From NCBI RefSeq assembly GCF_000756655.1, contig NZ_ARXU01000006.1, forward strand, positions 124,001 to 188,000: DNA of 64,000 nt. The letters run 5' to 3'. A program made the translations under genes and the position numbers. Source of the DNA: Alcanivorax jadensis T9. Its GTDB lineage: Bacteria > Pseudomonadota > Gammaproteobacteria > Pseudomonadales > Alcanivoracaceae. The notes beneath the pieces are model-generated. The model did not search any database, was not told the origin of the DNA, and saw nothing but the letters and a program-made list of their open reading frames with translations. Shown piece after piece: positions 1 through 64,000 of this stretch (the stretch's first letter is position 1; every line of letters begins with the position of its first letter).

Positions 1-161
1 TAGTCTTCCGGGCGACTGCCGATAAAACAGCAGGCAAAGGTATATTCGGGAAACCCCCGGATGATCTGGTTTACCCAGCTCGACACCCCGCCACTGACAT
101 AGGGAAAGGTCCCCTCCAGCAACAGGCAGATGTCTGCCTTATCCGCTCTGGGCAGCGCCAT
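1..161 (-). CDS. pelF: PelF, Pel polysaccharide glycosyltransferase (N-terminal fragment)
   Basis: The window edge leaves the first 53 codons. They read MALPRADKADICLLLEGTFP and then YVSGGVSSWVNQII, the N-terminal signature of PelF, the cytosolic GT4-family glycosyltransferase that polymerises Pel from UDP-sugars. The ATG at 161-159 lies inside the end of pelE, giving a 23-nt overlap and implying translational coupling. It follows pelABCDE in the canonical order; pelG would be expected beyond the edge. The identification rests on the N-terminal motif plus context. Confidence 0.9.
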   Translation of the reverse strand, partial: MALPRADKADICLLLEGTFPYVSGGVSSWVNQIIRGFPEYTFACCFIGSRPED

Positions 162-1149
162 AGCCCCTCCAGTACTCCACGGATTTATTCAGGGCAGTAA
201 ACTGACTGCCATCGGGAATCTGTTCCATCAATAAGCGCACCATGGGTAGTTGCCGACGTTGCAGGGCGATTTCCGCCAGCCAGGGATTCACCTGTGCCGG
301 GGACAACCCCAGCCGGCGGGCAAATACCAGGGATTCCTGGGATTCCCCCAGGTTTCCCTGACTCATCTTGATGCGCCCGCGCAATAACCACAGCCCCGCA
401 TCTTCGGGGGATTCCATCAGCCCCATATCGGCATAGAAGCTCGCCCGTTCCAGGGTCAGGGTCATGATGTCACCGCGTACCAAATCCTGATAACTCAGCT
501 CCCAGTACAACTCTGCAAGACGACGGGCAAGCCGGTAGCGACGAGACTCCTTGGCCCGCTCCAGCAAATGCAGGACACGGTCAATATCGCGGGTGATGTC
601 TTTTTCCTTCTGGTCGAGAATACCGTAGGCAAGCAGGCGCAAATCCTCATAGGAATCTCCCAGGGAATCACGCAGCAGTCGGCCGGTAATACGCCCGGGC
701 ATATCCTTGAGCACCAGCATTCCCTGAATCCGCAAGGCGTTGGGCGCGGTCTCACTGGTAAGCAAGCTTTTCAGATCAATCTGCCGGAAACCGGCGCTAT
801 GTTGATTGTTGACCGGTGTAAAATAGGGCTTTGCCACCTGGGAAAAAGGCAGCGGCATGAACAGTGCCGGCAACATCACACCCAGGGCGATGCCACCGAT
901 AATGGTCAGTAGCCCGATCGCAGGGATAAAAAAGGCAAAGGAAAAAATCAGTGCCAGCGAAAACACTTTCGGCTTCCGAAAACGGGTCGGAAGAAAGGTC
1001 CACGCCACAGCGGACAACAAGGCCGACGCCAGACCATGGGCGACCAGGTAAAGCAGAAAATAGGACAGCGAGCTGTTCTGGCTGAGCAACAGCAGCAGTG
1101 AGCCCAGCTCGGCACTGATCGCATAGATAAGCAGCTTCCAGCTAGACAC
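139..1149 (-). CDS. pelE: PelE, inner-membrane TPR protein of Pel synthesis
   Basis: This 336-residue protein has two hydrophobic segments in its first 110 residues (around LLIYAISAELGSLLLLL and the FSLALIFSFAFFIPAIGLL stretch). A soluble, helix-rich C-terminal half with TPR-like repeats follows (for example around AGLWLLRGRIKMSQGNLGES). This matches PelE, which binds PelD in the inner-membrane synthase complex. I chose the GTG at 1149 because GGAGG lies about 8 nt upstream, and because the reading frame further upstream is only the antisense-like overlap with pelD. The start overlaps the pelD stop by 8 nt, so the two are coupled. The 3' end overlaps pelF. Confidence 0.88.
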   Translation of the reverse strand: MSSWKLLIYAISAELGSLLLLLSQNSSLSYFLLYLVAHGLASALLSAVAWTFLPTRFRKPKVFSLALIFSFAFFIPAIGLLTIIGGIALGVMLPALFMPLPFSQVAKPYFTPVNNQHSAGFRQIDLKSLLTSETAPNALRIQGMLVLKDMPGRITGRLLRDSLGDSYEDLRLLAYGILDQKEKDITRDIDRVLHLLERAKESRRYRLARRLAELYWELSYQDLVRGDIMTLTLERASFYADMGLMESPEDAGLWLLRGRIKMSQGNLGESQESLVFARRLGLSPAQVNPWLAEIALQRRQLPMVRLLMEQIPDGSQFTALNKSVEYWRGYGAAQSG

Positions 1150-2476
1150 CGGCCACCTCCAGCAACTCACGGAGCTGATCGCCAGGGTCACGCTCACCCA
1201 GTAATCGATGGTAGTACTTCACCCCGGCCTGGCGGAGGCTGAAGAAGGCATAGTCCTCCTGTAGCCATTTTTCCGTGCGCAGTACAAAACCTTCCAGACT
1301 GGAATCACCAGTCATCGGCATCATAATCATCAGCACGTTGTCATGGACCCACCAAGCCAGATCCAGACTACGTAGGCCCCGCGCCAGCGCTTCCAGAATC
1401 TGCGCGGCCTGTTCGCTGTCATCGGCCACAAACAGGGTCAGGGCGGTGTCCACCCGCGCTTCACCGCGCAACCGGGAAAGCGCCGTCATTTCACTGGCAA
1501 AGCGGGTCGGCAGGTTCGGCCAGGTATCCAGAAGGCTGTCCACCTCTTCTCCGTAGTGCGCCACATCCGCATAGAAGTTCAGTAGCACAGAGAGCAACTG
1601 CAGGTTTTCATAATTCATGGACAGGAACGGCAACCGTTCCACCACCAGCACACCGATCATTTCCCCGGCACTGTTGGTCACCGGTGCGGCCACCAGATAG
1701 CGGCCCACATAGGCATCATCCTGGGTGTTCTGCTGAACATGGGCGAGCATGCCGATGTCCAGGGCATGATTGAGCAGGGCATCGTGCTGATCCAGAGGCT
1801 TGTTCTCACCCAGCAGAGCGGCGGCCTGGTCATTGACCTTGCCGTCCAGGACTGGATACAGGGCAGCGCGTTGTAATTGACAGTACTCCGCCAGCAAATT
1901 GATCAGATCATCCGCAGCCGGCAGGACTTTGCTGTCGCTTTCATCCAGGGTCAGATCGCGCAGACGGAACAATGCATCGCGCACGGTGTAGGGCCTGACC
2001 AGCAGATTCTCTTCCAGGCGGTCATGGGAAAGTCGTAATAGCACATGACGCTGGGTCAGGTTTTGCAGACGTTCCAGGGCATAACTGGCAGCGCTTTCCG
2101 CCCGTTGCAGGCGAACCCGCCACAGGTCAGCGAATTCACCGCAGACCAGGCTGAGAATAAAACCGCCCAACATGGTGCCTTCGGGGAAATCCCAGTCCCC
2201 ATAAAAATCCATATTGCGGAGCACAAACCAGCTGGCCAGCAGACACAACATGCCAAACACACCGGCAAGGCTACCGTAACGCAGCGACACCAGAATGGGC
2301 ACGAACAGCCCCCAGCGGAAGTTGGCATCCAGCGCCAGGGGGTCCTCGGAACGTAACCATAGCCCCATTGCAACTGCCGCCACAGTCAGCAGTACCGCCT
2401 CCAGCACCACCCACAAGGGTCTTGCCGGCGGTGCCACCAGGGCAGGGATGACGGTGCTAGCCAGCCATTTTCGCAT
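1142..2476 (-). CDS. pelD: PelD, c-di-GMP receptor of the Pel machinery
   Basis: This is a 444-residue inner-membrane protein. Four hydrophobic segments occupy roughly residues 15-110 (for example LWVVLEAVLLTVAAVAMGLW), followed by a linker helix, a GAF-like domain and a degenerate GGDEF domain without an active-site GG[DE]EF. An RSLD motif at residues 369-372 fits the RxxD inhibitory-site motif that binds c-di-GMP in Pseudomonas PelD (R367-D370 there), and an Arg near residue 400 could be the second ligand. The ATG at 2476 overlaps the pelC stop by one base (TGATG). A longer in-frame extension exists upstream but runs through pelC and has no family similarity. Confidence 0.93.
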   Translation of the reverse strand: MRKWLASTVIPALVAPPARPLWVVLEAVLLTVAAVAMGLWLRSEDPLALDANFRWGLFVPILVSLRYGSLAGVFGMLCLLASWFVLRNMDFYGDWDFPEGTMLGGFILSLVCGEFADLWRVRLQRAESAASYALERLQNLTQRHVLLRLSHDRLEENLLVRPYTVRDALFRLRDLTLDESDSKVLPAADDLINLLAEYCQLQRAALYPVLDGKVNDQAAALLGENKPLDQHDALLNHALDIGMLAHVQQNTQDDAYVGRYLVAAPVTNSAGEMIGVLVVERLPFLSMNYENLQLLSVLLNFYADVAHYGEEVDSLLDTWPNLPTRFASEMTALSRLRGEARVDTALTLFVADDSEQAAQILEALARGLRSLDLAWWVHDNVLMIMMPMTGDSSLEGFVLRTEKWLQEDYAFFSLRQAGVKYYHRLLGERDPGDQLRELLEVAGV

Positions 2477-2988
2477 CAGCGAATGACCGGAGCCAGCAGC
2501 TTGTCGATGACTTTTTGCCCGGTCTGGCTGAGCGACGTTCTTGCCCAACCGGCGCGAGCACCGGTGCCGCTGTAGACGATTTTGCCGGAAGGCAGTTCGC
2601 GGATTTCCAGCATCACACCCACCGCCGGCTCGCCATCCACGCCGGTCTTGTAACGCCATTCATGCACTACGCCGCTAACCACATACCGGGCCGATTGCGA
2701 CTGCACCCAGCGATCCATCTTTTCCCGGTTGGCAGAGGAAGACGCTTCGAACAACAGGCCGTCATTACCGGTTTCCGGATAATTTTCCACCGCGGTCACA
2801 CCCTGCCGGTAAAGCACGGATTCCACGATGGCCGCTGCCCGCAGCCCGGCCTGGGGGGTTCCGGTGCGATTTACCAGCGGCAACACCAGCCAGGTACCTT
2901 CCGCGTCCAGGGAAACTCCCTGACTACTGCGTACATGGGTGCAACTGGCCAGCATCAGCGCCAGCAACATAGCAACAACCTGTTTCAT
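2476..2988 (-). CDS. pelC: PelC, outer-membrane lipoprotein of Pel export
   Basis: The protein has 170 residues, with a lipoprotein signal MKQVVAMLLALMLASC whose lipobox is LASC, so Cys16 is the predicted lipidated residue. The mature part contains the compact alpha/beta fold expected for PelC (VLPLVNRTG, VSGVVHEWRYK, LEIRELPSGKIVYSG). In Pseudomonas, PelC forms a dodecameric ring at the periplasmic face of the outer membrane that guides Pel to the PelB pore. A clear AGGAG lies 6 nt before the ATG. It sits 9 nt after the pelB C-part stop and touches pelD. Confidence 0.93.
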   Translation of the reverse strand: MKQVVAMLLALMLASCTHVRSSQGVSLDAEGTWLVLPLVNRTGTPQAGLRAAAIVESVLYRQGVTAVENYPETGNDGLLFEASSSANREKMDRWVQSQSARYVVSGVVHEWRYKTGVDGEPAVGVMLEIRELPSGKIVYSGTGARAGWARTSLSQTGQKVIDKLLAPVIR

Positions 2989-2997
2989 CTCATGCTC

Positions 2998-5766
2998 CTA
3001 GTAGTAAATCCTGTATTGCAGTTCAGCCCGGTAGCTATCTTCATCGTTACCACCGGTATTCAGTTGGCGCTCCACAGACAAATGCCAGGCATCGCGACCG
3101 ATCAGCGGCCCGGCCAGGCCCAAGCGGCCGATAAAACCATCACCGGACAGGCTGTTATTCACGTAACCCACTTCTCCCCAGCCCTGCAGGCGATGCGGGC
3201 GAATATGCACGTCCGGCATGCCGAGTAACAAGGACGCTCCGGATTCATTGTAATCCTGCGGCAAGGGACCAGTGTCTGACCCGGGCGGCAGCAAGGTCCG
3301 AACCTCCGCCATGCTGTTACCCGTTTCGGCAAAATCGGCGCGGGTATGGCGCAGGCGCAAGCCGGGTGAGAAACGGGACAGCCAGGGACGCCAGGTGCTT
3401 TGCACATTGATAATGCTGCCCTCCCCCAGGTTTTGACTATTCAGATCACGATACTGGTAATCCGCCCAATCTACACTGCTCTGCCAGGTAGATTGGGGCG
3501 ACCAATTCAGCTGGAACTGGCTACCGGTCCGGGAACCGCCCAACAGCAGCAAGGAGGTTTCATCCGCCGGCATCTGCCACTGGTAACGCCAGCTGGCAGA
3601 CCAGTCGGAGTGCCAGTTGCCGGCCACTTCCAGATCCGCGGTGGTTTCGCTGTTATCCAACAGCTGGCGCTGGCCCAGTGAAAAACGGTGACGATAGCGT
3701 TCGCGCTGATAGTGCCACTCCAGGGTCAGCCACTGTTCCGCTTCATCCACATCCAGCTGGGCACGATCGTTACTGGCGAACTGCCGTTGCCGGTAGCGCG
3801 CCGACAAGGTGCTGTGGTCACTGAATGGCTGGCTCTGGGTAAAGGCCCAGTCTGTCATTTGCAAGGCACCCAGGCGGCGCTGTTCCACCGCCAGAGCGCT
3901 GGAGCGAGCACTGGGCAACAACAGGGATTCCTGCTGATTGTTGGCGCCAGCCAGTTCCGGAGAGCCAGCCTGCATGGCCATTAGCGTCGCGGTGGCGCGT
4001 CGTTCTTCGCCCAGTTCCAACTGGCTTCCTAATTGCTCAGACAGCGTCAATTGGCCGGCATAACGTTCACGAATCTGCGCCACGGCATCACGGTCGTTAT
4101 TAAGCATGGCATAGGCCAGCGCCGACCCGGCATGCAGCCTACCGGCGGCCTGCTGCTTACGCAGATACCAGGCGCGTGCCAGCTCCGGCTCGCTATGGCC
4201 CAGCGCCCACTGGGCAAGCCATTCGGCACGGGCTTCGTCTACACCCTGCTGCTGGCGAATCTGTTGCGCCAGTTGCAGGGAAGCGTCACCGCCCTCAAAA
4301 CGCTGGCTGAGCGCCAGGCGCATATACCGGTACTGGTTCTGTTTGTCGTCACTGACCGTAAACGGCAAGCGCTGATGCAGATTGCGCAGCACTGGCCAGG
4401 CCTCACCATCCCGGCCCGCGGCAATCAGTGCCTGGGCGTACTGCCACTGCCGCTCCCAGTCTCCCGGTGCCGTTTGCAGCAGACGGCTCTCGTAACGGAC
4501 CGCCTGCTCGGCATGACCCAGCGCCATATGCGCGGCGGCCAGCACTTCCCAATAACGCCGGTCCAGGCGGATACCGGCCTCCCAGGCGGCAAGGGTCTGT
4601 GCCAGCTGAGTATCATCACCACTGGCGACCAGCAGCCACAACCAGGCGATGCGGGTTTCCCGATCCCCGGGAGCCAGTTCCAGCGCCCGCTGCAACCATT
4701 GCGCGGCACGTTCCATCTCGCCCTTGCGCAACAGCAGATTGGCGTAAAAACGCAGAAACGCCGGATCCTGATGCAATTGCGCGCGCTGGGCGTCACAAAG
4801 CTGGTGCAGAAAATCATCGATGGCCTGCCAGCGACCGGCATCCTGCATCTGATAGAGGGCGCCCATGGCAAAAGCCTGATCCCCATTGCGCTGCCAGGCC
4901 CGCTCCATCAGCGCCACGACTCTGTCGCGATCGTAATAACGGGCCAGGGTAATGTACTGGTACAGATCCGGCAGGGTGTCGTCACCCTGCTCCAGCAATG
5001 TCTGGTAATGACTCATGGCCGGCTGCCACTGTCCCAGCTCACTGGCCATAACCGCCAAACGGCGTGTCAGGTCAGGATCATAGGGCAGGTTTTCGGCATC
5101 ACTGCGCAAATCGGAATAAGCCGTCTCACGCTGACCCTCAAGCCAATGGTAGCGGGAGACTTGCAATGCCATATCCCGCTCCGGGCCATAGCGATTCATG
5201 TACTGCCGCGAATAGCGAGCGGCTTGCTTTCTATCGCTTTGATTCCAGGCCAGACGCTGCATTTCCCACAGCACAGCCTGGCCCGGATAGCGCCGATGCC
5301 AGTCAGCCAGGAACACCAGGCCTTCATCCGGTGTGCCGAGCAACTCATATTGGCTGGCGATGGTAGCCAGCAGATCACGGTCCCGGGGGGACACTTCCAG
5401 CAATTCCTTGTAAACCCGCAACGTCAATTGGTGGTCGTAGGCCAGCGGCGCCCGCTGCCGAACCTGCTGCCAGGCCTGCGGATCGTCAGTGTTTTCCGCT
5501 ACTTTCCACCAGGCTTTCAGGGCAGTACTGCTATCTCCCTGCCAGTCGGCGATCTGCGCCAGCCTCAGCAACCAGCGAATATCTTCGGGGCGCCAGTAAA
5601 GAGCGTTGTCCACTACCTGACGAGCCCGTCCCAGATTACCCGCCGCCACAAAGACCTCATAGCTATGGTCGTAGTAGCTCTCCACATAGGGCTCCGGCGC
5701 CTGGGCCAGAACAACGCCAGACAGGAATGGCAAAGGTAATACCAGAGTGAGAAGCAACCGCTTCAT
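2998..5766 (-). CDS. pelB: PelB C-terminal part: periplasmic TPR scaffold and outer-membrane beta-barrel
   Basis: The protein has 922 residues and starts with a convincing signal peptide, MKRLLLTLVLPLPFLSGVVL, followed by AQA. Residues of about 35-620 are helical TPR repeats (LGRARQVVDNALYWRPEDIR, WLQRALELAPGDRETRIAWL). The last 300 residues are rich in alternating aromatic/polar strands and end in RAELQYRIYY, a typical outer-membrane barrel terminus. This corresponds to the bulk of PelB, the Pel export porin and PelA-binding scaffold. In Pseudomonas, PelB is one protein of about 1190 residues; here the N-terminal module is a separate gene whose stop overlaps this start (ATGA, 5763-5766). GGGGAG lies about 8 nt before the ATG. 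Confidence 0.92.
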   Translation of the reverse strand: MKRLLLTLVLPLPFLSGVVLAQAPEPYVESYYDHSYEVFVAAGNLGRARQVVDNALYWRPEDIRWLLRLAQIADWQGDSSTALKAWWKVAENTDDPQAWQQVRQRAPLAYDHQLTLRVYKELLEVSPRDRDLLATIASQYELLGTPDEGLVFLADWHRRYPGQAVLWEMQRLAWNQSDRKQAARYSRQYMNRYGPERDMALQVSRYHWLEGQRETAYSDLRSDAENLPYDPDLTRRLAVMASELGQWQPAMSHYQTLLEQGDDTLPDLYQYITLARYYDRDRVVALMERAWQRNGDQAFAMGALYQMQDAGRWQAIDDFLHQLCDAQRAQLHQDPAFLRFYANLLLRKGEMERAAQWLQRALELAPGDRETRIAWLWLLVASGDDTQLAQTLAAWEAGIRLDRRYWEVLAAAHMALGHAEQAVRYESRLLQTAPGDWERQWQYAQALIAAGRDGEAWPVLRNLHQRLPFTVSDDKQNQYRYMRLALSQRFEGGDASLQLAQQIRQQQGVDEARAEWLAQWALGHSEPELARAWYLRKQQAAGRLHAGSALAYAMLNNDRDAVAQIRERYAGQLTLSEQLGSQLELGEERRATATLMAMQAGSPELAGANNQQESLLLPSARSSALAVEQRRLGALQMTDWAFTQSQPFSDHSTLSARYRQRQFASNDRAQLDVDEAEQWLTLEWHYQRERYRHRFSLGQRQLLDNSETTADLEVAGNWHSDWSASWRYQWQMPADETSLLLLGGSRTGSQFQLNWSPQSTWQSSVDWADYQYRDLNSQNLGEGSIINVQSTWRPWLSRFSPGLRLRHTRADFAETGNSMAEVRTLLPPGSDTGPLPQDYNESGASLLLGMPDVHIRPHRLQGWGEVGYVNNSLSGDGFIGRLGLAGPLIGRDAWHLSVERQLNTGGNDEDSYRAELQYRIYY

Positions 5767-6638
5767 CGCTGCTCCCCACGGCCACTGAGACGCAACAACC
5801 GCACTGCATAGCGCTGGGCCTGGGCCAGGTTTCCACCGGCCTGGGCCAGGCGCATAAGGCGGTACAACACAGCCTTGTCCTGGAAATAGAGGTGTTCGTA
5901 GCGGGACGCAAAGCGCAAAGCCACGTCATGCAAACTGCCGGCTTCCAGGGAAGCCAGCGCCTCGAGAAAATACTGCTTGCGAACGGTCGCGTCAGCAGAC
6001 GCCTCCATGGCTTCCCCATAAGCTAGCCCCGACGACAGGTAGTTACCCTGCCCTAACAGAACCCGCCCAGCTTTTTCATACCATTCGCCGGGCCGCTCGG
6101 CCTCAGTGGCAAGCAGCCGATAATAGCGCACGGTCTGTTGCACCTCCCCGAGCCCCAGAGCCATTTCCGCCAGTTCCCGGCGCTGGTCAGTAGTCAATGT
6201 CGACCAGTCCTGGCTGCGCACACTTGCCAGGGTCTCAGCCTGCAATCGGGAAGACCCACGCAGCTCCGGATCCATGGCCATCAGCCGCTTGAAATCCCAC
6301 TGCAATCTCAGCCAGCGAACCTCCGACTGGTAACCCGCATCGGCGGCTTCTACTCGGTCCAGTTGCACATCAGCTTCGTCAAATCGCCCCAGAACAATCA
6401 ATTCCCGGGCCATCAACAAACGCAGCTCATGATCATCCGGCTTAGCTTTCAGCCAGGCCTGCATATAACTCAAGGTCACCGCATCCAGGCGCGCATTGCG
6501 CAACGTGACGGCCAAGTCCCGGGGAAATGCCAGCCAACAGACCACCAGGATCAACAACAGACAAGCGAACAACTCTGTGGGGCCAAGAACCCGTAATCGC
6601 TCAGTGCGAACAGTGTAGCCATAGCTCTTCGAGCTCAT
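5763..6638 (-). CDS. pelB: PelB N-terminal part: inner-membrane-anchored TPR protein
   Basis: The protein has 291 residues. A single transmembrane helix near residues 20-40 (LFACLLLILVVCWLAF) is followed by TPR-like repeats (AWLKAKPDDHELRLLMAREL, LGRFDEADVQLDRVEAADAG). Position between pelA and the barrel gene, and the combined length of about 1213 residues with the next gene, identify it as the detached N-terminus of PelB. I chose ATG 6638 (GGAG about 8 nt upstream); a GTG three codons earlier is possible. The start overlaps the end of pelA by 38 nt. Because the downstream half has its own signal peptide and ribosome site, the split looks functional rather than a sequencing frameshift. Confidence 0.88.
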   Translation of the reverse strand: MSSKSYGYTVRTERLRVLGPTELFACLLLILVVCWLAFPRDLAVTLRNARLDAVTLSYMQAWLKAKPDDHELRLLMARELIVLGRFDEADVQLDRVEAADAGYQSEVRWLRLQWDFKRLMAMDPELRGSSRLQAETLASVRSQDWSTLTTDQRRELAEMALGLGEVQQTVRYYRLLATEAERPGEWYEKAGRVLLGQGNYLSSGLAYGEAMEASADATVRKQYFLEALASLEAGSLHDVALRFASRYEHLYFQDKAVLYRLMRLAQAGGNLAQAQRYAVRLLRLSGRGEQR

Positions 6639-9372
6639 GCTTCGCACTCCTGTAGTGATAGAGGGTTCCGTCCCGGCGCACTGGTTTCAGTGGTTCATCG
6701 TTATGGTTAAGCGAGCAACCATCGGCATTGCCGATGGCAAATTCCAGGTTGGTGTGTCCTGCCAGAGAAAATTGCATGCCATCGTCATTGCGAGCAAATG
6801 TAGTCAGGCGGCCATTGGCCTGTTGCAGGTAAGGCAACGAGTTCGAACCGGACTGCCAGTGAGCGGCAGCACCGGACAAATGCAGGTAGCGGCCGGGACC
6901 GTCTTCCCGGTAGCCGGCGACCCCATGGGTATTATTGGTCAGGGCCGGTAGCGGCAGCGCCTCAGGTAATCGCAGGGTGCGCAGTTCGCCATTGCCTTTT
7001 ACCCTCCAACCATCATTATCCCGGGCGATCACCATAGTGTTGAAATCCAGCACCTTGCGGGCATAGTCAGACGCAAATACCGGATGAAGCGGTTGCGACT
7101 GCGCCCATCGATAGACCCTTAGCAAGGATTCCAGAGCTGCCGTCTTGCTGGCAATGTAGGTGTGGTAATAGATGTTCACCGGCTTGAAGCGATAGGGGCT
7201 TTCCGTCAGTTCGAAAGTCTCGAGCACCCGCTCAAAACCGTAGAAAGGGCCACTCCACTCATTGGTATAAATGTTTTCGTTCTGGTTGGGCGCATACACC
7301 TGGTATTCGTCACCCTTGGGCAGGCCGATTCCCTTGATCAAGGTCCAGGTGGGTGCACTGTGGGTGATGATGGTATCGCTGCCGTTCATATTCAGCAGGT
7401 TGCCCCGGCGTGCCGCAGCCAGCGCTTCAGGAGTGGGCAGGGTATCCCCGCTCCACAACACCATTTCGGTGCGCTTGCCCCCGGCCAGCAGGTTATCGTT
7501 GATGTACTGTGCCGAACCGACCACTTCACGCACCGGGTCCATCTGGTAGTCCGGGATAGGCAGGCGCAATTGTCCTTCCGGGCCATACAGCTCCCCGGGC
7601 ATTTGCTGGGCATCGTACCAGTAGAAAGGATGAGAATAAGTGTGGGTAGCCGCTTCCACGTGGGGTAAGGCAAACATTTCCCGGGCGATCTGCTCCAGCT
7701 CGGCGGACATTTTCGGGTAGAGGCCATGAGCCGCCACTTCGCCCTCGATCACCGAGATGGTAGTGGGCACATCAAAACGTTTGAGCACTTCCTCCAGCAA
7801 TACCCGGGCATCGGTTTGCCCCTGATAACCCTTCACCTCGGCCAGGCTGGGAAAACCATCTCCATCCATGTGCGCGAAGAGCAAGCGCCGACCATTTTCC
7901 GTCGTCACATCCGGAATCGGCATGTCAGGCAGCTGCAGTGCCTCACGAATAAAGGTAAGCGGATTGACAACCCAGCGATCCAGCCCTTCACCTTTCTCAC
8001 CGGGCAATATCGAACGGATCATGAAGGGCTGGAAGACATAGCCACCCCAGGGGGTCGTCGCCGCTGGCGTGTAGGTATGTTCCCCGGCGCGCAATTCCAG
8101 CCAGGGCTGGGCGGACGAATTGTGCAATGGCGACGACAGCTCAATCAGCTTGGGCAGTGCCAGCTCAAACCCCATGGCCTCATGCTGACGGGTAATCGCT
8201 GGCGGTGACAAAGGTGTAGGCCGACCCTCGAAACCGAAAGTCTGCGCATTGGGACCCACCGGATCCACCGCCGGGTAACCCAGCATGGCAATGGGAACCC
8301 CCGCATCTTTTTGCTCCACCAGCCAGGCCTCAAAATCCGCATCGGCCAGCTCTTCCTCTTCCAGCCACACGACAATACCGGCGTATCGTCCCTGCAGTGT
8401 GCCAGCTGGCATGGTGGAATTGATGGCACGGATATCAGGAACCAGCCCCTGGAACTGCAGTGGCATCAGCCCATAACGCACCGCATCGGAAAGCTCCCAG
8501 AATCGCTCATTGCTGCCACCATGAACCAATAACACTTGCCGGGGCAGCACCTCGCGCACGCCCAGCCCGAGCATGTCCAGCTCCGGGTTGGTGATCCAGG
8601 GAATCACACCGTGACCCGCAATTTTCCTGGCAAGCTCTCGGGCTTGCTCACGCTCAGCAGGCGGCGCGTAGTCAATGGCAATGGTATCGACCTGGTACTG
8701 GTCACGCATAGTGGCAAACTGATTGAGCAACCACTGGCGGTCTTCCTCGGGAACCGGCGCATAACGCTGCTTGCCTGCCTCCCAGCGCTGGTAAAGTGAC
8801 TCCGCCGCGATGGCATCCACCGGCGCCTCAACCATCGGCATCAGTTCAAAGCCGCGATTGAAAATAAAACGCGCCCGGGGATAACGCTGGGAGATCTGGT
8901 TAATCAGCGCCGCTAACCCTTGCCGCTGCTGCTCCCGCTGCTCAGGTGTCTTGGCAACTAGCTGGTAGCTATCCAAGGTATCGAAGAAAAAACCCCGGTA
9001 GCCTTGCTGCCACAGCGGCGCAATGACCTGCTTGAGGAGAAAATCTCGCAACCCCGGCGAAGACAGATCGAAAATATGGGAGCCCCAGTCCGGGTTTTCC
9101 CCCAGCAGCCACTCGGGTTTCAGGTTTGCAAAATACGGGCGAGATGCCAGCACTTCACCCAGGCTGACATAGGCATAGAAGCGCTGATCGCGAAACGAAT
9201 CGGGCACGCCACTGGCCTGATCCGGCTCAACAACCGGAAAATCATATATAGAGAGGGTGTGCCAGGGGATGTTAGGACCGTAGTAAAATGCAGCAGCTTG
9301 CTCAGAGCGTGGCTGTGCGCCAGCAGATGCTCCTATCAATACAAATAGAATCGCCAGACAAGAACGAATCAA
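6601..9372 (-). CDS. pelA: PelA, Pel glycoside hydrolase and deacetylase
   Basis: The protein has about 923 residues and a signal peptide (IRSCLAILFVLIGASAGA). The N-terminal half is the TM1410-like hydrolase domain (GH166 type), with the candidate acid Glu near residue 191 in DAIAAESLYQRW. The C-terminal half has a polysaccharide deacetylase domain: HMDGDGF gives the Asp pair near 503/505, and THTYSHPF gives the zinc histidines near 577/581. The spacing agrees with Pseudomonas PelA (D528, D530, H600, H604). PelA trims and deacetylates Pel in the periplasm. There is no ATG start: the best is TTG 9372, with GGGGA 5 nt upstream; TTG 9384 is the alternative. It is first in the operon. Confidence 0.93.
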   Translation of the reverse strand: MIRSCLAILFVLIGASAGAQPRSEQAAAFYYGPNIPWHTLSIYDFPVVEPDQASGVPDSFRDQRFYAYVSLGEVLASRPYFANLKPEWLLGENPDWGSHIFDLSSPGLRDFLLKQVIAPLWQQGYRGFFFDTLDSYQLVAKTPEQREQQRQGLAALINQISQRYPRARFIFNRGFELMPMVEAPVDAIAAESLYQRWEAGKQRYAPVPEEDRQWLLNQFATMRDQYQVDTIAIDYAPPAEREQARELARKIAGHGVIPWITNPELDMLGLGVREVLPRQVLLVHGGSNERFWELSDAVRYGLMPLQFQGLVPDIRAINSTMPAGTLQGRYAGIVVWLEEEELADADFEAWLVEQKDAGVPIAMLGYPAVDPVGPNAQTFGFEGRPTPLSPPAITRQHEAMGFELALPKLIELSSPLHNSSAQPWLELRAGEHTYTPAATTPWGGYVFQPFMIRSILPGEKGEGLDRWVVNPLTFIREALQLPDMPIPDVTTENGRRLLFAHMDGDGFPSLAEVKGYQGQTDARVLLEEVLKRFDVPTTISVIEGEVAAHGLYPKMSAELEQIAREMFALPHVEAATHTYSHPFYWYDAQQMPGELYGPEGQLRLPIPDYQMDPVREVVGSAQYINDNLLAGGKRTEMVLWSGDTLPTPEALAAARRGNLLNMNGSDTIITHSAPTWTLIKGIGLPKGDEYQVYAPNQNENIYTNEWSGPFYGFERVLETFELTESPYRFKPVNIYYHTYIASKTAALESLLRVYRWAQSQPLHPVFASDYARKVLDFNTMVIARDNDGWRVKGNGELRTLRLPEALPLPALTNNTHGVAGYREDGPGRYLHLSGAAAHWQSGSNSLPYLQQANGRLTTFARNDDGMQFSLAGHTNLEFAIGNADGCSLNHNDEPLKPVRRDGTLYHYRSAKHELEELWLHCSH

Positions 9373-9384
9373 TGAATTCCCCAA

Positions 9385-9494
9385 CTTACATAAAACCGAA
9401 TCCTCTTATATACCCATTCAAGGCAGCGTGAATAATGAGGGAAACATCATGTAACCCAAATACGACAAAAGGGCATTTGTGTAAAATTTCCCAC
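9385..9494 (-). promoter_or_regulatory. Intergenic region expected to carry the pel operon promoter
   Basis: These 110 AT-rich bases separate the end of the HNH gene from pelA. On the minus strand one candidate is TTTACA, 17 bases, TATTTG; another near pelA is a TATATAAG segment. Neither is close to consensus, so no specific promoter is claimed. No terminator hairpin for the HNH gene is visible, so some read-through into pel is possible. Confidence 0.3.
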
Positions 9495-10055
9495 TCACAA
9501 AAGCCGACTGTTCTTGCCAAACTGGCTGCGCAGAAAGGCCATCTGATCCCCGCGGATACGATGGCTGTTTATCAAGGCCAGGTATTCGGCCATGTTTGGC
9601 ACATAGGGCAGCGCCAATAGATCCATCTCGATCTCTTCCAGGCGCCGGTTGCCTTTGCGCTGGTTACAGCGCCGACAGGCAGATACCACATTGGACCAGC
9701 GATCCCGGCCCCCTTTCGAGGTGGGGACAATATGATCACGGGTCAGGACATGTTCCGGGAAAGGCTTGCCACAATAGAGGCACACATGCTGGTCACGCCG
9801 GAAAAGAGCCCGGTTGGTCAATGGCGGTGCCGGACGCTTGTGGGGATTGGCCACACCATCGCAGGCAATAATGGAGTGCAGAGACAGGCTGGAACGCTCC
9901 CCGGAAAACCGACAGGTCCCGCCGCGAAGACGGTAGATCACATCCCCCAGCGTCCAGGTTACCAGCCCGCGCGCATAAAGGGTGGCGGCCATCTGCCAGT
10001 CCAGCCATTCCACGGGGGTGCCGGCTTTGTCGAGACGCAGAATGCGTTCACTCAT
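9495..10055 (-). CDS. HNH endonuclease family protein
   Basis: The 186-residue cytosolic protein has a C-terminal HNH domain. A zinc pair CLYCGKPF is followed by the catalytic segment LTRDHIVPTSKGG, then RDRWSNVVSACRRCNQRKGN, giving the second zinc pair CRRC and the terminal Asn/His face of the fold. The N-terminal half (ILRLDKAGTPVEWLDWQMAA) is typical of the stand-alone chromosomal HNH proteins widely conserved in proteobacteria. There is no restriction-modification partner or phage gene nearby, so it is not read as part of a defence system. The biological substrate is unknown. Start ATG 10055. Confidence 0.85.
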   Translation of the reverse strand: MSERILRLDKAGTPVEWLDWQMAATLYARGLVTWTLGDVIYRLRGGTCRFSGERSSLSLHSIIACDGVANPHKRPAPPLTNRALFRRDQHVCLYCGKPFPEHVLTRDHIVPTSKGGRDRWSNVVSACRRCNQRKGNRRLEEIEMDLLALPYVPNMAEYLALINSHRIRGDQMAFLRSQFGKNSRLL

Positions 10056-10359
10056 GGGCTACCTCACGATCATTGCTGTGCCCCCAATAGGCACAACCTT
10101 CCTGGTACGGCTCGATGCCGAGGCGCGGAACAGGATCTCGTAAACCAGTGACGATTCTGCGACAGCGGGAAAAGAAGACAGAGGCGCGAACAGACTGTGG
10201 TGTCTGCAGCAGGCGTAACGACTGTCTTCTGGATAGGGTCCACACAATGGTGGTGCCTTTGCCCGGTTATCTCTGATCAAACAGCCGCAACCGCCTGATC
10301 ACAAACACCGGATTGAACAAATAATAAACAGGGCGGCATCCGCACTGCAACTGCACACA
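10056..10359. other. Gene-poor interval with two short overlapping minus-strand frames
   Basis: No recognisable gene was found. Two minus-strand frames of 65 codons (10048-10245) and 73 codons (10059-10280) overlap each other. The first runs 8 nt into the HNH start, which would allow coupling, but neither has a known motif or a good ribosome site. The region most likely holds the HNH leader and promoter. Confidence 0.4.
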
Positions 10360-10995
10360 TTAAGGGCTGGCGCGAAATTCAGGCAATCGGTAGCAGCTGG
10401 CCACCGTTGTGCCCGTGTTATCCCCATCGGTCATGATCGCCACGGCATCCACGCTATCCACGTCCATGCCATGAAAGCGACGAAAATCCTCGCGCACATT
10501 TCGAGTCACCGATTGCCAGCGTCCGGCACCGCCCGGCCCCTGCACCACCACCATCACCGCCTGGGAGGCAAACGGGTTGGGCCAGTTCGTGCCCGGCGCC
10601 GCTTGCCGGGACCAGACATAATTAATTGCCCGGGTTTGCCAGGGCAGCCAACCCTTCTTCACCACATAGACCCGGGCCTGAAAATCGTCCCCGGCCTTGA
10701 TCCGCTCATCTACCTCTGGCCAGTCCGCAATCTGGTCAGCACGCCACTGCCAGTGCAAATAGGGTGTGCGCGTTACATCCACCGCGCTTTCCCTGGCCAG
10801 GCCGGAGGCCGAACCCCGGGCCCGACTTTGCCAACAACCGGCTTCGAGGCGATAATCGGTCCTGCCCTCGAAAACCACCTCTTGCCAGCCGTCCGGCGCC
10901 GCCGAAACCGCCCTCACAGGCAACACAGCCAAAGACAAAAACAGTAGCATCGGTATACATTGGACCAACGGGTCACAAACAGGTCTCGTTTTCAT
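10360..10995 (-). CDS. DUF3047 family exported protein
   Basis: About 211 residues with an N-terminal signal segment (PMLLFLSLAVLPVRAVSA). The mature protein shows DUF3047 landmarks: LHWQWRADQ, DDFQARVYVV, AINYVWSR, NWPNPFASQAVMVVVQG, RNVREDFRRFHG and AIMTDGDNTG. The family is periplasmic, with a jelly-roll-like fold and no established activity. ATG 10995 is preferred to ATG 11019 because the latter has AGG directly touching the start codon; this choice is uncertain. It is divergent from the GMC dehydrogenase gene. Confidence 0.85.
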   Translation of the reverse strand: MKTRPVCDPLVQCIPMLLFLSLAVLPVRAVSAAPDGWQEVVFEGRTDYRLEAGCWQSRARGSASGLARESAVDVTRTPYLHWQWRADQIADWPEVDERIKAGDDFQARVYVVKKGWLPWQTRAINYVWSRQAAPGTNWPNPFASQAVMVVVQGPGGAGRWQSVTRNVREDFRRFHGMDVDSVDAVAIMTDGDNTGTTVASCYRLPEFRASP

Positions 10996-11101
10996 GGCCG
11001 CATTTCCTAGAATAGACATCCTGTTTACGAATACCTTCTCCTCTTATTGAGAGGAGCTTTCACCGGATTTTCCTGTCTCAACCAAGCTCAAGGCAGACAT
11101 C

Positions 11102-12697
11102 ATGCAGTTTGATTACATTATCGTCGGCGCCGGTTCTGCTGGCTGCGTACTTGCCAACCGTCTTTCCGAAAACCCCAATAACCGTGTCTGCCTGCTTGAA
11201 GCTGGCCCGGCAGACAACAGCCTGTTTATCCGCATTCCCGCCGGCATCATTCTGATGATGCGCTCCAATGCGCGAAACTGGCGTTATTACACCGTACCGC
11301 AAAAAGCCCTGAACAATCGCCAGATTTACATCCCCCGGGGCAAGACCCTGGGGGGTTCCTCGGCAGTGAATGCCATGTGTTATACCCGCGGTCACAAGTG
11401 GGACTATGATCACTGGGCGTCACTGGGCAACGACGGTTGGAGCTTCGACGATGTGCTGCCGGTATTCAAACGCTGCGAGCACTATGAGCCCGGGGAAAGT
11501 GAATTCCATGGCACCCATGGCAAGCTCAACATTGCCGACCTGCGTTTCACCCACCCTGTCAGCAGTGCCTTTATCAAAGCCGGCGTTCAGGCCGGGCACC
11601 CCGCTACCGACGACTTCAACAACGATGTCCAGGAAGGCGTGGGCATGTACAAGGTGAACCAGAAGGACGGTGAGCGCTGCGGTGTTTCCCGTGCCTATCT
11701 GCACCCGGTCATGGACCGGCCCAACCTGACCATCATGACCGACGCTTTGGTGAATCGGGTACTGTTCGAGGGCAAACGAGCCATCGGCGTGGAAGTGGAG
11801 CACAAGGGTCAGATCCGCACCCTGAAGGCCGACAACGAAGTCATCCTCTCCGGCGGCGCTATCAACTCTCCGCAGATTCTCAAGCTTTCTGGCGTGGGCC
11901 CGGCAGCGGAACTGGCCGAGCACAACATCCCGCTGGTCCACGACCTTCCCGGCGTGGGCGAGAACCTGCAGGACCACCCGGATGCCCTGGTGGTACACAA
12001 GAGCCTGCGCAAGGACACCCTGAGCCTGGCGCCGGGCGCCCTGCTCACTACCGGCCTGAAAGGCTTTATCGACTTCTTCTACCGTCGCACCGGTCAGCTG
12101 ACCTCCAACGTGGCGGAAGCCGGGGGCTTTATCAAATCCGGGCCAGAGCAAGAGATTCCCGATCTGCAGTTGCATCTGACCGCCGCCAAACTGGATAACC
12201 ACGGCCTCAACCTGCTGTTCAGCATGGGCTACGGCTACTCAGGTCACGTCTGCATTCTGCGTCCCAAGAGCCGCGGCAACATCACCCTGCGTGATGCCAA
12301 CCCACGCTCTCCGGCGCTGATCGACCCGCGCTTCCTGGAGCATCCGGATGACATGGAAGGCATGGTCCGCGGCGTCAAGGCCATGCGCAAGATCATGGCC
12401 CAGGATGCGCTCAACGACTGGCGGGGCGATGAAATCTTCCCTGGCAATGAAGTGGAAAGCGACGAGGATATCCGTCACTTCCTGCGTCAGAAGTGCGACA
12501 ACATCTACCACCCGGTGGGCACCTGCAAGATGGGCAACGACGACATGGCCGTCGTCGACAGCCAGCTGCGCGTCCATGGTCTGGAAGGTCTGCGCGTGAT
12601 CGACGCCTCCATCATGCCAACCCTGATCGGCGGCAACACCAATGCGCCGACAGTGATGATTGCCGAGAAAGGGGCTGACTCGATCCTCGGCGAGTAA
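11102..12697 (+). CDS. GMC-family FAD alcohol dehydrogenase (AlkJ/choline dehydrogenase type)
   Basis: The protein has 531 residues. The N-terminal FAD-binding motif is [16 protein letters not shown], then the GMC signatures [19 protein letters not shown] and [18 protein letters not shown] are present. The C-terminal catalytic region has [10 protein letters not shown] (active-site His) and [17 protein letters not shown]. Such enzymes oxidise primary alcohols, passing electrons to the quinone pool; AlkJ acts in alkane degradation and BetA on choline. The absence of a betB/betI neighbour favours an alcohol substrate here, but the sequence does not settle it. It is a single-gene unit, followed directly by composite repeat copy 1. 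Confidence 0.9.
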
Positions 12698-12713
12698 TCG
12701 CTGCAAGCCTCAA

Positions 12714-13090
12714 ACGACAAGCTGCGACGCGGGCCGGGCCATGCTAATCACATAGCGCCCTGCCCGCGTTTTTTATGGGAGGTTCTGCAGGAGCGTCGCT
12801 CGCGGCGCGATTCCGACCTTGGCGAAGGTCGTTGATCTAGGAGCACCTCTCTCTGTGCTCTGCGAGTATGAGGTGCGAACCGAGCGTAGCGAGGCAACAG
12901 AGGCCAACGTCAAAACACTATTTTGTCTGGAGAGACCTGTCGAGCTTTGCCATTCCTGATCGCCCTGCGGTCGATTTCCTTGCTCCGCAAGGTTCGCACC
13001 TCAAGAGGTACTCCTACAGCGGCTTCGTAGAAATGACGAAGTACAAGGAACTTCCCAATCTTTCCTCATCCAACGGGCATAGCTTGTAGC
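12714..13090 (+). repeat. Composite intergenic repeat, copy 1
   Basis: The element consists of a terminator-like hairpin (12728-12774: CGCGGGC...GCCCGCG, then six T), a REP-like palindrome (12787-12813), a degenerate REP half (from 12838), a conserved middle module (about 12940-12980, containing CCTGTCGAGC and CCTGATCGCCCTGCGG), an inverted REP half (12991-13017), GGCTTCGTAGAAATG, and a tail ending AGCTTGTAGC at 13081-13090. Its first bases (ACGACAAGCT) are an imperfect inverse of the tail. Copies 2 and 3 lie at 23321-23690 and 55983-56284. It carries no coding sequence. The leading hairpin probably terminates the GMC gene. Confidence 0.75.
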
Positions 13091-13168
13091 GTCTCTTTTC
13101 ACCTTCCTGTCATCTTTCTTTTACACACTGCCTCTTTCGAATATCGCCTGATCCGATTGGGGGGATTT

Positions 13169-14827
13169 ATGGTGGATGCAGTATCGTCTCCGCGCGCGCA
13201 GCTGGTGGAATTGCTGTGGCAATTGAAGCAGAACTTTGACCAGGAAAATGACAGCAGCCTGCGCTTTGTACATTTCAATACACTGCTCAACGATCCGGTC
13301 TATCGGGCCGAGGTCATTAGCCGGGCGGTTAACAGCGACAACCGGAAAATCCGCGCCCTGGGCCTGAAACTGCAGGATGCCAACCGAGACGGCATGCTGC
13401 TGCACAAACGCCCGCCAGCAAACGGTGCTTCACTGCCGCTCACCAATCCCGATATCACCGAAACCCTGGGCAGCGCATCCGCCGGTAGCGGGCAAAACGC
13501 AAGGTCACAATGGATGTACGCCTGGCTGGGGCTGGCCGCGATGATGCTCGGCGTGATTGGCTACTTTGCGTATCAACCTCTTCACCAACTGGTGGCGGGC
13601 AAACAGGTGGTCAAAGGCTCTCTGTTTGGCAACCAGACCTGGCATGCCGGCACCACCTGGATCCTCGACGGCATCGTCTACCTGGAAGCCGATGCCAACC
13701 TGACCATAGAACCGGGCACCCGCATTGAAGGCCGCCCCGGTTCTGCGCTGGTGGTTACCCGCGATGCCATCCTGTTTTCCCGTGGCCAGGAAAGCGCCCC
13801 CATCGTCTTTACCAGTCATCAGCCCGAAGGCACCCGCGCCACCGGTGACTGGGGCGGTGTGGTGATGCTGGGTAGCGCCCCGGTCAACAAGGCTGACGCC
13901 CAGATCGAAGGGGTTCCCCATGGCGATGCCCGGGGCGCCTTCGGCGGCAGTGATCCAGGCTCCTCCTGCGGCATGATGGAATACACCCGCATCGAATTCG
14001 CCGGCTTCGAAGTCTATGCCAACAACGAACTCAACGGCCTGACCCTGGGGGGCTGCGGTGACGGCACCATTGTCCGCCATGTGCAGGTACATCGCGCCCT
14101 GGACGACGGCATCGAAGTGTTTGGCGGCACTGTGGATTTGCAGCATATCGTCATCACCGGCGCCGGCGACGATTCCCTGGACTGGGATATGGGCTGGCGA
14201 GGTCGGGTCCAGTTCCTTGCCGTTCAGCAGCATGCCGATGCCGGTGACAATGCCTTTGAGGGTGACAACCAGGCCGGCAACCCTGACGCCAGGCCTCTAT
14301 CCGCACCGACCATGTACAACGTGACGCTGATCAGCCCGCGCAGTCACGACAAGTATCACCGTGCCATGACCCTCAAGGCCGGCTCCGGTGGCCACTTCCA
14401 CAACATCATCATCGACGGCTTCTCCGGAGAAACCATTGACCTGAAAGGCACAGAAACGGTGGCGCGCATCCAGCAAGGCGAGCTCAGTTTTCAAAGCATG
14501 ATGGTGAACCGGATCGGCAGCCGCGGGCTGACCTTCTTTGACCCTGAAACCGGTGACAACAATGACGACGGGGATTTCGACGAACGCCGTTACTTCCAGA
14601 GCAGCGCCGTGGCCGCCCAGTTTGGCACAGACCCACTGCTGACCCGGGACGCCACCAGCGCCTCCCACCCGGACTTCGCCCCCACCTCACGCTCACCGGC
14701 CCGTAATGGCGCCAGCCCCATTCCCCAAGGCGAATTCTGGGACGAAGCCGCCACCTATCTCGGTGCAGTGCGCCCCGGCAGCGTACAGAACTGGACCGAC
14801 GGCTGGACGGCTTATCCGTTGAACTAG
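13169..14827 (+). CDS. Membrane-anchored beta-helix-like protein, function unknown
   Basis: The protein has 552 residues. A cytosolic N-terminal segment of about 110 residues is followed by one transmembrane helix (WMYAWLGLAAMMLGVIGYFAY). A large periplasmic domain then shows a repeated strand pattern: LTIEPGTRIEG, DWGGVVMLGSAP, YTRIEFAGFE, NELNGLTLGGCGDGT, VHRALDDGIEVFGGTVD, ITGAGDDSLDWD. These blocks recur in exported parallel beta-helix-like proteins of marine gammaproteobacteria and Bacteroidetes. The ATG at 13169 is preceded by GGGGGGA. No enzymatic residues can be assigned, and there is no operon partner. Confidence 0.6.
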   Translation: MVDAVSSPRAQLVELLWQLKQNFDQENDSSLRFVHFNTLLNDPVYRAEVISRAVNSDNRKIRALGLKLQDANRDGMLLHKRPPANGASLPLTNPDITETLGSASAGSGQNARSQWMYAWLGLAAMMLGVIGYFAYQPLHQLVAGKQVVKGSLFGNQTWHAGTTWILDGIVYLEADANLTIEPGTRIEGRPGSALVVTRDAILFSRGQESAPIVFTSHQPEGTRATGDWGGVVMLGSAPVNKADAQIEGVPHGDARGAFGGSDPGSSCGMMEYTRIEFAGFEVYANNELNGLTLGGCGDGTIVRHVQVHRALDDGIEVFGGTVDLQHIVITGAGDDSLDWDMGWRGRVQFLAVQQHADAGDNAFEGDNQAGNPDARPLSAPTMYNVTLISPRSHDKYHRAMTLKAGSGGHFHNIIIDGFSGETIDLKGTETVARIQQGELSFQSMMVNRIGSRGLTFFDPETGDNNDDGDFDERRYFQSSAVAAQFGTDPLLTRDATSASHPDFAPTSRSPARNGASPIPQGEFWDEAATYLGAVRPGSVQNWTDGWTAYPLN

Positions 14828-14845
14828 GAAGCCTCTGAAAATTTC

Positions 14846-14919
14846 GCAGGAACCATGCTTGCCATGGCGAAAGGCCTCAGCAACATCGAGGATGTTCGCC
14901 ATGCGAGCATGGTTCCTAC
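14846..14919. repeat. Inverted pair of REP-like palindromes
   Basis: Left half GCAGGAACCATGCTTGCCAT (from 14846) is matched by the inverse half ending GGTTCCTAC at 14919, with a short spacer. The pair can fold into one hairpin. It sits between the beta-helix gene and deaD and may serve as a terminator or mRNA stabiliser. It is a variant of the GTAGGAGC family. Confidence 0.7.
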
Positions 14920-15046
14920 AGGGAGACGGAGCGGCGGCACATCTACCACATTGGCGAAAAAACGTGCAATAGTCGCGTAACACGCGTATACTTTCGCGTC
15001 CTCGCCGACGCTCGCTCGGCCCCTCCTCCCAATTCATAGGTAACAC

Positions 15047-16705
15047 ATGTCAGATTCCCGTTCCGGGTTCGCCGATTTAGGCCTGCCCGAGGTTCTGCTC
15101 GCTGCGATTGCCCGTCAGGGCTTCCAGGAGCCGTCGCCGATTCAGGCGCAAGCCATCCCGCTGTTGCTCGATGGTCACGACCTGCTGGGCCAGGCACAAA
15201 CTGGCACAGGTAAAACCGCCGCTTTCGCCCTGCCACTGCTGGCACGGCTGGATGCATCCCTGCGTCAACCACAAATGCTGATTCTTGCCCCCACTCGTGA
15301 ACTCGCTATCCAGGTGGCCAAAGCCTGTGAAGAGTTTGCCCAGGGCATCAAAGGACTCAAGGTACTGCCGATTTATGGCGGCGGTGAATATCGTACGCAG
15401 CTGAAAGGCCTGCGTGACGGCGCCCAGGTGATTGTAGGTACCCCTGGACGCGTCATGGACCACATCGAACGTGGCTCCCTGAACCTGAACAACCTGCAGG
15501 CAATGGTGCTCGACGAAGCCGATGAAATGCTTCGCATGGGCTTCATTGATGACGTCAAATGGGTACTCGAACGTACTCCGGACGACTGCCAGCTGGCCCT
15601 GTTCTCGGCCACCATGCCACCGGTGATTCGCAAGGTTGCCGATCAGCACCTGAAGAACCCCAAGCTGGTACGCATCGACAATGGCGTCGGCGCCACCGCC
15701 GGCACCAGCATCCGTCAGCGCTACTGGCCGGTGGCCGGGCTGAATAAACTGGATGCCCTGTGCCGTATTCTGGAAGCCGAAGAACACGATGCCATCATCG
15801 TCTTCGTGCGCACCAAGCAGGCCACCCTGGAACTGGCTGAACAGTTGAACCGCCGTAACCTGCGTGCTGAAGCCCTGAATGGCGACATCCCGCAGCAACA
15901 GCGTGAAAAAACCGTCCAGCGCCTCAAGGACAAGCGCTTCGATCTGCTGATCGCCACCGATGTGGTGGCTCGTGGTCTGGACGTGGCTCGCATCACCCAC
16001 GTGATCAACTACGACATGCCCGGCGACCCGGAAGCCTACGTACACCGTATCGGCCGTACCGGCCGTGCTGGCCGCGAAGGCGACGCGATTCTGTTCGTTT
16101 CCCGCCGTGAGCAGCACGTACTGCGTCAGATCGAACGCACCACTCGCCAGGCCATCGAAAAGATGACCCTGCCGTCCGTGGACGACCTGAACGCCAAGCG
16201 CATTGCCCGCTTCCAGGAGCAACTGACAGCCTTGTTGGAAGGCAACAGCCAGGACGAAACCCGCGCACTGGTCAACCAGCTGCGCGACAGCATGGAAGTC
16301 AGCGATAACGACATGGCGACGGCCCTTGCCGTGATGATGTTCAAACGTGAACCGCTGATCCTGAAAGAACCGAAAATGGTCAAGGAAACACGTTCTCGTC
16401 GTGAACCGGCCCACGCGGCAGGCGGCCGTCGTGACGATCGTCCTTCCCGTGGCAACAAGGGCAAGAGCGACAAGGTCATGCGCAGCTACCGCATCCAGGT
16501 CGGTCATGACCATGGCGTCAAGCCGGGCAACATCGTCGGTGCCATCGCCAACGAAGCCAAACTGCCCAGCCGTCTGATCGGACCGATCAAGATTCACCAG
16601 GACCACAGCACCGTAGATCTGCCGGAAGACCTGTCTCCCCGTCAGCTTCACGTGATCCGCACCGCGCGGGTCTGCCAGCGTTCCCTGGATCTGGAAGCGG
16701 TATAA
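15047..16705 (+). CDS. deaD: DeaD/CsdA DEAD-box RNA helicase
   Basis: The protein has 552 residues with all helicase motifs in order: Q motif (GFQEPSPIQAQAIP), motif I AQTGTGKT, Ia PTRELAIQ, Ib TPGRVMDH, II DEAD, III SAT, V ATDVVARGLD and VI HRIGRTGRAGREG. A C-terminal DbpA-like RNA-binding domain follows (SYRIQVGHDHGVKPGNIVGA), then a short tail. This architecture is that of DeaD, which unwinds structured RNA in ribosome assembly, especially in the cold. A weak -10 (TATACT, 14987-14992) lies about 55 nt upstream. It is monocistronic and followed by a strong terminator. Confidence 0.95.
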   Translation: MSDSRSGFADLGLPEVLLAAIARQGFQEPSPIQAQAIPLLLDGHDLLGQAQTGTGKTAAFALPLLARLDASLRQPQMLILAPTRELAIQVAKACEEFAQGIKGLKVLPIYGGGEYRTQLKGLRDGAQVIVGTPGRVMDHIERGSLNLNNLQAMVLDEADEMLRMGFIDDVKWVLERTPDDCQLALFSATMPPVIRKVADQHLKNPKLVRIDNGVGATAGTSIRQRYWPVAGLNKLDALCRILEAEEHDAIIVFVRTKQATLELAEQLNRRNLRAEALNGDIPQQQREKTVQRLKDKRFDLLIATDVVARGLDVARITHVINYDMPGDPEAYVHRIGRTGRAGREGDAILFVSRREQHVLRQIERTTRQAIEKMTLPSVDDLNAKRIARFQEQLTALLEGNSQDETRALVNQLRDSMEVSDNDMATALAVMMFKREPLILKEPKMVKETRSRREPAHAAGGRRDDRPSRGNKGKSDKVMRSYRIQVGHDHGVKPGNIVGAIANEAKLPSRLIGPIKIHQDHSTVDLPEDLSPRQLHVIRTARVCQRSLDLEAV

Positions 16706-16742
16706 GCGACTAGCCGCTAGCGCTAGCTTCTAGCTGAAAAAC

Positions 16743-16777
16743 AAAAAAACCGCGCCCGAAAGGGTGCGGTTTTTTTT
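16743..16777 (+). terminator. Intrinsic terminator of deaD, flanked by 7-nt repeats
   Basis: A GC-rich stem (AACCGC-G-CCC / GGG-T-GCGGTT) with GAAA loop is flanked by A and T runs, so it can act in both directions (deaD and dodecin converge here). On each side lie arrays of 7-nt units of the TAGCTNG type (16708-16733 and about 16779-16811), in roughly inverted orientation. Confidence 0.9.
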
Positions 16778-16813
16778 GTAGCTCGTAGCTATCTGCTTGT
16801 AGCTTTCAGTTGA

Positions 16814-17029
16814 TCAAGACCCGGAAATCCGGAAGCCCACCTTCACACCCACCTGATAGTGCCCCACTTTGCCATCCACGATATGGCCGCGGGTTTCAGT
16901 GACTTCAAACCATTCCATCATTTTCAGGCTTTCACTGGCGGTGGCCAGGGCGTTATTGATGGCGTCCTCAATACTGGTCTTGGATGAGCCCACCAGTTCC
17001 ACTTTCTTGTAGACATGATGATCGGACAT
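16814..17029 (-). CDS. Dodecin, flavin-binding protein
   Basis: The 71-residue protein matches dodecin along its whole length: [20 protein letters not shown], then the flavin-stacking Trp40 in [15 protein letters not shown], and a [15 protein letters not shown]-terminus. Dodecins form 12-mer hollow spheres that store or buffer riboflavin or FMN. The ATG at 17029 follows a GGAGAG ribosome site. It is divergent from hsp20. Confidence 0.93.
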
Positions 17030-17203
17030 TTCGCTCTCCTTTTTTGTCTTCAGTCAGCTTATCTGTGGCACCAACGGCCAGGCATTACAAGGGCAGCCCG
17101 CATGAAGTCGCTCAAATATTCATCAATAAACCATTGAAAGCGGCGTTCGCTTGCCTCACAAAGAAGGGGAAAGGCAATTTCCGGTATCAAAGGAGAGAAA
17201 GCC

Positions 17204-17719
17204 ATGGATATGCACAAAATGACCCCCTGGAACTGGCTGAGCCAGGAAAGCAGCCGCGAACGCCCCCTGCCCCAGCGACAACCACGGCATCCGCTACTGC
17301 GCTGGGAGCGAGAGTTCGATAACTGGTTTGAGCAGATGCTGGGCGATATGGCCTGGACCACCCCGGCACCACACGCGGAGCCCAGCATCCCGTTCCGCCC
17401 TAACCTGGATATTCTCGAGCGCGATGATCACTATCTGATCACCGCCGAACTCCCCGGTGTGGAAAAAAAGGATCTGCACATCACCCTGAACCATGACGCC
17501 CTGACCATCGCAGGCCAGAAGCAGGAAGCGCAGAGCTCCGAGCGGGATGGCTATCATTACAGTGAGCGGCGCTTCGGACAATTCCGGCGCATACTCAGTC
17601 TGCCTGTAGACGCGGACGGCGAGGCCATGGAGGCGGTATTTCACAACGGGGTGCTGTCTCTGACCATTCCTCGCCACGAACACCATGGGCAAGGCAGCAA
17701 GACCATCGAGATTCATTAA
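17204..17719 (+). CDS. Small heat-shock protein, Hsp20 family
   Basis: The protein has 171 residues. A variable N-terminus is followed by an alpha-crystallin domain from about residue 65: RPNLDILERDDHYLITAELP, GVEKKDLHITLNHDALTIAG, RRFGQFRRILSLPVDAD. The GVLSLTIPR segment is the conserved family end. It is an ATP-independent holdase that binds unfolding proteins. AGGAGAG precedes the ATG at good spacing. A TTGAAA element upstream could be a sigma-32 -35 box, but no matching -10 is clear. The gene ends just before the 36-bp inverted repeat. Confidence 0.92.
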   Translation: MDMHKMTPWNWLSQESSRERPLPQRQPRHPLLRWEREFDNWFEQMLGDMAWTTPAPHAEPSIPFRPNLDILERDDHYLITAELPGVEKKDLHITLNHDALTIAGQKQEAQSSERDGYHYSERRFGQFRRILSLPVDADGEAMEAVFHNGVLSLTIPRHEHHGQGSKTIEIH

Positions 17720-17738
17720 GGCAGGGCAACCTTGACTC

Positions 17739-17825
17739 CCCGTAGGGTGCACTGAGCCTAAGGCGAACTGCACCGATCCGGCGTTTGATGGTGCAGTTCG
17801 CCTTAGGCTCAGTGCACCCTACGGG
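17739..17825. repeat. Perfect 36-bp inverted repeat with 15-nt loop
   Basis: Arms 17739-17774 and 17790-17825 are exact reverse complements beginning CCCGTAGGGTGCACTGAGCC. The structure lies between the hsp20 stop and the metallo-beta-lactamase gene. There is no T-run, so it is not a classical terminator. The core CGTAGGGTGCA recurs once at about 29446 in another repeat cluster. Confidence 0.9.
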
Positions 17826-17912
17826 AAAGTGAAATTCTTTCCCGGTGCCAAGCGTGTCACACGGTCGATCGCAAACCGTCGTACCATGGGTTTCCCGATC
17901 AGGAGATCCATG

Positions 17913-18665
17913 ATGCGTATCGTCCTTGCCTTGTTACTGTTTATCAGCCTGCCTCTGCTGGCGGATGAAATCCGTCTCAGCGATGATCTGCAGGTTTACC
18001 CACTGACCGAACACACCTGGGTACATCGCTCCTGGGAAGTGATTCAGGGTAAGCGCTACCCCTCCAACGGGCTGATCATCATTGAAGACGACACCCTCAC
18101 CCTGATCGATACCGCCTGGGGCGAGGCCCCCACCGCGCGGTTACTGGACTGGATGGAACAGCAGTTTGGCAAGGCACCGGATCTGGCCATCCTCACCCAC
18201 TCCCACGACGACCGCATGGGCGGCGCCCGGACGCTGGCAGAACGGGGCATTCCCGCCTGGGCCCACCCGGCCACCCTGACCATTGCCCGCAACGATCCCG
18301 ACACCTTCTACGATCCGGACATTCCCCTACCCCGAACCCTCGAGGCTTTCACGGAGCAATCACGGATCAAGTTCGCTAATCTGGAACTCTATTACCCGGG
18401 CCCGGCGCACAGCCCTGATAACATCATTGTCTGGTACGGCGGCGATGAGGTTCTGATCGGAGGCTGCGCAGTGAAAGGTGGTTCGGCCACGGCTATCGGC
18501 TATGTGGAAGGCTCCGACGCCAACCACTGGCCCGTTGCCATGGAAAACGTGCTGACTCACTACAGTGAAGCCCGCATTGTGGTTCCCGGCCATGGAGACA
18601 TCGGCGATGCCAGCCTGCTTACTCATACACGCGACCTGGCCCGGCAGGGTGTTGCAGATCAGTAA
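17913..18665 (+). CDS. Subclass B1 metallo-beta-lactamase
   Basis: The 250-residue exported enzyme starts with signal peptide MRIVLALLLFISLPLLA. All six B1 zinc ligands are present: H96, H98 and H166 (HSHDD and GPAHSPDN), and D100, C185 and H227 (LIGGC, VVPGHGD). Spacings H166-C185-H227 (19 and 42) equal those of NDM-1. The Lys after the zinc Cys (CAVK, K188) that contacts the drug carboxylate is kept, while the usual loop Asn is replaced in AIGYVEG. B1 enzymes hydrolyse penicillins, cephalosporins and carbapenems in the periplasm. The ATG at 17913 has AGGAGA at good spacing (ATG 17910 is adjacent). There is no integron or transposon around it, so it looks intrinsic. Confidence 0.88.
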   Translation: MRIVLALLLFISLPLLADEIRLSDDLQVYPLTEHTWVHRSWEVIQGKRYPSNGLIIIEDDTLTLIDTAWGEAPTARLLDWMEQQFGKAPDLAILTHSHDDRMGGARTLAERGIPAWAHPATLTIARNDPDTFYDPDIPLPRTLEAFTEQSRIKFANLELYYPGPAHSPDNIIVWYGGDEVLIGGCAVKGGSATAIGYVEGSDANHWPVAMENVLTHYSEARIVVPGHGDIGDASLLTHTRDLARQGVADQ

Positions 18666-19062
18666 GGCAGCTTTACTGGGCCTTTTGCTCACCCTCGCCA
18701 GCACGGTTGCGCGGGCCGGCAACGACACCGTGCTGCGTTTCGACACACCGGTGCAGATCGATGGTGACGCCCGCTTTGACCGGGACAGCCCGCTGCAGCC
18801 CAGTGCCAGCAGCTTTCGAATACGGGAAGCCAACACGCTCAGCAGCGACAGTGGTGAACGCTGGGCCCTGGTGACTCTGGAGAACAGCGACGGCGGCAAA
18901 CGCATCCTGCAGGATAATTACCTGGTGGCAGAATTCGCCAATGGCGAACGGCGCCACCCGACCGGTCTGGAGGGCTCCTTCGCCGCCGGCGAGCAGCAGC
19001 GCAAGATGGTTTTTTTCGGCTATCACCGCTTTCCCATCCTGCGCATTTTCACCGCGCGCTGA
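18649..19062 (+). CDS. Small exported protein coupled to the metallo-beta-lactamase
   Basis: About 137 residues, unrecognised. The proposed GTG start (18649) overlaps the end of the metallo-beta-lactamase gene by 17 nt and gives a clean signal peptide, LQISKAALLGLLLTLASTVA, cleaved after RAG or ARA. The mature protein of about 115 residues is probably a beta-sandwich (VLRFDTPVQIDGDARFDR, WALVTLENSDGGKRILQDNY, KMVFFGYHRFPILRIF). It has no cysteines or metal motif. The overlap implies translation coupled to the lactamase. The start codon is uncertain. The gene converges on the nitroreductase with a 3-nt gap. Confidence 0.65.
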   Translation: MLQISKAALLGLLLTLASTVARAGNDTVLRFDTPVQIDGDARFDRDSPLQPSASSFRIREANTLSSDSGERWALVTLENSDGGKRILQDNYLVAEFANGERRHPTGLEGSFAAGEQQRKMVFFGYHRFPILRIFTAR

Positions 19063-19065
19063 CCG

Positions 19066-19782
19066 CTACTTTTCCTTGATGAGCAACTCGCTGAGCGGTT
19101 GACGCTCAGGGCGAAACTGATTGACCCGGGTGTCAGCTTCATAACCCAGCGACACCCCGCACAGCAGCTTGTATTGGTTCGGCAGGTGAAAATGCTGCTC
19201 CAGCGGCGAACGCCACAGGCCCAACGCCCCCTGGGCACAGGTGCCGAGGCCGGCATCGGTTGCCGCCAGCATAAAGTTCTGCAGAAAAATCCCCGCATCC
19301 AACGCGCTGTAAATACCCAGCCCTTCATGAATGAACACAAACAGGGCCACCGGAGCGTTAAAGAAACGGAAGTTATCGCGCATCTGCTCATGACGAGCCT
19401 GTTTATCCTGACGGCCAATATCCAGCAGTTGATACAGACCATGGCCAGTGGCAACCCGGCGCGGCTGCAGATCCTCCGGGTAGTTAACCACCGGACGGAA
19501 GTCACCATCGGGGATGCCGTCCTTGCGCAGCCAGGCCAGGGCCTTTTTCAACATTGGTGCCTTCTGCAGCGCCGCCAGTTTGTCAAAGCGAGGCGGCAAC
19601 TCCTCACGCAGGCTTTCCAGTACTCCGCCGCGGGCAATGGCGATCTGATAGGGCTGGGTGTTAGACCAGCTCGGTGCCGTCGTGGCCGCCTCAAGCAACG
19701 CTTGCAACTGATCATTACTGACCGGCTGATCGGTAAAGGCACGCACACTATGGCGTGCCCGAATCACATCACGAAATTCCAT
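19066..19782 (-). CDS. Nitroreductase family NAD(P)H:flavin oxidoreductase
   Basis: The 238-residue protein starts MEFRDVIRARHSVRAFTDQP, the FMN-binding RxSxRxF motif of nitroreductases, then APSWSNTQPYQIAIARG. Near the end are AGLGTCAQGALGLWR and LLCGVSLGYEAD, the usual family blocks. These homodimeric FMN enzymes reduce nitroaromatics, quinones or flavins. I chose ATG 19782, preceded by AGTGGA, over an upstream in-frame codon. Substrate not inferable. Confidence 0.9.
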   Translation of the reverse strand: MEFRDVIRARHSVRAFTDQPVSNDQLQALLEAATTAPSWSNTQPYQIAIARGGVLESLREELPPRFDKLAALQKAPMLKKALAWLRKDGIPDGDFRPVVNYPEDLQPRRVATGHGLYQLLDIGRQDKQARHEQMRDNFRFFNAPVALFVFIHEGLGIYSALDAGIFLQNFMLAATDAGLGTCAQGALGLWRSPLEQHFHLPNQYKLLCGVSLGYEADTRVNQFRPERQPLSELLIKEK

Positions 19783-19838
19783 TATCCACTCCCATTGGAC
19801 GCTGGCCATATCATGGCAGATGCCTACAATACGCAGCC

Positions 19839-20339
19839 ATGACCAAGTCCGCCCCCTCCCTGCTACGCAGTGCCAATTTCTCCCGTTGCCGTCAATACCG
19901 CTATGCCCTGTGGCGACACTGGGGGCCGGGCGATGACTTTCTGCTGCTGATCGGGCTGAACCCGTCCACCGCCGATCATCGCCAGGATGACCCCACCATT
20001 CGCCGCTGCATGGGCTTCGCCCGGGACTGGGGCTACTCCGGCCTGTGCGTGGCCAACCTGTTTGCCTACCGGGCCACTTACCCCAGCGATTTATTTGCCA
20101 CAGATGATCCGGTGGGCCCGAAAAACGACCAGTGGCTGCGCAAACTGGCCCGCCAGGCAGATCGGGTCGTTGCCGCCTGGGGCAACCATGGTCGCTACAT
20201 GGAGCGAGCCAGTGCCGTATCGGCCCAATTGCCGGCCATGCATTGCATTCGCCTCAACGGTTCCGGGGAGCCCGCTCATCCCCTGTACCTGCCCAAACAC
20301 CTGACTGCCCGTCCCTGGGATCAGGGAGCTTCTGAATAA
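19839..20339 (+). CDS. DUF1643 family protein
   Basis: A 166-residue cytosolic protein with the DUF1643 hallmarks: CRQYRYALWRHWG, LLIGLNPSTADHRQDDPTIR, RRCMGFARDWGYSGLCVANL, FAYRATYPSDL and AWGNHG. Function is unknown; the fold is predicted related to uracil-DNA glycosylase-like proteins. The ATG is inferred from where family similarity begins. It is divergent from the nitroreductase gene (56 bp between starts) and may form a unit with the following DUF3429 gene. Confidence 0.85.
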   Translation: MTKSAPSLLRSANFSRCRQYRYALWRHWGPGDDFLLLIGLNPSTADHRQDDPTIRRCMGFARDWGYSGLCVANLFAYRATYPSDLFATDDPVGPKNDQWLRKLARQADRVVAAWGNHGRYMERASAVSAQLPAMHCIRLNGSGEPAHPLYLPKHLTARPWDQGASE

Positions 20340-20388
20340 CCTTGTCCTGACCTTCACTCCAGCAGCAAGATAATGGTATCAATTCCTC

Positions 20389-20859
20389 ATGTCATGGATG
20401 ACCGCCTTGGGCTCTCATACCGACAACAATATCCGCCGCGCTCGCTGGCTTGCCTATGGCGGGCTGATTCCCTTTTACGGCCTGGCGCTGCTGGCCTGGC
20501 TGGATACCTGTCGAGAGTGGTCCTTGCAAGGTGTGGCCGCCTATGCCGCCATCATTATTGCCTTCCTGGGTGCGGTTCACTGGGGGCGAGCACTAAACCA
20601 GTTTGATCGTGGTAACCAGTTCCCCACCCTGTTGTTTGGCATCATGCCGGCGGTGCTGGGCTGGTTTGCGCTGCTGTTACCGCTGGAATTCTCTCTGCCT
20701 ATGCTGGCGGCGGGATTGGTGTTTGTCTGGGGCACAGAGCAGATGGTTTTTACCGAAGCCTTGCCTGGCTGGTACCGCCAGTTGCGGCATCAACTCACCG
20801 CCGCCGCTGTGATCGCTGTGTTGATTGGCTGGGCCGCCACCATGGTCCCCATGTTCTGA
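20389..20859 (+). CDS. DUF3429 family inner-membrane protein
   Basis: A 156-residue protein with about five transmembrane helices (LAYGGLIPFYGLALLAWLD, YAAIIIAFLGAVHWGRAL, LFGIMPAVLGWFALLLPLEF and further). The GAVHWG motif in the second helix is the DUF3429 signature. No activity is known for the family. No obvious ribosome site precedes the ATG; a second Met three codons on is possible. Starts 49 nt after the DUF1643 stop. Confidence 0.85.
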   Translation: MSWMTALGSHTDNNIRRARWLAYGGLIPFYGLALLAWLDTCREWSLQGVAAYAAIIIAFLGAVHWGRALNQFDRGNQFPTLLFGIMPAVLGWFALLLPLEFSLPMLAAGLVFVWGTEQMVFTEALPGWYRQLRHQLTAAAVIAVLIGWAATMVPMF

Positions 20860-20970
20860 GAGCGCGCGACACCCCTCCTTTTACAAGGTTTACCCCCACC
20901 CGGAGACACAACCGTAGCCACTTCAGGCAGGCACAGCTAGACTGATTCAAATTCACAGGGAGACAGTGAA

Positions 20971-23301
20971 ATGCTCTTGCTGCAACAATATCGTGTCCAA
21001 TTGCCCCTGCTCAGTGTTTTGTTCCTGTTCCTCCCTGTTGTTGTCGCTGCCGAGCGCTCCCTCAGTTATCAGACCGACGTCCAGCCCATTTTTGAAAACA
21101 AATGCCTGGCCTGCCACGGCTGCTACGACGCCCCCTGCCAGCTGAAACTGGAAGCCCCCGAGGGACTGGATCGTGGCGCCAGTAAAGATAAGGTCTACAA
21201 CGGTGCCCGCACCGAATCCGTGGCGCCTACCCGGCTGTTTCAGGACGCGCTGACCACCGCCCAATGGCGAGAAAAGGATTTCTTTTCCGTCATCGACAGC
21301 ACCGACGGCATGCAATCATCACTGCTCTACAACATGCTTGAGCTGGGCAGGAAACATCGTTTTGCCGACAACGAAAAATTACCGGATGACATCACTCTGG
21401 GATTGCAGCGAGTCAATGCCTGCCCCAAACCAGAGGAATTTGCCGACTACGCCGACAAGCATCCCATGGGCGGCATGCCCCTGGCCGTCACCGGCCTCAC
21501 CGATCAGGAATTCGCCACCGTAAGCCAGTGGCTCAAGCAGGGCGCTCCGCTGTCTTACCAGACCTTTGATCTGTCGGAAGACGAGCAACGACAAATCCAG
21601 GCCTGGGAAAAAATGCTTAACCAGCCAGACAAGCGCCATCAACTTGTGGCCCGCTGGCTGTTCGAACACCTGTTTCTCGCCCACCTGTATTTCGACGATA
21701 ACAGTGGAGACAAACCGGATCATTTCTTCACCCTGTATCGCTCCAGCACTCCGCCGGGCGAGCCCCTGAAACCGCTGGACAGCGTGCGCCCCAACGACAT
21801 GCCTCCCGAGCACTTCTGGTACCGGCTGGTGCCGGTTCGCGGCAGCCTGGCCCACAAAACCCACATCACCTTTGCGCTGAACGACAAAAAGCTGGCCCGT
21901 ACCCGGGAGCAGTTTTTTGCCGGCGACTGGGAAGTGGAAACACTACCGGGGTACAGTTACGAACAACGCGCCAACCCCTTTCAGACCTTTTCGGACATTC
22001 CGGCTCGAGCCCGATACCAGTTTATGCTGGATGAGGCGGAATACTTTGTCCGCACCTTTATCCGCGGGCCGGTTTGTCGGGGCCAGATAGCCACCGATGT
22101 GATACGCGATCACTTCTGGGCGGTGTTCCAGGACCCGGACCATGACCTCTATATCACCGATGATAATTACCGCGCCAAGGTCAGTGGATTACTCGGTCTT
22201 CCCGGCCAGGATGAGGAGCTTCTGGCACTTGGTCCCCAGTGGCTCAAATACAGCGGCAATCGCAATCAATATCTCAAAGCCCGGCACCAGGCCTACGGGG
22301 AAAAAGACCCACAGGGCCCCGCCTGGGAAAGTCTCTGGGACGGCGACGGCAAAAACCGCAACGCCCTGCTGACCATCTTCCGTCACCATGATAATTCATC
22401 GGTACGAAAAGGCTTGATCGGCGACCTGCCACTGACCACCTGGGTCATGGATTATCCGTTGTTTGAGCGTAGCTATTACAACCTGGTGGTAAACTTCAAT
22501 GTGTTTGGTTCCGTCTCTCACCAGGCCCAGACCCGTCTCTACTTCGACCTGATTCGTAATGGAGCGGAGCAGAACACCCTGCGTTACTTCCCCCGCGAGC
22601 TTCGCAAGCCAGTGGTGGAAAACTGGTACCAGAACACCGGCAAACTGCGCCTGTATGTGAGCTATGCGTCGGTGGATACCACACACCCCACCGGCATCCA
22701 GTATCAAACCAATACCCCGGTCAATGAATTCAACGATGGTCTACTGAAACGTTTTGCCGCCATCAACGCCCGCCCGGACCCGATCAATCGTTGCGATGGG
22801 GAAGACTGTCACCGCAATGATATTGCGGACTGGTTAAAAGAGCCGGAAACCACTCTGGTCGGTATTGCCTCTACCCAGGCGCAGGATCTGCAAGCCGTAC
22901 ACTTCATGCCCGAGGTCACCATGCTGCGGGTGGAAAATGAAAACGGCGAGCGGGAAATCTATACCCTGATTCGCAATCGGGCCCACACCAATGTGGCCTT
23001 CATGTTGGGGGAATCCCTGCGCTACCAGCCACCGCTGGATACCCTGACGATCTACCCCGGCGTACTGGCCAGCTACCCCAACTTCATGTTCAACGTGCAG
23101 GCCGATGAGGTGGATGACTTCGTGGCTGCCATGCAAGCGGTGAAGAAAGAAAAGGATTTCACTGCACTGGCTTCCCGCTTCGGCATCCGCCGTACCCATC
23201 CGCAGTTCTGGACCTACTTCCACGACCTGACCCGCTATCTGGAAGAGCACGAGCCCAGCGAGGCAGCGGTTCTGGATATGAATCGTTACGAGAATCTTTG
23301 A
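20971..23301 (+). CDS. cti: Periplasmic fatty acid cis/trans isomerase (Cti)
   Basis: The 776-residue protein has a signal peptide ending VVVAA. A cytochrome-c-type haem site follows at C45-C48-H49 (CLACH, within PIFENKCLACHGCYD). The rest matches the fatty acid cis/trans isomerase family: YQTDVQPIFENK, DDNSGDKPDHFFTLYRSSTP, TFALNDKKLARTREQFF, FNVFGSVSHQAQTRLYFDLI and DGEDCHRNDI. Cti converts cis-unsaturated membrane acyl chains to trans, stiffening the membrane under solvent or heat stress. That role fits a bacterium exposed to hydrocarbons. Monocistronic; composite repeat copy 2 follows 19 bp after the stop. Confidence 0.93.
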   Translation: MLLLQQYRVQLPLLSVLFLFLPVVVAAERSLSYQTDVQPIFENKCLACHGCYDAPCQLKLEAPEGLDRGASKDKVYNGARTESVAPTRLFQDALTTAQWREKDFFSVIDSTDGMQSSLLYNMLELGRKHRFADNEKLPDDITLGLQRVNACPKPEEFADYADKHPMGGMPLAVTGLTDQEFATVSQWLKQGAPLSYQTFDLSEDEQRQIQAWEKMLNQPDKRHQLVARWLFEHLFLAHLYFDDNSGDKPDHFFTLYRSSTPPGEPLKPLDSVRPNDMPPEHFWYRLVPVRGSLAHKTHITFALNDKKLARTREQFFAGDWEVETLPGYSYEQRANPFQTFSDIPARARYQFMLDEAEYFVRTFIRGPVCRGQIATDVIRDHFWAVFQDPDHDLYITDDNYRAKVSGLLGLPGQDEELLALGPQWLKYSGNRNQYLKARHQAYGEKDPQGPAWESLWDGDGKNRNALLTIFRHHDNSSVRKGLIGDLPLTTWVMDYPLFERSYYNLVVNFNVFGSVSHQAQTRLYFDLIRNGAEQNTLRYFPRELRKPVVENWYQNTGKLRLYVSYASVDTTHPTGIQYQTNTPVNEFNDGLLKRFAAINARPDPINRCDGEDCHRNDIADWLKEPETTLVGIASTQAQDLQAVHFMPEVTMLRVENENGEREIYTLIRNRAHTNVAFMLGESLRYQPPLDTLTIYPGVLASYPNFMFNVQADEVDDFVAAMQAVKKEKDFTALASRFGIRRTHPQFWTYFHDLTRYLEEHEPSEAAVLDMNRYENL

Positions 23302-23320
23302 GGGCAGCGGCAAGCCTCAC

Positions 23321-23690
23321 GCTACAAGCTGCAATGCGGGCTGGGCCGTGCTAATCGAATAGCGCCCTGCCCGCGAAGGCAGGTGTAGGAGCACCGCTTG
23401 AGGTGCGAACCGAGCGTCGCGAGGCGGAGGAGAGCGAAGGTCTGTGCGCCATTCTTTCTGGCAAGACCTGTCGAGCACTGACAGTCCTGATCGCCCTGCA
23501 GTCGATTTCCGCGCAAGCGCGGTTCGCACCTCGAGAGGTATTATTCGCTTCGCTCACCCTTCGGGCCGCACGGAACTACGTGCGTTACTCCGGTGCGCTA
23601 CGTTCCTACAGCGGCTTCGTAGAAATGCCGAGGTCTTGGGAACTTTCTAACCTTTCCCTATCCAACCAGCGTAGCTACGTAGCTCGTAGC
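23321..23690 (+). repeat. Composite intergenic repeat, copy 2
   Basis: This is the best-preserved ends: GCTACAAGCT at 23321-23330 faces AGCTCGTAGC at 23681-23690. Between them are the hairpin GCGGGC...GCCCGC (23336-23374, here without the T-run), a REP half (23382-23408), the middle module (about 23463-23510, CCTGTCGAGC and CCTGATCGCCCTGCAG), an inverted REP half (about 23518-23540), an extra insertion of about 60 nt, and CGGCTTCGTAGAAATG with the shared tail. It sits directly downstream of cti on the same strand. Confidence 0.75.
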
Positions 23691-23844
23691 CGCCCGCCTC
23701 TACCCTTTCCTGCCCGCTGTGGCTAGGTCTACAGCGCCTCCCGGTTGCCACTTGGCCCGACCCATCGGTCACACTGGTCAATGTGACTGAGCCTCTCCGG
23801 TCCATAATCGAGTGTAAATAGACACAACAACGAGGCGAACTCTC
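23691..23844 (+). promoter_or_regulatory. Leader of the acyl-CoA dehydrogenase pair with a candidate operator
   Basis: A palindrome GTCACA-N8-TGTGAC (23768-23787) lies about 60 nt before the first start codon. The half-site order is the reverse of a CRP site, so CRP is not proposed. It could be bound by a fatty-acid-responsive TetR-type regulator, but that is a guess from position only. No strong promoter match was seen. Confidence 0.3.
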
Positions 23845-25152
23845 ATGGCAAAAGATGCAGTTGGTTATGCGCTGACCGCGCTTAACCGTCTGGCCAGCTC
23901 GGAAGTGCTGGACAAGATCGGCATGCGCAAGACCGTGGAACGGCTTGCCTACACGCTCACCAAAAGCGGCTTTCAGGTGCTTACCACCACTGCCCGCACT
24001 TTCAAGTCAAGCAACCCCGGCAACAAACCGGAACGGCTGAACGCACCGGGCCACACCCGCGACCTTTTCGATCTGAGCGTCACCGACGAGCAGCAGATGA
24101 TCCGTGACAGCGTGCAGTCTTTTGCCCGCGATGTGTTGCGTGATCAGGCCGAAGAAGCGGATGCCACCCAGAAGACCAGCGACGAGGTGATTGCCCAGGC
24201 GCTGGAACTGGGGCTCAACTATTTTGCCGTGCCGGAAGCTCTCGGCGGCGCTGCCAGCGAACGTTCCACCGTAACCAGCATGCTGGTTGCCGAAGATCTG
24301 GCCCACGGTGACATGGGGCAGGCGGTAGCCATCCTTGCCCCCATGGGCGTTGCCAATGCCCTCACCCAGTGGGGCACCGCGCAACAGCAGGACAAGTACC
24401 TGAGCACCTTCGCGGAAGAAAGCCCGCCCAAGGCCACCATCGCTGTGTGCGAACCCTATCCGCTGTTCGACCCCATGGCACTCAAGACTACCGCCCGCAA
24501 GGACGGTGAAAGCTATGTCCTCAACGGGGAAAAATCCCTGGTACCGCTGGCCGCCGAAGCAGAAATTTTTCTGGTGGCCGCCCAGGCCGATGACGGCCCG
24601 GCCGTGTTCATCGTCGAAGGTGGCAGCGACGGCCTGGTAGCAGGCGATGATCCCTCCATGGGTATCCGCGCCAGCGGCCAGCGTCCATTGAAACTGGACA
24701 ATGTGCGCGTGCCGGTGGAAAACCGCCTGGGTAACGGTGATTTCGATTACCGCGCCTTTGTGGACCTGGGCACCCTGGCCTGGTGTGCCCTGGCCATCGG
24801 TACCTGCCAGTCCGTGCTCGACTATGTGGTGCCCTACTGCAACGAGCGCACCGCCTTCGGCGAGCCGATCAGTTACCGCCAGGCGGTAGCCTTCATGATT
24901 GCCGATATCGCCATCGAGCTGGATTCCATGCGCATGCTCACCTACCGCGCGGCCAGCCGTGCCGAGCAGGGCAAGTCCTTCCAGCGTGAAGCGCATCTGG
25001 CGCGCACCCTGGTCAAGGACAAGGCCATGAAGATCGGCACCGACGGCGTGCAATTGCTGGGCGGTCACGGCTTCACCCATGAATACCCGGTGGAGCGCTG
25101 GTACCGGGATCTGCGTGCCATCGGTGTCGCCTTTGGCGGCCTGCACCTGTAA
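23845..25152 (+). CDS. Acyl-CoA dehydrogenase homologue lacking the catalytic glutamate
   Basis: The 435-residue protein has an unusual N-terminal extension of about 75 residues before the ACAD domain (FDLSVTDEQQMIRDSVQSFA). Middle beta domain and C-terminal helical domain follow, with LGGHGFTHEYPVERWYRD. The family's catalytic loop (IYEGTxxIQ) is absent: the protein ends RAIGVAFGGLHL, with Phe or Gly where Glu376 of MCAD aligns. The alternative Glu of isovaleryl-CoA dehydrogenase is also missing (VDLGTLAW). It may be the non-catalytic subunit of a heteromer with the next gene, 14 nt downstream. It is probably cytosolic and part of beta-oxidation. Confidence 0.85.
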   Translation: MAKDAVGYALTALNRLASSEVLDKIGMRKTVERLAYTLTKSGFQVLTTTARTFKSSNPGNKPERLNAPGHTRDLFDLSVTDEQQMIRDSVQSFARDVLRDQAEEADATQKTSDEVIAQALELGLNYFAVPEALGGAASERSTVTSMLVAEDLAHGDMGQAVAILAPMGVANALTQWGTAQQQDKYLSTFAEESPPKATIAVCEPYPLFDPMALKTTARKDGESYVLNGEKSLVPLAAEAEIFLVAAQADDGPAVFIVEGGSDGLVAGDDPSMGIRASGQRPLKLDNVRVPVENRLGNGDFDYRAFVDLGTLAWCALAIGTCQSVLDYVVPYCNERTAFGEPISYRQAVAFMIADIAIELDSMRMLTYRAASRAEQGKSFQREAHLARTLVKDKAMKIGTDGVQLLGGHGFTHEYPVERWYRDLRAIGVAFGGLHL

Positions 25153-25166
25153 GGAGGGAGACAACC

Positions 25167-26372
25167 ATGAATATCGAAATTCCCAAGAAGTTCAAACCCC
25201 TGATCAACAACGCTTATCAGGTGGCCCAGAGCACCCTCCGCCCGATCTCGCGCAAGTATGACCGTGGCGAGCACGAATATCCGAAAGAGCTGGATATGCT
25301 GGCGTCGGTACTGGATGGTTTCAACGAAGGTGATCCGGCCAACTCCGCCGGCGCTGCCACCACCGGTAGCGGCAAGGTGCAGGACGACGGCAGCATAAAA
25401 AATGGCGCCAATATGGGCGTTTGCCTGGGTGCCATGGAAATGTGCTACGGCGATACCGGCTTCCTGTTGGCCATGCCCCGCCAGGGCCTGGGCAATGCGG
25501 CTATCGCTGCGGTGGCCAACGACGAGCAGCTGGAGCGCTTCAAGGGCAAGTGGGCCGCCATGGCCATCACCGAACCCAGCTGCGGCTCCGATTCTGCGGC
25601 CATTCGTGCCACCGCCAAAAAAGACGGTGATCACTATGTGCTGAACGGCGAGAAGATCTATGTGACCTCCGGGTCCCGCGCCGACTGTGTGGTGGTGTGG
25701 GCGTCGCTGGATCCAAAACTGGGCCGTGCAGCCATCAAATCCTTTGTGGTGGACTGGGGCACCCCGGGCATGGAGCTGGCGCGTCTGGAGAAAAAGCTCG
25801 GCATTCGCGCTTCCGACACCGCCGCCATCAACTTCATCGACTGTCGTGTACCGGCGGAAAACCTGCTAGGCAGCCCGGAAGTGGATACCAAGAAGGGCTT
25901 TGCCGGGGTCATGGAGACGTTCGACAACACCCGTCCATTGGTCGCTGCCATGGCCATCGGCTGTGCCAAGGCGTCACTGGAGCGCATCAAGGAATTGCTG
26001 AAGGACAGCATGACCTATGATTACGGCAAGCCAGTAGACAACTGCTCCGCGGTGGAAGCCGAAATCTACCGGATGGAAGCGGACTGGGAAGCGGCTTACT
26101 GGCTGGCGGTGAAAGCCGCCTGGATGGCTGACAACAAGAAGGCCAATACCCTGGAAGCCTCCATCTGCAAGGCCAAGGCCGGACGCGTGGGGAATCAGAT
26201 CACTCTGCGCTGCGTGGAACTGGCCGGCAGCATCGGCTACACCGAAGACGAACTGCTGGAAAAATGGGCCCGCGACTCGAAGATTCTGGATATCTTCGAA
26301 GGCACCCAGCAAATTCAGCAACTGGTCATCGCCCGTCGGGTACTGGGGCTAAGCTCCAAGGAGCTGAAATAA
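25167..26372 (+). CDS. Acyl-CoA dehydrogenase, catalytic
   Basis: The 401-residue protein has ACAD signatures WAAMAITEPSCGSDSAAIRA (FAD and substrate loop), LNGEKIYVTSG, LGIRASDTAAINFIDCRVPA and the catalytic loop KILDIFEGTQQIQQLVIAR carrying the Glu base. It oxidises an acyl-CoA to trans-2-enoyl-CoA, giving electrons to ETF. AAGGAGGG precedes the ATG. It is translated from the same transcript as the upstream, Glu-less homologue. A strong terminator follows 30 nt after the stop. Confidence 0.92.
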   Translation: MNIEIPKKFKPLINNAYQVAQSTLRPISRKYDRGEHEYPKELDMLASVLDGFNEGDPANSAGAATTGSGKVQDDGSIKNGANMGVCLGAMEMCYGDTGFLLAMPRQGLGNAAIAAVANDEQLERFKGKWAAMAITEPSCGSDSAAIRATAKKDGDHYVLNGEKIYVTSGSRADCVVVWASLDPKLGRAAIKSFVVDWGTPGMELARLEKKLGIRASDTAAINFIDCRVPAENLLGSPEVDTKKGFAGVMETFDNTRPLVAAMAIGCAKASLERIKELLKDSMTYDYGKPVDNCSAVEAEIYRMEADWEAAYWLAVKAAWMADNKKANTLEASICKAKAGRVGNQITLRCVELAGSIGYTEDELLEKWARDSKILDIFEGTQQIQQLVIARRVLGLSSKELK

Positions 26373-26400
26373 CCTCTCTCCCGGCAGCCTTGCCAACCTA

Positions 26401-26431
26401 AAAGCCGCACCTTCGGGTGCGGCTTTTTTGT
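26401..26431 (+). terminator. Intrinsic terminator after the acyl-CoA dehydrogenase pair
   Basis: AAAAGCCGCACC-TTCG-GGTGCGGC followed by six T. The perfect 10-bp GC-rich stem with a TTCG tetraloop closes the two-gene unit. Confidence 0.95.
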
Positions 26432-26689
26432 CTCTGATCCTTGCTCGACGCTTCCCAATCAACCCTGCCTTTCCTATTACTCACACCGGCTTTCATCGCC
26501 CGAATTCCCTACTGCATAAAGAGACATAACGATGATGTTGCGGTGACATCGCCTGTGCCACCATCAAAAGACGATGGAATGTAAAAAAACACTACACCCC
26601 GGTTACAGCTTTACCGACATTGCACAACAGGCCGGGCCGGTACGCCGACGTAAGGTGTAGGTGTAACAATAAAAAAGGAAGGGATCACC
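26432..26689 (+). other. Non-coding leader of the small exported protein gene
   Basis: No gene or repeat family member seen. The stretch is less GC-rich near its 3' end and contains several A-runs; it presumably holds the promoter of the following gene, but no convincing -35/-10 pair could be picked. Confidence 0.4.
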
Positions 26690-27022
26690 ATGTCAGCACT
26701 CAAACTGCATTTGCTCGGTGCCGGTCTGGCGGGCTGTATGTTGCTCGGACAGACCGCGCACGCCAATCAGCAACAGGCCACCGTCATCCTCAGTCAGAGT
26801 TGCGAATACATGCTACTCAACACCCGAGGCGGCATGGTACTAGTGAAGCAACTGGACGGCACCACTCCCCAGGCGGGCGACACCCTGAAAGGCGATATTG
26901 TTGCCGGCGATTTCACCAATCTGCAGAACACCCGGGATCAGGCTTCCATGCAGGTGTGGGTGGATCTGGTAGATCCGCACAGCAGCAAGGCGCTAAGCCA
27001 GTACGGTCGCTACTGCACCTAA
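26690..27022 (+). CDS. Small exported protein, unrecognised
   Basis: The 110-residue protein has a signal peptide ending QTAHA, then a mature domain of about 85 residues rich in predicted beta strands (ATVILSQSCEYMLLNTRGGM, GDTLKGDIVAGDF, MQVWVDLVDPHSSKALSQYG). It contains two cysteines, one early (SQSCEY) and one as the penultimate residue (RYCT), which could pair in the periplasm. GGAAGGGA precedes the ATG. It stands alone between the acyl-CoA dehydrogenases and a convergent DoxX gene. No family is recognised. Confidence 0.75.
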   Translation: MSALKLHLLGAGLAGCMLLGQTAHANQQQATVILSQSCEYMLLNTRGGMVLVKQLDGTTPQAGDTLKGDIVAGDFTNLQNTRDQASMQVWVDLVDPHSSKALSQYGRYCT

Positions 27023-27041
27023 ACGGCAAGCCTGAAAGAAA

Positions 27042-27069
27042 AAGGCCGTCTCCTGATCGGTGCGGCCTT
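27042..27069. terminator. Weak hairpin between convergent genes
   Basis: AAGGCCG and CGGCCTT form a 7-bp stem with a 14-nt loop between the small exported protein gene and the convergent doxX gene. There is no strong T-run, so termination is only suggested. Confidence 0.45.
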
Positions 27070-27108
27070 GAACAATACTGAAGGGAAAAGAGCCCGACTT
27101 ACCGCCGA

Positions 27109-27495
27109 TCACTTTCTGATGGCATATTTGCCTGCCCCCAGGAAGAAGACGGCAACGGCAGAGAACAGGAAAAACCCCTGCAACTCCAATGCCCAGCCAC
27201 CTGTCTTGCTCAATGCAAATACCTCGCCCATGTGCACCAGCACAATGGCAACCAGCATATTGCCCGCGATCAGCACCGCACCAATACGGGTATGGACTCC
27301 CAGTATCACCATCAACGGCGCAATGATTTCGCCAATAAATACCCCGTAAGCCAGAAAACCAGGCAGGTTATGAGACGCCAGCTCTCCTGAAATCCAGCCC
27401 ACCCCGTGTTGCAACTTGCTGATACCGTGCAACAGCATCAGTAACCCCAACGTCAGACGCAGTACCAGCTTGCCGATATCCGGATTGTTGACCAT
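27109..27495 (-). CDS. DoxX family membrane protein (first of two)
   Basis: A protein of about 128 residues with four transmembrane helices. DoxX landmarks are LVLRLTLGLLMLLHGISKLQ, AYGVFIGEIIAPLMVILGVH, RIGAVLIAGNMLVAIVLVHM and ALELQGFFLFSAVAVFFLG. I prefer ATG 27495 (GGGAG 5 nt upstream) to ATG 27531, which lacks a good ribosome site. The family is poorly characterised; members are linked to quinone redox or thiosulfate metabolism and to oxidative stress. It is divergent from a second DoxX gene. Confidence 0.85.
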   Translation of the reverse strand: MVNNPDIGKLVLRLTLGLLMLLHGISKLQHGVGWISGELASHNLPGFLAYGVFIGEIIAPLMVILGVHTRIGAVLIAGNMLVAIVLVHMGEVFALSKTGGWALELQGFFLFSAVAVFFLGAGKYAIRK

Positions 27496-27689
27496 CTCTA
27501 CTCCCAGTGAATAAATATTGTTGTCCGCCATTCAACCGTTTAGCCCGGAATAAGAAAAGCGCCACCACAGAAAAATACATCTAATTATCAGAACAAAAAC
27601 AACTTAATAACGCACTTTCTTACTTTTCTTTTGATGCTTAAATACTCCCATCGCGTCACTAGCAACATTTAATTGAAAAGGAGTTCCCC

Positions 27690-28133
27690 ATGAAAAACCT
27701 GCTTGCCTCCCTGACCGATACCGACAACAGCTTCGCTCCTCTGGCCCTGCGCCTGCCAGTGGCCATCATATTCATGGCTCACGGTGCCCAGAAACTGTTT
27801 GGCTGGTTCGGTGGCCATGGCCTGGAAAGCACCGGTCAATGGATGGCGTCCATTGGTCTGGAACCCGGCTACCTGATGGCTCTGGGCGCCGGTAGCGCCG
27901 AATTCCTTGGTGGCCTGGCCCTGCTGATCGGCCTGCTCACCCGCCCGGCAGCAGTGGCCCTGGCTTTTACCATGATCGTGGCCATCGTCACCGTACACCT
28001 CGACAACGGCCTGTTCATGAGCAACAACGGCTACGAGTTCGGTCTGGCCCTGCTGGCCGCCAGCGTGTCACTGGCCATTTCCGGTGGTGGCCGTTTCAGC
28101 GCCGACCAGCCGCTCAACAAGGCCCTGCAATAA
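27690..28133 (+). CDS. DoxX family membrane protein (second of two)
   Basis: A 147-residue protein with four predicted helices: LRLPVAIIFMAHGAQKLFGW, MALGAGSAEFLGGLALLIGL, VALAFTMIVAIVTVHLDNGL and ALLAASVSLAISGGG. HGAQKLFGWFGG is the typical DoxX N-terminal motif. AAAAGGAG precedes the ATG. It shares a divergent intergenic region of about 195 bp with the other DoxX gene, so the two may be co-regulated. They are only distantly similar and not a recent duplication. Confidence 0.88.
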   Translation: MKNLLASLTDTDNSFAPLALRLPVAIIFMAHGAQKLFGWFGGHGLESTGQWMASIGLEPGYLMALGAGSAEFLGGLALLIGLLTRPAAVALAFTMIVAIVTVHLDNGLFMSNNGYEFGLALLAASVSLAISGGGRFSADQPLNKALQ

Positions 28134-28224
28134 GCCCGTTGAGCTCTGTCCTGCCCCACCCCATACTCCCGCTTTTGCGTCGGACCTGAATCCGTGACTT
28201 CAGCGTGGATGCATGGCGTAAAAA

Positions 28225-28305
28225 TTTGTTGTCACAGGGGATTTTTTGAAGAAGTATCGTATCAGGGAATACGATCGACTGAGAAAAACCCCCTGTGGCG
28301 ACAAA
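28225..28305. repeat. Long imperfect hairpin with 22-bp arms
   Basis: Arms 28225-28246 and 28284-28305 pair over 22 positions with three differences, all transitions that leave G-U pairs on one strand or the other. Inside, ATCGTAT and ATACGAT form a second stem. The element lies 50 nt before the quinone oxidoreductase gene. It belongs to none of the other repeat families in the window. Confidence 0.75.
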
Positions 28306-28356
28306 GGGTTGCGTCAGGCGCCGCGATGAAGCCATGGATTCAGGTCGGAGTCTGGG

Positions 28357-29380
28357 ATGAGCACTTTTCGTTACTGGCAGACAGCCCGCGCCGGCAATAT
28401 GGCGCGGCTGACCCTGCATACAGGCATGCTGCCCACCCTTGCGAACAACCATGTCCGCATCACGGTGCATGCTGTCGGCCTGAATTTTGCCGATATTTTT
28501 GCCCTCACCGGCCTGTATTCCGCCACCCCGCAGGGCGCCTTTATCCCCGGCCTGGAGTTTGCCGGCGAGGTAGAGGAAGTCAGCCCAGAGGCGGAAAGGT
28601 TTGGGGTGGGCGATCGGGTCATGGGCGTCACCCGTTTCGGTGGCTACACCAGCGTTATCGACAGCGAGCCGGAGTACCTGATCCCGCTACCCGCAGACTG
28701 GGACTACGCCCAGGGCGCCGCCTGGCCGGCACAGACCCTGACCGCCTGGTACGCCCTCACCCATCTCGGCGCCCTGCAAGCGGACCAACAGGTGCTGATA
28801 CACAGCGCCGCTGGCGGCGTGGGCCTGCAAGCCATGAAACTGGTACAAGCGCTGGGCGGTCGCGCCACCGGCACGGTAGGCAGTGAAGAAAAAGCCACCT
28901 GGCTAGGGCAACAAGGATTCGAGGATGTGCTGGTTCGGGCGCCGGACTTCGCCCGGCAACTGCAACGACATAATCGACACTTCGACCTGGTACTGGATGC
29001 CATCGGCGGCCAGGTTCAGACCGCCAGCTTCAACGCGCTCAACCCCATGGGCCGCCTGGTGGTCTTCGGCGCCGCCGAATTCACCCCCAGCCAAAACCGC
29101 CCCAACTACCTGAAAGCCGCCTGGCGCTACCTGCGCCGCCCCCGCTACGACGTGATGGCGATGATCAGCAGCAACCGTTCCGTATTGGCCTTCAACTTGA
29201 TCTGGTTATGGGAACAGAAAGGGAAAATGCAGGCGCTGCTGGAAGAGCTGAAAACCATTCCCCTGCCCCCGCCCCATGTAGGCCATCGCTTTGCCTTTGA
29301 CGATGCCCATACGGCTTTAGCACTACTGCGCTCAGGACAGTCTGTGGGCAAGGTGGTGCTGGACGCGGCACCTGACCCAG

Positions 29381-29385
<5 letters not shown>
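28357..29385 (+). CDS. Zinc-free MDR-superfamily NADPH:quinone oxidoreductase-like protein
   Basis: The 342-residue protein has the MDR fold: the N-terminal domain contains AVGLNFADIFALTGLYSATP, then PGLEFAGEVEEVS and GDRVMGVTRFGGY. The Rossmann domain contains LIHSAAGGVGLQAMKLVQAL, the AAGGVG nucleotide-binding motif of the quinone oxidoreductase/VAT-1 branch. No structural-zinc cysteine cluster is present. It probably reduces quinones or enones using NADPH. The final codons run into a REP palindrome (29381 onward). Confidence 0.88.
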
Positions 29386-29610
<225 letters not shown>

Positions 29611-29614
<4 letters not shown>

Positions 29615-29925
29615 GAGAAAAGCTGGCGGATTTGTTCGGCGCTGGTGGGCCGTACTACCCGGTCTATTTCCTTGCCATCATGGATCAGGATCAGCGTAGG
29701 CCACAGTTTGATCCGGTAGCTGCGACCCAGAGGGCGGCCAGGGCCATCGGCAATTTTTTCGTGGTGCACCTCGGTCATCGGTGACAGCACCGTTTCGATG
29801 TCTTTCTGAGCGGCGATGCAATAGCCGCACCAGTTGGCGCCGAATTCCAGTACCCAGGTGCCCGGCCGTTGTTCAACCTCCTCGCGATTGAGGGTTTCTT
29901 CTTCATAACTCTTCACATAATTCAT
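29611..29925 (-). CDS. Thioredoxin-fold protein
   Basis: A 104-residue protein with active site GANWCGYCIAAQ (CGYC rather than the CGPC of thioredoxin A), then the cis-Pro segment RIKLWPTLILIHDGKEIDRV and a C-terminal helix. No signal peptide, so cytosolic. Its role is probably a redox reaction with an unidentified partner. The stop codon TAG is part of the REP palindrome GTAGGAGC, so the repeat defines the C-terminus. A LysR remnant lies upstream. Confidence 0.88.
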
Positions 29926-29927
29926 TT

Positions 29928-30285
29928 CATATCCGCTCGATCAGACATTCCACAAAAGCCCGCATCTTGGTCGGAGCCTCGCGCCCCGGCGGGTAGACCG
30001 CATACTTGCCCTGCAGGTCGCCGACCAGTCTGACAGAACTCTCTTTTGATCGCCTCGCTCCAGCGCTTCGGCGGCAATGGAATCCGCCATCACAGAGATC
30101 CTCGCCTGGCGATTGTCGGCCGCGCCGGAGCTCTGCGGGTGGCGGCAGATACGCTTTTGATCGACACTCCCGCCAGTGCTGATCGGGCAATGACGACCTG
30201 CTGGTGGACGACTAGAGCAACAGCCGTTCCGTACAGGGTTGGTTAGGCCGTAGCACTGCTGGGTGAAGAGGATCACCCGCAACAC
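29928..30285 (-). pseudogene. Remnant of a LysR-type transcriptional regulator
   Basis: Two minus-strand frames together spell the C-terminal part of a LysR effector domain. One frame gives ARISVMADSIAAEALERG and KRVLSDW; the other continues with DLQGKYAVYPPGREAPTKMR and AFVECLIERI to a stop at 29927. The frame changes near 30015. The N-terminal helix-turn-helix half is not found upstream. It is therefore a truncated and frameshifted relic, not a short gene. The identification rests on the characteristic AVYPPGR...KMRAFVECLIER ending of LysR proteins. Confidence 0.6.
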
Positions 30286-30360
30286 GAACGTGAGCGCTTC
30301 ACTCTGGCCTACTGAAAACCGGAGCAGTGACTACCGCCGCTCCCCTTTTGGGTTTCTTTT

Positions 30361-31182
30361 ATGGTTAGATGCGGGAAACGGCAGATAACGGATAGCCCTG
30401 TGACTGAACAACCGGTAATCACCGAAACCCGCGACGACCTTTTCATTATCACCCTGAACCGCCCCGACAAGCGTAACGCGGTGGATCGCCCCACCGCGGA
30501 TGCGTTACGTACCGCTTTCGACGCCTTTGAGCAGAACACCGATCTCAAGGTGGCCATCCTCACCGGCGCTGGCGGCAACTTCTGCGCCGGCGCCGATCTG
30601 TCCGCCTTGTCTGATCCGCAACGACGCAATGAGATTGACGAGGCCGGCAGCGGCCCCGGGCCCATGGGCCCTACCCGTATGCTGCTGAGCAAACCGGTGA
30701 TTGCAGCCGTAAGCGGCTTTGCGGTGGCAGGCGGACTGGAATTGGCATTGCTGTGTGACTTGAGAGTGGCAGAAACGTCGGCCACGTTCGGTGTGTTCTG
30801 CCGGCGCTGGGGCGTGCCCCTGATCGATGGTGGTACCGTGCGTCTGCCTCGCCTGATTGGCCACAGCCGGGCCATGGATATGATTCTGACCGGCAGGCCG
30901 GTGGCGGCCGATGAAGCCCTGCAGATCGGCCTGGCCAACCGGGTGGTGGCCGACGGCACAGCACTGGATGAAGCCATCACCCTGGCCCGGCAAATCGCCG
31001 CCTTCCCGCAACGCTGCCTGCAGGCCGACCGGCTTTCAGCCTATCGACAATGGGACCTGGCGCAGGAGGAAGCCCTGCGCCAGGAAGGCGCCGGCGGCTA
31101 CCCGGTGGTATTCGAAGAAGCGATTGGTGGCGCCGAACGTTTCCGGCAAGGCGCCGGACGGCATGGGAAATTTGAAGAGTGA
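30361..31182 (+). CDS. Crotonase-family enoyl-CoA hydratase-like protein
   Basis: The protein has up to 273 residues. Crotonase landmarks are ITLNRPDKRNAVD, AILTGAGGNFCAGADLS (oxyanion-hole and CoA loop), AAVSGFAVAGGLELALLCDL (first Gly oxyanion hole and the Glu of ELALLCD) and RLPRLIGHSRAMDMILTG. At the second catalytic Glu of enoyl-CoA hydratase (FGQPE) this protein has FGVFC, so hydration may not be its reaction. The start is uncertain: ATG 30361 has no ribosome site; GTG 30400 is the alternative. The neighbouring LysR remnant may once have regulated it. Confidence 0.85.
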   Translation: MVRCGKRQITDSPVTEQPVITETRDDLFIITLNRPDKRNAVDRPTADALRTAFDAFEQNTDLKVAILTGAGGNFCAGADLSALSDPQRRNEIDEAGSGPGPMGPTRMLLSKPVIAAVSGFAVAGGLELALLCDLRVAETSATFGVFCRRWGVPLIDGGTVRLPRLIGHSRAMDMILTGRPVAADEALQIGLANRVVADGTALDEAITLARQIAAFPQRCLQADRLSAYRQWDLAQEEALRQEGAGGYPVVFEEAIGGAERFRQGAGRHGKFEE

Positions 31183-31245
31183 GTTTTGTGGAATGACCAG
31201 CCTGGCAGTGAAATACTAGCAGCCGATCCGGTTTCTCTGGCCAAG

Positions 31246-31271
31246 GTTCGCCATGCAAGCATAGCTCCTAC
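31246..31271. repeat. Solo REP-like palindrome
   Basis: GTTCGCCATGCAAGCATAGC followed by TCCTAC; the same sequence in the same orientation occurs at about 60905-60930. It lies between the crotonase gene and the convergent protease gene, followed by 7-nt repeats (31345-31375, CTTTCAA type). Confidence 0.7.
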
Positions 31272-31382
31272 AGCGCCATCAGCGCTTTTGCAGAAATGAA
31301 ACGCGGGCACAGCCTGGCAGGTTTACACACCAGACCCGCCCGCGCTTTTTCACTTTCAACTTTGCACTTTCAACTCAACCAA

Positions 31383-32768
31383 TCAGCGGATCACTACAAA
31401 GAACACACCGCCGTTACGATTCACCCGCAACAGCAGGGTGCCATCCTTGTCACTGATAGCATTACGCAGTTCCGCCGTGTTCACCACATCCTGACGGTTG
31501 GCGTTGATGATCACATCGCCACGGCGCAACCCGGCCCGCCAGGCGGGAGAGCCCTGTTTCACATCGTCCACCAGTACGCCGCTGTCCGCGTGCTGCAGTT
31601 CCCCTTTGCGAAGGTCCCGCAGGCTGGCGCCTTGCAGGTACTTGGAAACAGACTCCCCGCTGGAGGCCTGCTGGGATGACTCGCTGATAACCGCTGTCAT
31701 CTCCCGCTTTCTGCTATCACGCAGGACGGTCAGCGTCACCTTCTCACCCACCGGCGCCATGCCGACCTTGTTACGCAGATCCGCCGCCCGCTTCACCGGG
31801 CGGCCGTCTACGGCAATCACCACATCTCCACTCTTGATGCCGGCCTTCTCCGCGGCACCATCCTCTAGCACCTGAGTGATGACCACACCGCGCTGGCGAT
31901 CAACCCCAAAGGCCTCGGCAAGCTCGGCAGTGAGATCCTGAACGGTAACACCCAGCACGCCGCGGCGAACTTCACCATGCTCGATGAGCTGGTGCATCAC
32001 GTTCTCGGCCATTTCCGTGGGGATGGCAAAACCGATACCTACATTGCCGCCGGCGGGAGCGATGATGGCAGTGTTGATGCCCACCAATTCGCCGCGCAGG
32101 TTCACCAAAGCGCCACCGGAGTTGCCCGGATTGATGGACGCATCGGTCTGGATAAAGCTTTCGTAGCCTTCAATCCCCAGACCGGTTCGACCCAGCGCAG
32201 AGACAATACCACTGGTAACCGTCTGCCCCAGCCCGAAGGGGTTCCCGATCGCCACAACGAAGTCGCCCACTCGCAAGCCGGTGGAATCAGCAATAGCGAT
32301 TTGCGTCAGATCATTGGCCGACTCCAGCTTGAGTACCGCCAGATCCACTTCCTCATCGGTACCGACCAATTCTGCTGACAACTCGCGGCCGTCGGTAAGA
32401 GTGACTTCAATGGAATCCGCGTTCTTCACCACATGGGCATTGGTCAGCACATACCCCGCCTCGGCATCCACAATCACGCCCGAACCGGCACTGGCGGCAC
32501 GGCGCTCTCGTTGTTGATGCTCGGGAATGTTGAAGAAACGGCGGAAAAAGGGATCTTCCATCAGTGGATTTCGGGCAGTGCGAATCCGCGTTTCGATAGC
32601 AATATTGACCACCGCCGGAGAGGTCTCCTCCAGCATGGGCGCCAGCGATGGCAACGCCTGGCCGTCACTAGTGGCGGATGGCAATGCCGCCTGTGCTGGC
32701 GAAAAAACGATGGCACACAGTGCCAGTACCCAGACAACGGGTTGCAGCGGTTTTTTGGTATTCAACAA
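31383..32768 (-). CDS. Deg/HtrA-family periplasmic serine protease
   Basis: The 461-residue protein is proposed to start at TTG 32768, with GGAGG 7 nt upstream; no ATG fits. A signal peptide (PVVWVLALCAIVFSPAQA) is followed by the trypsin-like domain with H112 (TNAHVV), D142 (DLAVLK) and S217 (GNSGGA), then two PDZ domains (from about residue 260 and about residue 370; GVLGVTVQDL and LRDLRKGELQ). This is the DegP/DegQ/MucD architecture: degradation and chaperoning of misfolded periplasmic proteins. The ORF's upstream extension has no family similarity. 7-nt repeats follow the stop. Confidence 0.92.
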   Translation of the reverse strand: MLNTKKPLQPVVWVLALCAIVFSPAQAALPSATSDGQALPSLAPMLEETSPAVVNIAIETRIRTARNPLMEDPFFRRFFNIPEHQQRERRAASAGSGVIVDAEAGYVLTNAHVVKNADSIEVTLTDGRELSAELVGTDEEVDLAVLKLESANDLTQIAIADSTGLRVGDFVVAIGNPFGLGQTVTSGIVSALGRTGLGIEGYESFIQTDASINPGNSGGALVNLRGELVGINTAIIAPAGGNVGIGFAIPTEMAENVMHQLIEHGEVRRGVLGVTVQDLTAELAEAFGVDRQRGVVITQVLEDGAAEKAGIKSGDVVIAVDGRPVKRAADLRNKVGMAPVGEKVTLTVLRDSRKREMTAVISESSQQASSGESVSKYLQGASLRDLRKGELQHADSGVLVDDVKQGSPAWRAGLRRGDVIINANRQDVVNTAELRNAISDKDGTLLLRVNRNGGVFFVVIR

Positions 32769-32898
32769 CGTCGTTCCTCCTGTGCTGAGAAAACAATAAA
32801 AAAGGATATCGCCAGTGGAGACCTTCCCACCACCATACAGCGAATGCAGTGGCCGCTCGGGGCGGATAGCAACGCCGTACTGCTTTTCTGACATTGCT

Positions 32899-33576
32899 TC
32901 AGAGCGACGGTTCCGAGGCAAACACTCTCACCCCGTTGTACTCGCTGGATTCCCCCAGATCCGGCCAGGTGCAGGACTGCCACTGCCCCAGCAATTGGTA
33001 GCCGGGCGGGTTCAGGTCCGGCACCCGGGAATCGGCCAGCAGCACCTGGGCCGCCTGTTGGAAGCGGGCCAGCAGTGGCAGGTTTTCCCGGTCGTAGAGG
33101 ATATCCGCCGCGGTCACCAGATCTGCCACCGCCAGGGCACTATCCAGATCCTGGCTTAGCTCGACATTCACCCGGTTTTCCGCTGCATTGAGGGCGGTGG
33201 CATTGAGTGCATCCTGATCCAGATCGCAGGCAATCACCCGACCCGCTCCGGCCATAGCCGCGGCAATCGCCACCACCCCGGAGCCGGGCCCCACATCCAC
33301 CACACAGCGCCCCTTTACCCACTCAGGGTTCGCGAACAGAAACTCTGCCAGCACTTGGCCAGACGCCCAGCAAAACGACCAGTAAGGCGGTTCTTCCATA
33401 ATCGCATTGACGATGTGCGGGTCCAGGGCCTTTTCGGGAAACAGCTCATCCAGTAGCCATAAACGGATCTGTGGTGTCTTAGGTAAAGCCTGGCAGACCA
33501 GGGATACCGCCGGTAATACGCGGTGGAGCCGTTCATGTAAGGCGGCAAGGCCTACTCTTTCCTGATTGCTTGTCAT
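32899..33576 (-). CDS. Class I SAM-dependent methyltransferase (ETF-beta lysine methyltransferase-like)
   Basis: The 225-residue protein has SAM-binding motif I VVDVGPGSGVVAIAAAMAGA, followed by VIACDLDQDALNATALNA. An N-terminal helical part carries PPYWSFCWASGQVLAEFL, the WxFxWxxG block found in ETFBKMT/METTL20-type protein lysine methyltransferases and PrmA relatives. It probably methylates a protein. If the target is ETF-beta, this would connect with the acyl-CoA dehydrogenases of the window, but no etf genes are present. Divergent from the large exported protein gene; starts overlap slightly in the leader. Confidence 0.82.
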   Translation of the reverse strand: MTSNQERVGLAALHERLHRVLPAVSLVCQALPKTPQIRLWLLDELFPEKALDPHIVNAIMEEPPYWSFCWASGQVLAEFLFANPEWVKGRCVVDVGPGSGVVAIAAAMAGAGRVIACDLDQDALNATALNAAENRVNVELSQDLDSALAVADLVTAADILYDRENLPLLARFQQAAQVLLADSRVPDLNPPGYQLLGQWQSCTWPDLGESSEYNGVRVFASEPSL

Positions 33577-33626
33577 ACCCTAGGGCCTTGTTTCGCCAAT
33601 CCAAAATCGTCCAAGAGAATAACAAA

Positions 33627-35516
33627 ATGACCGGCAGACAGGCATGGATCGGTCTCACCGCCCTACTTCTCACCCTGGTGAGCCCATTACAGGCACGGGA
33701 AATCTGGACCGAGGGCGTCCCCGATCCCTACTTTGAGCATTTCCTGGATTTCTACAAGGCGGACCCCAGCGCCATGGGCCGCTGGGCCTCAGGACTGCGC
33801 AATATTTCCACCGACCAGCTTGATCGTACTCTCAAGGCTCTGGATACCACCCAGTTCACCTACCTCTACCCCATGGAGATGAAGGGCTTCGAGCTGGCAG
33901 AACATAACGGCATCCCTACCGAAGAGCTGTCACTGATGGCCGTGCGCGCGGGCAAGCTGATTCCGATTCCCTTCCAGATTGACGAGTTCGACAAGACCGG
34001 CCTGATCTGGATCGATGGCCACAATGATCACGAACCGGAAGGCGAGCCGGGTATTTTTGATGATTTCGACGAGCTGGCCTTCATGTTCCGTGACGGCGGC
34101 TGGGACCGTTTTGATCCGCAGCAACATGAGCTGAAGGCAGGCAGCATGCTGGAAGAAATCCGCCTGGACTCCCCACGAAACCAGCCCCGCTATATTTACC
34201 TGGTGCGCAATAACAGCGAACGCTCGCGGGCAGACTATGTGCAGGTGGATCTGGAAAACGGTCGCATCGAAACCACGCTGATGCAGATGGACTACGACGC
34301 CAAGGATTTCACCCAGATCCAGGGCATGTCCCCCCGGCTTGGCCCACATAAGGACGTAAATGTTATCGACAACATTTACGTGAACATCAGCACCGGGATT
34401 TTCAACCAGAACCTGAGAGTGGACCTGGATACCCGCAAAAACATCAAGGCCACCCCCGTTGCCGTCAGGGACGGCGCAGTCAGGGCCTCGATCCTGGTCA
34501 AGGCGCGCATCTGGTACGCCTTCATGCCAACGTTTTTCAGCCAGAAATTCCAGGTGGATTTCTACGAACAGTCAGTGACTATTCCTTCCCGCTTTGCCAT
34601 TGGCAGCGTCAAGGTACTGAAATTTTTCCTGATGTTCCTGCGCGAACCCCGCATCCACTTTGCCATCGACTTCCACAACCTGGAGGGTGCGCGGATCACC
34701 TATGATTCCGTCTATGGCAAGGGCCAATACGGTATCGTCGATGGTGAGATGAACGATTTCGAGCATACTCTCGGCGCGACCCGACTACCCGGGGACTGGC
34801 TGCATATGGATTCCAATCAGGGCTGGGAAATGTTTTTCAGCAACCATATGCCAGTAGTGCCTGATGGGTTGTTCGATGCCTTTCTCGATGGCATGTCCAT
34901 GAACATGTTCTACGAGGACGACAAGGCAAGCACCACCAAGTACGAGCGCCACCCGGGTGCCACCCCGCGACTGGGCTTTGAGAGTGAGGGCATGCCGCGC
35001 ACGGTCATTGATCTGCTTGGTGGCATCCCCAAACTGGATTATCTGGACATGGACAGCCTTGGCGAAGCCATTCTGGCATTGGCGGATGCGGAGGAAGACG
35101 GTGCCTTTGACAAGTACGACGAGGTGGTCAACCAGCGCTTGAGGGAACTAAAAAAGGAAGGTCGTTTTCCCTCGGTAGCGGCTCTGGCTGACGCGTTCCT
35201 GGCCGACCTTAACCGGATGAATTTTTCCGGTATCGCTCGCGATGATTTCAATAGCCTGATGCGCCAGGCCATACTGGATACCACCAAGCAGGTGGATCAG
35301 GTGCACCACGGCAAAGTGCTGCAACGCATGGTGGAACTGGCCGAGGAACGGGACATTGATATCCGCCGGCTACGCTACGCCACCATGGATAACACCCTGT
35401 GGTTCCCGGCCTGGGTGGGCGAAGGCGGCGCCGCCGACTTCCACTGGCAGGTCAGTCACGCGCCCAAGGCTATACCTCTGGGTCCGGTGAGTGCCTCTGT
35501 CGCAACAGTGCCGTGA
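33627..35516 (+). CDS. Large exported protein of unknown function
   Basis: The 629-residue protein has a signal peptide (WIGLTALLLTLVSPLQA) and no further transmembrane segment except a possible hydrophobic stretch near VLKFFLMFLREP. I chose ATG 33627 since it begins the signal peptide. The mature part contains acidic, aromatic-rich segments (IPIPFQIDEFDKTGLIWIDG, IFDDFDELAFMFRDGG, DNIYVNISTGIFNQNLRVDL) and a C-terminal helical region. No catalytic motif or domain is recognised. Similar proteins probably exist in other marine proteobacteria, but this could not be checked. The last 47 nt overlap the convergent trmH gene. Confidence 0.75.
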   Translation: MTGRQAWIGLTALLLTLVSPLQAREIWTEGVPDPYFEHFLDFYKADPSAMGRWASGLRNISTDQLDRTLKALDTTQFTYLYPMEMKGFELAEHNGIPTEELSLMAVRAGKLIPIPFQIDEFDKTGLIWIDGHNDHEPEGEPGIFDDFDELAFMFRDGGWDRFDPQQHELKAGSMLEEIRLDSPRNQPRYIYLVRNNSERSRADYVQVDLENGRIETTLMQMDYDAKDFTQIQGMSPRLGPHKDVNVIDNIYVNISTGIFNQNLRVDLDTRKNIKATPVAVRDGAVRASILVKARIWYAFMPTFFSQKFQVDFYEQSVTIPSRFAIGSVKVLKFFLMFLREPRIHFAIDFHNLEGARITYDSVYGKGQYGIVDGEMNDFEHTLGATRLPGDWLHMDSNQGWEMFFSNHMPVVPDGLFDAFLDGMSMNMFYEDDKASTTKYERHPGATPRLGFESEGMPRTVIDLLGGIPKLDYLDMDSLGEAILALADAEEDGAFDKYDEVVNQRLRELKKEGRFPSVAALADAFLADLNRMNFSGIARDDFNSLMRQAILDTTKQVDQVHHGKVLQRMVELAEERDIDIRRLRYATMDNTLWFPAWVGEGGAADFHWQVSHAPKAIPLGPVSASVATVP

Positions 35517-36171
35517 GCGCGGCACTGTCCTTCACCTGCCCCTCGTCGTCCAGCGCCGGATAGGGAATACCCTCGGCATCACAGAGACGGGCAATTTTCT
35601 GGTGGCCCCAGCGGAACAGCAGCTCGCTATAGCGGGCCGCCTCAATACGCGGCTGGTCATAGAAGCCTTTGGCGCGACGTTGCTCACAGGCTTCCGCCAG
35701 AATAATGGCCGCTGCCACGCTCACGTTGAACGATTCCACCATGCCCATCATCGGAATGACCACGTGCTGGTCCACCGCCGCCGCCGCTTCATCGCTGACA
35801 CCAAACTTTTCAGTGCCTAGCAGCAAGGCGGTGGGCCGGGTGTAATCCACTTCCCGATAGGGCACTGCGGTATCGGACAAATGGGCCGCCAGCACCTGAA
35901 CGCCCTGCCCCTGCAATTCACGAATCACACTGCTGCTCTCGTCACGCTTGTGCACCTGCACCCAGCGCTGGGAGCCCATGGCAGTACCAGCGGCCATGCG
36001 GGCCCGGTTATTGGGCAGAATGGCGTGCACATCAAGAATGCCCACCGCATCGCAGGTGCGCACAATGGCAGCGATATTGTGGGGCTTGTGGACTCCATCC
36101 ATGATCACAGTGAGATCAGGCTGGCGGCGATCCAGGGTGTCGCAGATACGATGATAACGTTCCGGGGTCAT
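35470..36171 (-). CDS. trmH: TrmH, tRNA (guanosine-18-2'-O)-methyltransferase
   Basis: The 233-residue SPOUT enzyme has VIMDGVHKPHNIAAIVRTCD (motif 1 with the catalytic Arg), ALLLGTEKFGVSD (motif 2) and VVIPMMGMVESFNVSVAAAI (motif 3, the SAM-binding knot). The C-terminal extension (RRAKGFYDQPRIEAARYSEL) is typical of TrmH proper rather than RlmB. It methylates the ribose of G18 in the tRNA D-loop. Length is close to E. coli TrmH (229). It overlaps the 3' end of the convergent exported-protein gene by 47 nt. Confidence 0.93.
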   Translation of the reverse strand: MTPERYHRICDTLDRRQPDLTVIMDGVHKPHNIAAIVRTCDAVGILDVHAILPNNRARMAAGTAMGSQRWVQVHKRDESSSVIRELQGQGVQVLAAHLSDTAVPYREVDYTRPTALLLGTEKFGVSDEAAAAVDQHVVIPMMGMVESFNVSVAAAIILAEACEQRRAKGFYDQPRIEAARYSELLFRWGHQKIARLCDAEGIPYPALDDEGQVKDSAALTALLRQRHSPDPEV

Positions 36172-36327
36172 GGGCTTTCCTCATGGCTGGCCGCGGATTG
36201 TATAGGCCCGAGCCCGGATGACAAAATTCACCGCTCGACAACCCGCAGGCGTCACCCAGCCCCCTGCCCCTGGCAGACCGAATCCGTTAGGCTTTCGACT
36301 CACTGAATGAACCACCGCGGAGACCCC

Positions 36328-37536
36328 ATGCCCGAACTCTCATCCCGCCGCCTGCCGTTGGACGGTGTCCGTGTTATCGAACTGGGCCAGCTGCTGGCTG
36401 GCCCCTTTACCGGCACCCTGCTGGCCTATTTCGGTGCCGATGTGGTGAAGGTGGAGCCGCCCGGCGGCGACCCCATTCGCGGCTGGCGCAAACTCGATGA
36501 AGACGGCACCTCCTACTGGTGGCGCAGCCTGGGGCGCAACAAGAAATCCGTGACCCTGGATCTGAAATCCGATCAGGGCAAGGCACTGGTTCGCCAGCTG
36601 ATGGGCAACGCCGATGTGGTGATCGAGAACTTCCGCCCCGGCACCATGGAAAACTGGGGCCTGGGCCCGGACAGCTTCGCCGAGGACAATCCTGGCCTGA
36701 TCTACACCCGGATTTCCGGCTACGGACAGACCGGCCCCTACGCCAGCAAGCCCGGCTATGCGTCGGTTTGCGAGGGCATCGGCGGGCTGCGGTACGTGAA
36801 TGGGTTCCCCGGCGAACGTCCGGTACGCCCCAACCTGTCCCTGGGCGACACCATCGCCGGCCTGCACGCGGCCCTGGGGATTCTGCTGGCCCTGTTTGAG
36901 CGGCAAAAGAGCGACAAGGGCCAGGTGGTGGATGTGGCCCTGTATGAATCCGTCTTCAACCTGCTGGAGGGCGTGATCCCCGAATTTGATGGCGCCGGAG
37001 TGATTCGCGAACCAGCGGGTTCCACCGTCACCGGCATCGTCCCCACCAATACCTACCGCTGTGCCGACGGCAAGTTCGTGGTGATCGGCGGCAATGGCGA
37101 TTCCATCTTCAAACGCCTGATGACCACCGCCGGCCGGCCGGATATGGCAGACAACCCGGCCATGGCCAGTAACGCCGGTCGGGTGGAACACGAGACAGAG
37201 ATCGACACGGCCCTGGACAGCTGGTGCCGCAGCCTGCCCAGCGAGCAAGTACTGACTCTGCTGGAAGAGGCCCGGGTCCCCGCCGGCCCCATCTACTCCG
37301 TGGCCGACATGTTCAACGACCCCCATTTCCAGGCCCGGGGTCTGTTCCAGCAGGTGGAAATCAACGGCAAGCCGCTCAAGGTACCCGCCATCACTCCACG
37401 ACTGGCAGACACCCCTGGCGAAACCCGCTGGCCCGGCGGTGAGGTGGGTAGTCATAACGACGCGGTATTACGCGAGGAATTGGGGCTCAGTGACGAGGAG
37501 TTTGCGGCGCTGAAGGCGGACGGGGTGATCGGGTAA
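36328..37536 (+). CDS. CaiB/BaiF (family III) CoA-transferase
   Basis: The 402-residue protein has family III landmarks: RVIELGQLLAGPFTGTLLAY, GADVVKVEPPGGDPIRGWRK, NADVVIENFRPGTMENWGL and the catalytic Asp in NLSLGDTIAGLHA (Asp169 of formyl-CoA transferase). Such enzymes move CoA between carboxylic acids in the cytosol; the acceptor is not inferable. ATG 36328 is preferred, with GCGGAGA upstream, over ATG 36307. Divergent from trmH. Confidence 0.9.
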   Translation: MPELSSRRLPLDGVRVIELGQLLAGPFTGTLLAYFGADVVKVEPPGGDPIRGWRKLDEDGTSYWWRSLGRNKKSVTLDLKSDQGKALVRQLMGNADVVIENFRPGTMENWGLGPDSFAEDNPGLIYTRISGYGQTGPYASKPGYASVCEGIGGLRYVNGFPGERPVRPNLSLGDTIAGLHAALGILLALFERQKSDKGQVVDVALYESVFNLLEGVIPEFDGAGVIREPAGSTVTGIVPTNTYRCADGKFVVIGGNGDSIFKRLMTTAGRPDMADNPAMASNAGRVEHETEIDTALDSWCRSLPSEQVLTLLEEARVPAGPIYSVADMFNDPHFQARGLFQQVEINGKPLKVPAITPRLADTPGETRWPGGEVGSHNDAVLREELGLSDEEFAALKADGVIG

Positions 37537-37542
37537 ACGCAG

Positions 37543-37795
37543 TTGAAAGTTGAAATGCGGTCACGGCTTTCCCTGGCAACAAGGGCAAAGGTCGCGTTCA
37601 GACGCTTTCAGGAAAATCGGGTGTAGGAGCGCCGCTTGAGGCGCGAATTACCGTGGCTGTTCGCGCCTCAAGCGGCGCTCCTACAGTGGCTTCGTAGAGA
37701 AGTTTTCACCTGCATTGCAGCGCGGCTGCCCTGCTCTCCGTTTGGCAGCGAACATCCACCGCGTTGCAACTTTGAACTTTAAACTTTCAACTCAC
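37543..37795. repeat. 7-nt repeats flanking a perfect REP inverted pair
   Basis: Directly after the CoA-transferase stop lies AGTTGAA-AGTTGAA (37543-37556). The inverse array CTTTGAA-CTTTAAA-CTTTCAA is at 37770-37790. Between them, two REP halves form a perfect 25-bp inverted repeat (37623-37647 and 37660-37684, 12-nt loop). The genes converge here, so the structure is well placed as a bidirectional terminator. The right array reaches into the end of the truncated haemoglobin gene and supplies its stop codon. Confidence 0.85.
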
Positions 37796-38219
37796 GCCTT
37801 TTGCTCAACTGCGCGTACAGATTATCCATCACCCGAAAGGCAATATGCCTTGCCCGATCGGTGTAAGGACCGGCAAAACGGCCGTCGAGATTGTTCATGA
37901 AATGCTGCAGCCAGCGCTCATGGTGTTCGCCGGTCAGGGGCTGCTTGTCATCCAGGGCCCGGTGTTTTGCCATCATGTGGCGCCGGTAGTCATTCTCGCC
38001 CAGCAGCATCTTGTACCAGTACTGACAGATAGTCGGCAGGTGCTGCTGCAAATCGATAGCGGCCACGTCCAGGAACATGGGCGCCATCACCGGGTCATCC
38101 AGCAACCGGCGATAGAAGCCATGCACCATGGCATCGATATGTTCCCGGCAATCCAGATCGGGAAGCTCGCCGTCATCCTGTCTGTGATTACCAGGCTGAA
38201 AATACTCAACTGCGGTCAT
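37779..38219 (-). CDS. Group III truncated haemoglobin
   Basis: The 146-residue protein has the 2-over-2 globin pattern: HGFYRRLLDDPVMAPMF (B helix with the Tyr at B10), HLPTICQYWYKMLLGENDYR (E helix with Trp), and KHRALDDKQPLTGEHHERW (proximal His region, F helix), then HFMNNLDGRFAGPY. It binds haem and oxygen, NO or peroxide; group III members are implicated in nitrosative stress or oxygen handling. The last residues ELKV and the stop TAA are encoded by the 7-nt repeat array, so the true ancestral C-terminus may have been longer. Confidence 0.85.
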   Translation of the reverse strand: MTAVEYFQPGNHRQDDGELPDLDCREHIDAMVHGFYRRLLDDPVMAPMFLDVAAIDLQQHLPTICQYWYKMLLGENDYRRHMMAKHRALDDKQPLTGEHHERWLQHFMNNLDGRFAGPYTDRARHIAFRVMDNLYAQLSKRRELKV

Positions 38220-38294
38220 GGCAACGCTGCGTGCTGACAGGCACCAGGCAACACGCTCGTTAAGCGCGCGAAGTCTGGTACCTGATGCGGTTAT

Positions 38295-38615
38295 TTACCA
38301 ATCAATACGGCGGGTGAGGATGTCTTTGTACATGACAAAGTCACCCATCAGGCTGTACCAGGGATGCTGGAAGGTAGCGGGACGGTTCTTTTCGAAAAAG
38401 TAGTGGCCTACCCAGGCAAAACCGTACCCCACCACCGGCAACGCAAACAGCCACCAAGCACTCAACGCCCCGGCAATGATGGCCCCCAGCAAGAGCAGCA
38501 GTAACGTGGTCCCGACCACATGCAGTCGGCGGCAGGTGGGGTTACCGTGCTCTTGCAAGTAATAGGGATAGAATTCGGCGAAACTCTGAAAATCGGACTG
38601 CTTGATGGTATTCAC
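38295..38615 (-). CDS. Mpo1-like (DUF962) membrane protein
   Basis: A 106-residue protein with the DUF962 pattern: FAEFYPYYLQEHGNPTCRRL, then HVVGTT, two hydrophobic helices (LLLLLLGAIIAGALSAWWLF and ALPVVGYGFAWVGHYFFEKN) and HPWYSLMGDFVMYKD. The histidines HGN, RRLH, GH and HPW could bind a metal. The yeast relative Mpo1 is an Fe-dependent dioxygenase acting on 2-hydroxy fatty acids; bacterial members are less studied. It fits the lipid metabolism of the region but its activity is not shown here. Confidence 0.88.
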   Translation of the reverse strand: MNTIKQSDFQSFAEFYPYYLQEHGNPTCRRLHVVGTTLLLLLLGAIIAGALSAWWLFALPVVGYGFAWVGHYFFEKNRPATFQHPWYSLMGDFVMYKDILTRRIDW

Positions 38616-38909
38616 GTAACCTCCTGAAAAATGCCGCTGTTATTCTGAATATGGGTGCACCTTGATCTTCCAAGGCGCGGGACACAAAGTCTTGTAACCT
38701 GCGGCTGTCATACGCGGTTACCTGACAGTGTACCGCAGCCCCACCGGCCGGTACGGCCAAAATATTGTGATTTGGCGCCATCATGATGGCACGGGCGACC
38801 ATTGCAGGGGAGCCGTCTCCGTGGACAATGTCGTCCTTTCACAATAAACACTATATTGATACTTATCCCGTCATTTCGGGTCCGGCACGACTTGTTACCA
38901 GAGACTTTT
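38616..38909. other. Divergent intergenic region without gene
   Basis: No open frame with family similarity was found between the Mpo1-like gene and the divergent serine hydrolase gene. Part near 38840-38870 is AT-rich and may hold promoter elements. No repeat family member lies here. Confidence 0.4.
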
Positions 38910-40160
38910 ATGGCTTTACGTCCGCGCATCAACCGCCTGCTCAGCAAACACGGCACCCCCATTCCTCGCAGCTTGGACGGCCTTGTTCGCCAGGGGCAGG
39001 AAGCGCCGCCGGAAAAAACCGGTATGGGATCTGAACAGGTGGACGCCATCTGGCGTGCCACCCGCAAGCTTTACCGGGGCGGCATGAGCCCGGCCATCAG
39101 CCTGTGCCTGCGTCGCCACGGCGAAATCATGCTGGACCGCAGCATCGGCTATGCGGACCCGGAGAGTCAGCGGATCATGACCCCGGACACCCCGGTCTGC
39201 CTTTTTTCCGCCTCCAAGGTGGTGGCCGCCATGATGGTCCATCATCTGGTGGAAACCGGGCAATTGGACCTGGATGACCCGGTCACCCGCTACCTGCCCA
39301 AATACGGCCAGAACGGCAAGGGACGCACTACCATTCGCCACCTGCTGACCCATCAGGCCGGCATACCCCGCCCGCCCGCACAGGTAGAGCCGGATATCCT
39401 GTACCGCCCCCAGGAGATCATTGATCTGCTGTGCGAGGCCAAACCGAGCGGCCTCAACACCCAGGCCTACCACGCCATCACCGCCGGTTTTATCCTCGGC
39501 GCCATTGTCGAGGCGGTTACCGGCGAAGATCTCAATGCCACCCTGGACCGGGTGATCCGCCAGCCCATGGGCATGAAGTACTTCACCTTTGGACAGACCG
39601 GCGCTGAGCGCGCCCGGGATGTCTCCACTGGCGTCCCTATGAAACTGGTCGACCTGTTCCTCACCTACGCGGTGGGCGGCAGCATCGATGAGGTAGTAGA
39701 AGTAACCAATGATGACCGCTTTCAGGACATCATTGTGCCAGCGGGCAACCTCTACGCCACCGCCGAGGAAGCCAGTCGCTTCTTCCAGATGCTGCTCAAC
39801 GGTGGCCACTACAACGGCCAGCAGATCTTCAAGGCGGAGACCGTTGCTCGCGCCTTGCAACCGGCCTATCACCGCCCGCGCTTCGACCGAAGCCTGTTTA
39901 TCCCCCTGAATTTCTCCAGCGGCTTCATGCTGGGAAATCGGGGCATGGGCATGTTCGGCCCCGGCGCTCCCCGTGCATTCGGTCACCTTGGCTTTATCAG
40001 CATCTATTGCTGGGCGGATCCCCAGCGGGCGTTGAGCGGTGCCCTGCTGACCACCGGCAAAGGGGTGATCGGTCCGCATCTGCCGTCCCTGTTCGGCCTG
40101 CAGCACACCATCAACCGCCACACCCGGCTGCGCGAGGGTAGCTCACCGGTCATTGTCTGA
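38910..40160 (+). CDS. Beta-lactamase-fold serine hydrolase (class C/EstB type)
   Basis: The 416-residue cytosolic protein (no signal peptide) has the SxxK motif in CLFSASKVVAAMMVHHLVET with Ser as nucleophile. The family blocks DLDDPVTRYLPKYG and TTIRHLLTHQAGIP follow, and a Tyr-containing motif (NTQAYHAITAGF) at the YxN position. GHLGF near the end is the counterpart of the KTG/HxG motif. Such proteins are usually esterases or carboxylester hydrolases rather than antibiotic resistance enzymes. Start inferred from family similarity; the ORF's upstream extension is rejected. Convergent with the DUF3565 gene by 18 nt overlap. Confidence 0.87.
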   Translation: MALRPRINRLLSKHGTPIPRSLDGLVRQGQEAPPEKTGMGSEQVDAIWRATRKLYRGGMSPAISLCLRRHGEIMLDRSIGYADPESQRIMTPDTPVCLFSASKVVAAMMVHHLVETGQLDLDDPVTRYLPKYGQNGKGRTTIRHLLTHQAGIPRPPAQVEPDILYRPQEIIDLLCEAKPSGLNTQAYHAITAGFILGAIVEAVTGEDLNATLDRVIRQPMGMKYFTFGQTGAERARDVSTGVPMKLVDLFLTYAVGGSIDEVVEVTNDDRFQDIIVPAGNLYATAEEASRFFQMLLNGGHYNGQQIFKAETVARALQPAYHRPRFDRSLFIPLNFSSGFMLGNRGMGMFGPGAPRAFGHLGFISIYCWADPQRALSGALLTTGKGVIGPHLPSLFGLQHTINRHTRLREGSSPVIV

Positions 40161-40364
40161 AGGAACCGGCATGCCCCGCTGGCACTGGGTACAGGTAACC
40201 GCCATACCCAAGTGCCGGTCCCGCCCAGCCTCACTGGTCACCCAGGGACGGTTTATGAACGGTGGCTGATGGCGGACATGCTGGCGATGACCGCATGACA
40301 ACAGCATCACCCAATCCAGCTGCTGATCCTGAGTAAAACCGGTAACCGTGGCCTGCCAGGTCAT
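40143..40364 (-). CDS. DUF3565 family small protein
   Basis: The 73-residue protein MTWQATVTGFTQDQQLDWVM... has the DUF3565 pattern: LLSCGHRQHVRHQPPFINRP (Cys/His cluster), WVTSEAGR and VTCTQCQRG (CxxC), a possible zinc site. Function unknown. ATG 40364 is preferred, with GGGTGA upstream. The stop overlaps the 3' end of the serine hydrolase gene. Confidence 0.85.
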   Translation of the reverse strand: MTWQATVTGFTQDQQLDWVMLLSCGHRQHVRHQPPFINRPWVTSEAGRDRHLGMAVTCTQCQRGMPVPSDNDR

Positions 40365-40374
40365 TATATCACCC

Positions 40375-40406
40375 AAAAAAATGCCCGCTGATGCGGGCAT
40401 TTTTTC
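40375..40406 (-). terminator. Bidirectional terminator after the BCCT gene
   Basis: AATGCCCGC-TGAT-GCGGGCATT is flanked by A and T runs. The hairpin lies 18 nt past the BCCT stop and directly upstream of the DUF3565 ribosome site. Confidence 0.95.
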
Positions 40407-40423
40407 TTTCCTTGCTGTGACAA

Positions 40424-41998
40424 TCAAGTCGCCTTGAGGGACTTGAGCCGCTTACTCTCTGCGGAGAGCCCCATGTAGAGGCTGACGCACATCAGCAATA
40501 GCACAAATGTGAACGGCAAGCCCGTAGCCACGGAGCCAGACTGCAAGGCTTTCAGCGCTTCCTTGCCACCGCCGTAAAGCAGAGCGCCGGCAATCACGCC
40601 TTCCATCACTGCCCAAAATACACGCTGGGGTACCGGTGCATCCAGCTTGCCGCCAGCGGTAATGGAGTCAATCACCAATGAACCGGAATCCGAAGAGGTC
40701 ACAAAGAAGACCAGCACCAACGTGATTGCCATGAAGGAAATAATACCGGACCACGGCAGGTTCTCCAGCATCTGGAAAAATGCCAGGGACACATCACCAA
40801 TGCCATTGGACAATTCACCGACGCCATTCACCGCTTGATCCAGACCGGTGCCACCAAAGGTCGACATCCAGATAATAGTGATGATGGTAGGCACCAGCAG
40901 AACAGCGGTAATGAACTCCCGTACAGTGCGGCCTTTGGAAATACGCGCAATGAACATGCCGACAAACGGTGACCAGGAAATCCACCACGCCCAGTAAAAT
41001 ACCGTCCAGCCGTGGAACCAGGTGTCATCCTCACGACCAATCCAGTTACTCAGCGGAATAATATTCGACACGTAATCCACCGCTGTTGTGGCAAACCCGG
41101 TAATGATCAGCAATGTTGGGCCCGCAACAATCACGAATAGCAACAGGAACAACGCCAACATCATATTGATGTTACTGAGGAGTTTGACACCCCCATCTAG
41201 CCCTCGCATCACTGATATCACCGCAATGGAGGTCACGCCGAAGATAACCGCCAGCTGCATATTGATCGCGTTAGGCGTATCGAACAGGAAGTGCAAACCA
41301 CCGGAAGCCTGTTGGGCACCCAAGCCAAGGGACGTGGCCAGACCAAAAATGGTGGCGACAACTGCAAGCGTATCAATGATATGACCTGGCCAGCCCCAGC
41401 AACGCTCACCCAGAATAGGATAGAAGGCGGAGCGGATCGTCAGCGGCATACCCTTGTTGTAGGCGAAAAAGGCCAATGAAAGCGCTACCACTGCATAAAT
41501 AGACCATGGGTGAAGCCCCCAGTGATACATGGTTGCGCCCATAGCCAGATGCTTGGCTTCCTCTGTATTGGGCGCCACACTCAGCGGTGTGCCATACCAA
41601 TCGGTGTAGTAAGCCACCGGCTCCGCCACACTCCAGAACATCAAGCCAATCCCCATGCCCGCAGCAAACAACATCGCGAACCAGGAAAGGGTGGAAAATT
41701 CCGGCTTGGCTTTCTGCCCGCCCAACCGAATTTTACCGGTGGGCATCACGGCCAGGGCAATGCAAAACAATACAAAAATATTGCCGCTGACCATGAACAA
41801 CCAGTCGAAATGTTCAATGGCCCACGCCTTGGCGCCATTGAGCATGCCGTTGGCCGCTTCCGGGAATGCCAGAGTGCCAACCACAAAAGTAATAATCAGT
41901 AAGGCACTGATAAAGAAAACAGGATTGTGCAGATCCATCCCCATGACCTGCACATTATCCTGGCCGACATCATAGTCGGTCTCGTAATCAATACTCAT
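40424..41998 (-). CDS. BCCT-family osmolyte/carnitine/choline transporter
   Basis: A 524-residue protein with about 12 transmembrane helices. The BCCT signature is GWTVFYWAWWISWSPFVGMF. The motif GMGIGLMFW (helix 3) has the Met-Gly-Ile-Gly pattern of sodium-coupled BetP rather than the Asp-containing one of proton-coupled choline carriers, so sodium/betaine-type symport is inferred. It is expected to import compatible solutes in a marine cell. Transcribed with the upstream porin gene (165 bp between), which might be the outer-membrane partner. Terminator follows. Confidence 0.92.
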   Translation of the reverse strand: MSIDYETDYDVGQDNVQVMGMDLHNPVFFISALLIITFVVGTLAFPEAANGMLNGAKAWAIEHFDWLFMVSGNIFVLFCIALAVMPTGKIRLGGQKAKPEFSTLSWFAMLFAAGMGIGLMFWSVAEPVAYYTDWYGTPLSVAPNTEEAKHLAMGATMYHWGLHPWSIYAVVALSLAFFAYNKGMPLTIRSAFYPILGERCWGWPGHIIDTLAVVATIFGLATSLGLGAQQASGGLHFLFDTPNAINMQLAVIFGVTSIAVISVMRGLDGGVKLLSNINMMLALFLLLFVIVAGPTLLIITGFATTAVDYVSNIIPLSNWIGREDDTWFHGWTVFYWAWWISWSPFVGMFIARISKGRTVREFITAVLLVPTIITIIWMSTFGGTGLDQAVNGVGELSNGIGDVSLAFFQMLENLPWSGIISFMAITLVLVFFVTSSDSGSLVIDSITAGGKLDAPVPQRVFWAVMEGVIAGALLYGGGKEALKALQSGSVATGLPFTFVLLLMCVSLYMGLSAESKRLKSLKAT

Positions 41999-42163
41999 CT
42001 TAGCTCCGTTATCCGTCTTGCTTTAGGGTGCGCAGTGGATGCCGCAACTTACAGCCAGTCGGTCCGGACGATGTCGGGATCGCTTCCCCGAAACATGCAC
42101 TCCTCAAAACGCACTTCATCATCTAAACCCGAGTAGGCGGCCCTGCAGGGCCGCTACCGGCAA

Positions 42164-43300
42164 TCAGAAATAAAAATCAAACGACGCGTAGACCGCACGG
42201 AAGTCTGCTTCGTAAATATCACCGTTACGATCCACGTCACCATCAGACCACAGGTACTCCAGGTACAGCCAGCCAGGTCCGTACTTGTAGCTGACGCCGG
42301 GCGCATAGAATTCCACATCATCGGCGTCGTTACCGCGGGTATCAGTACTCGCCACCCCTGCATCCAGGTAATAGCTCCAGCGATTCTGGTTGTAGATCAG
42401 CTGAGCCATGTGCACCTGGGTTTTCACTTCTTCATCGGCGGGTGCCGTGCCACCGAGCAAAAACGCATCCATACCGCCAAAGTCCCGCTCTGCATCAATA
42501 AACTGATAGCGGGCAGTGAAGTCATTCATGTTGAAGGTGTAATGCAAATTTACTGATTGATGATCACCCTCATCATCCCGTGCCTTGGCAACGGCAGCCG
42601 TCAGGTCCTGGAGACGCCCCTTCTGATAAGAGGCTCCTACAGTATGACCTTCCATAAAGTTCCAGTCGCCATTGATGACCCCGGTCTTGATCTTCCGATA
42701 GGTCGTTGCGCTACCCCAGTGACCGTTGTCATCGACCGTGTCAGTACTGGTTTCACCCCAGTCATCCTGGTGGTAATAGGCCACATCGTAGTTAAAGGCA
42801 TTCAATGAAGAGCTAAGCTTGAAGCCCACATCCATCTGATCGCCATAACCACCCAACACCCCTTCACCGGGCCAGAAATTGACGGTTTTCCAGCCAAAAG
42901 GCACTTGGCTTTTCCCCACGGTCAGCAGGGTGTCGTCATCAAATTCGTAACCGATCCATGCCTTGTGCATGGTGAAAGTATCGCCGGAATTATTATTAGA
43001 GGTATCGGTGAACCCGCCAGTACCGAGACGCCCCTCTGCACTGAAACGCCAGGGCCCATGGGAGCCATCATCGTCGGCATAGAGGATCAATGCCGGGTCT
43101 GCAAAGTTGCCACCAGTGGTGTTGTCCAGGTCCTCATCAAAGGCGGACGATGCACCGGTAAAATCGGAATCAGTGACATATTGATAGACCCACCAGACAC
43201 CGGCACTCAGTTCGGCACCGGCGTGGGCGTTTAGGGGAATGGACGCAGCAAGCAAACAACTCAAATAGCCAGTGCGCTTTGCAAAAGCACGCTTATTCAT
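42164..43300 (-). CDS. Outer-membrane porin-like protein
   Basis: A 378-residue protein with signal peptide ending SIPLNAHA. The mature part shows alternating beta-strand segments (WRFSAEGRLGTGGF, AWIGYEFDDDTLLTVGKSQV, HYTFNMNDFTARYQFIDAER) and ends in YASFDFYF, the terminal Phe signal for barrel assembly. It resembles porins that carry the GKSQVPFGW motif found in phosphate/anion-selective or alkane-habitat porins of marine gammaproteobacteria. Substrate unknown. Followed by the BCCT carrier on the same strand, possibly one operon. Confidence 0.85.
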   Translation of the reverse strand: MNKRAFAKRTGYLSCLLAASIPLNAHAGAELSAGVWWVYQYVTDSDFTGASSAFDEDLDNTTGGNFADPALILYADDDGSHGPWRFSAEGRLGTGGFTDTSNNNSGDTFTMHKAWIGYEFDDDTLLTVGKSQVPFGWKTVNFWPGEGVLGGYGDQMDVGFKLSSSLNAFNYDVAYYHQDDWGETSTDTVDDNGHWGSATTYRKIKTGVINGDWNFMEGHTVGASYQKGRLQDLTAAVAKARDDEGDHQSVNLHYTFNMNDFTARYQFIDAERDFGGMDAFLLGGTAPADEEVKTQVHMAQLIYNQNRWSYYLDAGVASTDTRGNDADDVEFYAPGVSYKYGPGWLYLEYLWSDGDVDRNGDIYEADFRAVYASFDFYF

Positions 43301-43714
43301 CTAATGCTCCCTTCTCTGATTTTCTTTACAGACTAAATATTGACCAAGTAAAGTCAAATCACAGCGTGACACCTGTTGGTGTTGGCACACAGGTATTTGC
43401 AGATGCGGTAATGACAATACAAGGAGAGGAGTGGCCGCGCAGGACCGGGGGATGGGCGAGTAATCAGCCCGAAAAAGACACGATAAGGGTAGGCGGTTTC
43501 AGTAATCTCGACACGGAGTCGTGGCTCCCTTTCTTCCCATAAAGAAAAAGTACCCTAACATATTTTGTGCAAGGATTTTTTCCTGCGACCAAAACAAATG
43601 CAAAATTACAGGGTGATTGCTTTGTTGCCGTTTTTTCACAAAGCGAATAAATGAAAAGCGGCTGATGTGATTCAGCCTTGCAAACAAGGCTCTGATTGCG
43701 CAACAGAGAGAGAT
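43301..43714. other. Leader of the porin gene and spacer, no gene
   Basis: No gene with recognisable features. The half next to the porin is AT-rich (AAATATTGACCAAGTAAAG region near 43340) and is the likely promoter area. The short minus-strand frames at 43464-43703 have no ribosome site or motif and are rejected. Confidence 0.45.
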
Positions 43715-43748
43715 AAAAAAACGGAGCGCATAGCGCTCCGTTTTTTTT
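43715..43748 (-). terminator. Intrinsic terminator of thrC
   Basis: ACGGAGCGC-AT-AGCGCTCCGT with A-run before and eight T after on the plus strand; the stem is near perfect. It is positioned 17 nt past the thrC stop. Confidence 0.95.
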
Positions 43749-43764
43749 CGACCTGTTTAACAGG

Positions 43765-44847
43765 TCAGGACATATTGGACAGGATGGCGCCTTTCACCGC
43801 ATCCAGATCCGCATCAATAGTCACCATGCGGCTATCCTGGCACTGGGCGATAGCGGTGTCCGGGTCTTTCAGGCCGTTACCGGTGAGGGTGCAGACGATG
43901 GTAGAGCCTTCCGGAATCTTGCCGGCCTTGATGTCGCGCATGGCGCCCCCCAGAGAAGCCGCAGACGCCGGCTCACAGAAGATGCCTTCTTTCTCAGCCA
44001 GCATCTTCTGGGCAGCCAGAATCTCCTGATCGGTCAGTTCGTCGAACCAGCCGCCAGACTCTTCCTGCAGGGCCCAGGCCTTGTCCCAGGATTGCGGATT
44101 ACCGATACGGATGGCCGTGGCCACAGTTTCCGGGTCTTTCACCGGTCCGCCACGCATGAAGGGCGCCGCCCCTTCGGCCTGATAACCCACCATCTTCGGT
44201 GCACTGTTTACCACACCGGCTTTTTTGTATTCGCTGTAGCCCATCCAGTGGGCGGAGATATTGCCTGCGTTCCCCACTGGCAAACAGTGGAAGTCCGGGG
44301 CACGGCCCAGTTCTTCGACAATCTCAAATGCAGCAGATTTCTGGCCCTGCAGACGATAGGGATTCACGGAGTTCACGATGGTCACCGGGGCTTTCTCCGC
44401 CACCTGCTTGACCAGCTCCATGCCCTGATCGAAGTTGCCACGGATCTGCATAATCACCGCACCATACATCATCGCCTGGGCCAGCTTGCCCATGGCAATC
44501 TTGCCTTCCGGAATCAGCACAAAAGCGGTAATGCCGGCACGGGCCGCGTAGGCCGCGGCAGCCGCAGAGGTATTGCCGGTGGAGGCGCAGATGATGGCAT
44601 TGCTACCCTCTTCCACCGCCTTGGTCACCGCCATGGTCATGCCACGGTCCTTGAAGGAACCGGTGGGGTTCAGGCCTTCGTATTTGACGTAGATATCCAC
44701 GTCCTTGCCCAGCATCTTGGGAATGTTCTTCAGGCGAATCAGGGGCGTATTCCCTTCACCCAGGCTGATGATGGGCGTGTCATCATTCACCGGCAGGTGG
44801 TCGCGGTAACGGTTGATCAAGCCGGTGTAACGGTCACGAAAAGGCAT
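43765..44847 (-). CDS. thrC: Threonine synthase
   Basis: The 360-residue PLP enzyme has the PLP-lysine motif NPTGSFKDRGMTMAVTKAVE, a phosphate-binding loop CASTGNTSAAAAAYAARAG and PVGNAGNISAHWMGYSEYK. It converts O-phospho-L-homoserine to threonine, the final step of the pathway started by hom upstream. It is the short form (about 350 residues) common in Pseudomonas-like bacteria. 136 bp separate it from hom, and it ends at a strong terminator. Confidence 0.95.
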   Translation of the reverse strand: MPFRDRYTGLINRYRDHLPVNDDTPIISLGEGNTPLIRLKNIPKMLGKDVDIYVKYEGLNPTGSFKDRGMTMAVTKAVEEGSNAIICASTGNTSAAAAAYAARAGITAFVLIPEGKIAMGKLAQAMMYGAVIMQIRGNFDQGMELVKQVAEKAPVTIVNSVNPYRLQGQKSAAFEIVEELGRAPDFHCLPVGNAGNISAHWMGYSEYKKAGVVNSAPKMVGYQAEGAAPFMRGGPVKDPETVATAIRIGNPQSWDKAWALQEESGGWFDELTDQEILAAQKMLAEKEGIFCEPASAASLGGAMRDIKAGKIPEGSTIVCTLTGNGLKDPDTAIAQCQDSRMVTIDADLDAVKGAILSNMS

Positions 44848-44983
44848 GGTGTTGGTCTCTGCTGCTAGTGCAAAGCCATTGAGGCAGGCTCTGCTGTTCT
44901 TGAATTTGGTCGCTTTAATCAGCGCGTAAAATCGCCAGATGCTTGTCGCCGGACACTGAAAACCGGGCGTCCGACGCTGTGCA

Positions 44984-46285
44984 TCAAGCGTCCAGCGTTT
45001 CCACCCGGATGCGCATTATATCGCTATCCACGGTATCAAGGGCACCGATCTTGGCCAACGCCAGGTTCATGTCACCCTCGCGGACTTCGTGGGTCATCAT
45101 CACGATGGGCACCAGCCCCTGGTCCACTTCCCGCTGTATCATGGCATCAATGCTGACATTGTTGTCACTGAGGATGCGGGTCACGTCGGCCAGCACCCCT
45201 TTCTTGTCCTGCACATGCAGGCGCAGGTAGAAACAACAGGACACATCGTCGATGGTCAGGATCGGCTCATCGGACATGTGGTCAGTGTGAAAGCCCAGGT
45301 AGGGCACCCGCTCGTCGTGGTCCACGGTCAGGGCGCGGCCCAGTTCGATGATATCGGCCACCACCGCAGAGGCGGTGGGCTCGGCGCCGGCGCCGGCGCC
45401 GTAGAACATGGTCGGGCCCACGGCATCACCGTGGATCATCACCGCATTCATGACCCCGTTGACCGCCGACAACATGGTTTCCTTGGGCACCAGGGTCGGA
45501 TGCACACGCAGTTCGATGCCCTTGCCGGTGTCCTTGGCGATACCAAGATGCTTGATGCGGTAACCGAAGTGAGCGGCGCTGGCCACGTCTTCGGTGGTGA
45601 TGCGGCTGATCCCCTCGGTATAGACCTGGGAGAACTGCAGCGGAATACCGAAGGCGATGGACGCCAGAATGGTGAGCTTGTGGGCCGCATCAATGCCTTC
45701 CACATCGAAGGTGGGATCCGCTTCCGCATAACCCAGCTGCTGGGCTTCGTCCAGCACGTCCTTGAAGGCACGGCCGCCCTCTTCCATCTCGGTGAGGATA
45801 AAGTTGCCGGTGCCGTTGATGATGCCCGCCAGCCAGTTGATATGGTTGGCTGCCAGCCCTTCACCCAGGGACTTGAGGATGGGAATACCCCCGGCCACGG
45901 AGGCCTCGAAAGCCACATCCACGCCGTTATCCTGAGCCGCCTGGAAGATCTCGTTGCCGTGCTCGGCGATCAGCGCCTTGTTAGCGGTGACAATATGCTT
46001 GCCGTTCTTGATGGCAGTGAGCACCAGCTCACGGGCAGTATCGATGCCACCGATCAGCTCCACCAGGATATCGATATCCGGGTCTGTGGCCACGGCGAAG
46101 ATATCCCGGGACAGGCGAATACCCTGGGTATCGCAGGCGGGATTGTCCCGGCGCGCACCAATGTGGGTAATTTCAATCGGACGTCCCACGCGACGGGCAA
46201 TATCCCGCGCATTGCGCTTAAGAACGTTGACGGTGCCTGAGCCCACAGTGCCCAGACCAGCAATACCCACCTTCACCGAATCCAC
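44984..46285 (-). CDS. hom: Homoserine dehydrogenase
   Basis: The 433-residue protein starts at GTG 46285 (GAGGAT upstream) with a NAD(P) motif VKVGIAGLGTVGSGTVNVL. Catalytic-domain motifs include VTANKALIAEHG, INGTGNFILTEMEEG and GYAEADPTFDVEGIDAAHK. The C-terminal ACT domain (YLRLHVQDKKGVLADVTRIL) gives feedback control by threonine. It reduces aspartate semialdehyde to homoserine. Neighbouring alaC and dsbC are on the same strand. Length fits the monofunctional family. Confidence 0.96.
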   Translation of the reverse strand: MDSVKVGIAGLGTVGSGTVNVLKRNARDIARRVGRPIEITHIGARRDNPACDTQGIRLSRDIFAVATDPDIDILVELIGGIDTARELVLTAIKNGKHIVTANKALIAEHGNEIFQAAQDNGVDVAFEASVAGGIPILKSLGEGLAANHINWLAGIINGTGNFILTEMEEGGRAFKDVLDEAQQLGYAEADPTFDVEGIDAAHKLTILASIAFGIPLQFSQVYTEGISRITTEDVASAAHFGYRIKHLGIAKDTGKGIELRVHPTLVPKETMLSAVNGVMNAVMIHGDAVGPTMFYGAGAGAEPTASAVVADIIELGRALTVDHDERVPYLGFHTDHMSDEPILTIDDVSCCFYLRLHVQDKKGVLADVTRILSDNNVSIDAMIQREVDQGLVPIVMMTHEVREGDMNLALAKIGALDTVDSDIMRIRVETLDA

Positions 46286-46373
46286 AGCCTATCCTCGTTT
46301 CATTTATCAGTGTGTTGAAAAGCCCTGTCGCAACTTCTCACGCTACCCCTGCGGCCTGCCGCAAAGGCAAAAG

Positions 46374-47564
46374 TCAGTCCAGCAGGCCGTCCTGGCGGAA
46401 CATCTTCTTGATGCCGCGGATAGCCTGCCGGGTCCGTTGTTCGTTTTCGATCAGCCCGAAGCGCACATGATCGTCACCGTAATCCCCAAAACCGATGCCC
46501 GGGGACACCGCCACACCGGCATCGGTGAGCAGTTTCTTGGAAAATTCCAGCGAGCCCATATCCCGGTAATGCTCGGGAATTTCCGCCCAGACAAACATGG
46601 TGGCACGGGGTCTTTCCACCTGCCAGCCGATCTCCGCCAGGCCATCCACCAGTACATCCCGGCGCTTACGGTACATTTCACATATCTCGGCCACGCAAGT
46701 CTGGTCACCTTCCAGGGCAGCGATGGCCGCCACCTGAATCGGTGTAAAGGTGCCGTAATCCATATAGGACTTGATGCGTGCCAGAGCATGGATCAAGTCC
46801 TTGTTGCCACAACAGAAGCCCACGCGCCAGCCGGGCATGTTATAGCTCTTGGACAGGGAGAAGAACTCTACTGCCACCTCTTTTGCCCCTTCCACTTCCA
46901 GAATGGAAGGCGCCTTGTAGCCGTCAAAGACAATATCCGCATAGGCCAGATCGTGAACCACCCAGATCTGGTGTTCACGGGCAATGGCGACCACCTTCTC
47001 AAAGAATTCCAGGTCAACGCATTGGCCGGTGGGGTTGCCGGGGAAATTGAGCACCAGCATTTTCGGCTTGGGCCAGGATTCCTTGATCGCCCGCTCCAGC
47101 TCCACGAAGAAATCCACCCCTTTCACCATGGGCACATGGCGGATATCGGCGTTGGAAATCACGAAACCATAGGGGTGGATCGGGTAACTGGGGTTGGGCA
47201 CCAGTACCGTATCTCCGGGCCCCATGGTGGCCAGCGCCAGGTGTGCCAACCCTTCCTTGGACCCGATGGTGACAATGGCCTCGTCATCCGGATCCAGGTC
47301 CACGTTATAGCGACGCTGATACCAGTCGGTAATCGCCTTGCGCAGGCGCGGGATGCCACGTGACTGGGAATAGCGGTGGGTATCTCCCCGCTGCACCGTC
47401 TCGGTGAGCTTGTCGATGATGTGCTTTGGCGTGGGCTGATCCGGATTACCCATGCCGAAATCGATGATGTCCTCACCCCGCGCCCGCGCTGCCTTCTTCA
47501 AATCGCCAACGATATTGAAGACATAGGGCGGCAGACGACGAATTCGCTGGAAATCTGTTTCCAC
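46374..47564 (-). CDS. alaC: Glutamate-pyruvate aminotransferase AlaC
   Basis: The 396-residue fold-type I aminotransferase has the PLP Lys in [18 protein letters not shown]. Other AlaC landmarks are [54 protein letters not shown] and [12 protein letters not shown]. It makes alanine from pyruvate and glutamate. Hom, dsbC and xerD neighbours are usual; alaC is inserted between dsbC and hom. 88 bp separate it from hom. Confidence 0.93.
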
Positions 47565-47685
47565 GACAACACCTTGGGTGAGGGAAAAATGAAGGCGGAC
47601 ACATTAACGGCGCATCCCTGCGCCGTCAATGTATTCACGCTGTATTCCCGGCCCGAAAGCGCCGGATTACGCGGGGTTCAGCCTG

Positions 47686-48432
47686 TCACTCGAGCCGCTC
47701 AAGCAGCTGCTCCGGAGTCACATAGCCGCCCAGTTGCTCGCCCTCAGTGGAATAAATAGCCGGGGTACCCCGTACGCCGAAGGTATTGCCCAGCTGGTAC
47801 TGTTCATCCACCGGTTTGGCGCACTCGGTTAGCTCGACCTGGGTCACCTCGTCCTTAATCTTGGCATCGGTGAGCGCCTGGGCACGATCTTGCGCACACC
47901 AGATGTGGCGCATGGCCGCTGCGGCCTCGGTGGTCGGGCCGCCGCGAGGGAAAGCCAGATAATGGACGGTGACGCCCGCAGCGTTGTATTCGTCGATGTG
48001 GCGATGCAGCTTGCGACAGAAACCACAGCTAATATCGGTGAACACATACACTTCGGCTTTTTCGTCTTCCGCCGCGTAGGTGATCATGTCCGCCGGATCC
48101 AGCGTCTTGATGCCCTCTTTGCGGACTTTCTCAAAGCGCTTTTCCGCAGGGTTGACCACTTCCCCGTCCTTAATCTCCAGCAGCTTGCCGATCAGGAGGT
48201 GGCGGCCATCCTCGGTCATGTAGACACTTTCGCGGCCGTTAACATTCAGTTCGACCATTCCGGGTATCGGCGCAGCGCTTACCTCGGTCACTTCCATTCC
48301 ATCGAAAGCTTTCTCGAAAGCCGCCTTGGCCTTGTCACCGTTAACGGTGTCATTGCTCTTCGGCGCAGAATTCGAATCCGCCCCGCAAGCGGCCATCAGC
48401 CCCGTCAGTACCACCAAAAACCATTTATTCAT
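47686..48432 (-). CDS. dsbC: DsbC-type thiol:disulfide interchange protein, possibly a lipoprotein
   Basis: A 248-residue periplasmic isomerase. The N-terminal dimerisation domain (MVELNVNGRESVYMTEDGRH) is followed by a thioredoxin fold with active site CGFC (VFTDISCGFCRKLHRHIDEY) and cis-Pro (GVRGTPAIY). A second Cys pair is present (WCAQ and TECAK). The signal segment is FLVVLTGLMAACG, which reads as a lipobox (MAAC), unlike the soluble E. coli DsbC. ATG 48432 is used, since GAGGAG overlaps the earlier in-frame ATG. It repairs wrong disulfides in exported proteins. Confidence 0.92.
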   Translation of the reverse strand: MNKWFLVVLTGLMAACGADSNSAPKSNDTVNGDKAKAAFEKAFDGMEVTEVSAAPIPGMVELNVNGRESVYMTEDGRHLLIGKLLEIKDGEVVNPAEKRFEKVRKEGIKTLDPADMITYAAEDEKAEVYVFTDISCGFCRKLHRHIDEYNAAGVTVHYLAFPRGGPTTEAAAAMRHIWCAQDRAQALTDAKIKDEVTQVELTECAKPVDEQYQLGNTFGVRGTPAIYSTEGEQLGGYVTPEQLLERLE

Positions 48433-48478
48433 TCTGTCGTTACTCCTCATTTACCCTCTTGGAACCGGATTGTCTGCA

Positions 48479-49387
48479 TCAGGTTCCCGATCGGGGGTGA
48501 TGTTTCTGGTACAGATCCTGTAACCGCTGCTGGGCCACATGGGTATAAATCTGGGTGGTAGACAAATCACTATGCCCAAGCAACAACTGCACCACCCGCA
48601 GGTCTGCCCCGTGATTCAGCAAGTGGGTGGCAAACGCATGACGCAGTGTATGGGGTGAGAGTTTTTTTTCCACCCCGGCGACCATAGCCATCTGCTTGAT
48701 ACGATGCCAGAAGGTCTGCCGTGTCATGCAGGTACCGCGTCTGCTGGGAAACAGCAGCTCCTGATTGTCACCCAACAGCAACGGCCGCGCCTCACGCAGA
48801 TAACGCGCCAGCCAGTGGAGTGACTCCTCACCCAGAGGCACCAGCCGCTCCTTGTCGCCCTTGCCGATCACGCGCACCAGCCCCTGGCGAGGGTTGATCT
48901 GGCTCTGGGTCAGGGTGACCAGCTCGGTAACCCGTAACCCGGTGGCATAGATCAGCTCGAGCATGGCCCTGTCACGCAACCCCAAGGGGGTGGACACATC
49001 CGGCGCCGCTAACAGCGCCTCCACATCCGCCTCAGTAAGGGTTTTCGGTAGAGGACGACCGGTTTTGGGTCGCTCAATCAACAGCGCCGGGTCTTCTTCA
49101 ATCCGCCCTTCCCGCTTCAACCAGCGATAGAAACTCTTTATCGCTGACAATTGCCGGGCCACCGAGCGAGCCCCCACGCCCTGCTGATGGCGATTTGCCA
49201 GGAATTCCAGCAGCTGGTAACGCTCACATTGCAGCAAGGTGCCTTGCTGACCCTGCAACCACACCGCCAATTGGCGTATGTCGCGCCGGTAACTCTCCAG
49301 GCTGTGCTCGCTGAGCCCCTTTTCCAGCCACTGCTGATCAAGCCAGCTGTCAATCAGGCGCCCATGGTCATCGGTTAGCTCGTTCAT
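48479..49387 (-). CDS. xerD: Tyrosine recombinase XerD
   Basis: A 302-residue recombinase with catalytic Arg in LIYATGLRVTELVTL, Lys in VIGKGDKERLVPLG, HxxR in LSPHTLRHAFATHLLNHG, His in LLGHSDLSTTQIYTHV and the nucleophile Tyr in that last block. The N-terminal SAM-like domain (LSEHSLESYRRDIRQLAVWL) is typical. With XerC it resolves chromosome dimers at dif. Its position before dsbC-hom-thrC is that of xerD in Pseudomonas, so it is not an integrase of a mobile element. Confidence 0.96.
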   Translation of the reverse strand: MNELTDDHGRLIDSWLDQQWLEKGLSEHSLESYRRDIRQLAVWLQGQQGTLLQCERYQLLEFLANRHQQGVGARSVARQLSAIKSFYRWLKREGRIEEDPALLIERPKTGRPLPKTLTEADVEALLAAPDVSTPLGLRDRAMLELIYATGLRVTELVTLTQSQINPRQGLVRVIGKGDKERLVPLGEESLHWLARYLREARPLLLGDNQELLFPSRRGTCMTRQTFWHRIKQMAMVAGVEKKLSPHTLRHAFATHLLNHGADLRVVQLLLGHSDLSTTQIYTHVAQQRLQDLYQKHHPRSGT

Positions 49388-49571
49388 TTCTGAATAAGGC
49401 CCTAAACAGCAATAAAAAACAATGGGTTAAAAACCAATGTCACGCGGTGGAACGACCGTCTTTTACCAAAAATTACGTCCCAAAGCGGGCACAGTTAACG
49501 ACAGGGCCGCCCTTTTGCGGCAACAATGGGGCCGCCTAACAACTTACAAACGGCTACCAAGGAGAGGAACT

Positions 49572-49823
49572 ATGGGCATTCTATCGTGGATTGTGTTTGG
49601 TCTGATCGCCGGCATCATTGCCAAATGGATCATGCCAGGCAAGGATCCGGGCGGCTTCATCATCACCATCCTGCTCGGTATTGCTGGCGCCTTTGTTGGC
49701 GGCTGGCTGGGCTCACTGGTGGGCCTGGGGTCTATGGGCAGTTTCAGCCTGGGCAGCTTTGTCACCGCCATCGCCGGCGCTCTGGTACTGCTGGCGCTTT
49801 ACCGAATGCTTAACAAAGCCTGA
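49572..49823 (+). CDS. GlsB/YeaQ/YmgE-family small membrane protein
   Basis: An 83-residue, almost wholly hydrophobic protein with three helices: MGILSWIVFGLIAGIIAKWI, MPGKDPGGFIITILLGIAGAFVGG and SFVTAIAGALVLLALYRML. The MPGKDPGG loop is the family signature (transglycosylase-associated proteins). Function is unclear; members are often stress-induced. AGGAGAGGAAC precedes the ATG. The diguanylate cyclase gene starts 49 nt after the stop, suggesting one operon. Confidence 0.9.
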   Translation: MGILSWIVFGLIAGIIAKWIMPGKDPGGFIITILLGIAGAFVGGWLGSLVGLGSMGSFSLGSFVTAIAGALVLLALYRMLNKA

Positions 49824-49872
49824 ATCCGTGCGGCTTCGCCCTCGGCGAAGCCGCACCTTCACCACGACAGCC

Positions 49873-51030
49873 ATGATAAAACCATTAGAAGAACTCTATC
49901 GGCTCATCGGTCAGCAAATTAATGGCAGCCCTCGGGAAAAAGGCATTTTCATATCCTTGATCGGGCAACCAATCTACTGGATTATCTTTCTGGGATGCGC
50001 ATCAGGACTGGTTATTTCCCATTTTGTGAAAGGGGTCTACAACCCTTTGCTGTGGGCTGGGTTGGCCTGGGGCCTGATCGCCAGCCTTTTGTGGTTCGCT
50101 ATTGCCCGGTTCGGCAGCCGGCAGCCAATGTCCGAGGCTCAGGAAAACCGTTTTGCCAGCTTCACCATTCTGTTTTTCGGGGTAACCGGCATTGTCTCAC
50201 TGTTACTGGTCGGCCCTTTTAACCTGGTCACAGGTATCGTTCTCACCGGCTGCGTACTGATCGGCCTGCTTCTTTTCCCGGCAACCCAGATAACCCTGGT
50301 CTTTATACTTTCCATGGCCGCCATTCTGGCCTATGCCATCGTGGTCAGTCTGGATACCACCCTATATCGCCCGTTATTGGCTCCGGTAGATTACCGGCCC
50401 GCACAGGTCTGGTATGACATTATTACGATCATCGCGGCGGGCCTGATCATCACCAAAGACTCTTTTACCGTTGCCGCCCTGACGTCGACCTGGCGACATC
50501 GCGAGGCCTCCACCTTTGACCGCTCCATTCGCGACCCGCTAACCGGTGTAGCCAATCGCGGACATCTGCTGCAAACCCTGACTCATCAGTTGGCCATGCC
50601 AACACGTGCCCGCAAGGGCTTGGCGGTGGTACTGATGGATGTGGACTTTTTCAAACAGATCAATGACCGATACGGCCATGCCACTGGCGACCAGGCACTG
50701 ATTCATGTCGCCGAAACGCTGCAGGATAATTTGCGGGATAATGATTTGCTTGGCCGATATGGTGGCGAGGAGTTCCTGATGCTGCTCCCCGGGGCCACGC
50801 TGTCACAGGCACACAATGTCGCAGAGCGCTGTGCGGAAGCACTTCGGCACAACGCAATGGCGATCACCGGTTCGCCGGCAATAAAGCTCACCGCCAGCTT
50901 TGGCGTCAGCAGCGCGTCTGCACAGTCCGCCATGGACGCGCATACCCTGATAGAAGAGGCAGACCGAGCCATGTACACCGCCAAACATCAGGGGCGAGAT
51001 CGGGTGGTGGTCTATTCACGGCCGCAGTGA
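49873..51030 (+). CDS. Membrane-bound diguanylate cyclase (GGDEF)
   Basis: A 385-residue protein. About six hydrophobic segments (residues 25-195) precede a GGDEF domain (from about residue 220) starting RDPLTGVANRGHLLQTLTHQ. The active site is GRYGGEEFLML, and the RxxD inhibitory site (RDND, five residues before GGEEF) is present. It should make c-di-GMP from two GTP with product inhibition. No EAL domain. The Pel operon's receptor PelD, about 47 kb away, is a plausible target. ATG 49873 chosen; upstream frame overlaps the small membrane protein gene and is spurious. Confidence 0.92.
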   Translation: MIKPLEELYRLIGQQINGSPREKGIFISLIGQPIYWIIFLGCASGLVISHFVKGVYNPLLWAGLAWGLIASLLWFAIARFGSRQPMSEAQENRFASFTILFFGVTGIVSLLLVGPFNLVTGIVLTGCVLIGLLLFPATQITLVFILSMAAILAYAIVVSLDTTLYRPLLAPVDYRPAQVWYDIITIIAAGLIITKDSFTVAALTSTWRHREASTFDRSIRDPLTGVANRGHLLQTLTHQLAMPTRARKGLAVVLMDVDFFKQINDRYGHATGDQALIHVAETLQDNLRDNDLLGRYGGEEFLMLLPGATLSQAHNVAERCAEALRHNAMAITGSPAIKLTASFGVSSASAQSAMDAHTLIEEADRAMYTAKHQGRDRVVVYSRPQ

Positions 51031-51062
51031 ACTTGCGCGATAAACACCGTGCTTGCTGACAC

Positions 51063-51096
51063 AAAAAAGCCGCCCCTTTCGGGAGCGGCTTTTTTG
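51063..51096 (+). terminator. Intrinsic terminator after the diguanylate cyclase
   Basis: AAAAAAGCCGCCCC-TTTC-GGGAGCGGCTTTTTT; strong stem with T-run, 33 nt after the stop. Confidence 0.93.
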
Positions 51097-51191
51097 TATG
51101 GAGCATTCTGTCTGGCCAGAGGTCGATTTCGCATGCCCTACAGCAAAGGCTAAACCGACATTCGCTCGCGACAGAAGATAAGCGTGGCGTC

Positions 51192-51548
51192 TTATCGGAT
51201 TTTTTCTTTGATCCGGGCAGACTTGCCAGAGCGGTCGCGCAGGTAGTACAGCTTGGCGCGGCTCACGTCACCACGACGATTCACTTCGATGGAATCGATC
51301 AGCGGGCTGTGCAGCTGGAATACACGCTCAACGCCCACACCGTGGGAGATTTTACGAACGGTGAAGGCAGAGTTCAGGCCACGGTTGCGACGTGCAATCA
51401 CAACGCCCTGGAACGCCTGCAGACGCTCACGGGTGCCTTCCTTTACTTTCACTTGCACGGTAACGGTGTCACCGGCGCCGAATTCCGGAAGTTCGGTTTT
51501 CAGCTGGGCGTTTTCAATGCCCTGGATAATCAGGTTCTTGCCACTCAT
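51192..51548 (-). CDS. rplS: 50S ribosomal protein L19
   Basis: A 118-residue protein starting [20 protein letters not shown], with the L19 blocks [60 protein letters not shown] and [20 protein letters not shown]. It binds 23S rRNA at the 30S-50S interface. Last gene of the ribosomal/tRNA-modification operon rpsP-rimM-trmD-rplS, 10 bp after trmD. Confidence 0.98.
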
Positions 51549-51558
51549 GGCAGTGCTC

Positions 51559-52341
51559 CTAGTCTCTCGTTTTTGCTGTATGCGGCGACTGCTCGGCGAT
51601 GTACTCATCCAGCAGTTGCTGCTCTTCGTTGCTCAAACCCCGCGCCCGGCGGGCTTCCAGCAGGTCAGGACGCTGTTGCCAGGTCCGTCCCAGCGCCTGT
51701 TTCAGGCGCCAGCGGCGAATCAGCGCGTGATTGCCGCTCAGCAGTACCGTCGGTACTGCCTGCCCGTTGTACACCTCCGGGCGGGTGTAGTGGGGGCAAT
51801 CGAGCAAGTGTTCGAATTCACCAGAAAACGAATCCTGCTCGGCGGAATCCTGGTGTCCCAGCACTCCGGGTAATAGTCGGCTGACCGCATCGGTCAGCAC
51901 CAGCGCCGGCAGTTCACCGCCGCTGAGCACGTAGTCGCCGATGGAGATCTGCTCATCCACTTCGGCTTCGAGCAACCGCTCGTCCACGCCTTCATAGCGC
52001 CCCGCCAGTAATATCAGGCCGGGCTTTTCCGCCAGCTCCACGGCTTTCGCTTGAGTCAGCGGCTGCCCCTGAGGGGACAGGTAGATTACCGTGGCTGCCG
52101 GATTGGCAGCGCGGGCAGCCTGCAGGGCTTTCGCCAGCGGCTCCACCTTCATCACCATCCCGGGGCCACCACCAAAGGGGCGATCATCCACGGTGCGGTG
52201 ACGATCTTCGGTGAAATCCCGGGGATTCACGGTTTCCAACTGCAGTTGGCCGTTTTCCACCGCACGCCGGGTCACACCGAAGTCAGTAATCGCTTTTGCC
52301 ATTTCCGGGAACAGAGTTACCAGCGTTACCGAAAAAGGCAT
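51559..52341 (-). CDS. trmD: tRNA (guanine-37-N1)-methyltransferase TrmD
   Basis: A 260-residue SPOUT enzyme with the TrmD blocks [58 protein letters not shown] (SAM site) and [20 protein letters not shown]. It makes m1G37 in tRNAs to prevent frameshifting. The start follows the rimM stop directly with no gap. The C-terminal tail is normal for the family. Confidence 0.98.
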
Positions 52342-52881
52342 CTAAAACTCCGGATCCCAGTCCACTGTCATCCGCCCTTCGGCCAGATTCACCTCGGTGA
52401 TGACATCGTCCGGCAGCCAGGGAATCAGGCGCTCGCGCCGATCCAGGCTGTTGCTGTCGCCGCGTACCGCCAACACATCGTTGGCACCGGTTTCCAGCAT
52501 TCGCACCACCTTGCCCAAATCCATGCCGTCCACGTGGTGAACGCGCAGGCCGACCAGATCGCGCCAGTAGTACTCGCCCGCCCCGGACGTGGGCAGCAGA
52601 TCACCGGGAATCCCGATTTCCTGCCCCACCAGGCTTGCCGCCCCATCTCGATCGGTAATGCCGTCGATCTGTGCGATAAGCCCCTTGCCCTGGGGGCGAA
52701 AGCCGGTCAATTTCACCGGCTTCCAGTGGCCACCCTGTTTCAGGTGCCAGGGCTGGTAGTGCTGGAGGTTGTCCATGGGGTCAGTATAGGAATACACCTT
52801 TACCCATCCCTGGACGCCGTGCACCCCGAGGATGCGACCGACTACCTCCAGTTCAGAGGACACCTGCCCTCCCCTTGCCAT
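52342..52881 (-). CDS. rimM: Ribosome maturation factor RimM
   Basis: A 179-residue protein with the RimM N-domain (ELEVVGRILGVHGVQGWVKV) and PRC-barrel domain (EYYWRDLVGLRVHHVDGMDL, IPWLPDDVITEVNLAEGRMT, DWDPEF). It assists 30S head assembly with S19. Its ATG overlaps the rpsP stop by one base, implying coupling. Confidence 0.97.
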   Translation of the reverse strand: MARGGQVSSELEVVGRILGVHGVQGWVKVYSYTDPMDNLQHYQPWHLKQGGHWKPVKLTGFRPQGKGLIAQIDGITDRDGAASLVGQEIGIPGDLLPTSGAGEYYWRDLVGLRVHHVDGMDLGKVVRMLETGANDVLAVRGDSNSLDRRERLIPWLPDDVITEVNLAEGRMTVDWDPEF

Positions 52882-53129
52882 CAGGCTTCCTTACGGGCCT
52901 GCTTAGCCAGGGTTTTGACACGGTCAGACAGCTGAGCGCCCTTGGCAACCCAGGCGTCCAGGCTTTCCAGGTTCAGCTTGAGAGGGATTTCACCGCCGCG
53001 GGCGATGGGGTTGTAGAAACCCAGCTGCTCGATGAAACGGCCGTCACGTGCGTTACGGCTATCGGCAACAACAATGCTGTAGAACGGGCGCTTCTTGGAA
53101 CCGCCACGGGCAAGACGAATAATTACCAT
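52881..53129 (-). CDS. rpsP: 30S ribosomal protein S16
   Basis: An 82-residue protein: [20 protein letters not shown], then [20 protein letters not shown] and [16 protein letters not shown]16 binds the 5' domain of 16S rRNA. First gene of its operon; its sigma-70 promoter lies inside the left arm of the 128-bp inverted repeat, giving a leader of about 100 nt. Confidence 0.98.
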
Positions 53130-53235
53130 GGTTCATTTACCTTTTATCAATCCGGTTTCCCGGCCTATCTCTTGATAAGCCATCGTATCCGCTTGAAAGC
53201 CAGCCCTGACACAGGGAAGGCCGCGAAGGGCGCGA

Positions 53236-53264
53236 ATTATACAGAGAGAAGCGGCGGGCAACAA
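53236..53264 (-). promoter_or_regulatory. Sigma-70 promoter of the rpsP operon
   Basis: On the minus strand TTGTTG (53264-53259), a 17-bp spacer and TATAAT (53241-53236) form a near-consensus promoter pointing at rpsP, with GCGCCC discriminator following, typical of growth-rate-controlled ribosomal promoters. Confidence 0.9.
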
Positions 53265-53480
53265 GCCTCCTCAACCGCCATATTTCCTGCGAAGCACCTG
53301 TAGGAGCGGCGCTTGAGCCGCGAATGCGAGCGCAGCGAGGAAATTGCCCGCAGAGCCTGCCAGGACTCGATACGGAGGCAATCTGGGCTTGCCGGGCTAA
53401 CAGGCTCACCCAGGCTCGCATTCGCGGCTCAAGCGCCGCTCCTACAGGTGCTTCGCAGGAAATATGGCGGTTGAGGAGGC

Positions 53481-53509
53481 TTGTTGCCCGCCGCTTCTCT
53501 CTGTATAAT
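53481..53509 (+). promoter_or_regulatory. Mirror copy of the rpsP promoter, pointing antisense into ffh
   Basis: TTGTTG (53481-53486), 17 bp and TATAAT (53504-53509) on the plus strand are the exact inverted duplicate of the rpsP promoter. Transcription from it would begin about 35-40 nt before the ffh stop codon and run antisense to ffh. Whether it fires is unknown. Confidence 0.75.
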
Positions 53510-53550
53510 TCGCGCCCTTCGCGGCCTTCCCTGTGTCAGGGTGCCGCTTT

Positions 53551-54966
53551 TTACATAGGCGGCATACCGCCCGGGCCGCCCATACCCCCCATGCCGCCAG
53601 GGCCACCGGGGCCACCATTGCCGCCCATCATCCCTTCCATGCCACGCATCATGTTCTTCATGCCACCCTTGGTGCGCATCTTCTTCATCATCTTGGCCAT
53701 CATCTTCTGCTGCTTCATCAGACGATTCAGGGCCGGGATATCCAGGCCGGCACCCGCGGCGATGCGTTTCTTGCGCGAGCCCTTGATGAGATCCGGGTTA
53801 CGCCGCTCTTTCGGGGTCATGGAGTCAATCAGCGCCTCCATGTGCTTCATCTGCTTCATGGACGCCGGGTCCTGAGCGGCCTGCATCATGCCGCCCATGC
53901 CGGGCAACTTGTCGAGCAGGCCGGCCATGCCGCCCATATTGCGCATCTGCTGGAACTGGTCCTTAAGATCCTCGAAGTCCATCGCCTTGCCTTTCTTGAA
54001 CTTCTTGGCAATTTTCTCGGCTTTGGTCTTGTCCAGCTTGCGCTCGGCCTCTTCCACCAGGGAGAGCACGTCGCCCATGCCCAAAATGCGGCTGGCGATA
54101 CGATCCGGGTGGAAGGGCTCCAGCGCATCGGTCTTCTCGCCCATGCCGATGAACTTGATCGGCTTGCCGGTGAGGTGGCGAACCGACAGGGCGGCACCAC
54201 CACGGGAATCACCGTCTGCTTTGGTGAGGATCACACCAGTCAGCGGCAGCGCTTCATTAAAAGCCTGGGCGGTATTGGCAGCATCCTGACCGGTCATGGC
54301 GTCAACCACGAACAGGGTTTCCACCGGGTTGATCGCCCCGTGCAGGCGCTTGATCTCGCCCATCATGTCTTCATCAATGTGCAGACGACCGGCGGTATCG
54401 ACGATCAGCACATCCATGTAGCGGCGGCGCGCTTCTTCCAGGGCACCGTTGGCGATATCCACCGGGTCCTGGTCGCCGGTGGAGGGGAAGAAGTTGGTCT
54501 CCACCTCACCGGCCAGGGTTTTCAGCTGCTCAATCGCCGCCGGGCGATACACGTCGGCGGAGACCACCATGACCTTCTTCTTTTCCCGCTCCTGCAGGAA
54601 ACGGGCGAGCTTGGCCACGGAGGTGGTCTTACCGGCACCCTGCAAACCCGCCATCAGAATGATGGCCGGGGGCTTGGTAGCCAGATTCAGGCCGTCGTTG
54701 GCGTCGCCCATGGTATGGACAAGCTCGTCGTTGACGATCTTCACGAACGCCTGGCCGGGGTTCAGGCTCTTCAGGACTTCCTGGCCCAGGGCCTTTTCCT
54801 TCACCTGTTCGACAAACTCTTTCACTACCGGCAGGGCCACATCGGCCTCCAGCAGTGCCTTGCGCACTTCGCGCAGGGTGTCGCGGATATTGTCTTCGGT
54901 CAGGGCACCCTGACCTGCCAGGCTTTTAAGCGACGATCCCAACCGGTCGGTGAGATTCTCGAACAT
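53551..54966 (-). CDS. ffh: Signal recognition particle protein Ffh
   Basis: A 471-residue protein: NG domain with P-loop GLQGAGKTTSVAKLARFL, DTAGRLHIDEDMMGEI, TKADGDSRGGAALSVRH, then the methionine-rich M domain (MRNMGGMAGLLDKLPGMGGM) and an unusually Gly-Met-Pro-rich tail (GGNGGPGGPGGMGGMGG). It binds 4.5S RNA and signal sequences and targets ribosomes to the membrane via FtsY. ATG 54966 begins MFENLTDRLGSSLK. Upstream of rpsP in the common order; no terminator except the large inverted repeat. Confidence 0.97.
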   Translation of the reverse strand: MFENLTDRLGSSLKSLAGQGALTEDNIRDTLREVRKALLEADVALPVVKEFVEQVKEKALGQEVLKSLNPGQAFVKIVNDELVHTMGDANDGLNLATKPPAIILMAGLQGAGKTTSVAKLARFLQEREKKKVMVVSADVYRPAAIEQLKTLAGEVETNFFPSTGDQDPVDIANGALEEARRRYMDVLIVDTAGRLHIDEDMMGEIKRLHGAINPVETLFVVDAMTGQDAANTAQAFNEALPLTGVILTKADGDSRGGAALSVRHLTGKPIKFIGMGEKTDALEPFHPDRIASRILGMGDVLSLVEEAERKLDKTKAEKIAKKFKKGKAMDFEDLKDQFQQMRNMGGMAGLLDKLPGMGGMMQAAQDPASMKQMKHMEALIDSMTPKERRNPDLIKGSRKKRIAAGAGLDIPALNRLMKQQKMMAKMMKKMRTKGGMKNMMRGMEGMMGGNGGPGGPGGMGGMGGPGGMPPM

Positions 54967-55172
54967 GGGGTTACCTCCAAATACACCGTGTCTGCGGCCA
55001 GCTTCAGCCGCCGCAGGGACAGGGGCGCGATTATAGCCTTCCTTGGCGGCCAACGTCATGGGGCAGACACCCACAGAAAATGAGAATGATTGTTGATAGT
55101 GCAGATATGCCTATGCCAGACTTCAGCAGCCCGCCACTTTATTCGGGTAATGACGACGGATAACAACGACCT

Positions 55173-55973
55173 ATGAACCTTTCCGTGATCAGTGGTTTTG
55201 CCGCCTTTGCCCTGTATCTGGTTGCTTGCCTGATCCTTTACCGGCAGTACCGCGGACAACAGCGCCCGTCGCGGGCCTCCGTGCTGATACCCGGGAGTCT
55301 GGCTGTGCTGGCCCATGGCCTCTGCCTGTGGCAGATCATTCTCACTTCCCATGGGCTGCAACTGGGCGTGTTCCCGGTGGCGTCCACGGTGGCCTTTACC
55401 GGCGCTATCGTGGTGTTGCTTTCCAGCCTCTACCGTCCTTTCGAATGGATTTCTGCGCTGGTCTATCCCTTTGCGGCACTGACCATTCCCGCCATGCTCT
55501 GGGTCAATACCGGCTATATTGCTCATCCGCTGGCCCATGGCTTGGGCATGCATGTGTTGTTCTCGATCCTTGCCTACGCGGTGCTGGCCATCGCCGCCTG
55601 CCAGGCCGTGCTGCTGTGGGTACAGGACCGCCAGCTGAAAAGTGGCCATATTCGAGGCGTGATGCGGGTTTTTCCACCCATTCAGGTAATGGAATCCATG
55701 CTGTTCGAAGCGATCTGGCTGGGTCAGATACTGCTCACCGTGGCGATCCTCAGCGGCTTCCTCTATGTGGACAACCTGTTCGCGCAAAATTTGGCGCACA
55801 AAAGCGTCCTCACGCTGGTGTCCTGGGTGGTGTTCTCGGTATTGCTGACCGGCCGCTATCTGCGTGGCTGGCGGGGACGCACCGCCATTCGCTTTACCCT
55901 AAGTGGTTTTGCCGTGTTACTGGTGGCTTTCTTCGGCAGTCAGTTGGTGCTGGAATTTATTCTCAAGCGGTGA
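55173..55973 (+). CDS. YpjD/CcsA-like inner-membrane protein
   Basis: A 266-residue protein with about eight transmembrane helices. Matches the cytochrome c assembly family: HGLCLWQIILTSHGLQLGVF, FEWISALVYPFAALTIPAML, HPLAHGLGMHVLFSILAYAV, LLWVQDRQLKSG and FPPIQVMESMLFEAIWLGQI. The HGL and HVLFSILAYAVL histidines could bind haem. The ffh-divergent position is typical of the corE/ypjD gene in gammaproteobacteria. Exact role in cytochrome c biogenesis is not shown. It is followed by composite repeat copy 3 and a CBS-domain transporter. Confidence 0.88.
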   Translation: MNLSVISGFAAFALYLVACLILYRQYRGQQRPSRASVLIPGSLAVLAHGLCLWQIILTSHGLQLGVFPVASTVAFTGAIVVLLSSLYRPFEWISALVYPFAALTIPAMLWVNTGYIAHPLAHGLGMHVLFSILAYAVLAIAACQAVLLWVQDRQLKSGHIRGVMRVFPPIQVMESMLFEAIWLGQILLTVAILSGFLYVDNLFAQNLAHKSVLTLVSWVVFSVLLTGRYLRGWRGRTAIRFTLSGFAVLLVAFFGSQLVLEFILKR

Positions 55974-55982
55974 GGCAGTAAC

Positions 55983-56284
55983 ACGCTGCAACGCGGGCTG
56001 GGCCGTGCTAATCGGATAGCACCCTGCCCGCGTTTTTTGTAGGAGGAAGCTTGCAGGCGAACCAGCAAAGGCCCGTAGGAGCGTCGCTCGCGGCGCGATT
56101 CGGTCGTTTATTGTGGCAACGCATTGCTGGGAAACCTGTCGAGCTCTGATATTCCTGATCGCCCTGCGGGCGATTTCCGCGCAAGCGCGGTTCGCACCTC
56201 AAGAGGTACGGCTTCGTAGAAATGGCGGGCGAGGTTGGTGATATTCCCCACTCTTTCCTGCCCCAACAAGCGCAGCTCGTTGCT
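55983..56284 (+). repeat. Composite intergenic repeat, copy 3
   Basis: Order as in the other copies: hairpin CGCGGGC...GCCCGCG plus six T (55992-56038), a small REP variant (56039-56062), a REP half (56074-56100), middle module (about 56130-56175, CCTGTCGAGC, CCTGATCGCCCTGCGG), inverted REP half (about 56180-56208), GGCTTCGTAGAAATG and the tail ending AGCTCGTTGC (56275-56284). It lacks the CTCCTACAG segment of copy 1 and is shorter. It follows ypjD on the same strand. Confidence 0.75.
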
Positions 56285-56346
56285 TGACACCCCCAACCCC
56301 CAGCCCGAACAATAGCGGGCCGACTGGCGGATAAACGACTTTTCCT

Positions 56347-57609
56347 TTGGATACCTATTCTGACGGGTGGCTGATAGGCGCCCTGATTGCCCTGATTCTT
56401 GGCTCTGCCTTCTTTTCCAGCAGTGAAACCGGCATGGTGGCGATCAACCGCTATCGTCTGCGCCACTTGGCCCGTCAGGGCCACAAGGCCGCCTCCCGGG
56501 TGGAGGGTCTGCTCAAGCGGACTGACCGACTGCTGTCCGTCATCCTGATCGGCAACAATTTCGTCAACAACTTCGCCGCCACCGTGGCCGCCATTCTGGC
56601 GATCCGCTGGCTCGGCGACAGCGGTGCCGCCGTGGCGCCGGTGGTAATCACCATCATCATGCTGGTGTTTGCCGAAATCACCCCGAAGACCTATGCGGCC
56701 ATGAAACCGGAACGGGTCGCCTTCCCGGCCAGTGTGCTGCTGAAACCCTTGCAGGTCCTGCTCGCACCCCTGGTGTGGATGGTCAACGGTGTCAGCATGA
56801 TGTTGTTGCGGCTGGGCGGAATTCGTCCCAACGATCAGGACGACGATCACCTGAGTCCGGAAGAGCTGCGCACAGTCGTCAACGAGGCCGGCGGCCTGAT
56901 CCCGGAAAACCACCAGAAGATGCTGCTCAACATCCTCGATCTGGAAACGGTGACCGTGGAAGACATCATGGTGCCCCGTAACGAAATGGTGGGCATTGAT
57001 CTCGAGGATGACATGCATGAAATCCTCACCACTCTGCGTTCCAGCCAGCACACTCGCCTGCCAGTATTCAACGGCGACCCGAACAACATGATCGGCCTGC
57101 TGCACCTGCGCAAACTGAGCCGTTTGCTGCTCAAGGAAGACATCAACAAGGCGGAGCTGATGCAGCACACGGTGGAGCCCTACTTTGTCCCAGAGGGCAC
57201 CTCCTTGCACCAGCAACTGATCAACTTCCAGAATGCCAAACGCCGCATCGGCATCGTGGTGGACGAATACGGCGATGTGCTGGGACTGGTGACACTAGAG
57301 GACATTCTCGAAGAGATCGTCGGTGAATTCACCACCGACCTGGCCGCCAGCAGTCAGGACATTCATCCCCAGGAAGACGACAGCTATGTCATCGACGGTT
57401 CCGCCACCCTGCGCGAAATCAACCGCAGCCTGGACTGGGAACTGCCTACCGACGGCCCCAAAACCCTCAACGGCCTGATCCTGGAATACCTGCAAGACAT
57501 CCCCGACGCCAATATCTCGATAAAGATCGATCAATACCAGATCGAGATCCTGCAGGTGAAAGACAATATGGTGAAAGCGGTGAAGGCCAGGAGAGCAGTG
57601 AACAGTTAA
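56347..57609 (+). CDS. CNNM/CorB-type transporter with CBS domains (DUF21)
   Basis: A 420-residue protein. The DUF21/CNNM membrane domain (residues 8-180: ALIALILGSAFFSSSETGMV, LSVILIGNNFVNNFAATVAA, AEITPKTYAAMKPERVAFPA) is followed by two CBS domains (VEDIMVPRNEMVGIDLEDDM; RIGIVVDEYGDVLGLVTLED) and a CorC/HlyC C-terminal domain. The family exports or regulates magnesium. The start is TTG 56347; no ATG suits. The stop codon and last residues are inside a 7-nt repeat array. Confidence 0.92.
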   Translation: MDTYSDGWLIGALIALILGSAFFSSSETGMVAINRYRLRHLARQGHKAASRVEGLLKRTDRLLSVILIGNNFVNNFAATVAAILAIRWLGDSGAAVAPVVITIIMLVFAEITPKTYAAMKPERVAFPASVLLKPLQVLLAPLVWMVNGVSMMLLRLGGIRPNDQDDDHLSPEELRTVVNEAGGLIPENHQKMLLNILDLETVTVEDIMVPRNEMVGIDLEDDMHEILTTLRSSQHTRLPVFNGDPNNMIGLLHLRKLSRLLLKEDINKAELMQHTVEPYFVPEGTSLHQQLINFQNAKRRIGIVVDEYGDVLGLVTLEDILEEIVGEFTTDLAASSQDIHPQEDDSYVIDGSATLREINRSLDWELPTDGPKTLNGLILEYLQDIPDANISIKIDQYQIEILQVKDNMVKAVKARRAVNS

Positions 57610-57756
57610 CAGTGAATAGTTAACAGTTCGCGTGTAACGCTTTCGGTTTTCGAACGTAAGAGGCCGCGTCCAGAGCATGGGCGCGGCCTCTTACGTTCTA
57701 GAATAATAACGCCTCAACCGCGCCACTGTTAACTATTCACTGTTCACTGTTAACTG
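57596..57756. repeat. Inverted 7-nt repeat arrays around a 17-bp hairpin
   Basis: Left array 57596-57627 (CAGTGAA-CAGTTAA-CAGTGAA-TAGTTAA-CAGT) and right array 57725-57756 match as inverse complements in 30 of 32 positions. Between them a perfect 17-bp stem (57652-57668 and 57682-57698, GAACGTAAGAGGCCGCG, 13-nt loop) sits at the convergence of the CBS transporter and rssA genes. A bidirectional terminator is the simplest reading, though the T-run is short. The left array encodes the end of the upstream gene. Confidence 0.9.
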
Positions 57757-57760
57757 CCTT

Positions 57761-58687
57761 TCAAACCCTATCCGCCACCGGTGATCCCACCCAGGCGAGG
57801 ATATCGGATTCATAGCGTTTAACCAGTGAGCGCCCTTCTTCGATGGCCTCTTTGGCGCGGTGAAAATCCATCAGGGCGAAATCTTCCAGCATGGGCACCA
57901 GAGTCACCTCCGGCGGGTCGCCTGCCATGCGGGAACGCGTGATGCGGTCCTGCATGATGTTGATGCTGGATGCCACCACATCGAAAAAGCCCGGATCGTC
58001 ACCATCTTCGGAAATGAAGTAACCCATCATCTTGTGCCAGATACTGCGCTCTTCGTCGCTGCCCTCTTCTCCCTGGGCCTGACTGCGAGTGTCACGGGAC
58101 AGGTGGGCGCCGACCAGTTGGGCGTTGAGGTTAACGGCGATGACCACATCGGCCCCCATGGCGCGGGCTGCAGACACCGGCACCGGGTTGACCAGCCCCC
58201 CGTCCAGCATCCAGCGACCCTGCATCTTCACCGGCGAAAACAGGCCCGGCAATGCACAGGAGGCGCGAGCAGCATCCAGCATGGTGCCTTTGGTAATCCA
58301 GACTTCACGGCCACTTTTCATATCTGTGGCCACGGTAACCAGTTTCTTTTCCAGGGTTTCAATATCCGGATTTTCATGATGTTCGCGGAAGAAATTGAAC
58401 AACTTCTCCCCCTTCACCATGCCCCCGGACAGGCTGATATCCAGCAAGCCGAACACATCCTTGACCGTCAGCGACTGCACCCAGTCGGCAAACTCGTTGA
58501 GGGTGTCTGTCACGTAGGCCCCGCCCACCAAGGCACCGATGGAGGTACCCGCAACCACCTGCGGCTGCACACCGATTTCTTCCAGCCCCTGAATGATGCC
58601 AATGTGCGCCCAGCCGCGGGCAGAGCCACTGCCAAGGGCCAGACCGACCACGGGTTTGTGAGGGGCCTGATCACCGATATCGGTCAT
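57761..58687 (-). CDS. rssA: Patatin-like phospholipase RssA
   Basis: A 308-residue cytosolic protein with the oxyanion motif GLALGSGSARGWAHIG, nucleophile motif GTSIG (Ser) and the catalytic Asp in MLDGGLVNPVPV. It matches the NTE/RssA subfamily, which hydrolyses lipid acyl esters; the physiological substrate is unknown. Its start overlaps the DUF1289 stop by 4 nt (ATGA), and DUF1289, gamma-carbonic-anhydrase-like and CoA pyrophosphatase genes lie upstream, forming an apparent operon. Confidence 0.92.
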   Translation of the reverse strand: MTDIGDQAPHKPVVGLALGSGSARGWAHIGIIQGLEEIGVQPQVVAGTSIGALVGGAYVTDTLNEFADWVQSLTVKDVFGLLDISLSGGMVKGEKLFNFFREHHENPDIETLEKKLVTVATDMKSGREVWITKGTMLDAARASCALPGLFSPVKMQGRWMLDGGLVNPVPVSAARAMGADVVIAVNLNAQLVGAHLSRDTRSQAQGEEGSDEERSIWHKMMGYFISEDGDDPGFFDVVASSINIMQDRITRSRMAGDPPEVTLVPMLEDFALMDFHRAKEAIEEGRSLVKRYESDILAWVGSPVADRV

Positions 58688-58890
58688 GATGGATTTTTCT
58701 CCTTGCGGACCACACAGGGCGCCGGTTCGCCCTTCATGCGTTGTTCAATACGACGGAACACTTCCCGCTTTTCCTCATCGGAAAGCAGTCCCCAGATGGA
58801 AATCTCTCCGCCGCTACGGAAACACCCCACGCAGATATCATTTTCATCCAGGGCGCAGATGGAAACGCAGGGGGAAATCAACTGGCTCAT
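58684..58890 (-). CDS. DUF1289 family small protein
   Basis: A 68-residue protein with ISPCVSICALDENDICVGCF, the CxxxC...CxGC cysteine pattern of DUF1289, likely binding a metal. The family is widely conserved but functionally uncharacterised. It overlaps rssA by 4 nt and the upstream gamma-carbonic-anhydrase-like gene by 4 nt, so translation is coupled along the cluster. Confidence 0.9.
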   Translation of the reverse strand: MSQLISPCVSICALDENDICVGCFRSGGEISIWGLLSDEEKREVFRRIEQRMKGEPAPCVVRKEKNPS

Positions 58891-59423
58891 GACTGAAACC
58901 GTTCGTCCACTTCCAGATGCTCAGCGAATTCCTTGGCGTGGGCCACATAGTGCATGCTGCTCATGGTCAGCATGGCCTTGTGGCCATCGGTGATTTCCTT
59001 GACCACCTTGGCCGGGGAGCCCATCACCAGGGAATTGTCGGGAATCTTCATACCTTCCGGCACCAGGGAGTTGGCACCGATGATACAATTCTTGCCCACC
59101 ACCGCCTTGTTCAGAACCACCGCGTTAATACCGATCAGGCTGTTATCGCCAATGGTGCAACCGTGCAGCATGACCTTGTGGCCCACGGTCACATCACGGC
59201 CAATTTTCATGGGCACGCCCGGGTCCACATGCAGGACGGAGCCGTCCTGAATATTGGTGTTTTCGCCAATCTCGATCACATCATTGTCGGCGCGCAGTAC
59301 CGCGTTGAACCAGATGCTGGTGTTGGCTTCCATGATCACCGAGCCGATCACGGTGGCATTGTCAGCGATCCAGTGGCCGGCACCCCGTTGTTCCAGTTGC
59401 CGACTGCCAATTTTATAAATCAT
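58887..59423 (-). CDS. Gamma-carbonic-anhydrase-like protein (YrdA/PaaY type)
   Basis: A 178-residue left-handed beta-helix protein with hexapeptide repeats (ATVIGSVIMEANTSIWFNAV, IGENTNIQDGSVLHVDPGVP, IGDNSLIGINAVVLNKAVVG). The three zinc histidines are in SVLHVD and TVGHKVMLHGC. PaaY-type relatives hydrolyse thioesters; carbonic anhydrase activity is not certain. It overlaps the DUF1289 gene by 4 nt and follows the CoA pyrophosphatase by 18 bp. Confidence 0.92.
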   Translation of the reverse strand: MIYKIGSRQLEQRGAGHWIADNATVIGSVIMEANTSIWFNAVLRADNDVIEIGENTNIQDGSVLHVDPGVPMKIGRDVTVGHKVMLHGCTIGDNSLIGINAVVLNKAVVGKNCIIGANSLVPEGMKIPDNSLVMGSPAKVVKEITDGHKAMLTMSSMHYVAHAKEFAEHLEVDERFQS

Positions 59424-59441
59424 CAGTGCTTTCCTTCGTTG

Positions 59442-60155
59442 TCAGTCCGTCACTTCAAACTCGATGTTCGCATCATAAACATGGTTGATCAGATCCAGAA
59501 TCATGAAGGCGGTCAGCCCCCAGATGCGCTTGTCTTCGTAGTAATAACTGGGAATGCGGAAACGCCGGCCAAAAAAATCGATGGGGCTGGATAATTCCGG
59601 GACTTCATCCAGGAAAAACTGTAGCGGCACCTGGAAAATCGTCTCGATTTCACCGGGCTCCGCCACCAGCGGCGCCTCGGGCCGGACGATACCCACGAAG
59701 GGCGTTACCTTCATGCCATAGCGGGATGCCAGCGGCGATAGCTGGCCGAGCACGTCCACGTAGCCAGGATCCAGGCCCACCTCTTCCTGGCTCTCGCGCA
59801 GGGCGGTCATCAACAAGCTTTTGTCCCCCGGGTCCCGCTTGCCCCCGGGAAACGCCACCTCACCGGCATGGGTAGGCATGGTGCTGGAGCGCACAGTCAG
59901 GATCAGGCGCGGCTCCGGATCATCAATCAGCGGCATCAGCACCGCCGCCTCTGGCAGTGCCAGCGGCAGCTCCGTGCGTTTGTAGTCCGGCAATCGCTGC
60001 CTGAGCTGATCGAGCACAGCCTTCTCCTGTAGTGCATTCAACAGTGCATTCAATTCAAACGGTAGTTTGAACAGCCGGGCCGTCGGCGGCAAGCCTGTGA
60101 TGACAGTAACATCATCACCGGGCAGATGGGGCCGCCGGAGATTCTCCTGTATCAT
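59442..60155 (-). CDS. NUDIX CoA pyrophosphatase
   Basis: A 237-residue protein. [20 protein letters not shown], then [20 protein letters not shown] and EEVGLD are the CoA-pyrophosphatase (NudL/YeaB) variant of the NUDIX box, with the LLTxRSxxLxxHxGxVxFPGG motif. It cleaves CoA or acyl-CoA to 3',5'-ADP and phosphopantetheine, fitting a cell with heavy acyl-CoA flux. The ATG at 60155 starts the family similarity; the longer frame overlaps the divergent NUDIX gene. Only 33 bp separate the two starts. Confidence 0.9.
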
Positions 60156-60188
60156 CAGGTTTTTGCCGTGTCCGGAGCGAGAGGTTTC

Positions 60189-60752
60189 ATGAAATTCTGC
60201 AGTCACTGCGGTAGCGACCAGATCGGTTTCAGCATTCCGGAAGGAGACAACCGGCCCCGCTACTGGTGCCCCGATTGCCAGACCATCCACTACCAGAACC
60301 CCAAGATCGTGGTCGGCGCAGTTCCCATGTGGGAAGGCAAGGTGCTGCTGTGCAAGCGCTCCATCGAACCGCGCAAGGGTTACTGGACCCTGCCCGCCGG
60401 CTATATGGAAAACGGTGAAACCCTGCAGGAAGGCGCCGCCCGGGAAACCTGGGAAGAAGCCTGTGCCACGGTGGACATCACCGATCTGTACACGGTATTC
60501 AACCTACCCCATATCAACCAGGTTTATGTGTTCTTTCTCGGCAGGGTGGAGGACGGCAAGTACGGCGTGGGCGAGGAAAGCAGCGATGCGGGCCTGTTCG
60601 GCCTGGATGAAATCCCCTGGGATGAACTGGCCTTCCCGGTAGTGGGCCGAACCCTCAAGTTCTATATCGATGATCTCAAGCGTGATGAGTACCCGGTACG
60701 CATTCAGGAAGTACCGCCGATAGGGAAGAAGCACCTGACCAAGGACGCATAA
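60189..60752 (+). CDS. NUDIX hydrolase with zinc ribbon
   Basis: A 187-residue protein with an N-terminal zinc ribbon ([14 protein letters not shown] and [14 protein letters not shown]) followed by a NUDIX box [22 protein letters not shown] (GX5EX7REUXEEXGU with a small variation). The ribbon-plus-NUDIX layout resembles NudC (NADH pyrophosphatase/decapping) and ADP-ribose pyrophosphatases, but the N-terminal domain is shorter. Substrate not inferable. Divergent from the CoA pyrophosphatase; REP elements follow. Confidence 0.85.
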
Positions 60753-60760
60753 TGCTTCTG

Positions 60761-60931
60761 TAGGAGCCATGCTCGCATGGCGAACCGCGAGCCTCAGCGA
60801 GGAGGAAGGCGATACAGCTTGCCGCTGTCCGCCTGTCCGCACTGAAGAGGCTATAGCGTCCGAGCATTCCTGATCCCCAGCGGGCGGTTTCCTCGCTACG
60901 CTCGGTTCGCCATGCAAGCATAGCTCCTACG
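60761..60931. repeat. Two opposed REP-like palindromes
   Basis: GTAGGAGCCATGCTCGCATG (from about 60761) and its inverse ending GCAAGCATAGCTCCTAC (to 60931) flank about 120 nt. The right half equals the solo copy at 31246-31271. The middle contains CATTCCTGATCCCCAGCGGGCGG, a distant relative of the composite element's middle module. Confidence 0.7.
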
Positions 60932-60957
60932 GGTGCCTTCGAGGCTCCCTCGCCAGG

Positions 60958-61290
60958 TCAGCCCGGCAACGGCTCCAGCCGCCACAGGTCAATGGCGGGC
61001 TCTTCGTAGGGATGCGCCAACCGCAGAGAGCTGATCACGGTCTGCACCCGCAATGCCGGGCAGATTGTCTCCACCCGATACTCTTCCACCACTTCCACGT
61101 CGCCGCCGGTCTCACCGATATAAGGGTTACTGCCCTCCAAGGGACGGAACTGTCCCTGCCCCAGAGTCTGGAAGCAGCAGCAATCATAATCGCCGATATG
61201 CCCGGCACCGGCTTCAAAGATAGCGTTCTTTACCTGCTCCACATGGCTGGTGGGCACGTAAAAGCACAGTTTGTAATACAGCTCGTCCAT
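60958..61290 (-). CDS. NIF3-like (YqfO-type) small protein
   Basis: A 110-residue protein with YKLCFYVPTSHVEQVKNAIF, GAGHIGDYDCCCFQTLGQGQ, FRPLEGSNPYIGETGG and RLAHPYEEPAIDLWRLE. This is the stand-alone form of the domain inserted in NIF3/YqfO proteins. It lacks the metal-binding NIF3 core. Function unknown. Monocistronic. Confidence 0.85.
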   Translation of the reverse strand: MDELYYKLCFYVPTSHVEQVKNAIFEAGAGHIGDYDCCCFQTLGQGQFRPLEGSNPYIGETGGDVEVVEEYRVETICPALRVQTVISSLRLAHPYEEPAIDLWRLEPLPG

Positions 61291-61335
61291 GGGGCTGGCC
61301 TCCTTGTTATTGTCGCTCGCGGTTCAGTAAAGCGG

Positions 61336-61473
61336 TTTTTTACCACAGAGGGCACAGAGTTCACTGAGAAAAGGCTTGCCTCTGTCATTAGCGATTTTTT
61401 TGTAGGAGGCTGCTTGCAGGCGAACCGGGTTGGCAGATCAAGGCCGATGTTCGCTTGCGAGCAAGCTCCTACA
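61336..61473. repeat. CACAGAG repeat and REP palindromes
   Basis: TTTACCACAGAGGGCACAGA (about 61338) is a single arm of the element seen at 29488-29565. Then GTAGGAGGCTGCTTGCAGGC (61402-61428) and the inverse TTCGCTTGCGAGCAAGCTCC...TAC (61449-61473) form a REP pair. The latter provides the stop codon of the next minus-strand gene. Confidence 0.75.
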
Positions 61474-62167
61474 GGTGGTCTGCCAACTCGGCAAACTCCG
61501 GCTTCAGAGCGTAATCGCCGTGGGCAGAAATCCAGATGCCTTCGGCGGCGACGGTCTGTTGGCCATTGACCCAGACGCTACCTTCGCAACGCAGCTTACG
61601 TCGCTCCAGAGTGACCAGCCGGGCCTCGAACTCCACCGGCGTATTGATGGGTGTACCGGCCAGATAGCGAATATTGAGGGTACCGGTCATGCCGATCTGG
61701 CGCACGAAATCCTGCGTTTTCGCCATCAGCATATCCAACGCCAGAGACAGGACACCACCATGTACCCGCCCCGGCGGCCCCTGAAAGGCCAGGCCGAAGG
61801 TGGCGCGGCCACGGACCCGATCCCCGTCCAGCCACAACTCCAGCGGGGGTGACATGGCGGAGGCCTTGCCGGTGAGGATTTCGAAATCCACCAGATCGGT
61901 CACATCATCGGCGGAGCCTTCCCCCGCCAGCAGCCGCTGAAGAATGCCGTTATAGTCCCGCTGGCCATACTGGGCCAGATCTGCACGCAGCTGACGGATG
62001 TGTTCGATGTACTCGTGCAGTTTGTCGTCCGGGGCATCCAGGCGCAGCACCTGCTCGGTCAGCCCGACCAGTTCCTGGCCCAGCTCCCGGTGCAGCTGAG
62101 CGCGAGGTGAAGGCGTCGGGGTTTCCCCCACAAGAATGTCACGGAAGTGATAGCGCTGGTCACTCAT
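61469..62167 (-). CDS. PaaI-type hotdog thioesterase with helical N-terminus (downstream copy)
   Basis: A 232-residue protein: an N-terminal helical part of about 90 residues, then a hotdog domain with PPLELWLDGDRVRGRATFGL, FQGPPGRVHGGVLSLALDML (catalytic-loop GxxHGG) and LNIRYLAGTPINTPVEFEAR. It probably hydrolyses an acyl-CoA. The upstream gene (2 bp away) is a paralogue. The stop TAG comes from a GTAGGAGC REP palindrome, so the C-terminus DHL* is set by the repeat. Confidence 0.87.
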   Translation of the reverse strand: MSDQRYHFRDILVGETPTPSPRAQLHRELGQELVGLTEQVLRLDAPDDKLHEYIEHIRQLRADLAQYGQRDYNGILQRLLAGEGSADDVTDLVDFEILTGKASAMSPPLELWLDGDRVRGRATFGLAFQGPPGRVHGGVLSLALDMLMAKTQDFVRQIGMTGTLNIRYLAGTPINTPVEFEARLVTLERRKLRCEGSVWVNGQQTVAAEGIWISAHGDYALKPEFAELADHL

Positions 62168-62169
62168 GG

Positions 62170-62835
62170 TTACCCCAGACTCTTCGGTGTCAGCCAGATG
62201 CCTTCCGCACTGACCGTCTGAGTATCGCCGTGCCAGATGCCGCCTTCCACAAAGATCTTGCGCCCTTCCTGGCCGGTAATACGGGCCCGGCAGTGGATGG
62301 TGTCTTCGATGGGAGTGGCTGCCAGATAACGAATATTCAGGGTACCGGTGACGCCCAACCGGAAGGCCGCATGCAAGGCCCGGGACAGCGCCGCGTCCAG
62401 CAGCCAGGCGATCACGCCGCCGTGCACCCGCCCCGGTGGTCCCTGGTATTGCAGCCCCAGGCGCAGCGCCCCTTCAATGCCGTTCTGGTCTTCCTGCAGC
62501 CACTCCACCTGGGGGGCAATGGGATTGGACGGTCCACCCACCGGGTCGTAATCCATCATGTGGAAGATATCCTCGGCGGTGGCCGAGCCGGTGAACAGCT
62601 TGCGATTGGCCGCCCGGGTATCACGACGATCCGGCTCCCCCACCGTTGCCACCAGCGCTTCCAGCTGATCGGCCCAGCCACTCAGAGTATCAATATCCCC
62701 CTCGGCCCGGATCAACCGCTCCGCCAGGGTCTGCATGGCCGCACTGATACGCCGACGCTCAACAAAATCCGCAGGCACAGGTTCGTTGTTGTAGGCCTTT
62801 TGCAACTCGAAAGGGCCGAAGGTTTTATTAGACAT
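62170..62835 (-). CDS. PaaI-type hotdog thioesterase with helical N-terminus (upstream copy)
   Basis: A 221-residue paralogue of the next gene with the same layout: helical N-terminal part, then YQGPPGRVHGGVIAWLLDAA and LNIRYLAATPIEDTIHCRAR. The two share GPPGRVHGGV and LNIRYLA blocks and arose by tandem duplication. Acyl-CoA thioesterase activity is inferred from the family. ATG 62835 starts MSNKTFGPFELQKAYNN; the upstream frame runs into the 7-nt repeat arrays and is spurious. Confidence 0.87.
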   Translation of the reverse strand: MSNKTFGPFELQKAYNNEPVPADFVERRRISAAMQTLAERLIRAEGDIDTLSGWADQLEALVATVGEPDRRDTRAANRKLFTGSATAEDIFHMMDYDPVGGPSNPIAPQVEWLQEDQNGIEGALRLGLQYQGPPGRVHGGVIAWLLDAALSRALHAAFRLGVTGTLNIRYLAATPIEDTIHCRARITGQEGRKIFVEGGIWHGDTQTVSAEGIWLTPKSLG

Positions 62836-62843
62836 AAATGTCT

Positions 62844-63023
62844 CAGTTGACAGTTGATAGTGGACAGTTGACAGCGAAAAGCTTTCAAACAATCGTTTGA
62901 TTCTGAGGGTAGGATCAGGACAGCTCAAGGCCCGAACAGGACATAAAAAAGGCGGACATGGCCACGCCATTTCCGCCTTTTTCAGTTTCCAGCTGTCAAC
63001 TGTCCACTATCAACTGTCAATTG
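62844..63023. repeat. Inverted 7-nt repeat arrays with hairpin terminator
   Basis: Left array 62844-62875 (CAGTTGA-CAGTTGA-TAGTGGA-CAGTTGA) and right array 62992-63023 are inverse complements in 31 of 32 positions. A hairpin (AAAAAGGCGGA...TCCGCCTTTTT, about 62945-62982) between them is a good terminator for purL. The left array forms the 5' leader of the thioesterase gene. Confidence 0.9.
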
Positions 63024-63026
63024 CTC

Positions 63027-64000
63027 TTAACCGACCCACTTCCGCGCATTGGCAAACATCCGCAGCCAGGGGCCGTTTTCATGGCCGCGCCAGTCGTCCG
63101 GGATCCAGCTGTTCTGCAGTACCCGGAACACCCGCTCCGGATGCGGCATCATGATGGTGACGCGGCCGTCGGTGGTGGTGAAACCGGTAACGCCCTGGGG
63201 CGAGCCGTTGGGGTTCGCCGGATACTGTTCCGCCGGATTGCCCTGACCATTTACATAGCGCAGGGCCACCAGACGCTGCTCGATGTTGCGATTCAGGGCT
63301 TCATCCCCCAGTTCCACACGGCCTTCGCCGTGGGCCACGGCGATAGGGATACGGGTACCGGCCATGTCCTTGAGCAGGATGGAGGGGGAATCCTGGATTT
63401 CCACCAGGGAAGTCCGCGCCTCAAACTGCTCGGACAGGTTGCGCACGAAGCGCGGCCAGTGCTCGGCACCGGGGATCAGGTCCTTCAGGTGGGACAGCAT
63501 CTGACAGCCGTTACACACGCCCAGCGCAAAGGTGTCTTCGCGGAAGAAGAAGCGATTGAAGGCTTCGCGCAGCTCCGGGTTGTAGAGCACCGTCTTGGCC
63601 CAGCCTCCGCCAGCACCCAGCACATCCCCGTAGGAGAAACCGCCACAGGCCACCAGGCCCTTGAAGTCATCCAGTTGCACTCGCCCTGCCAACAGGTCGC
63701 TCATGTGAACGTCGATGGCAGAGAAACCCACCCGGTCGAACGCTGCCGCCATTTCGGTCTGGCCATTAACGCCCTGCTCGCGCAGGATCGCCATCTTCGG
63801 CTTGGCTCCACTATTGATATAGGGCGCCGCCGGGTTCTCGGTCATGTCGAAGGTCAGGCGCACATTCAGGCCCGGATTGTTGTTGTCCGGGATGGCCTCG
63901 AATTCCTGGCGGGCACAATCCGGGTTATCGCGCAGGGACTGGATCTGGTAGCTGGTTTCCGCCCAGATACGCTGTAGTTCACGGCGCGGGGTTTCCAGCA
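63027..64000 (-). CDS. purL: Phosphoribosylformylglycinamidine synthase PurL (C-terminal part)
   Basis: The 3' part of the gene; it enters through the right edge (frame open to 64000). It contains the glutamine amidotransferase domain: [60 protein letters not shown] (nucleophile Cys in GVCNGCQ) and the His/Glu pair in [10 protein letters not shown]. This is the large (about 1290-residue) PurL that makes FGAM from FGAR, the fourth step of purine synthesis. It ends at the 7-nt repeat/terminator unit. Confidence 0.97.

Follow-up and report, generated by a model that had tools for sequence, protein, structure and literature searches.

Is the Pel export channel of Alcanivorax jadensis T9 built around one PelB chain or two? 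In the 2025 structural papers PelB is presented as an inner-membrane helix with one TPR scaffold (PMC12141448, PMC12022489), and the single chain may bridge both membranes (PMC12141448). In the stretch of 64,000 nucleotides analysed here (the window), two overlapping genes occupy the place of pelB, and the original prediction read them as a fission that leaves a TPR module in the inner membrane and a TPR-bearing porin in the outer one, a reading supported by homology, structural models, a signal-like start and conservation. The features, in window coordinates, are as follows.

6601..9384, minus strand: pelA, periplasmic hydrolase/deacetylase, ORF of 927 aa (Glyco_hydro_114, E 2.4e-14)
5763..6638, minus strand: pelB-N, first pelB half, 291 aa (ORF, alignment to PelB, model)
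6528..6581, minus strand: membrane helix of pelB-N, residues 20-37 (hydropathy and a helix in the model)
5772..5777, minus strand: GGGGAG, a Shine-Dalgarno-like site 5 bases ahead of the second ATG (sequence)
5763..5766, minus strand: ATGA stop/start overlap of pelB-N and pelB-C (sequence)
2998..5766, minus strand: pelB-C, second pelB half, 922 aa (ORF, alignment to PelB, fold match)
5704..5766, minus strand: predicted cleavable signal peptide of pelB-C, residues 1-21 (simple rule; residues 1-23 have low pLDDT)
3970..5682, minus strand: mostly helical part of pelB-C, residues 29-599, with TPRs and then, by analogy with P. aeruginosa, a probable alpha-rich stretch (TPR_15, model)
3004..3912, minus strand: C-terminal beta-barrel of PelB, residues 619-921, modelled with 16 strands (PF24604, model)
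2476..2988, minus strand: pelC lipoprotein (lipobox-like start MKQVVAMLLALMLASC, by eye; window PelC matches beside pelA/pelB in other loci)
1142..2476, minus strand: pelD, c-di-GMP receptor, 444 aa from an ATG touching pelC (PelD_GGDEF, E 1.6e-30, scored on the longer ORF 1142-2659; the 444 aa start was checked, and pelD of locus L126 is equally long)
139..1197, minus strand: pelE (position and matches in the pel operons of relatives; no Pfam match)
1..161, minus strand: start of pelF, with the pelF remainder and pelG just beyond the window edge

The pel operon is complete, in the order A, B-N, B-C, C, D, E, F, G. The end of pelA and the start of pelB-N have 38 nt in common, and the window PelA is 33-58% identical to 14 other PelA rows. 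Beyond the edge, the ORFs of L102 at window coordinates -1359..161 and -2729..-1359 were named pelF and pelG from operon order and matches in relatives.

Both halves align to P. aeruginosa PelB, which has 1193 residues in the PDB. In the comparison suggested with the original prediction, the best alignment of pelB-N to PelB chain 9h80_M covers residues 12-252 (E 3.1e-8) and that of pelB-C residues 296-744 (E 2.6e-15); as these parts are consecutive, the summed length of 1213 residues, earlier equated with that of PelB, fits. Because a weak second segment of pelB-N (222-284) matches PelB 254-316, the cut is placed roughly, near PelB residue 280-296. The pair has a PF24604 barrel, a long TPR array ahead of it and a position between pelA and pelC, as membership of the PelB family requires, although the canonical single chain of ~1190 residues reaching both membranes is replaced by two ORFs with an ATGA overlap.

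The first half is, as predicted, a TPR protein with one transmembrane helix. Its single hydrophobic helix (hydropathy peak 2.27 at residue 21) corresponds, by hydropathy and model, to the N-terminal membrane helix of PelB, here on a separate gene. The model (mean pLDDT 91) places about 6 TPR hairpins behind this helix, with 13 helices of at least 12 residues, and TPR_19 (E 7e-6) is the single TPR family match. We infer that pelB-N resides in the inner membrane, where its helix may stay uncleaved.

The TPR/beta-barrel architecture proposed for the second half is likewise borne out. TPR_15 matches residues 196-467 (E 5.8e-38), PF24604 scores 159 bits against a cut-off of 31 (E 2.3e-46), and this is the one barrel match in the whole genome. 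The pelB-C model (pTM 0.52) has 35 helices in residues 29-599, ahead of the barrel, where an alpha-rich stretch probably separates TPRs from barrel by analogy with P. aeruginosa; its best PDB fold match is 9h80_M (TM-score 0.79 by target length). The protein opens with MKRLLLTLVLPLPFLSGVVLA-Q, a signal-like start in keeping with the signal peptide earlier assigned to it. Among split second halves 34 of 35 pass the same simple signal rule, which is lax, since 20-25% of control positions also pass (90 of the 443 internal Met residues and 1138 of the 4500 positions around the junction in fused PelB).

Taking the first in-frame start codon, 28 of the 34 other loci with two genes also overlap by 4 nt. 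The GGGGAG site noted earlier is in place upstream of the second start; a Shine-Dalgarno motif was detected in 23 of 35 second halves by a scan run without a control, and its conservation was therefore set aside as evidence. In an alignment of 26 split pairs the junction, residue 291 in window protein numbering, occupies columns 573-604 of 2077, and, counted from the conserved Pro that follows the membrane helix, the first half runs on for 245-265 residues in 23 pairs (218, 278 and 289 in the remaining 3). Against the window sequence, the 50 fused rows carry their largest insertion at this junction (891 residues in total after residue 297). By alignment the cut position is a length-variable linker common to the split lineages. 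This variability suggests that even before the cut PelB consisted of two modules joined by a hinge, and such a hinge would explain the same place of cutting in several lineages.

We consider it likely that PelB is made here as two proteins, a TPR receiver in the inner membrane and a TPR-porin in the outer membrane, presumably joined non-covalently. pelB-N would take Pel from the synthase complex at the inner membrane, and pelB-C would reach the outer membrane through Sec and Bam and lie within the PelC ring. In the periplasm the TPR ends of both halves would come together with no covalent bond between them. PelA binding on P. aeruginosa PelB has been assigned to TPR 9-14 or residues 332-436 (PMC12022489, PMC12141448), a stretch that by alignment should fall on pelB-C; as the cut lies before these TPRs, pelB-C probably carries the PelA docking site. 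The tethering of the Pel channel across the periplasm would thereby be changed.

Both halves are under purifying selection (dN/dS 0.08-0.12 for pelB-N and 0.07-0.10 for pelB-C in five comparisons; 0.49 over the 22 signal codons alone, against L007). Both genes are present in 17/17 genomes of the genus. The pelB frame is broken in some loci (L103, L144, L188, L205 and L206), but for the window we regard a mistake in sequencing or assembly, or a fresh frameshift that splits one gene, as practically out of the question given the genus-wide pair, the signal-like start and the low dN/dS; error is ruled out by the 17 genomes. A different possibility is that the halves no longer meet, pelB-C exporting alone and pelB-N serving as a synthase accessory, perhaps helping PelE. 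Each half has its own targeting, and BcsC and PgaA export without an inner-membrane helix. Two genomes (G1011, G1116) have a short PelB, 634 and 623 aa long, which starts with a hydrophobic stretch and carries few TPRs and the barrel, and they show no pelB-N match; G003 has an extra pelB-C copy (L021/L127) without pelB-N beside an intact pair. In G1011 and G1116, however, PelA is likewise reduced to the hydrolase, which makes them look like another kind of locus, and the extra copy in G003 sits in a stretch that is duplicated and in part decayed. The pair stays together in 23/23 barrel-bearing genomes of the family (Alcanivoracaceae), whereas split loci elsewhere were recognised by the presence of pelB-N, and pairing there is not independent evidence. 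On balance we find separate functions improbable.

The survey of clade-specificity suggested with the original prediction gave a divided answer. In the order sample 15 of 293 were above the cut-off, and the 6 that are split are all Alcanivoracaceae; 8 are unsplit and one, G045, has a 34-bit barrel match and no matched pel gene in its neighbourhood. Confinement to this family is nevertheless ruled out by the class sample, the window genome included (7 of 17 loci split, 8 of unsplit length, 2 undetermined), together with a further 80-locus scan: the same cut in the same linker occurs in Moraxellaceae, in Comamonadaceae/Sterolibacterium and in several further gammaproteobacterial families. From the 80-locus set, 8 loci whose contig carries no barrel (L145, L152, L156, L162, L178, L194, L202, L209) were dropped, as were 4 with unclear frames (L144, L188, L205, L206), and five of the 30 loci L103-L132 were also dropped (L103, L109, L116, L117, L127).

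On the trees the split appears to have arisen by at least three changes (3 or 4, depending on the tree). After removal of near-identical rows (94 to 77), label changes, counted without direction (fission or fusion), number 4 on the PelA tree, 4 on the PelB tree and 3 on the careful joint tree, of which starred branches force 2, 4 and 3, respectively; two of the three trees were quick, with long rows and skewed composition, and a 27-row tree left out fused long rows, L124 among them. A single change appears in 0% of 200 bootstrap trees for the joint tree. A single origin was rejected on the PelA tree, where one split clade gives p 0.0069. One ancient fission, spread horizontally or later undone by fusions, would agree with the identical junction in aligned pairs, with the grouping of Alcanivoracaceae and Moraxellaceae in the joint tree and with the mere two changes forced for PelA. 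We nonetheless think such a single event unlikely, as the split rows lie scattered on the trees of both proteins, PelA and PelB, the other two trees force more changes, and re-fusion would have to lose the signal sequence and stop repeatedly.

Further forms of PelB bear on its modularity. One family has a three-gene PelB with an extra cut before the barrel, and a SPOR domain stands at the new N-terminus of one betaproteobacterial second half, the pelB-C of Rhodoferax (L146), and marginally in another; 'SPOR domain' was absent from the pel literature among the matches listed. In one locus of family f217 an epimerase-like gene follows pelG (by eye), recalling the placement of wcaG after pelG in the Acidithiobacillus operon (PMC5852609), a likeness that was not taken to identify the family. 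Since several bacterial groups have the same cut, a single molecule may not be required for the bridge. More tentatively, and somewhat short of a claim we would favour, Pel export may proceed without a covalent intermembrane bridge, PelB being a hinge-joined relay that was cut at least three times, is in three pieces in one family and bears a SPOR-like module on the free end in some lineages; this peptidoglycan-binding module would hold the outer-membrane half to the cell wall and not to the inner membrane.

The phrase 'pelB fission' appeared in 2020 with reference to aquatic thermophilic species (PMC7112194, legend to Fig. 5 iii), its only source in our literature search, which found no functional study of a split PelB and no match for 'Alcanivorax' with 'pel operon'; Alcanivorax was absent among the pel matches listed. 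There too pelB is in two loci, as in Alcanivorax, but the legend names no species and describes neither junction nor targeting, too little for a comparison of the two splits. To that legend the present survey contributes the occurrence in Alcanivoracaceae, Moraxellaceae, Comamonadaceae/Sterolibacterium and further gammaproteobacterial families, together with the junction, the signal-like starts and the three-gene form. These natural two- and three-piece PelBs ask directly whether a covalent intermembrane link matters, and provide ready modules for testing polymer handover from synthase to PelA to porin.

Among known systems, P. aeruginosa PelB (PA3063; PDB 9h80, 5wft) resembles the pair in its N-terminal membrane helix, TPR array and 16-strand barrel, and also lies between pelA and pelC; it is one 1193-residue chain, whereas Alcanivorax has two. 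BcsC and PgaA resemble pelB-C in combining a TPR array and a 16-strand barrel in one chain (BcsC 9b8a is among its fold matches), and we know of no separate inner-membrane TPR partner of the pelB-N type for either. In alginate export the TPR scaffold AlgK, an outer-membrane lipoprotein, and the porin AlgE are separate proteins. The likeness of the PelB barrel to BcsC and PgaA is stated in PMC12141448, where both are described as lacking a PelC-like lipoprotein ring, and PMC12022489 names AlgX-AlgK-AlgE as interacting. Split PelB is like AlgK and AlgE in that scaffold and porin are different chains, but unlike them its porin half keeps most of the TPRs and its separate TPR part carries an inner-membrane-type helix.

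PelB is encoded in two pieces in the window, pelB-N (membrane helix and TPRs) and pelB-C (TPRs and barrel), which follow pelA:

6601-9384, minus strand: pelA, upstream of pelB-N
5763-6638, minus strand: pelB-N, ORF of 291 residues
2998-5766, minus strand: pelB-C, ORF of 922 residues

The two pelB ORFs overlap by ATGA in the window sequence, and the ORF coordinates bear out the original prediction of pelA followed by a 291-residue and then, with this overlap, a 922-residue ORF. The pel operon is complete, with pelC, pelD and pelE downstream of pelB-C within the window and the pelF and pelG ORFs on the same contig just outside it. A profile search of the genome gave one match to the barrel family (PF24604). 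With pelB-C as tblastn query, the hits besides pelB-C were two weak ones to TPR regions, both on another contig. Adjoining pelA is a small HNH-endonuclease-like gene (9495-10055) with weak PADLOC matches (PtuB, Cas9), probably an ordinary HNH protein.

In the PDB, P. aeruginosa PelB is a chain of 1193 residues; pelB-N matches its residues 12-252, with a weaker segment also matching 254-316, and pelB-C matches residues 296-744. The pelB-N model (37-row alignment, mean pLDDT 91) consists of a helix at 20-37 and 15 more helices, 13 of these of at least 12 residues, and its fold search returned mostly general TPR structures. pelB-C opens with a signal-like sequence, and Pfam assigns it TPR_15 and the barrel family of PelB; its model (35 rows, pLDDT 86.8, pTM just 0.52, low confidence at residues 1-23) has 35 helices within residues 29-599 plus 16 strands. 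Some of these helices need not be TPRs, because the P. aeruginosa TPR array stops at residue 726, with an alpha-rich stretch between it and the barrel (PMC12022489). The top PDB fold match of pelB-C is PelB itself, chain 9h80_M of the PelBC structure, in which 391 residues are resolved; normalised to the length of this target, the TM-score is 0.79. P. aeruginosa PelA is described as binding PelB TPRs 9-14 in PMC12022489 and residues 332-436 in PMC12141448; by either description the PelA-binding stretch would lie on pelB-C.

The split in pelB is genuine and conserved. Both halves are encoded in every one of the 17 genomes searched from the genus, Alcanivorax; the barrel is present in 23 of 46 family genomes, from two of eight genera, and the six barrel-bearing family genomes outside the genus also have the pair. 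Against the copies of five relatives, dN/dS is 0.08-0.12 for pelB-N and 0.07-0.10 for pelB-C. One Alcanivorax genome (G003; L126, L127; C1 20000-59999) has, beside an intact pel operon, an extra pelB-C with an altered start and without pelB-N, followed by pelC-pelE, as well as a third pel set that is decayed and more distant. Another genome (G011; L005, L020) has two pelB pairs, on two short contigs.

Split PelB is also widespread. The barrel exceeded the cut-off in 17 of 369 genomes of a class-wide sample that always included the window's own genome. Seven are split (the window's genome, G473, G531, G555, G681, G603 and G587), with PelB in three pieces in G603; eight have frames of unsplit length (1088-1339; upstream inspected in five), and G425 and G677, whose frames are truncated at or extend up to a contig end, fall in neither class. 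G587 (L103) has an extra frame break within the second half, and such breaks in the second half or barrel, seen also in G1408, are decay or error. A phylum sample gave 16 of 398 genomes over the cut-off, with frames mostly above 1100 and short ones in G1011 (658) and G864 (259, close to a contig end). A named scan confirmed at least 557 relatives among 591 stretches; 68 of the best 80 could be classed, 23 as split and 45 as unsplit, a ratio biased because the scan retains the PelA nearest to that of the window. Its split loci belong to Alcanivoracaceae (Alcanivorax, Alloalcanivorax), Moraxellaceae (Fluviicoccus, Agitococcus, UBA2031, UBA8513), Rhodoferax, Hylemonella, other Comamonadaceae and Sterolibacterium; for a few, the record gives no more than a generic MAG name. 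Of the 349 genomes in the family of G852, 47 were over the cut-off, and all six checked loci with frames of 1014-1148 are split; besides these and G1011 and G1116, the other 39 are known by frame size, most at least 1220.

G1011 (L109) and G1116 (L276) represent a small separate kind of pel-like locus. Pfam recognises the GH114 hydrolase but not the deacetylase in their PelA (317 and 300 aa), and their short PelB (634 and 623 aa) has a barrel and few TPRs; no pelB-N match was found in either, nor a pelC match in L109, and L276 ends about 300 bases past pelB.

Among 26 aligned split pairs the junction falls within columns 573-604 of 2077, and the first half ends 245-265 residues after the conserved proline that follows the membrane helix in 23 of them. 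Measured against the window, insertions in 50 fused rows are heaviest in the junction linker (891 residues, after residue 297), ahead of the N-terminal end (832); in one fused row, 32 residues between anchors are enough. When every frame is taken to begin at its first start codon, 28 of the 34 two-gene loci other than the window have a 4-nt overlap; with the start nearest the stop, a choice that favours small overlaps, 24 of 26 do, the others being L134 (1 nt) and L148 (9-nt gap). A signal-peptide rule was satisfied by 34 of 35 second halves (exception L147); the control rates were 90 of 443 for internal methionines and 1138 of 4500 for positions close to the junction in fused PelB.

Three-gene PelB and a SPOR domain at the free end are further steps on the same road as the two-gene split. 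In one bacterial family (f217), the barrel occurs in 19 of 29 genomes, and eight of the nine loci covering pelA to pelC (L108, L232, L233, L235-L238, L240) encode three pieces, in the order membrane helix with TPRs, hydrophobic start with TPRs, and barrel; pieces were assigned by match to those of L108, where Pfam agrees. The ninth (L239, G1042) is two-gene. By eye, the barrel gene of L108, L235, L237, L238 and L240 begins with a signal-like sequence; L240 also has an epimerase-like ORF (by eye) downstream of pelG. A SPOR scan of four betaproteobacterial second halves found the domain in L146 (Rhodoferax; E 1.2e-5, above cut-off) and a match marginally under the cut-off of 21 in L163 (uncultured betaproteobacterium; 20.0 bits), in both after the signal sequence and before the TPRs; it was not called in L177 or L157.

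A single origin of the split is disfavoured by the trees. A quick tree of PelA with 77 rows, 27 of them split, requires four changes of the split label, two forced by starred branches, and constraining all split rows to one clade was rejected (p 0.0069). A quick PelB tree (76 rows, junction columns removed) needs and forces four. The careful joint tree, built from 27 selected rows without the long ones, puts the number at three and joins Alcanivoracaceae and Moraxellaceae (98/97); none of its 200 bootstrap trees has one change. Three changes are taken as a safe minimum. Tree comparisons do not give direction; fission is the simpler reading because a Pseudomonas-like outgroup and two Nitrospirota loci have unsplit PelB.

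Our searches of open-access main texts turned up no description of the junction, its signal peptide, a PelB in three genes or the added SPOR domain. 'pelB fission' is named for aquatic thermophiles in a figure legend of a 2020 survey (PMC7112194). Two 2025 papers (PMC12141448, PMC12022489) present PelB as a single scaffold with an inner-membrane helix, which according to the former may bridge both membranes. If split operons work, they argue that a covalent link between the PelB parts is not required.
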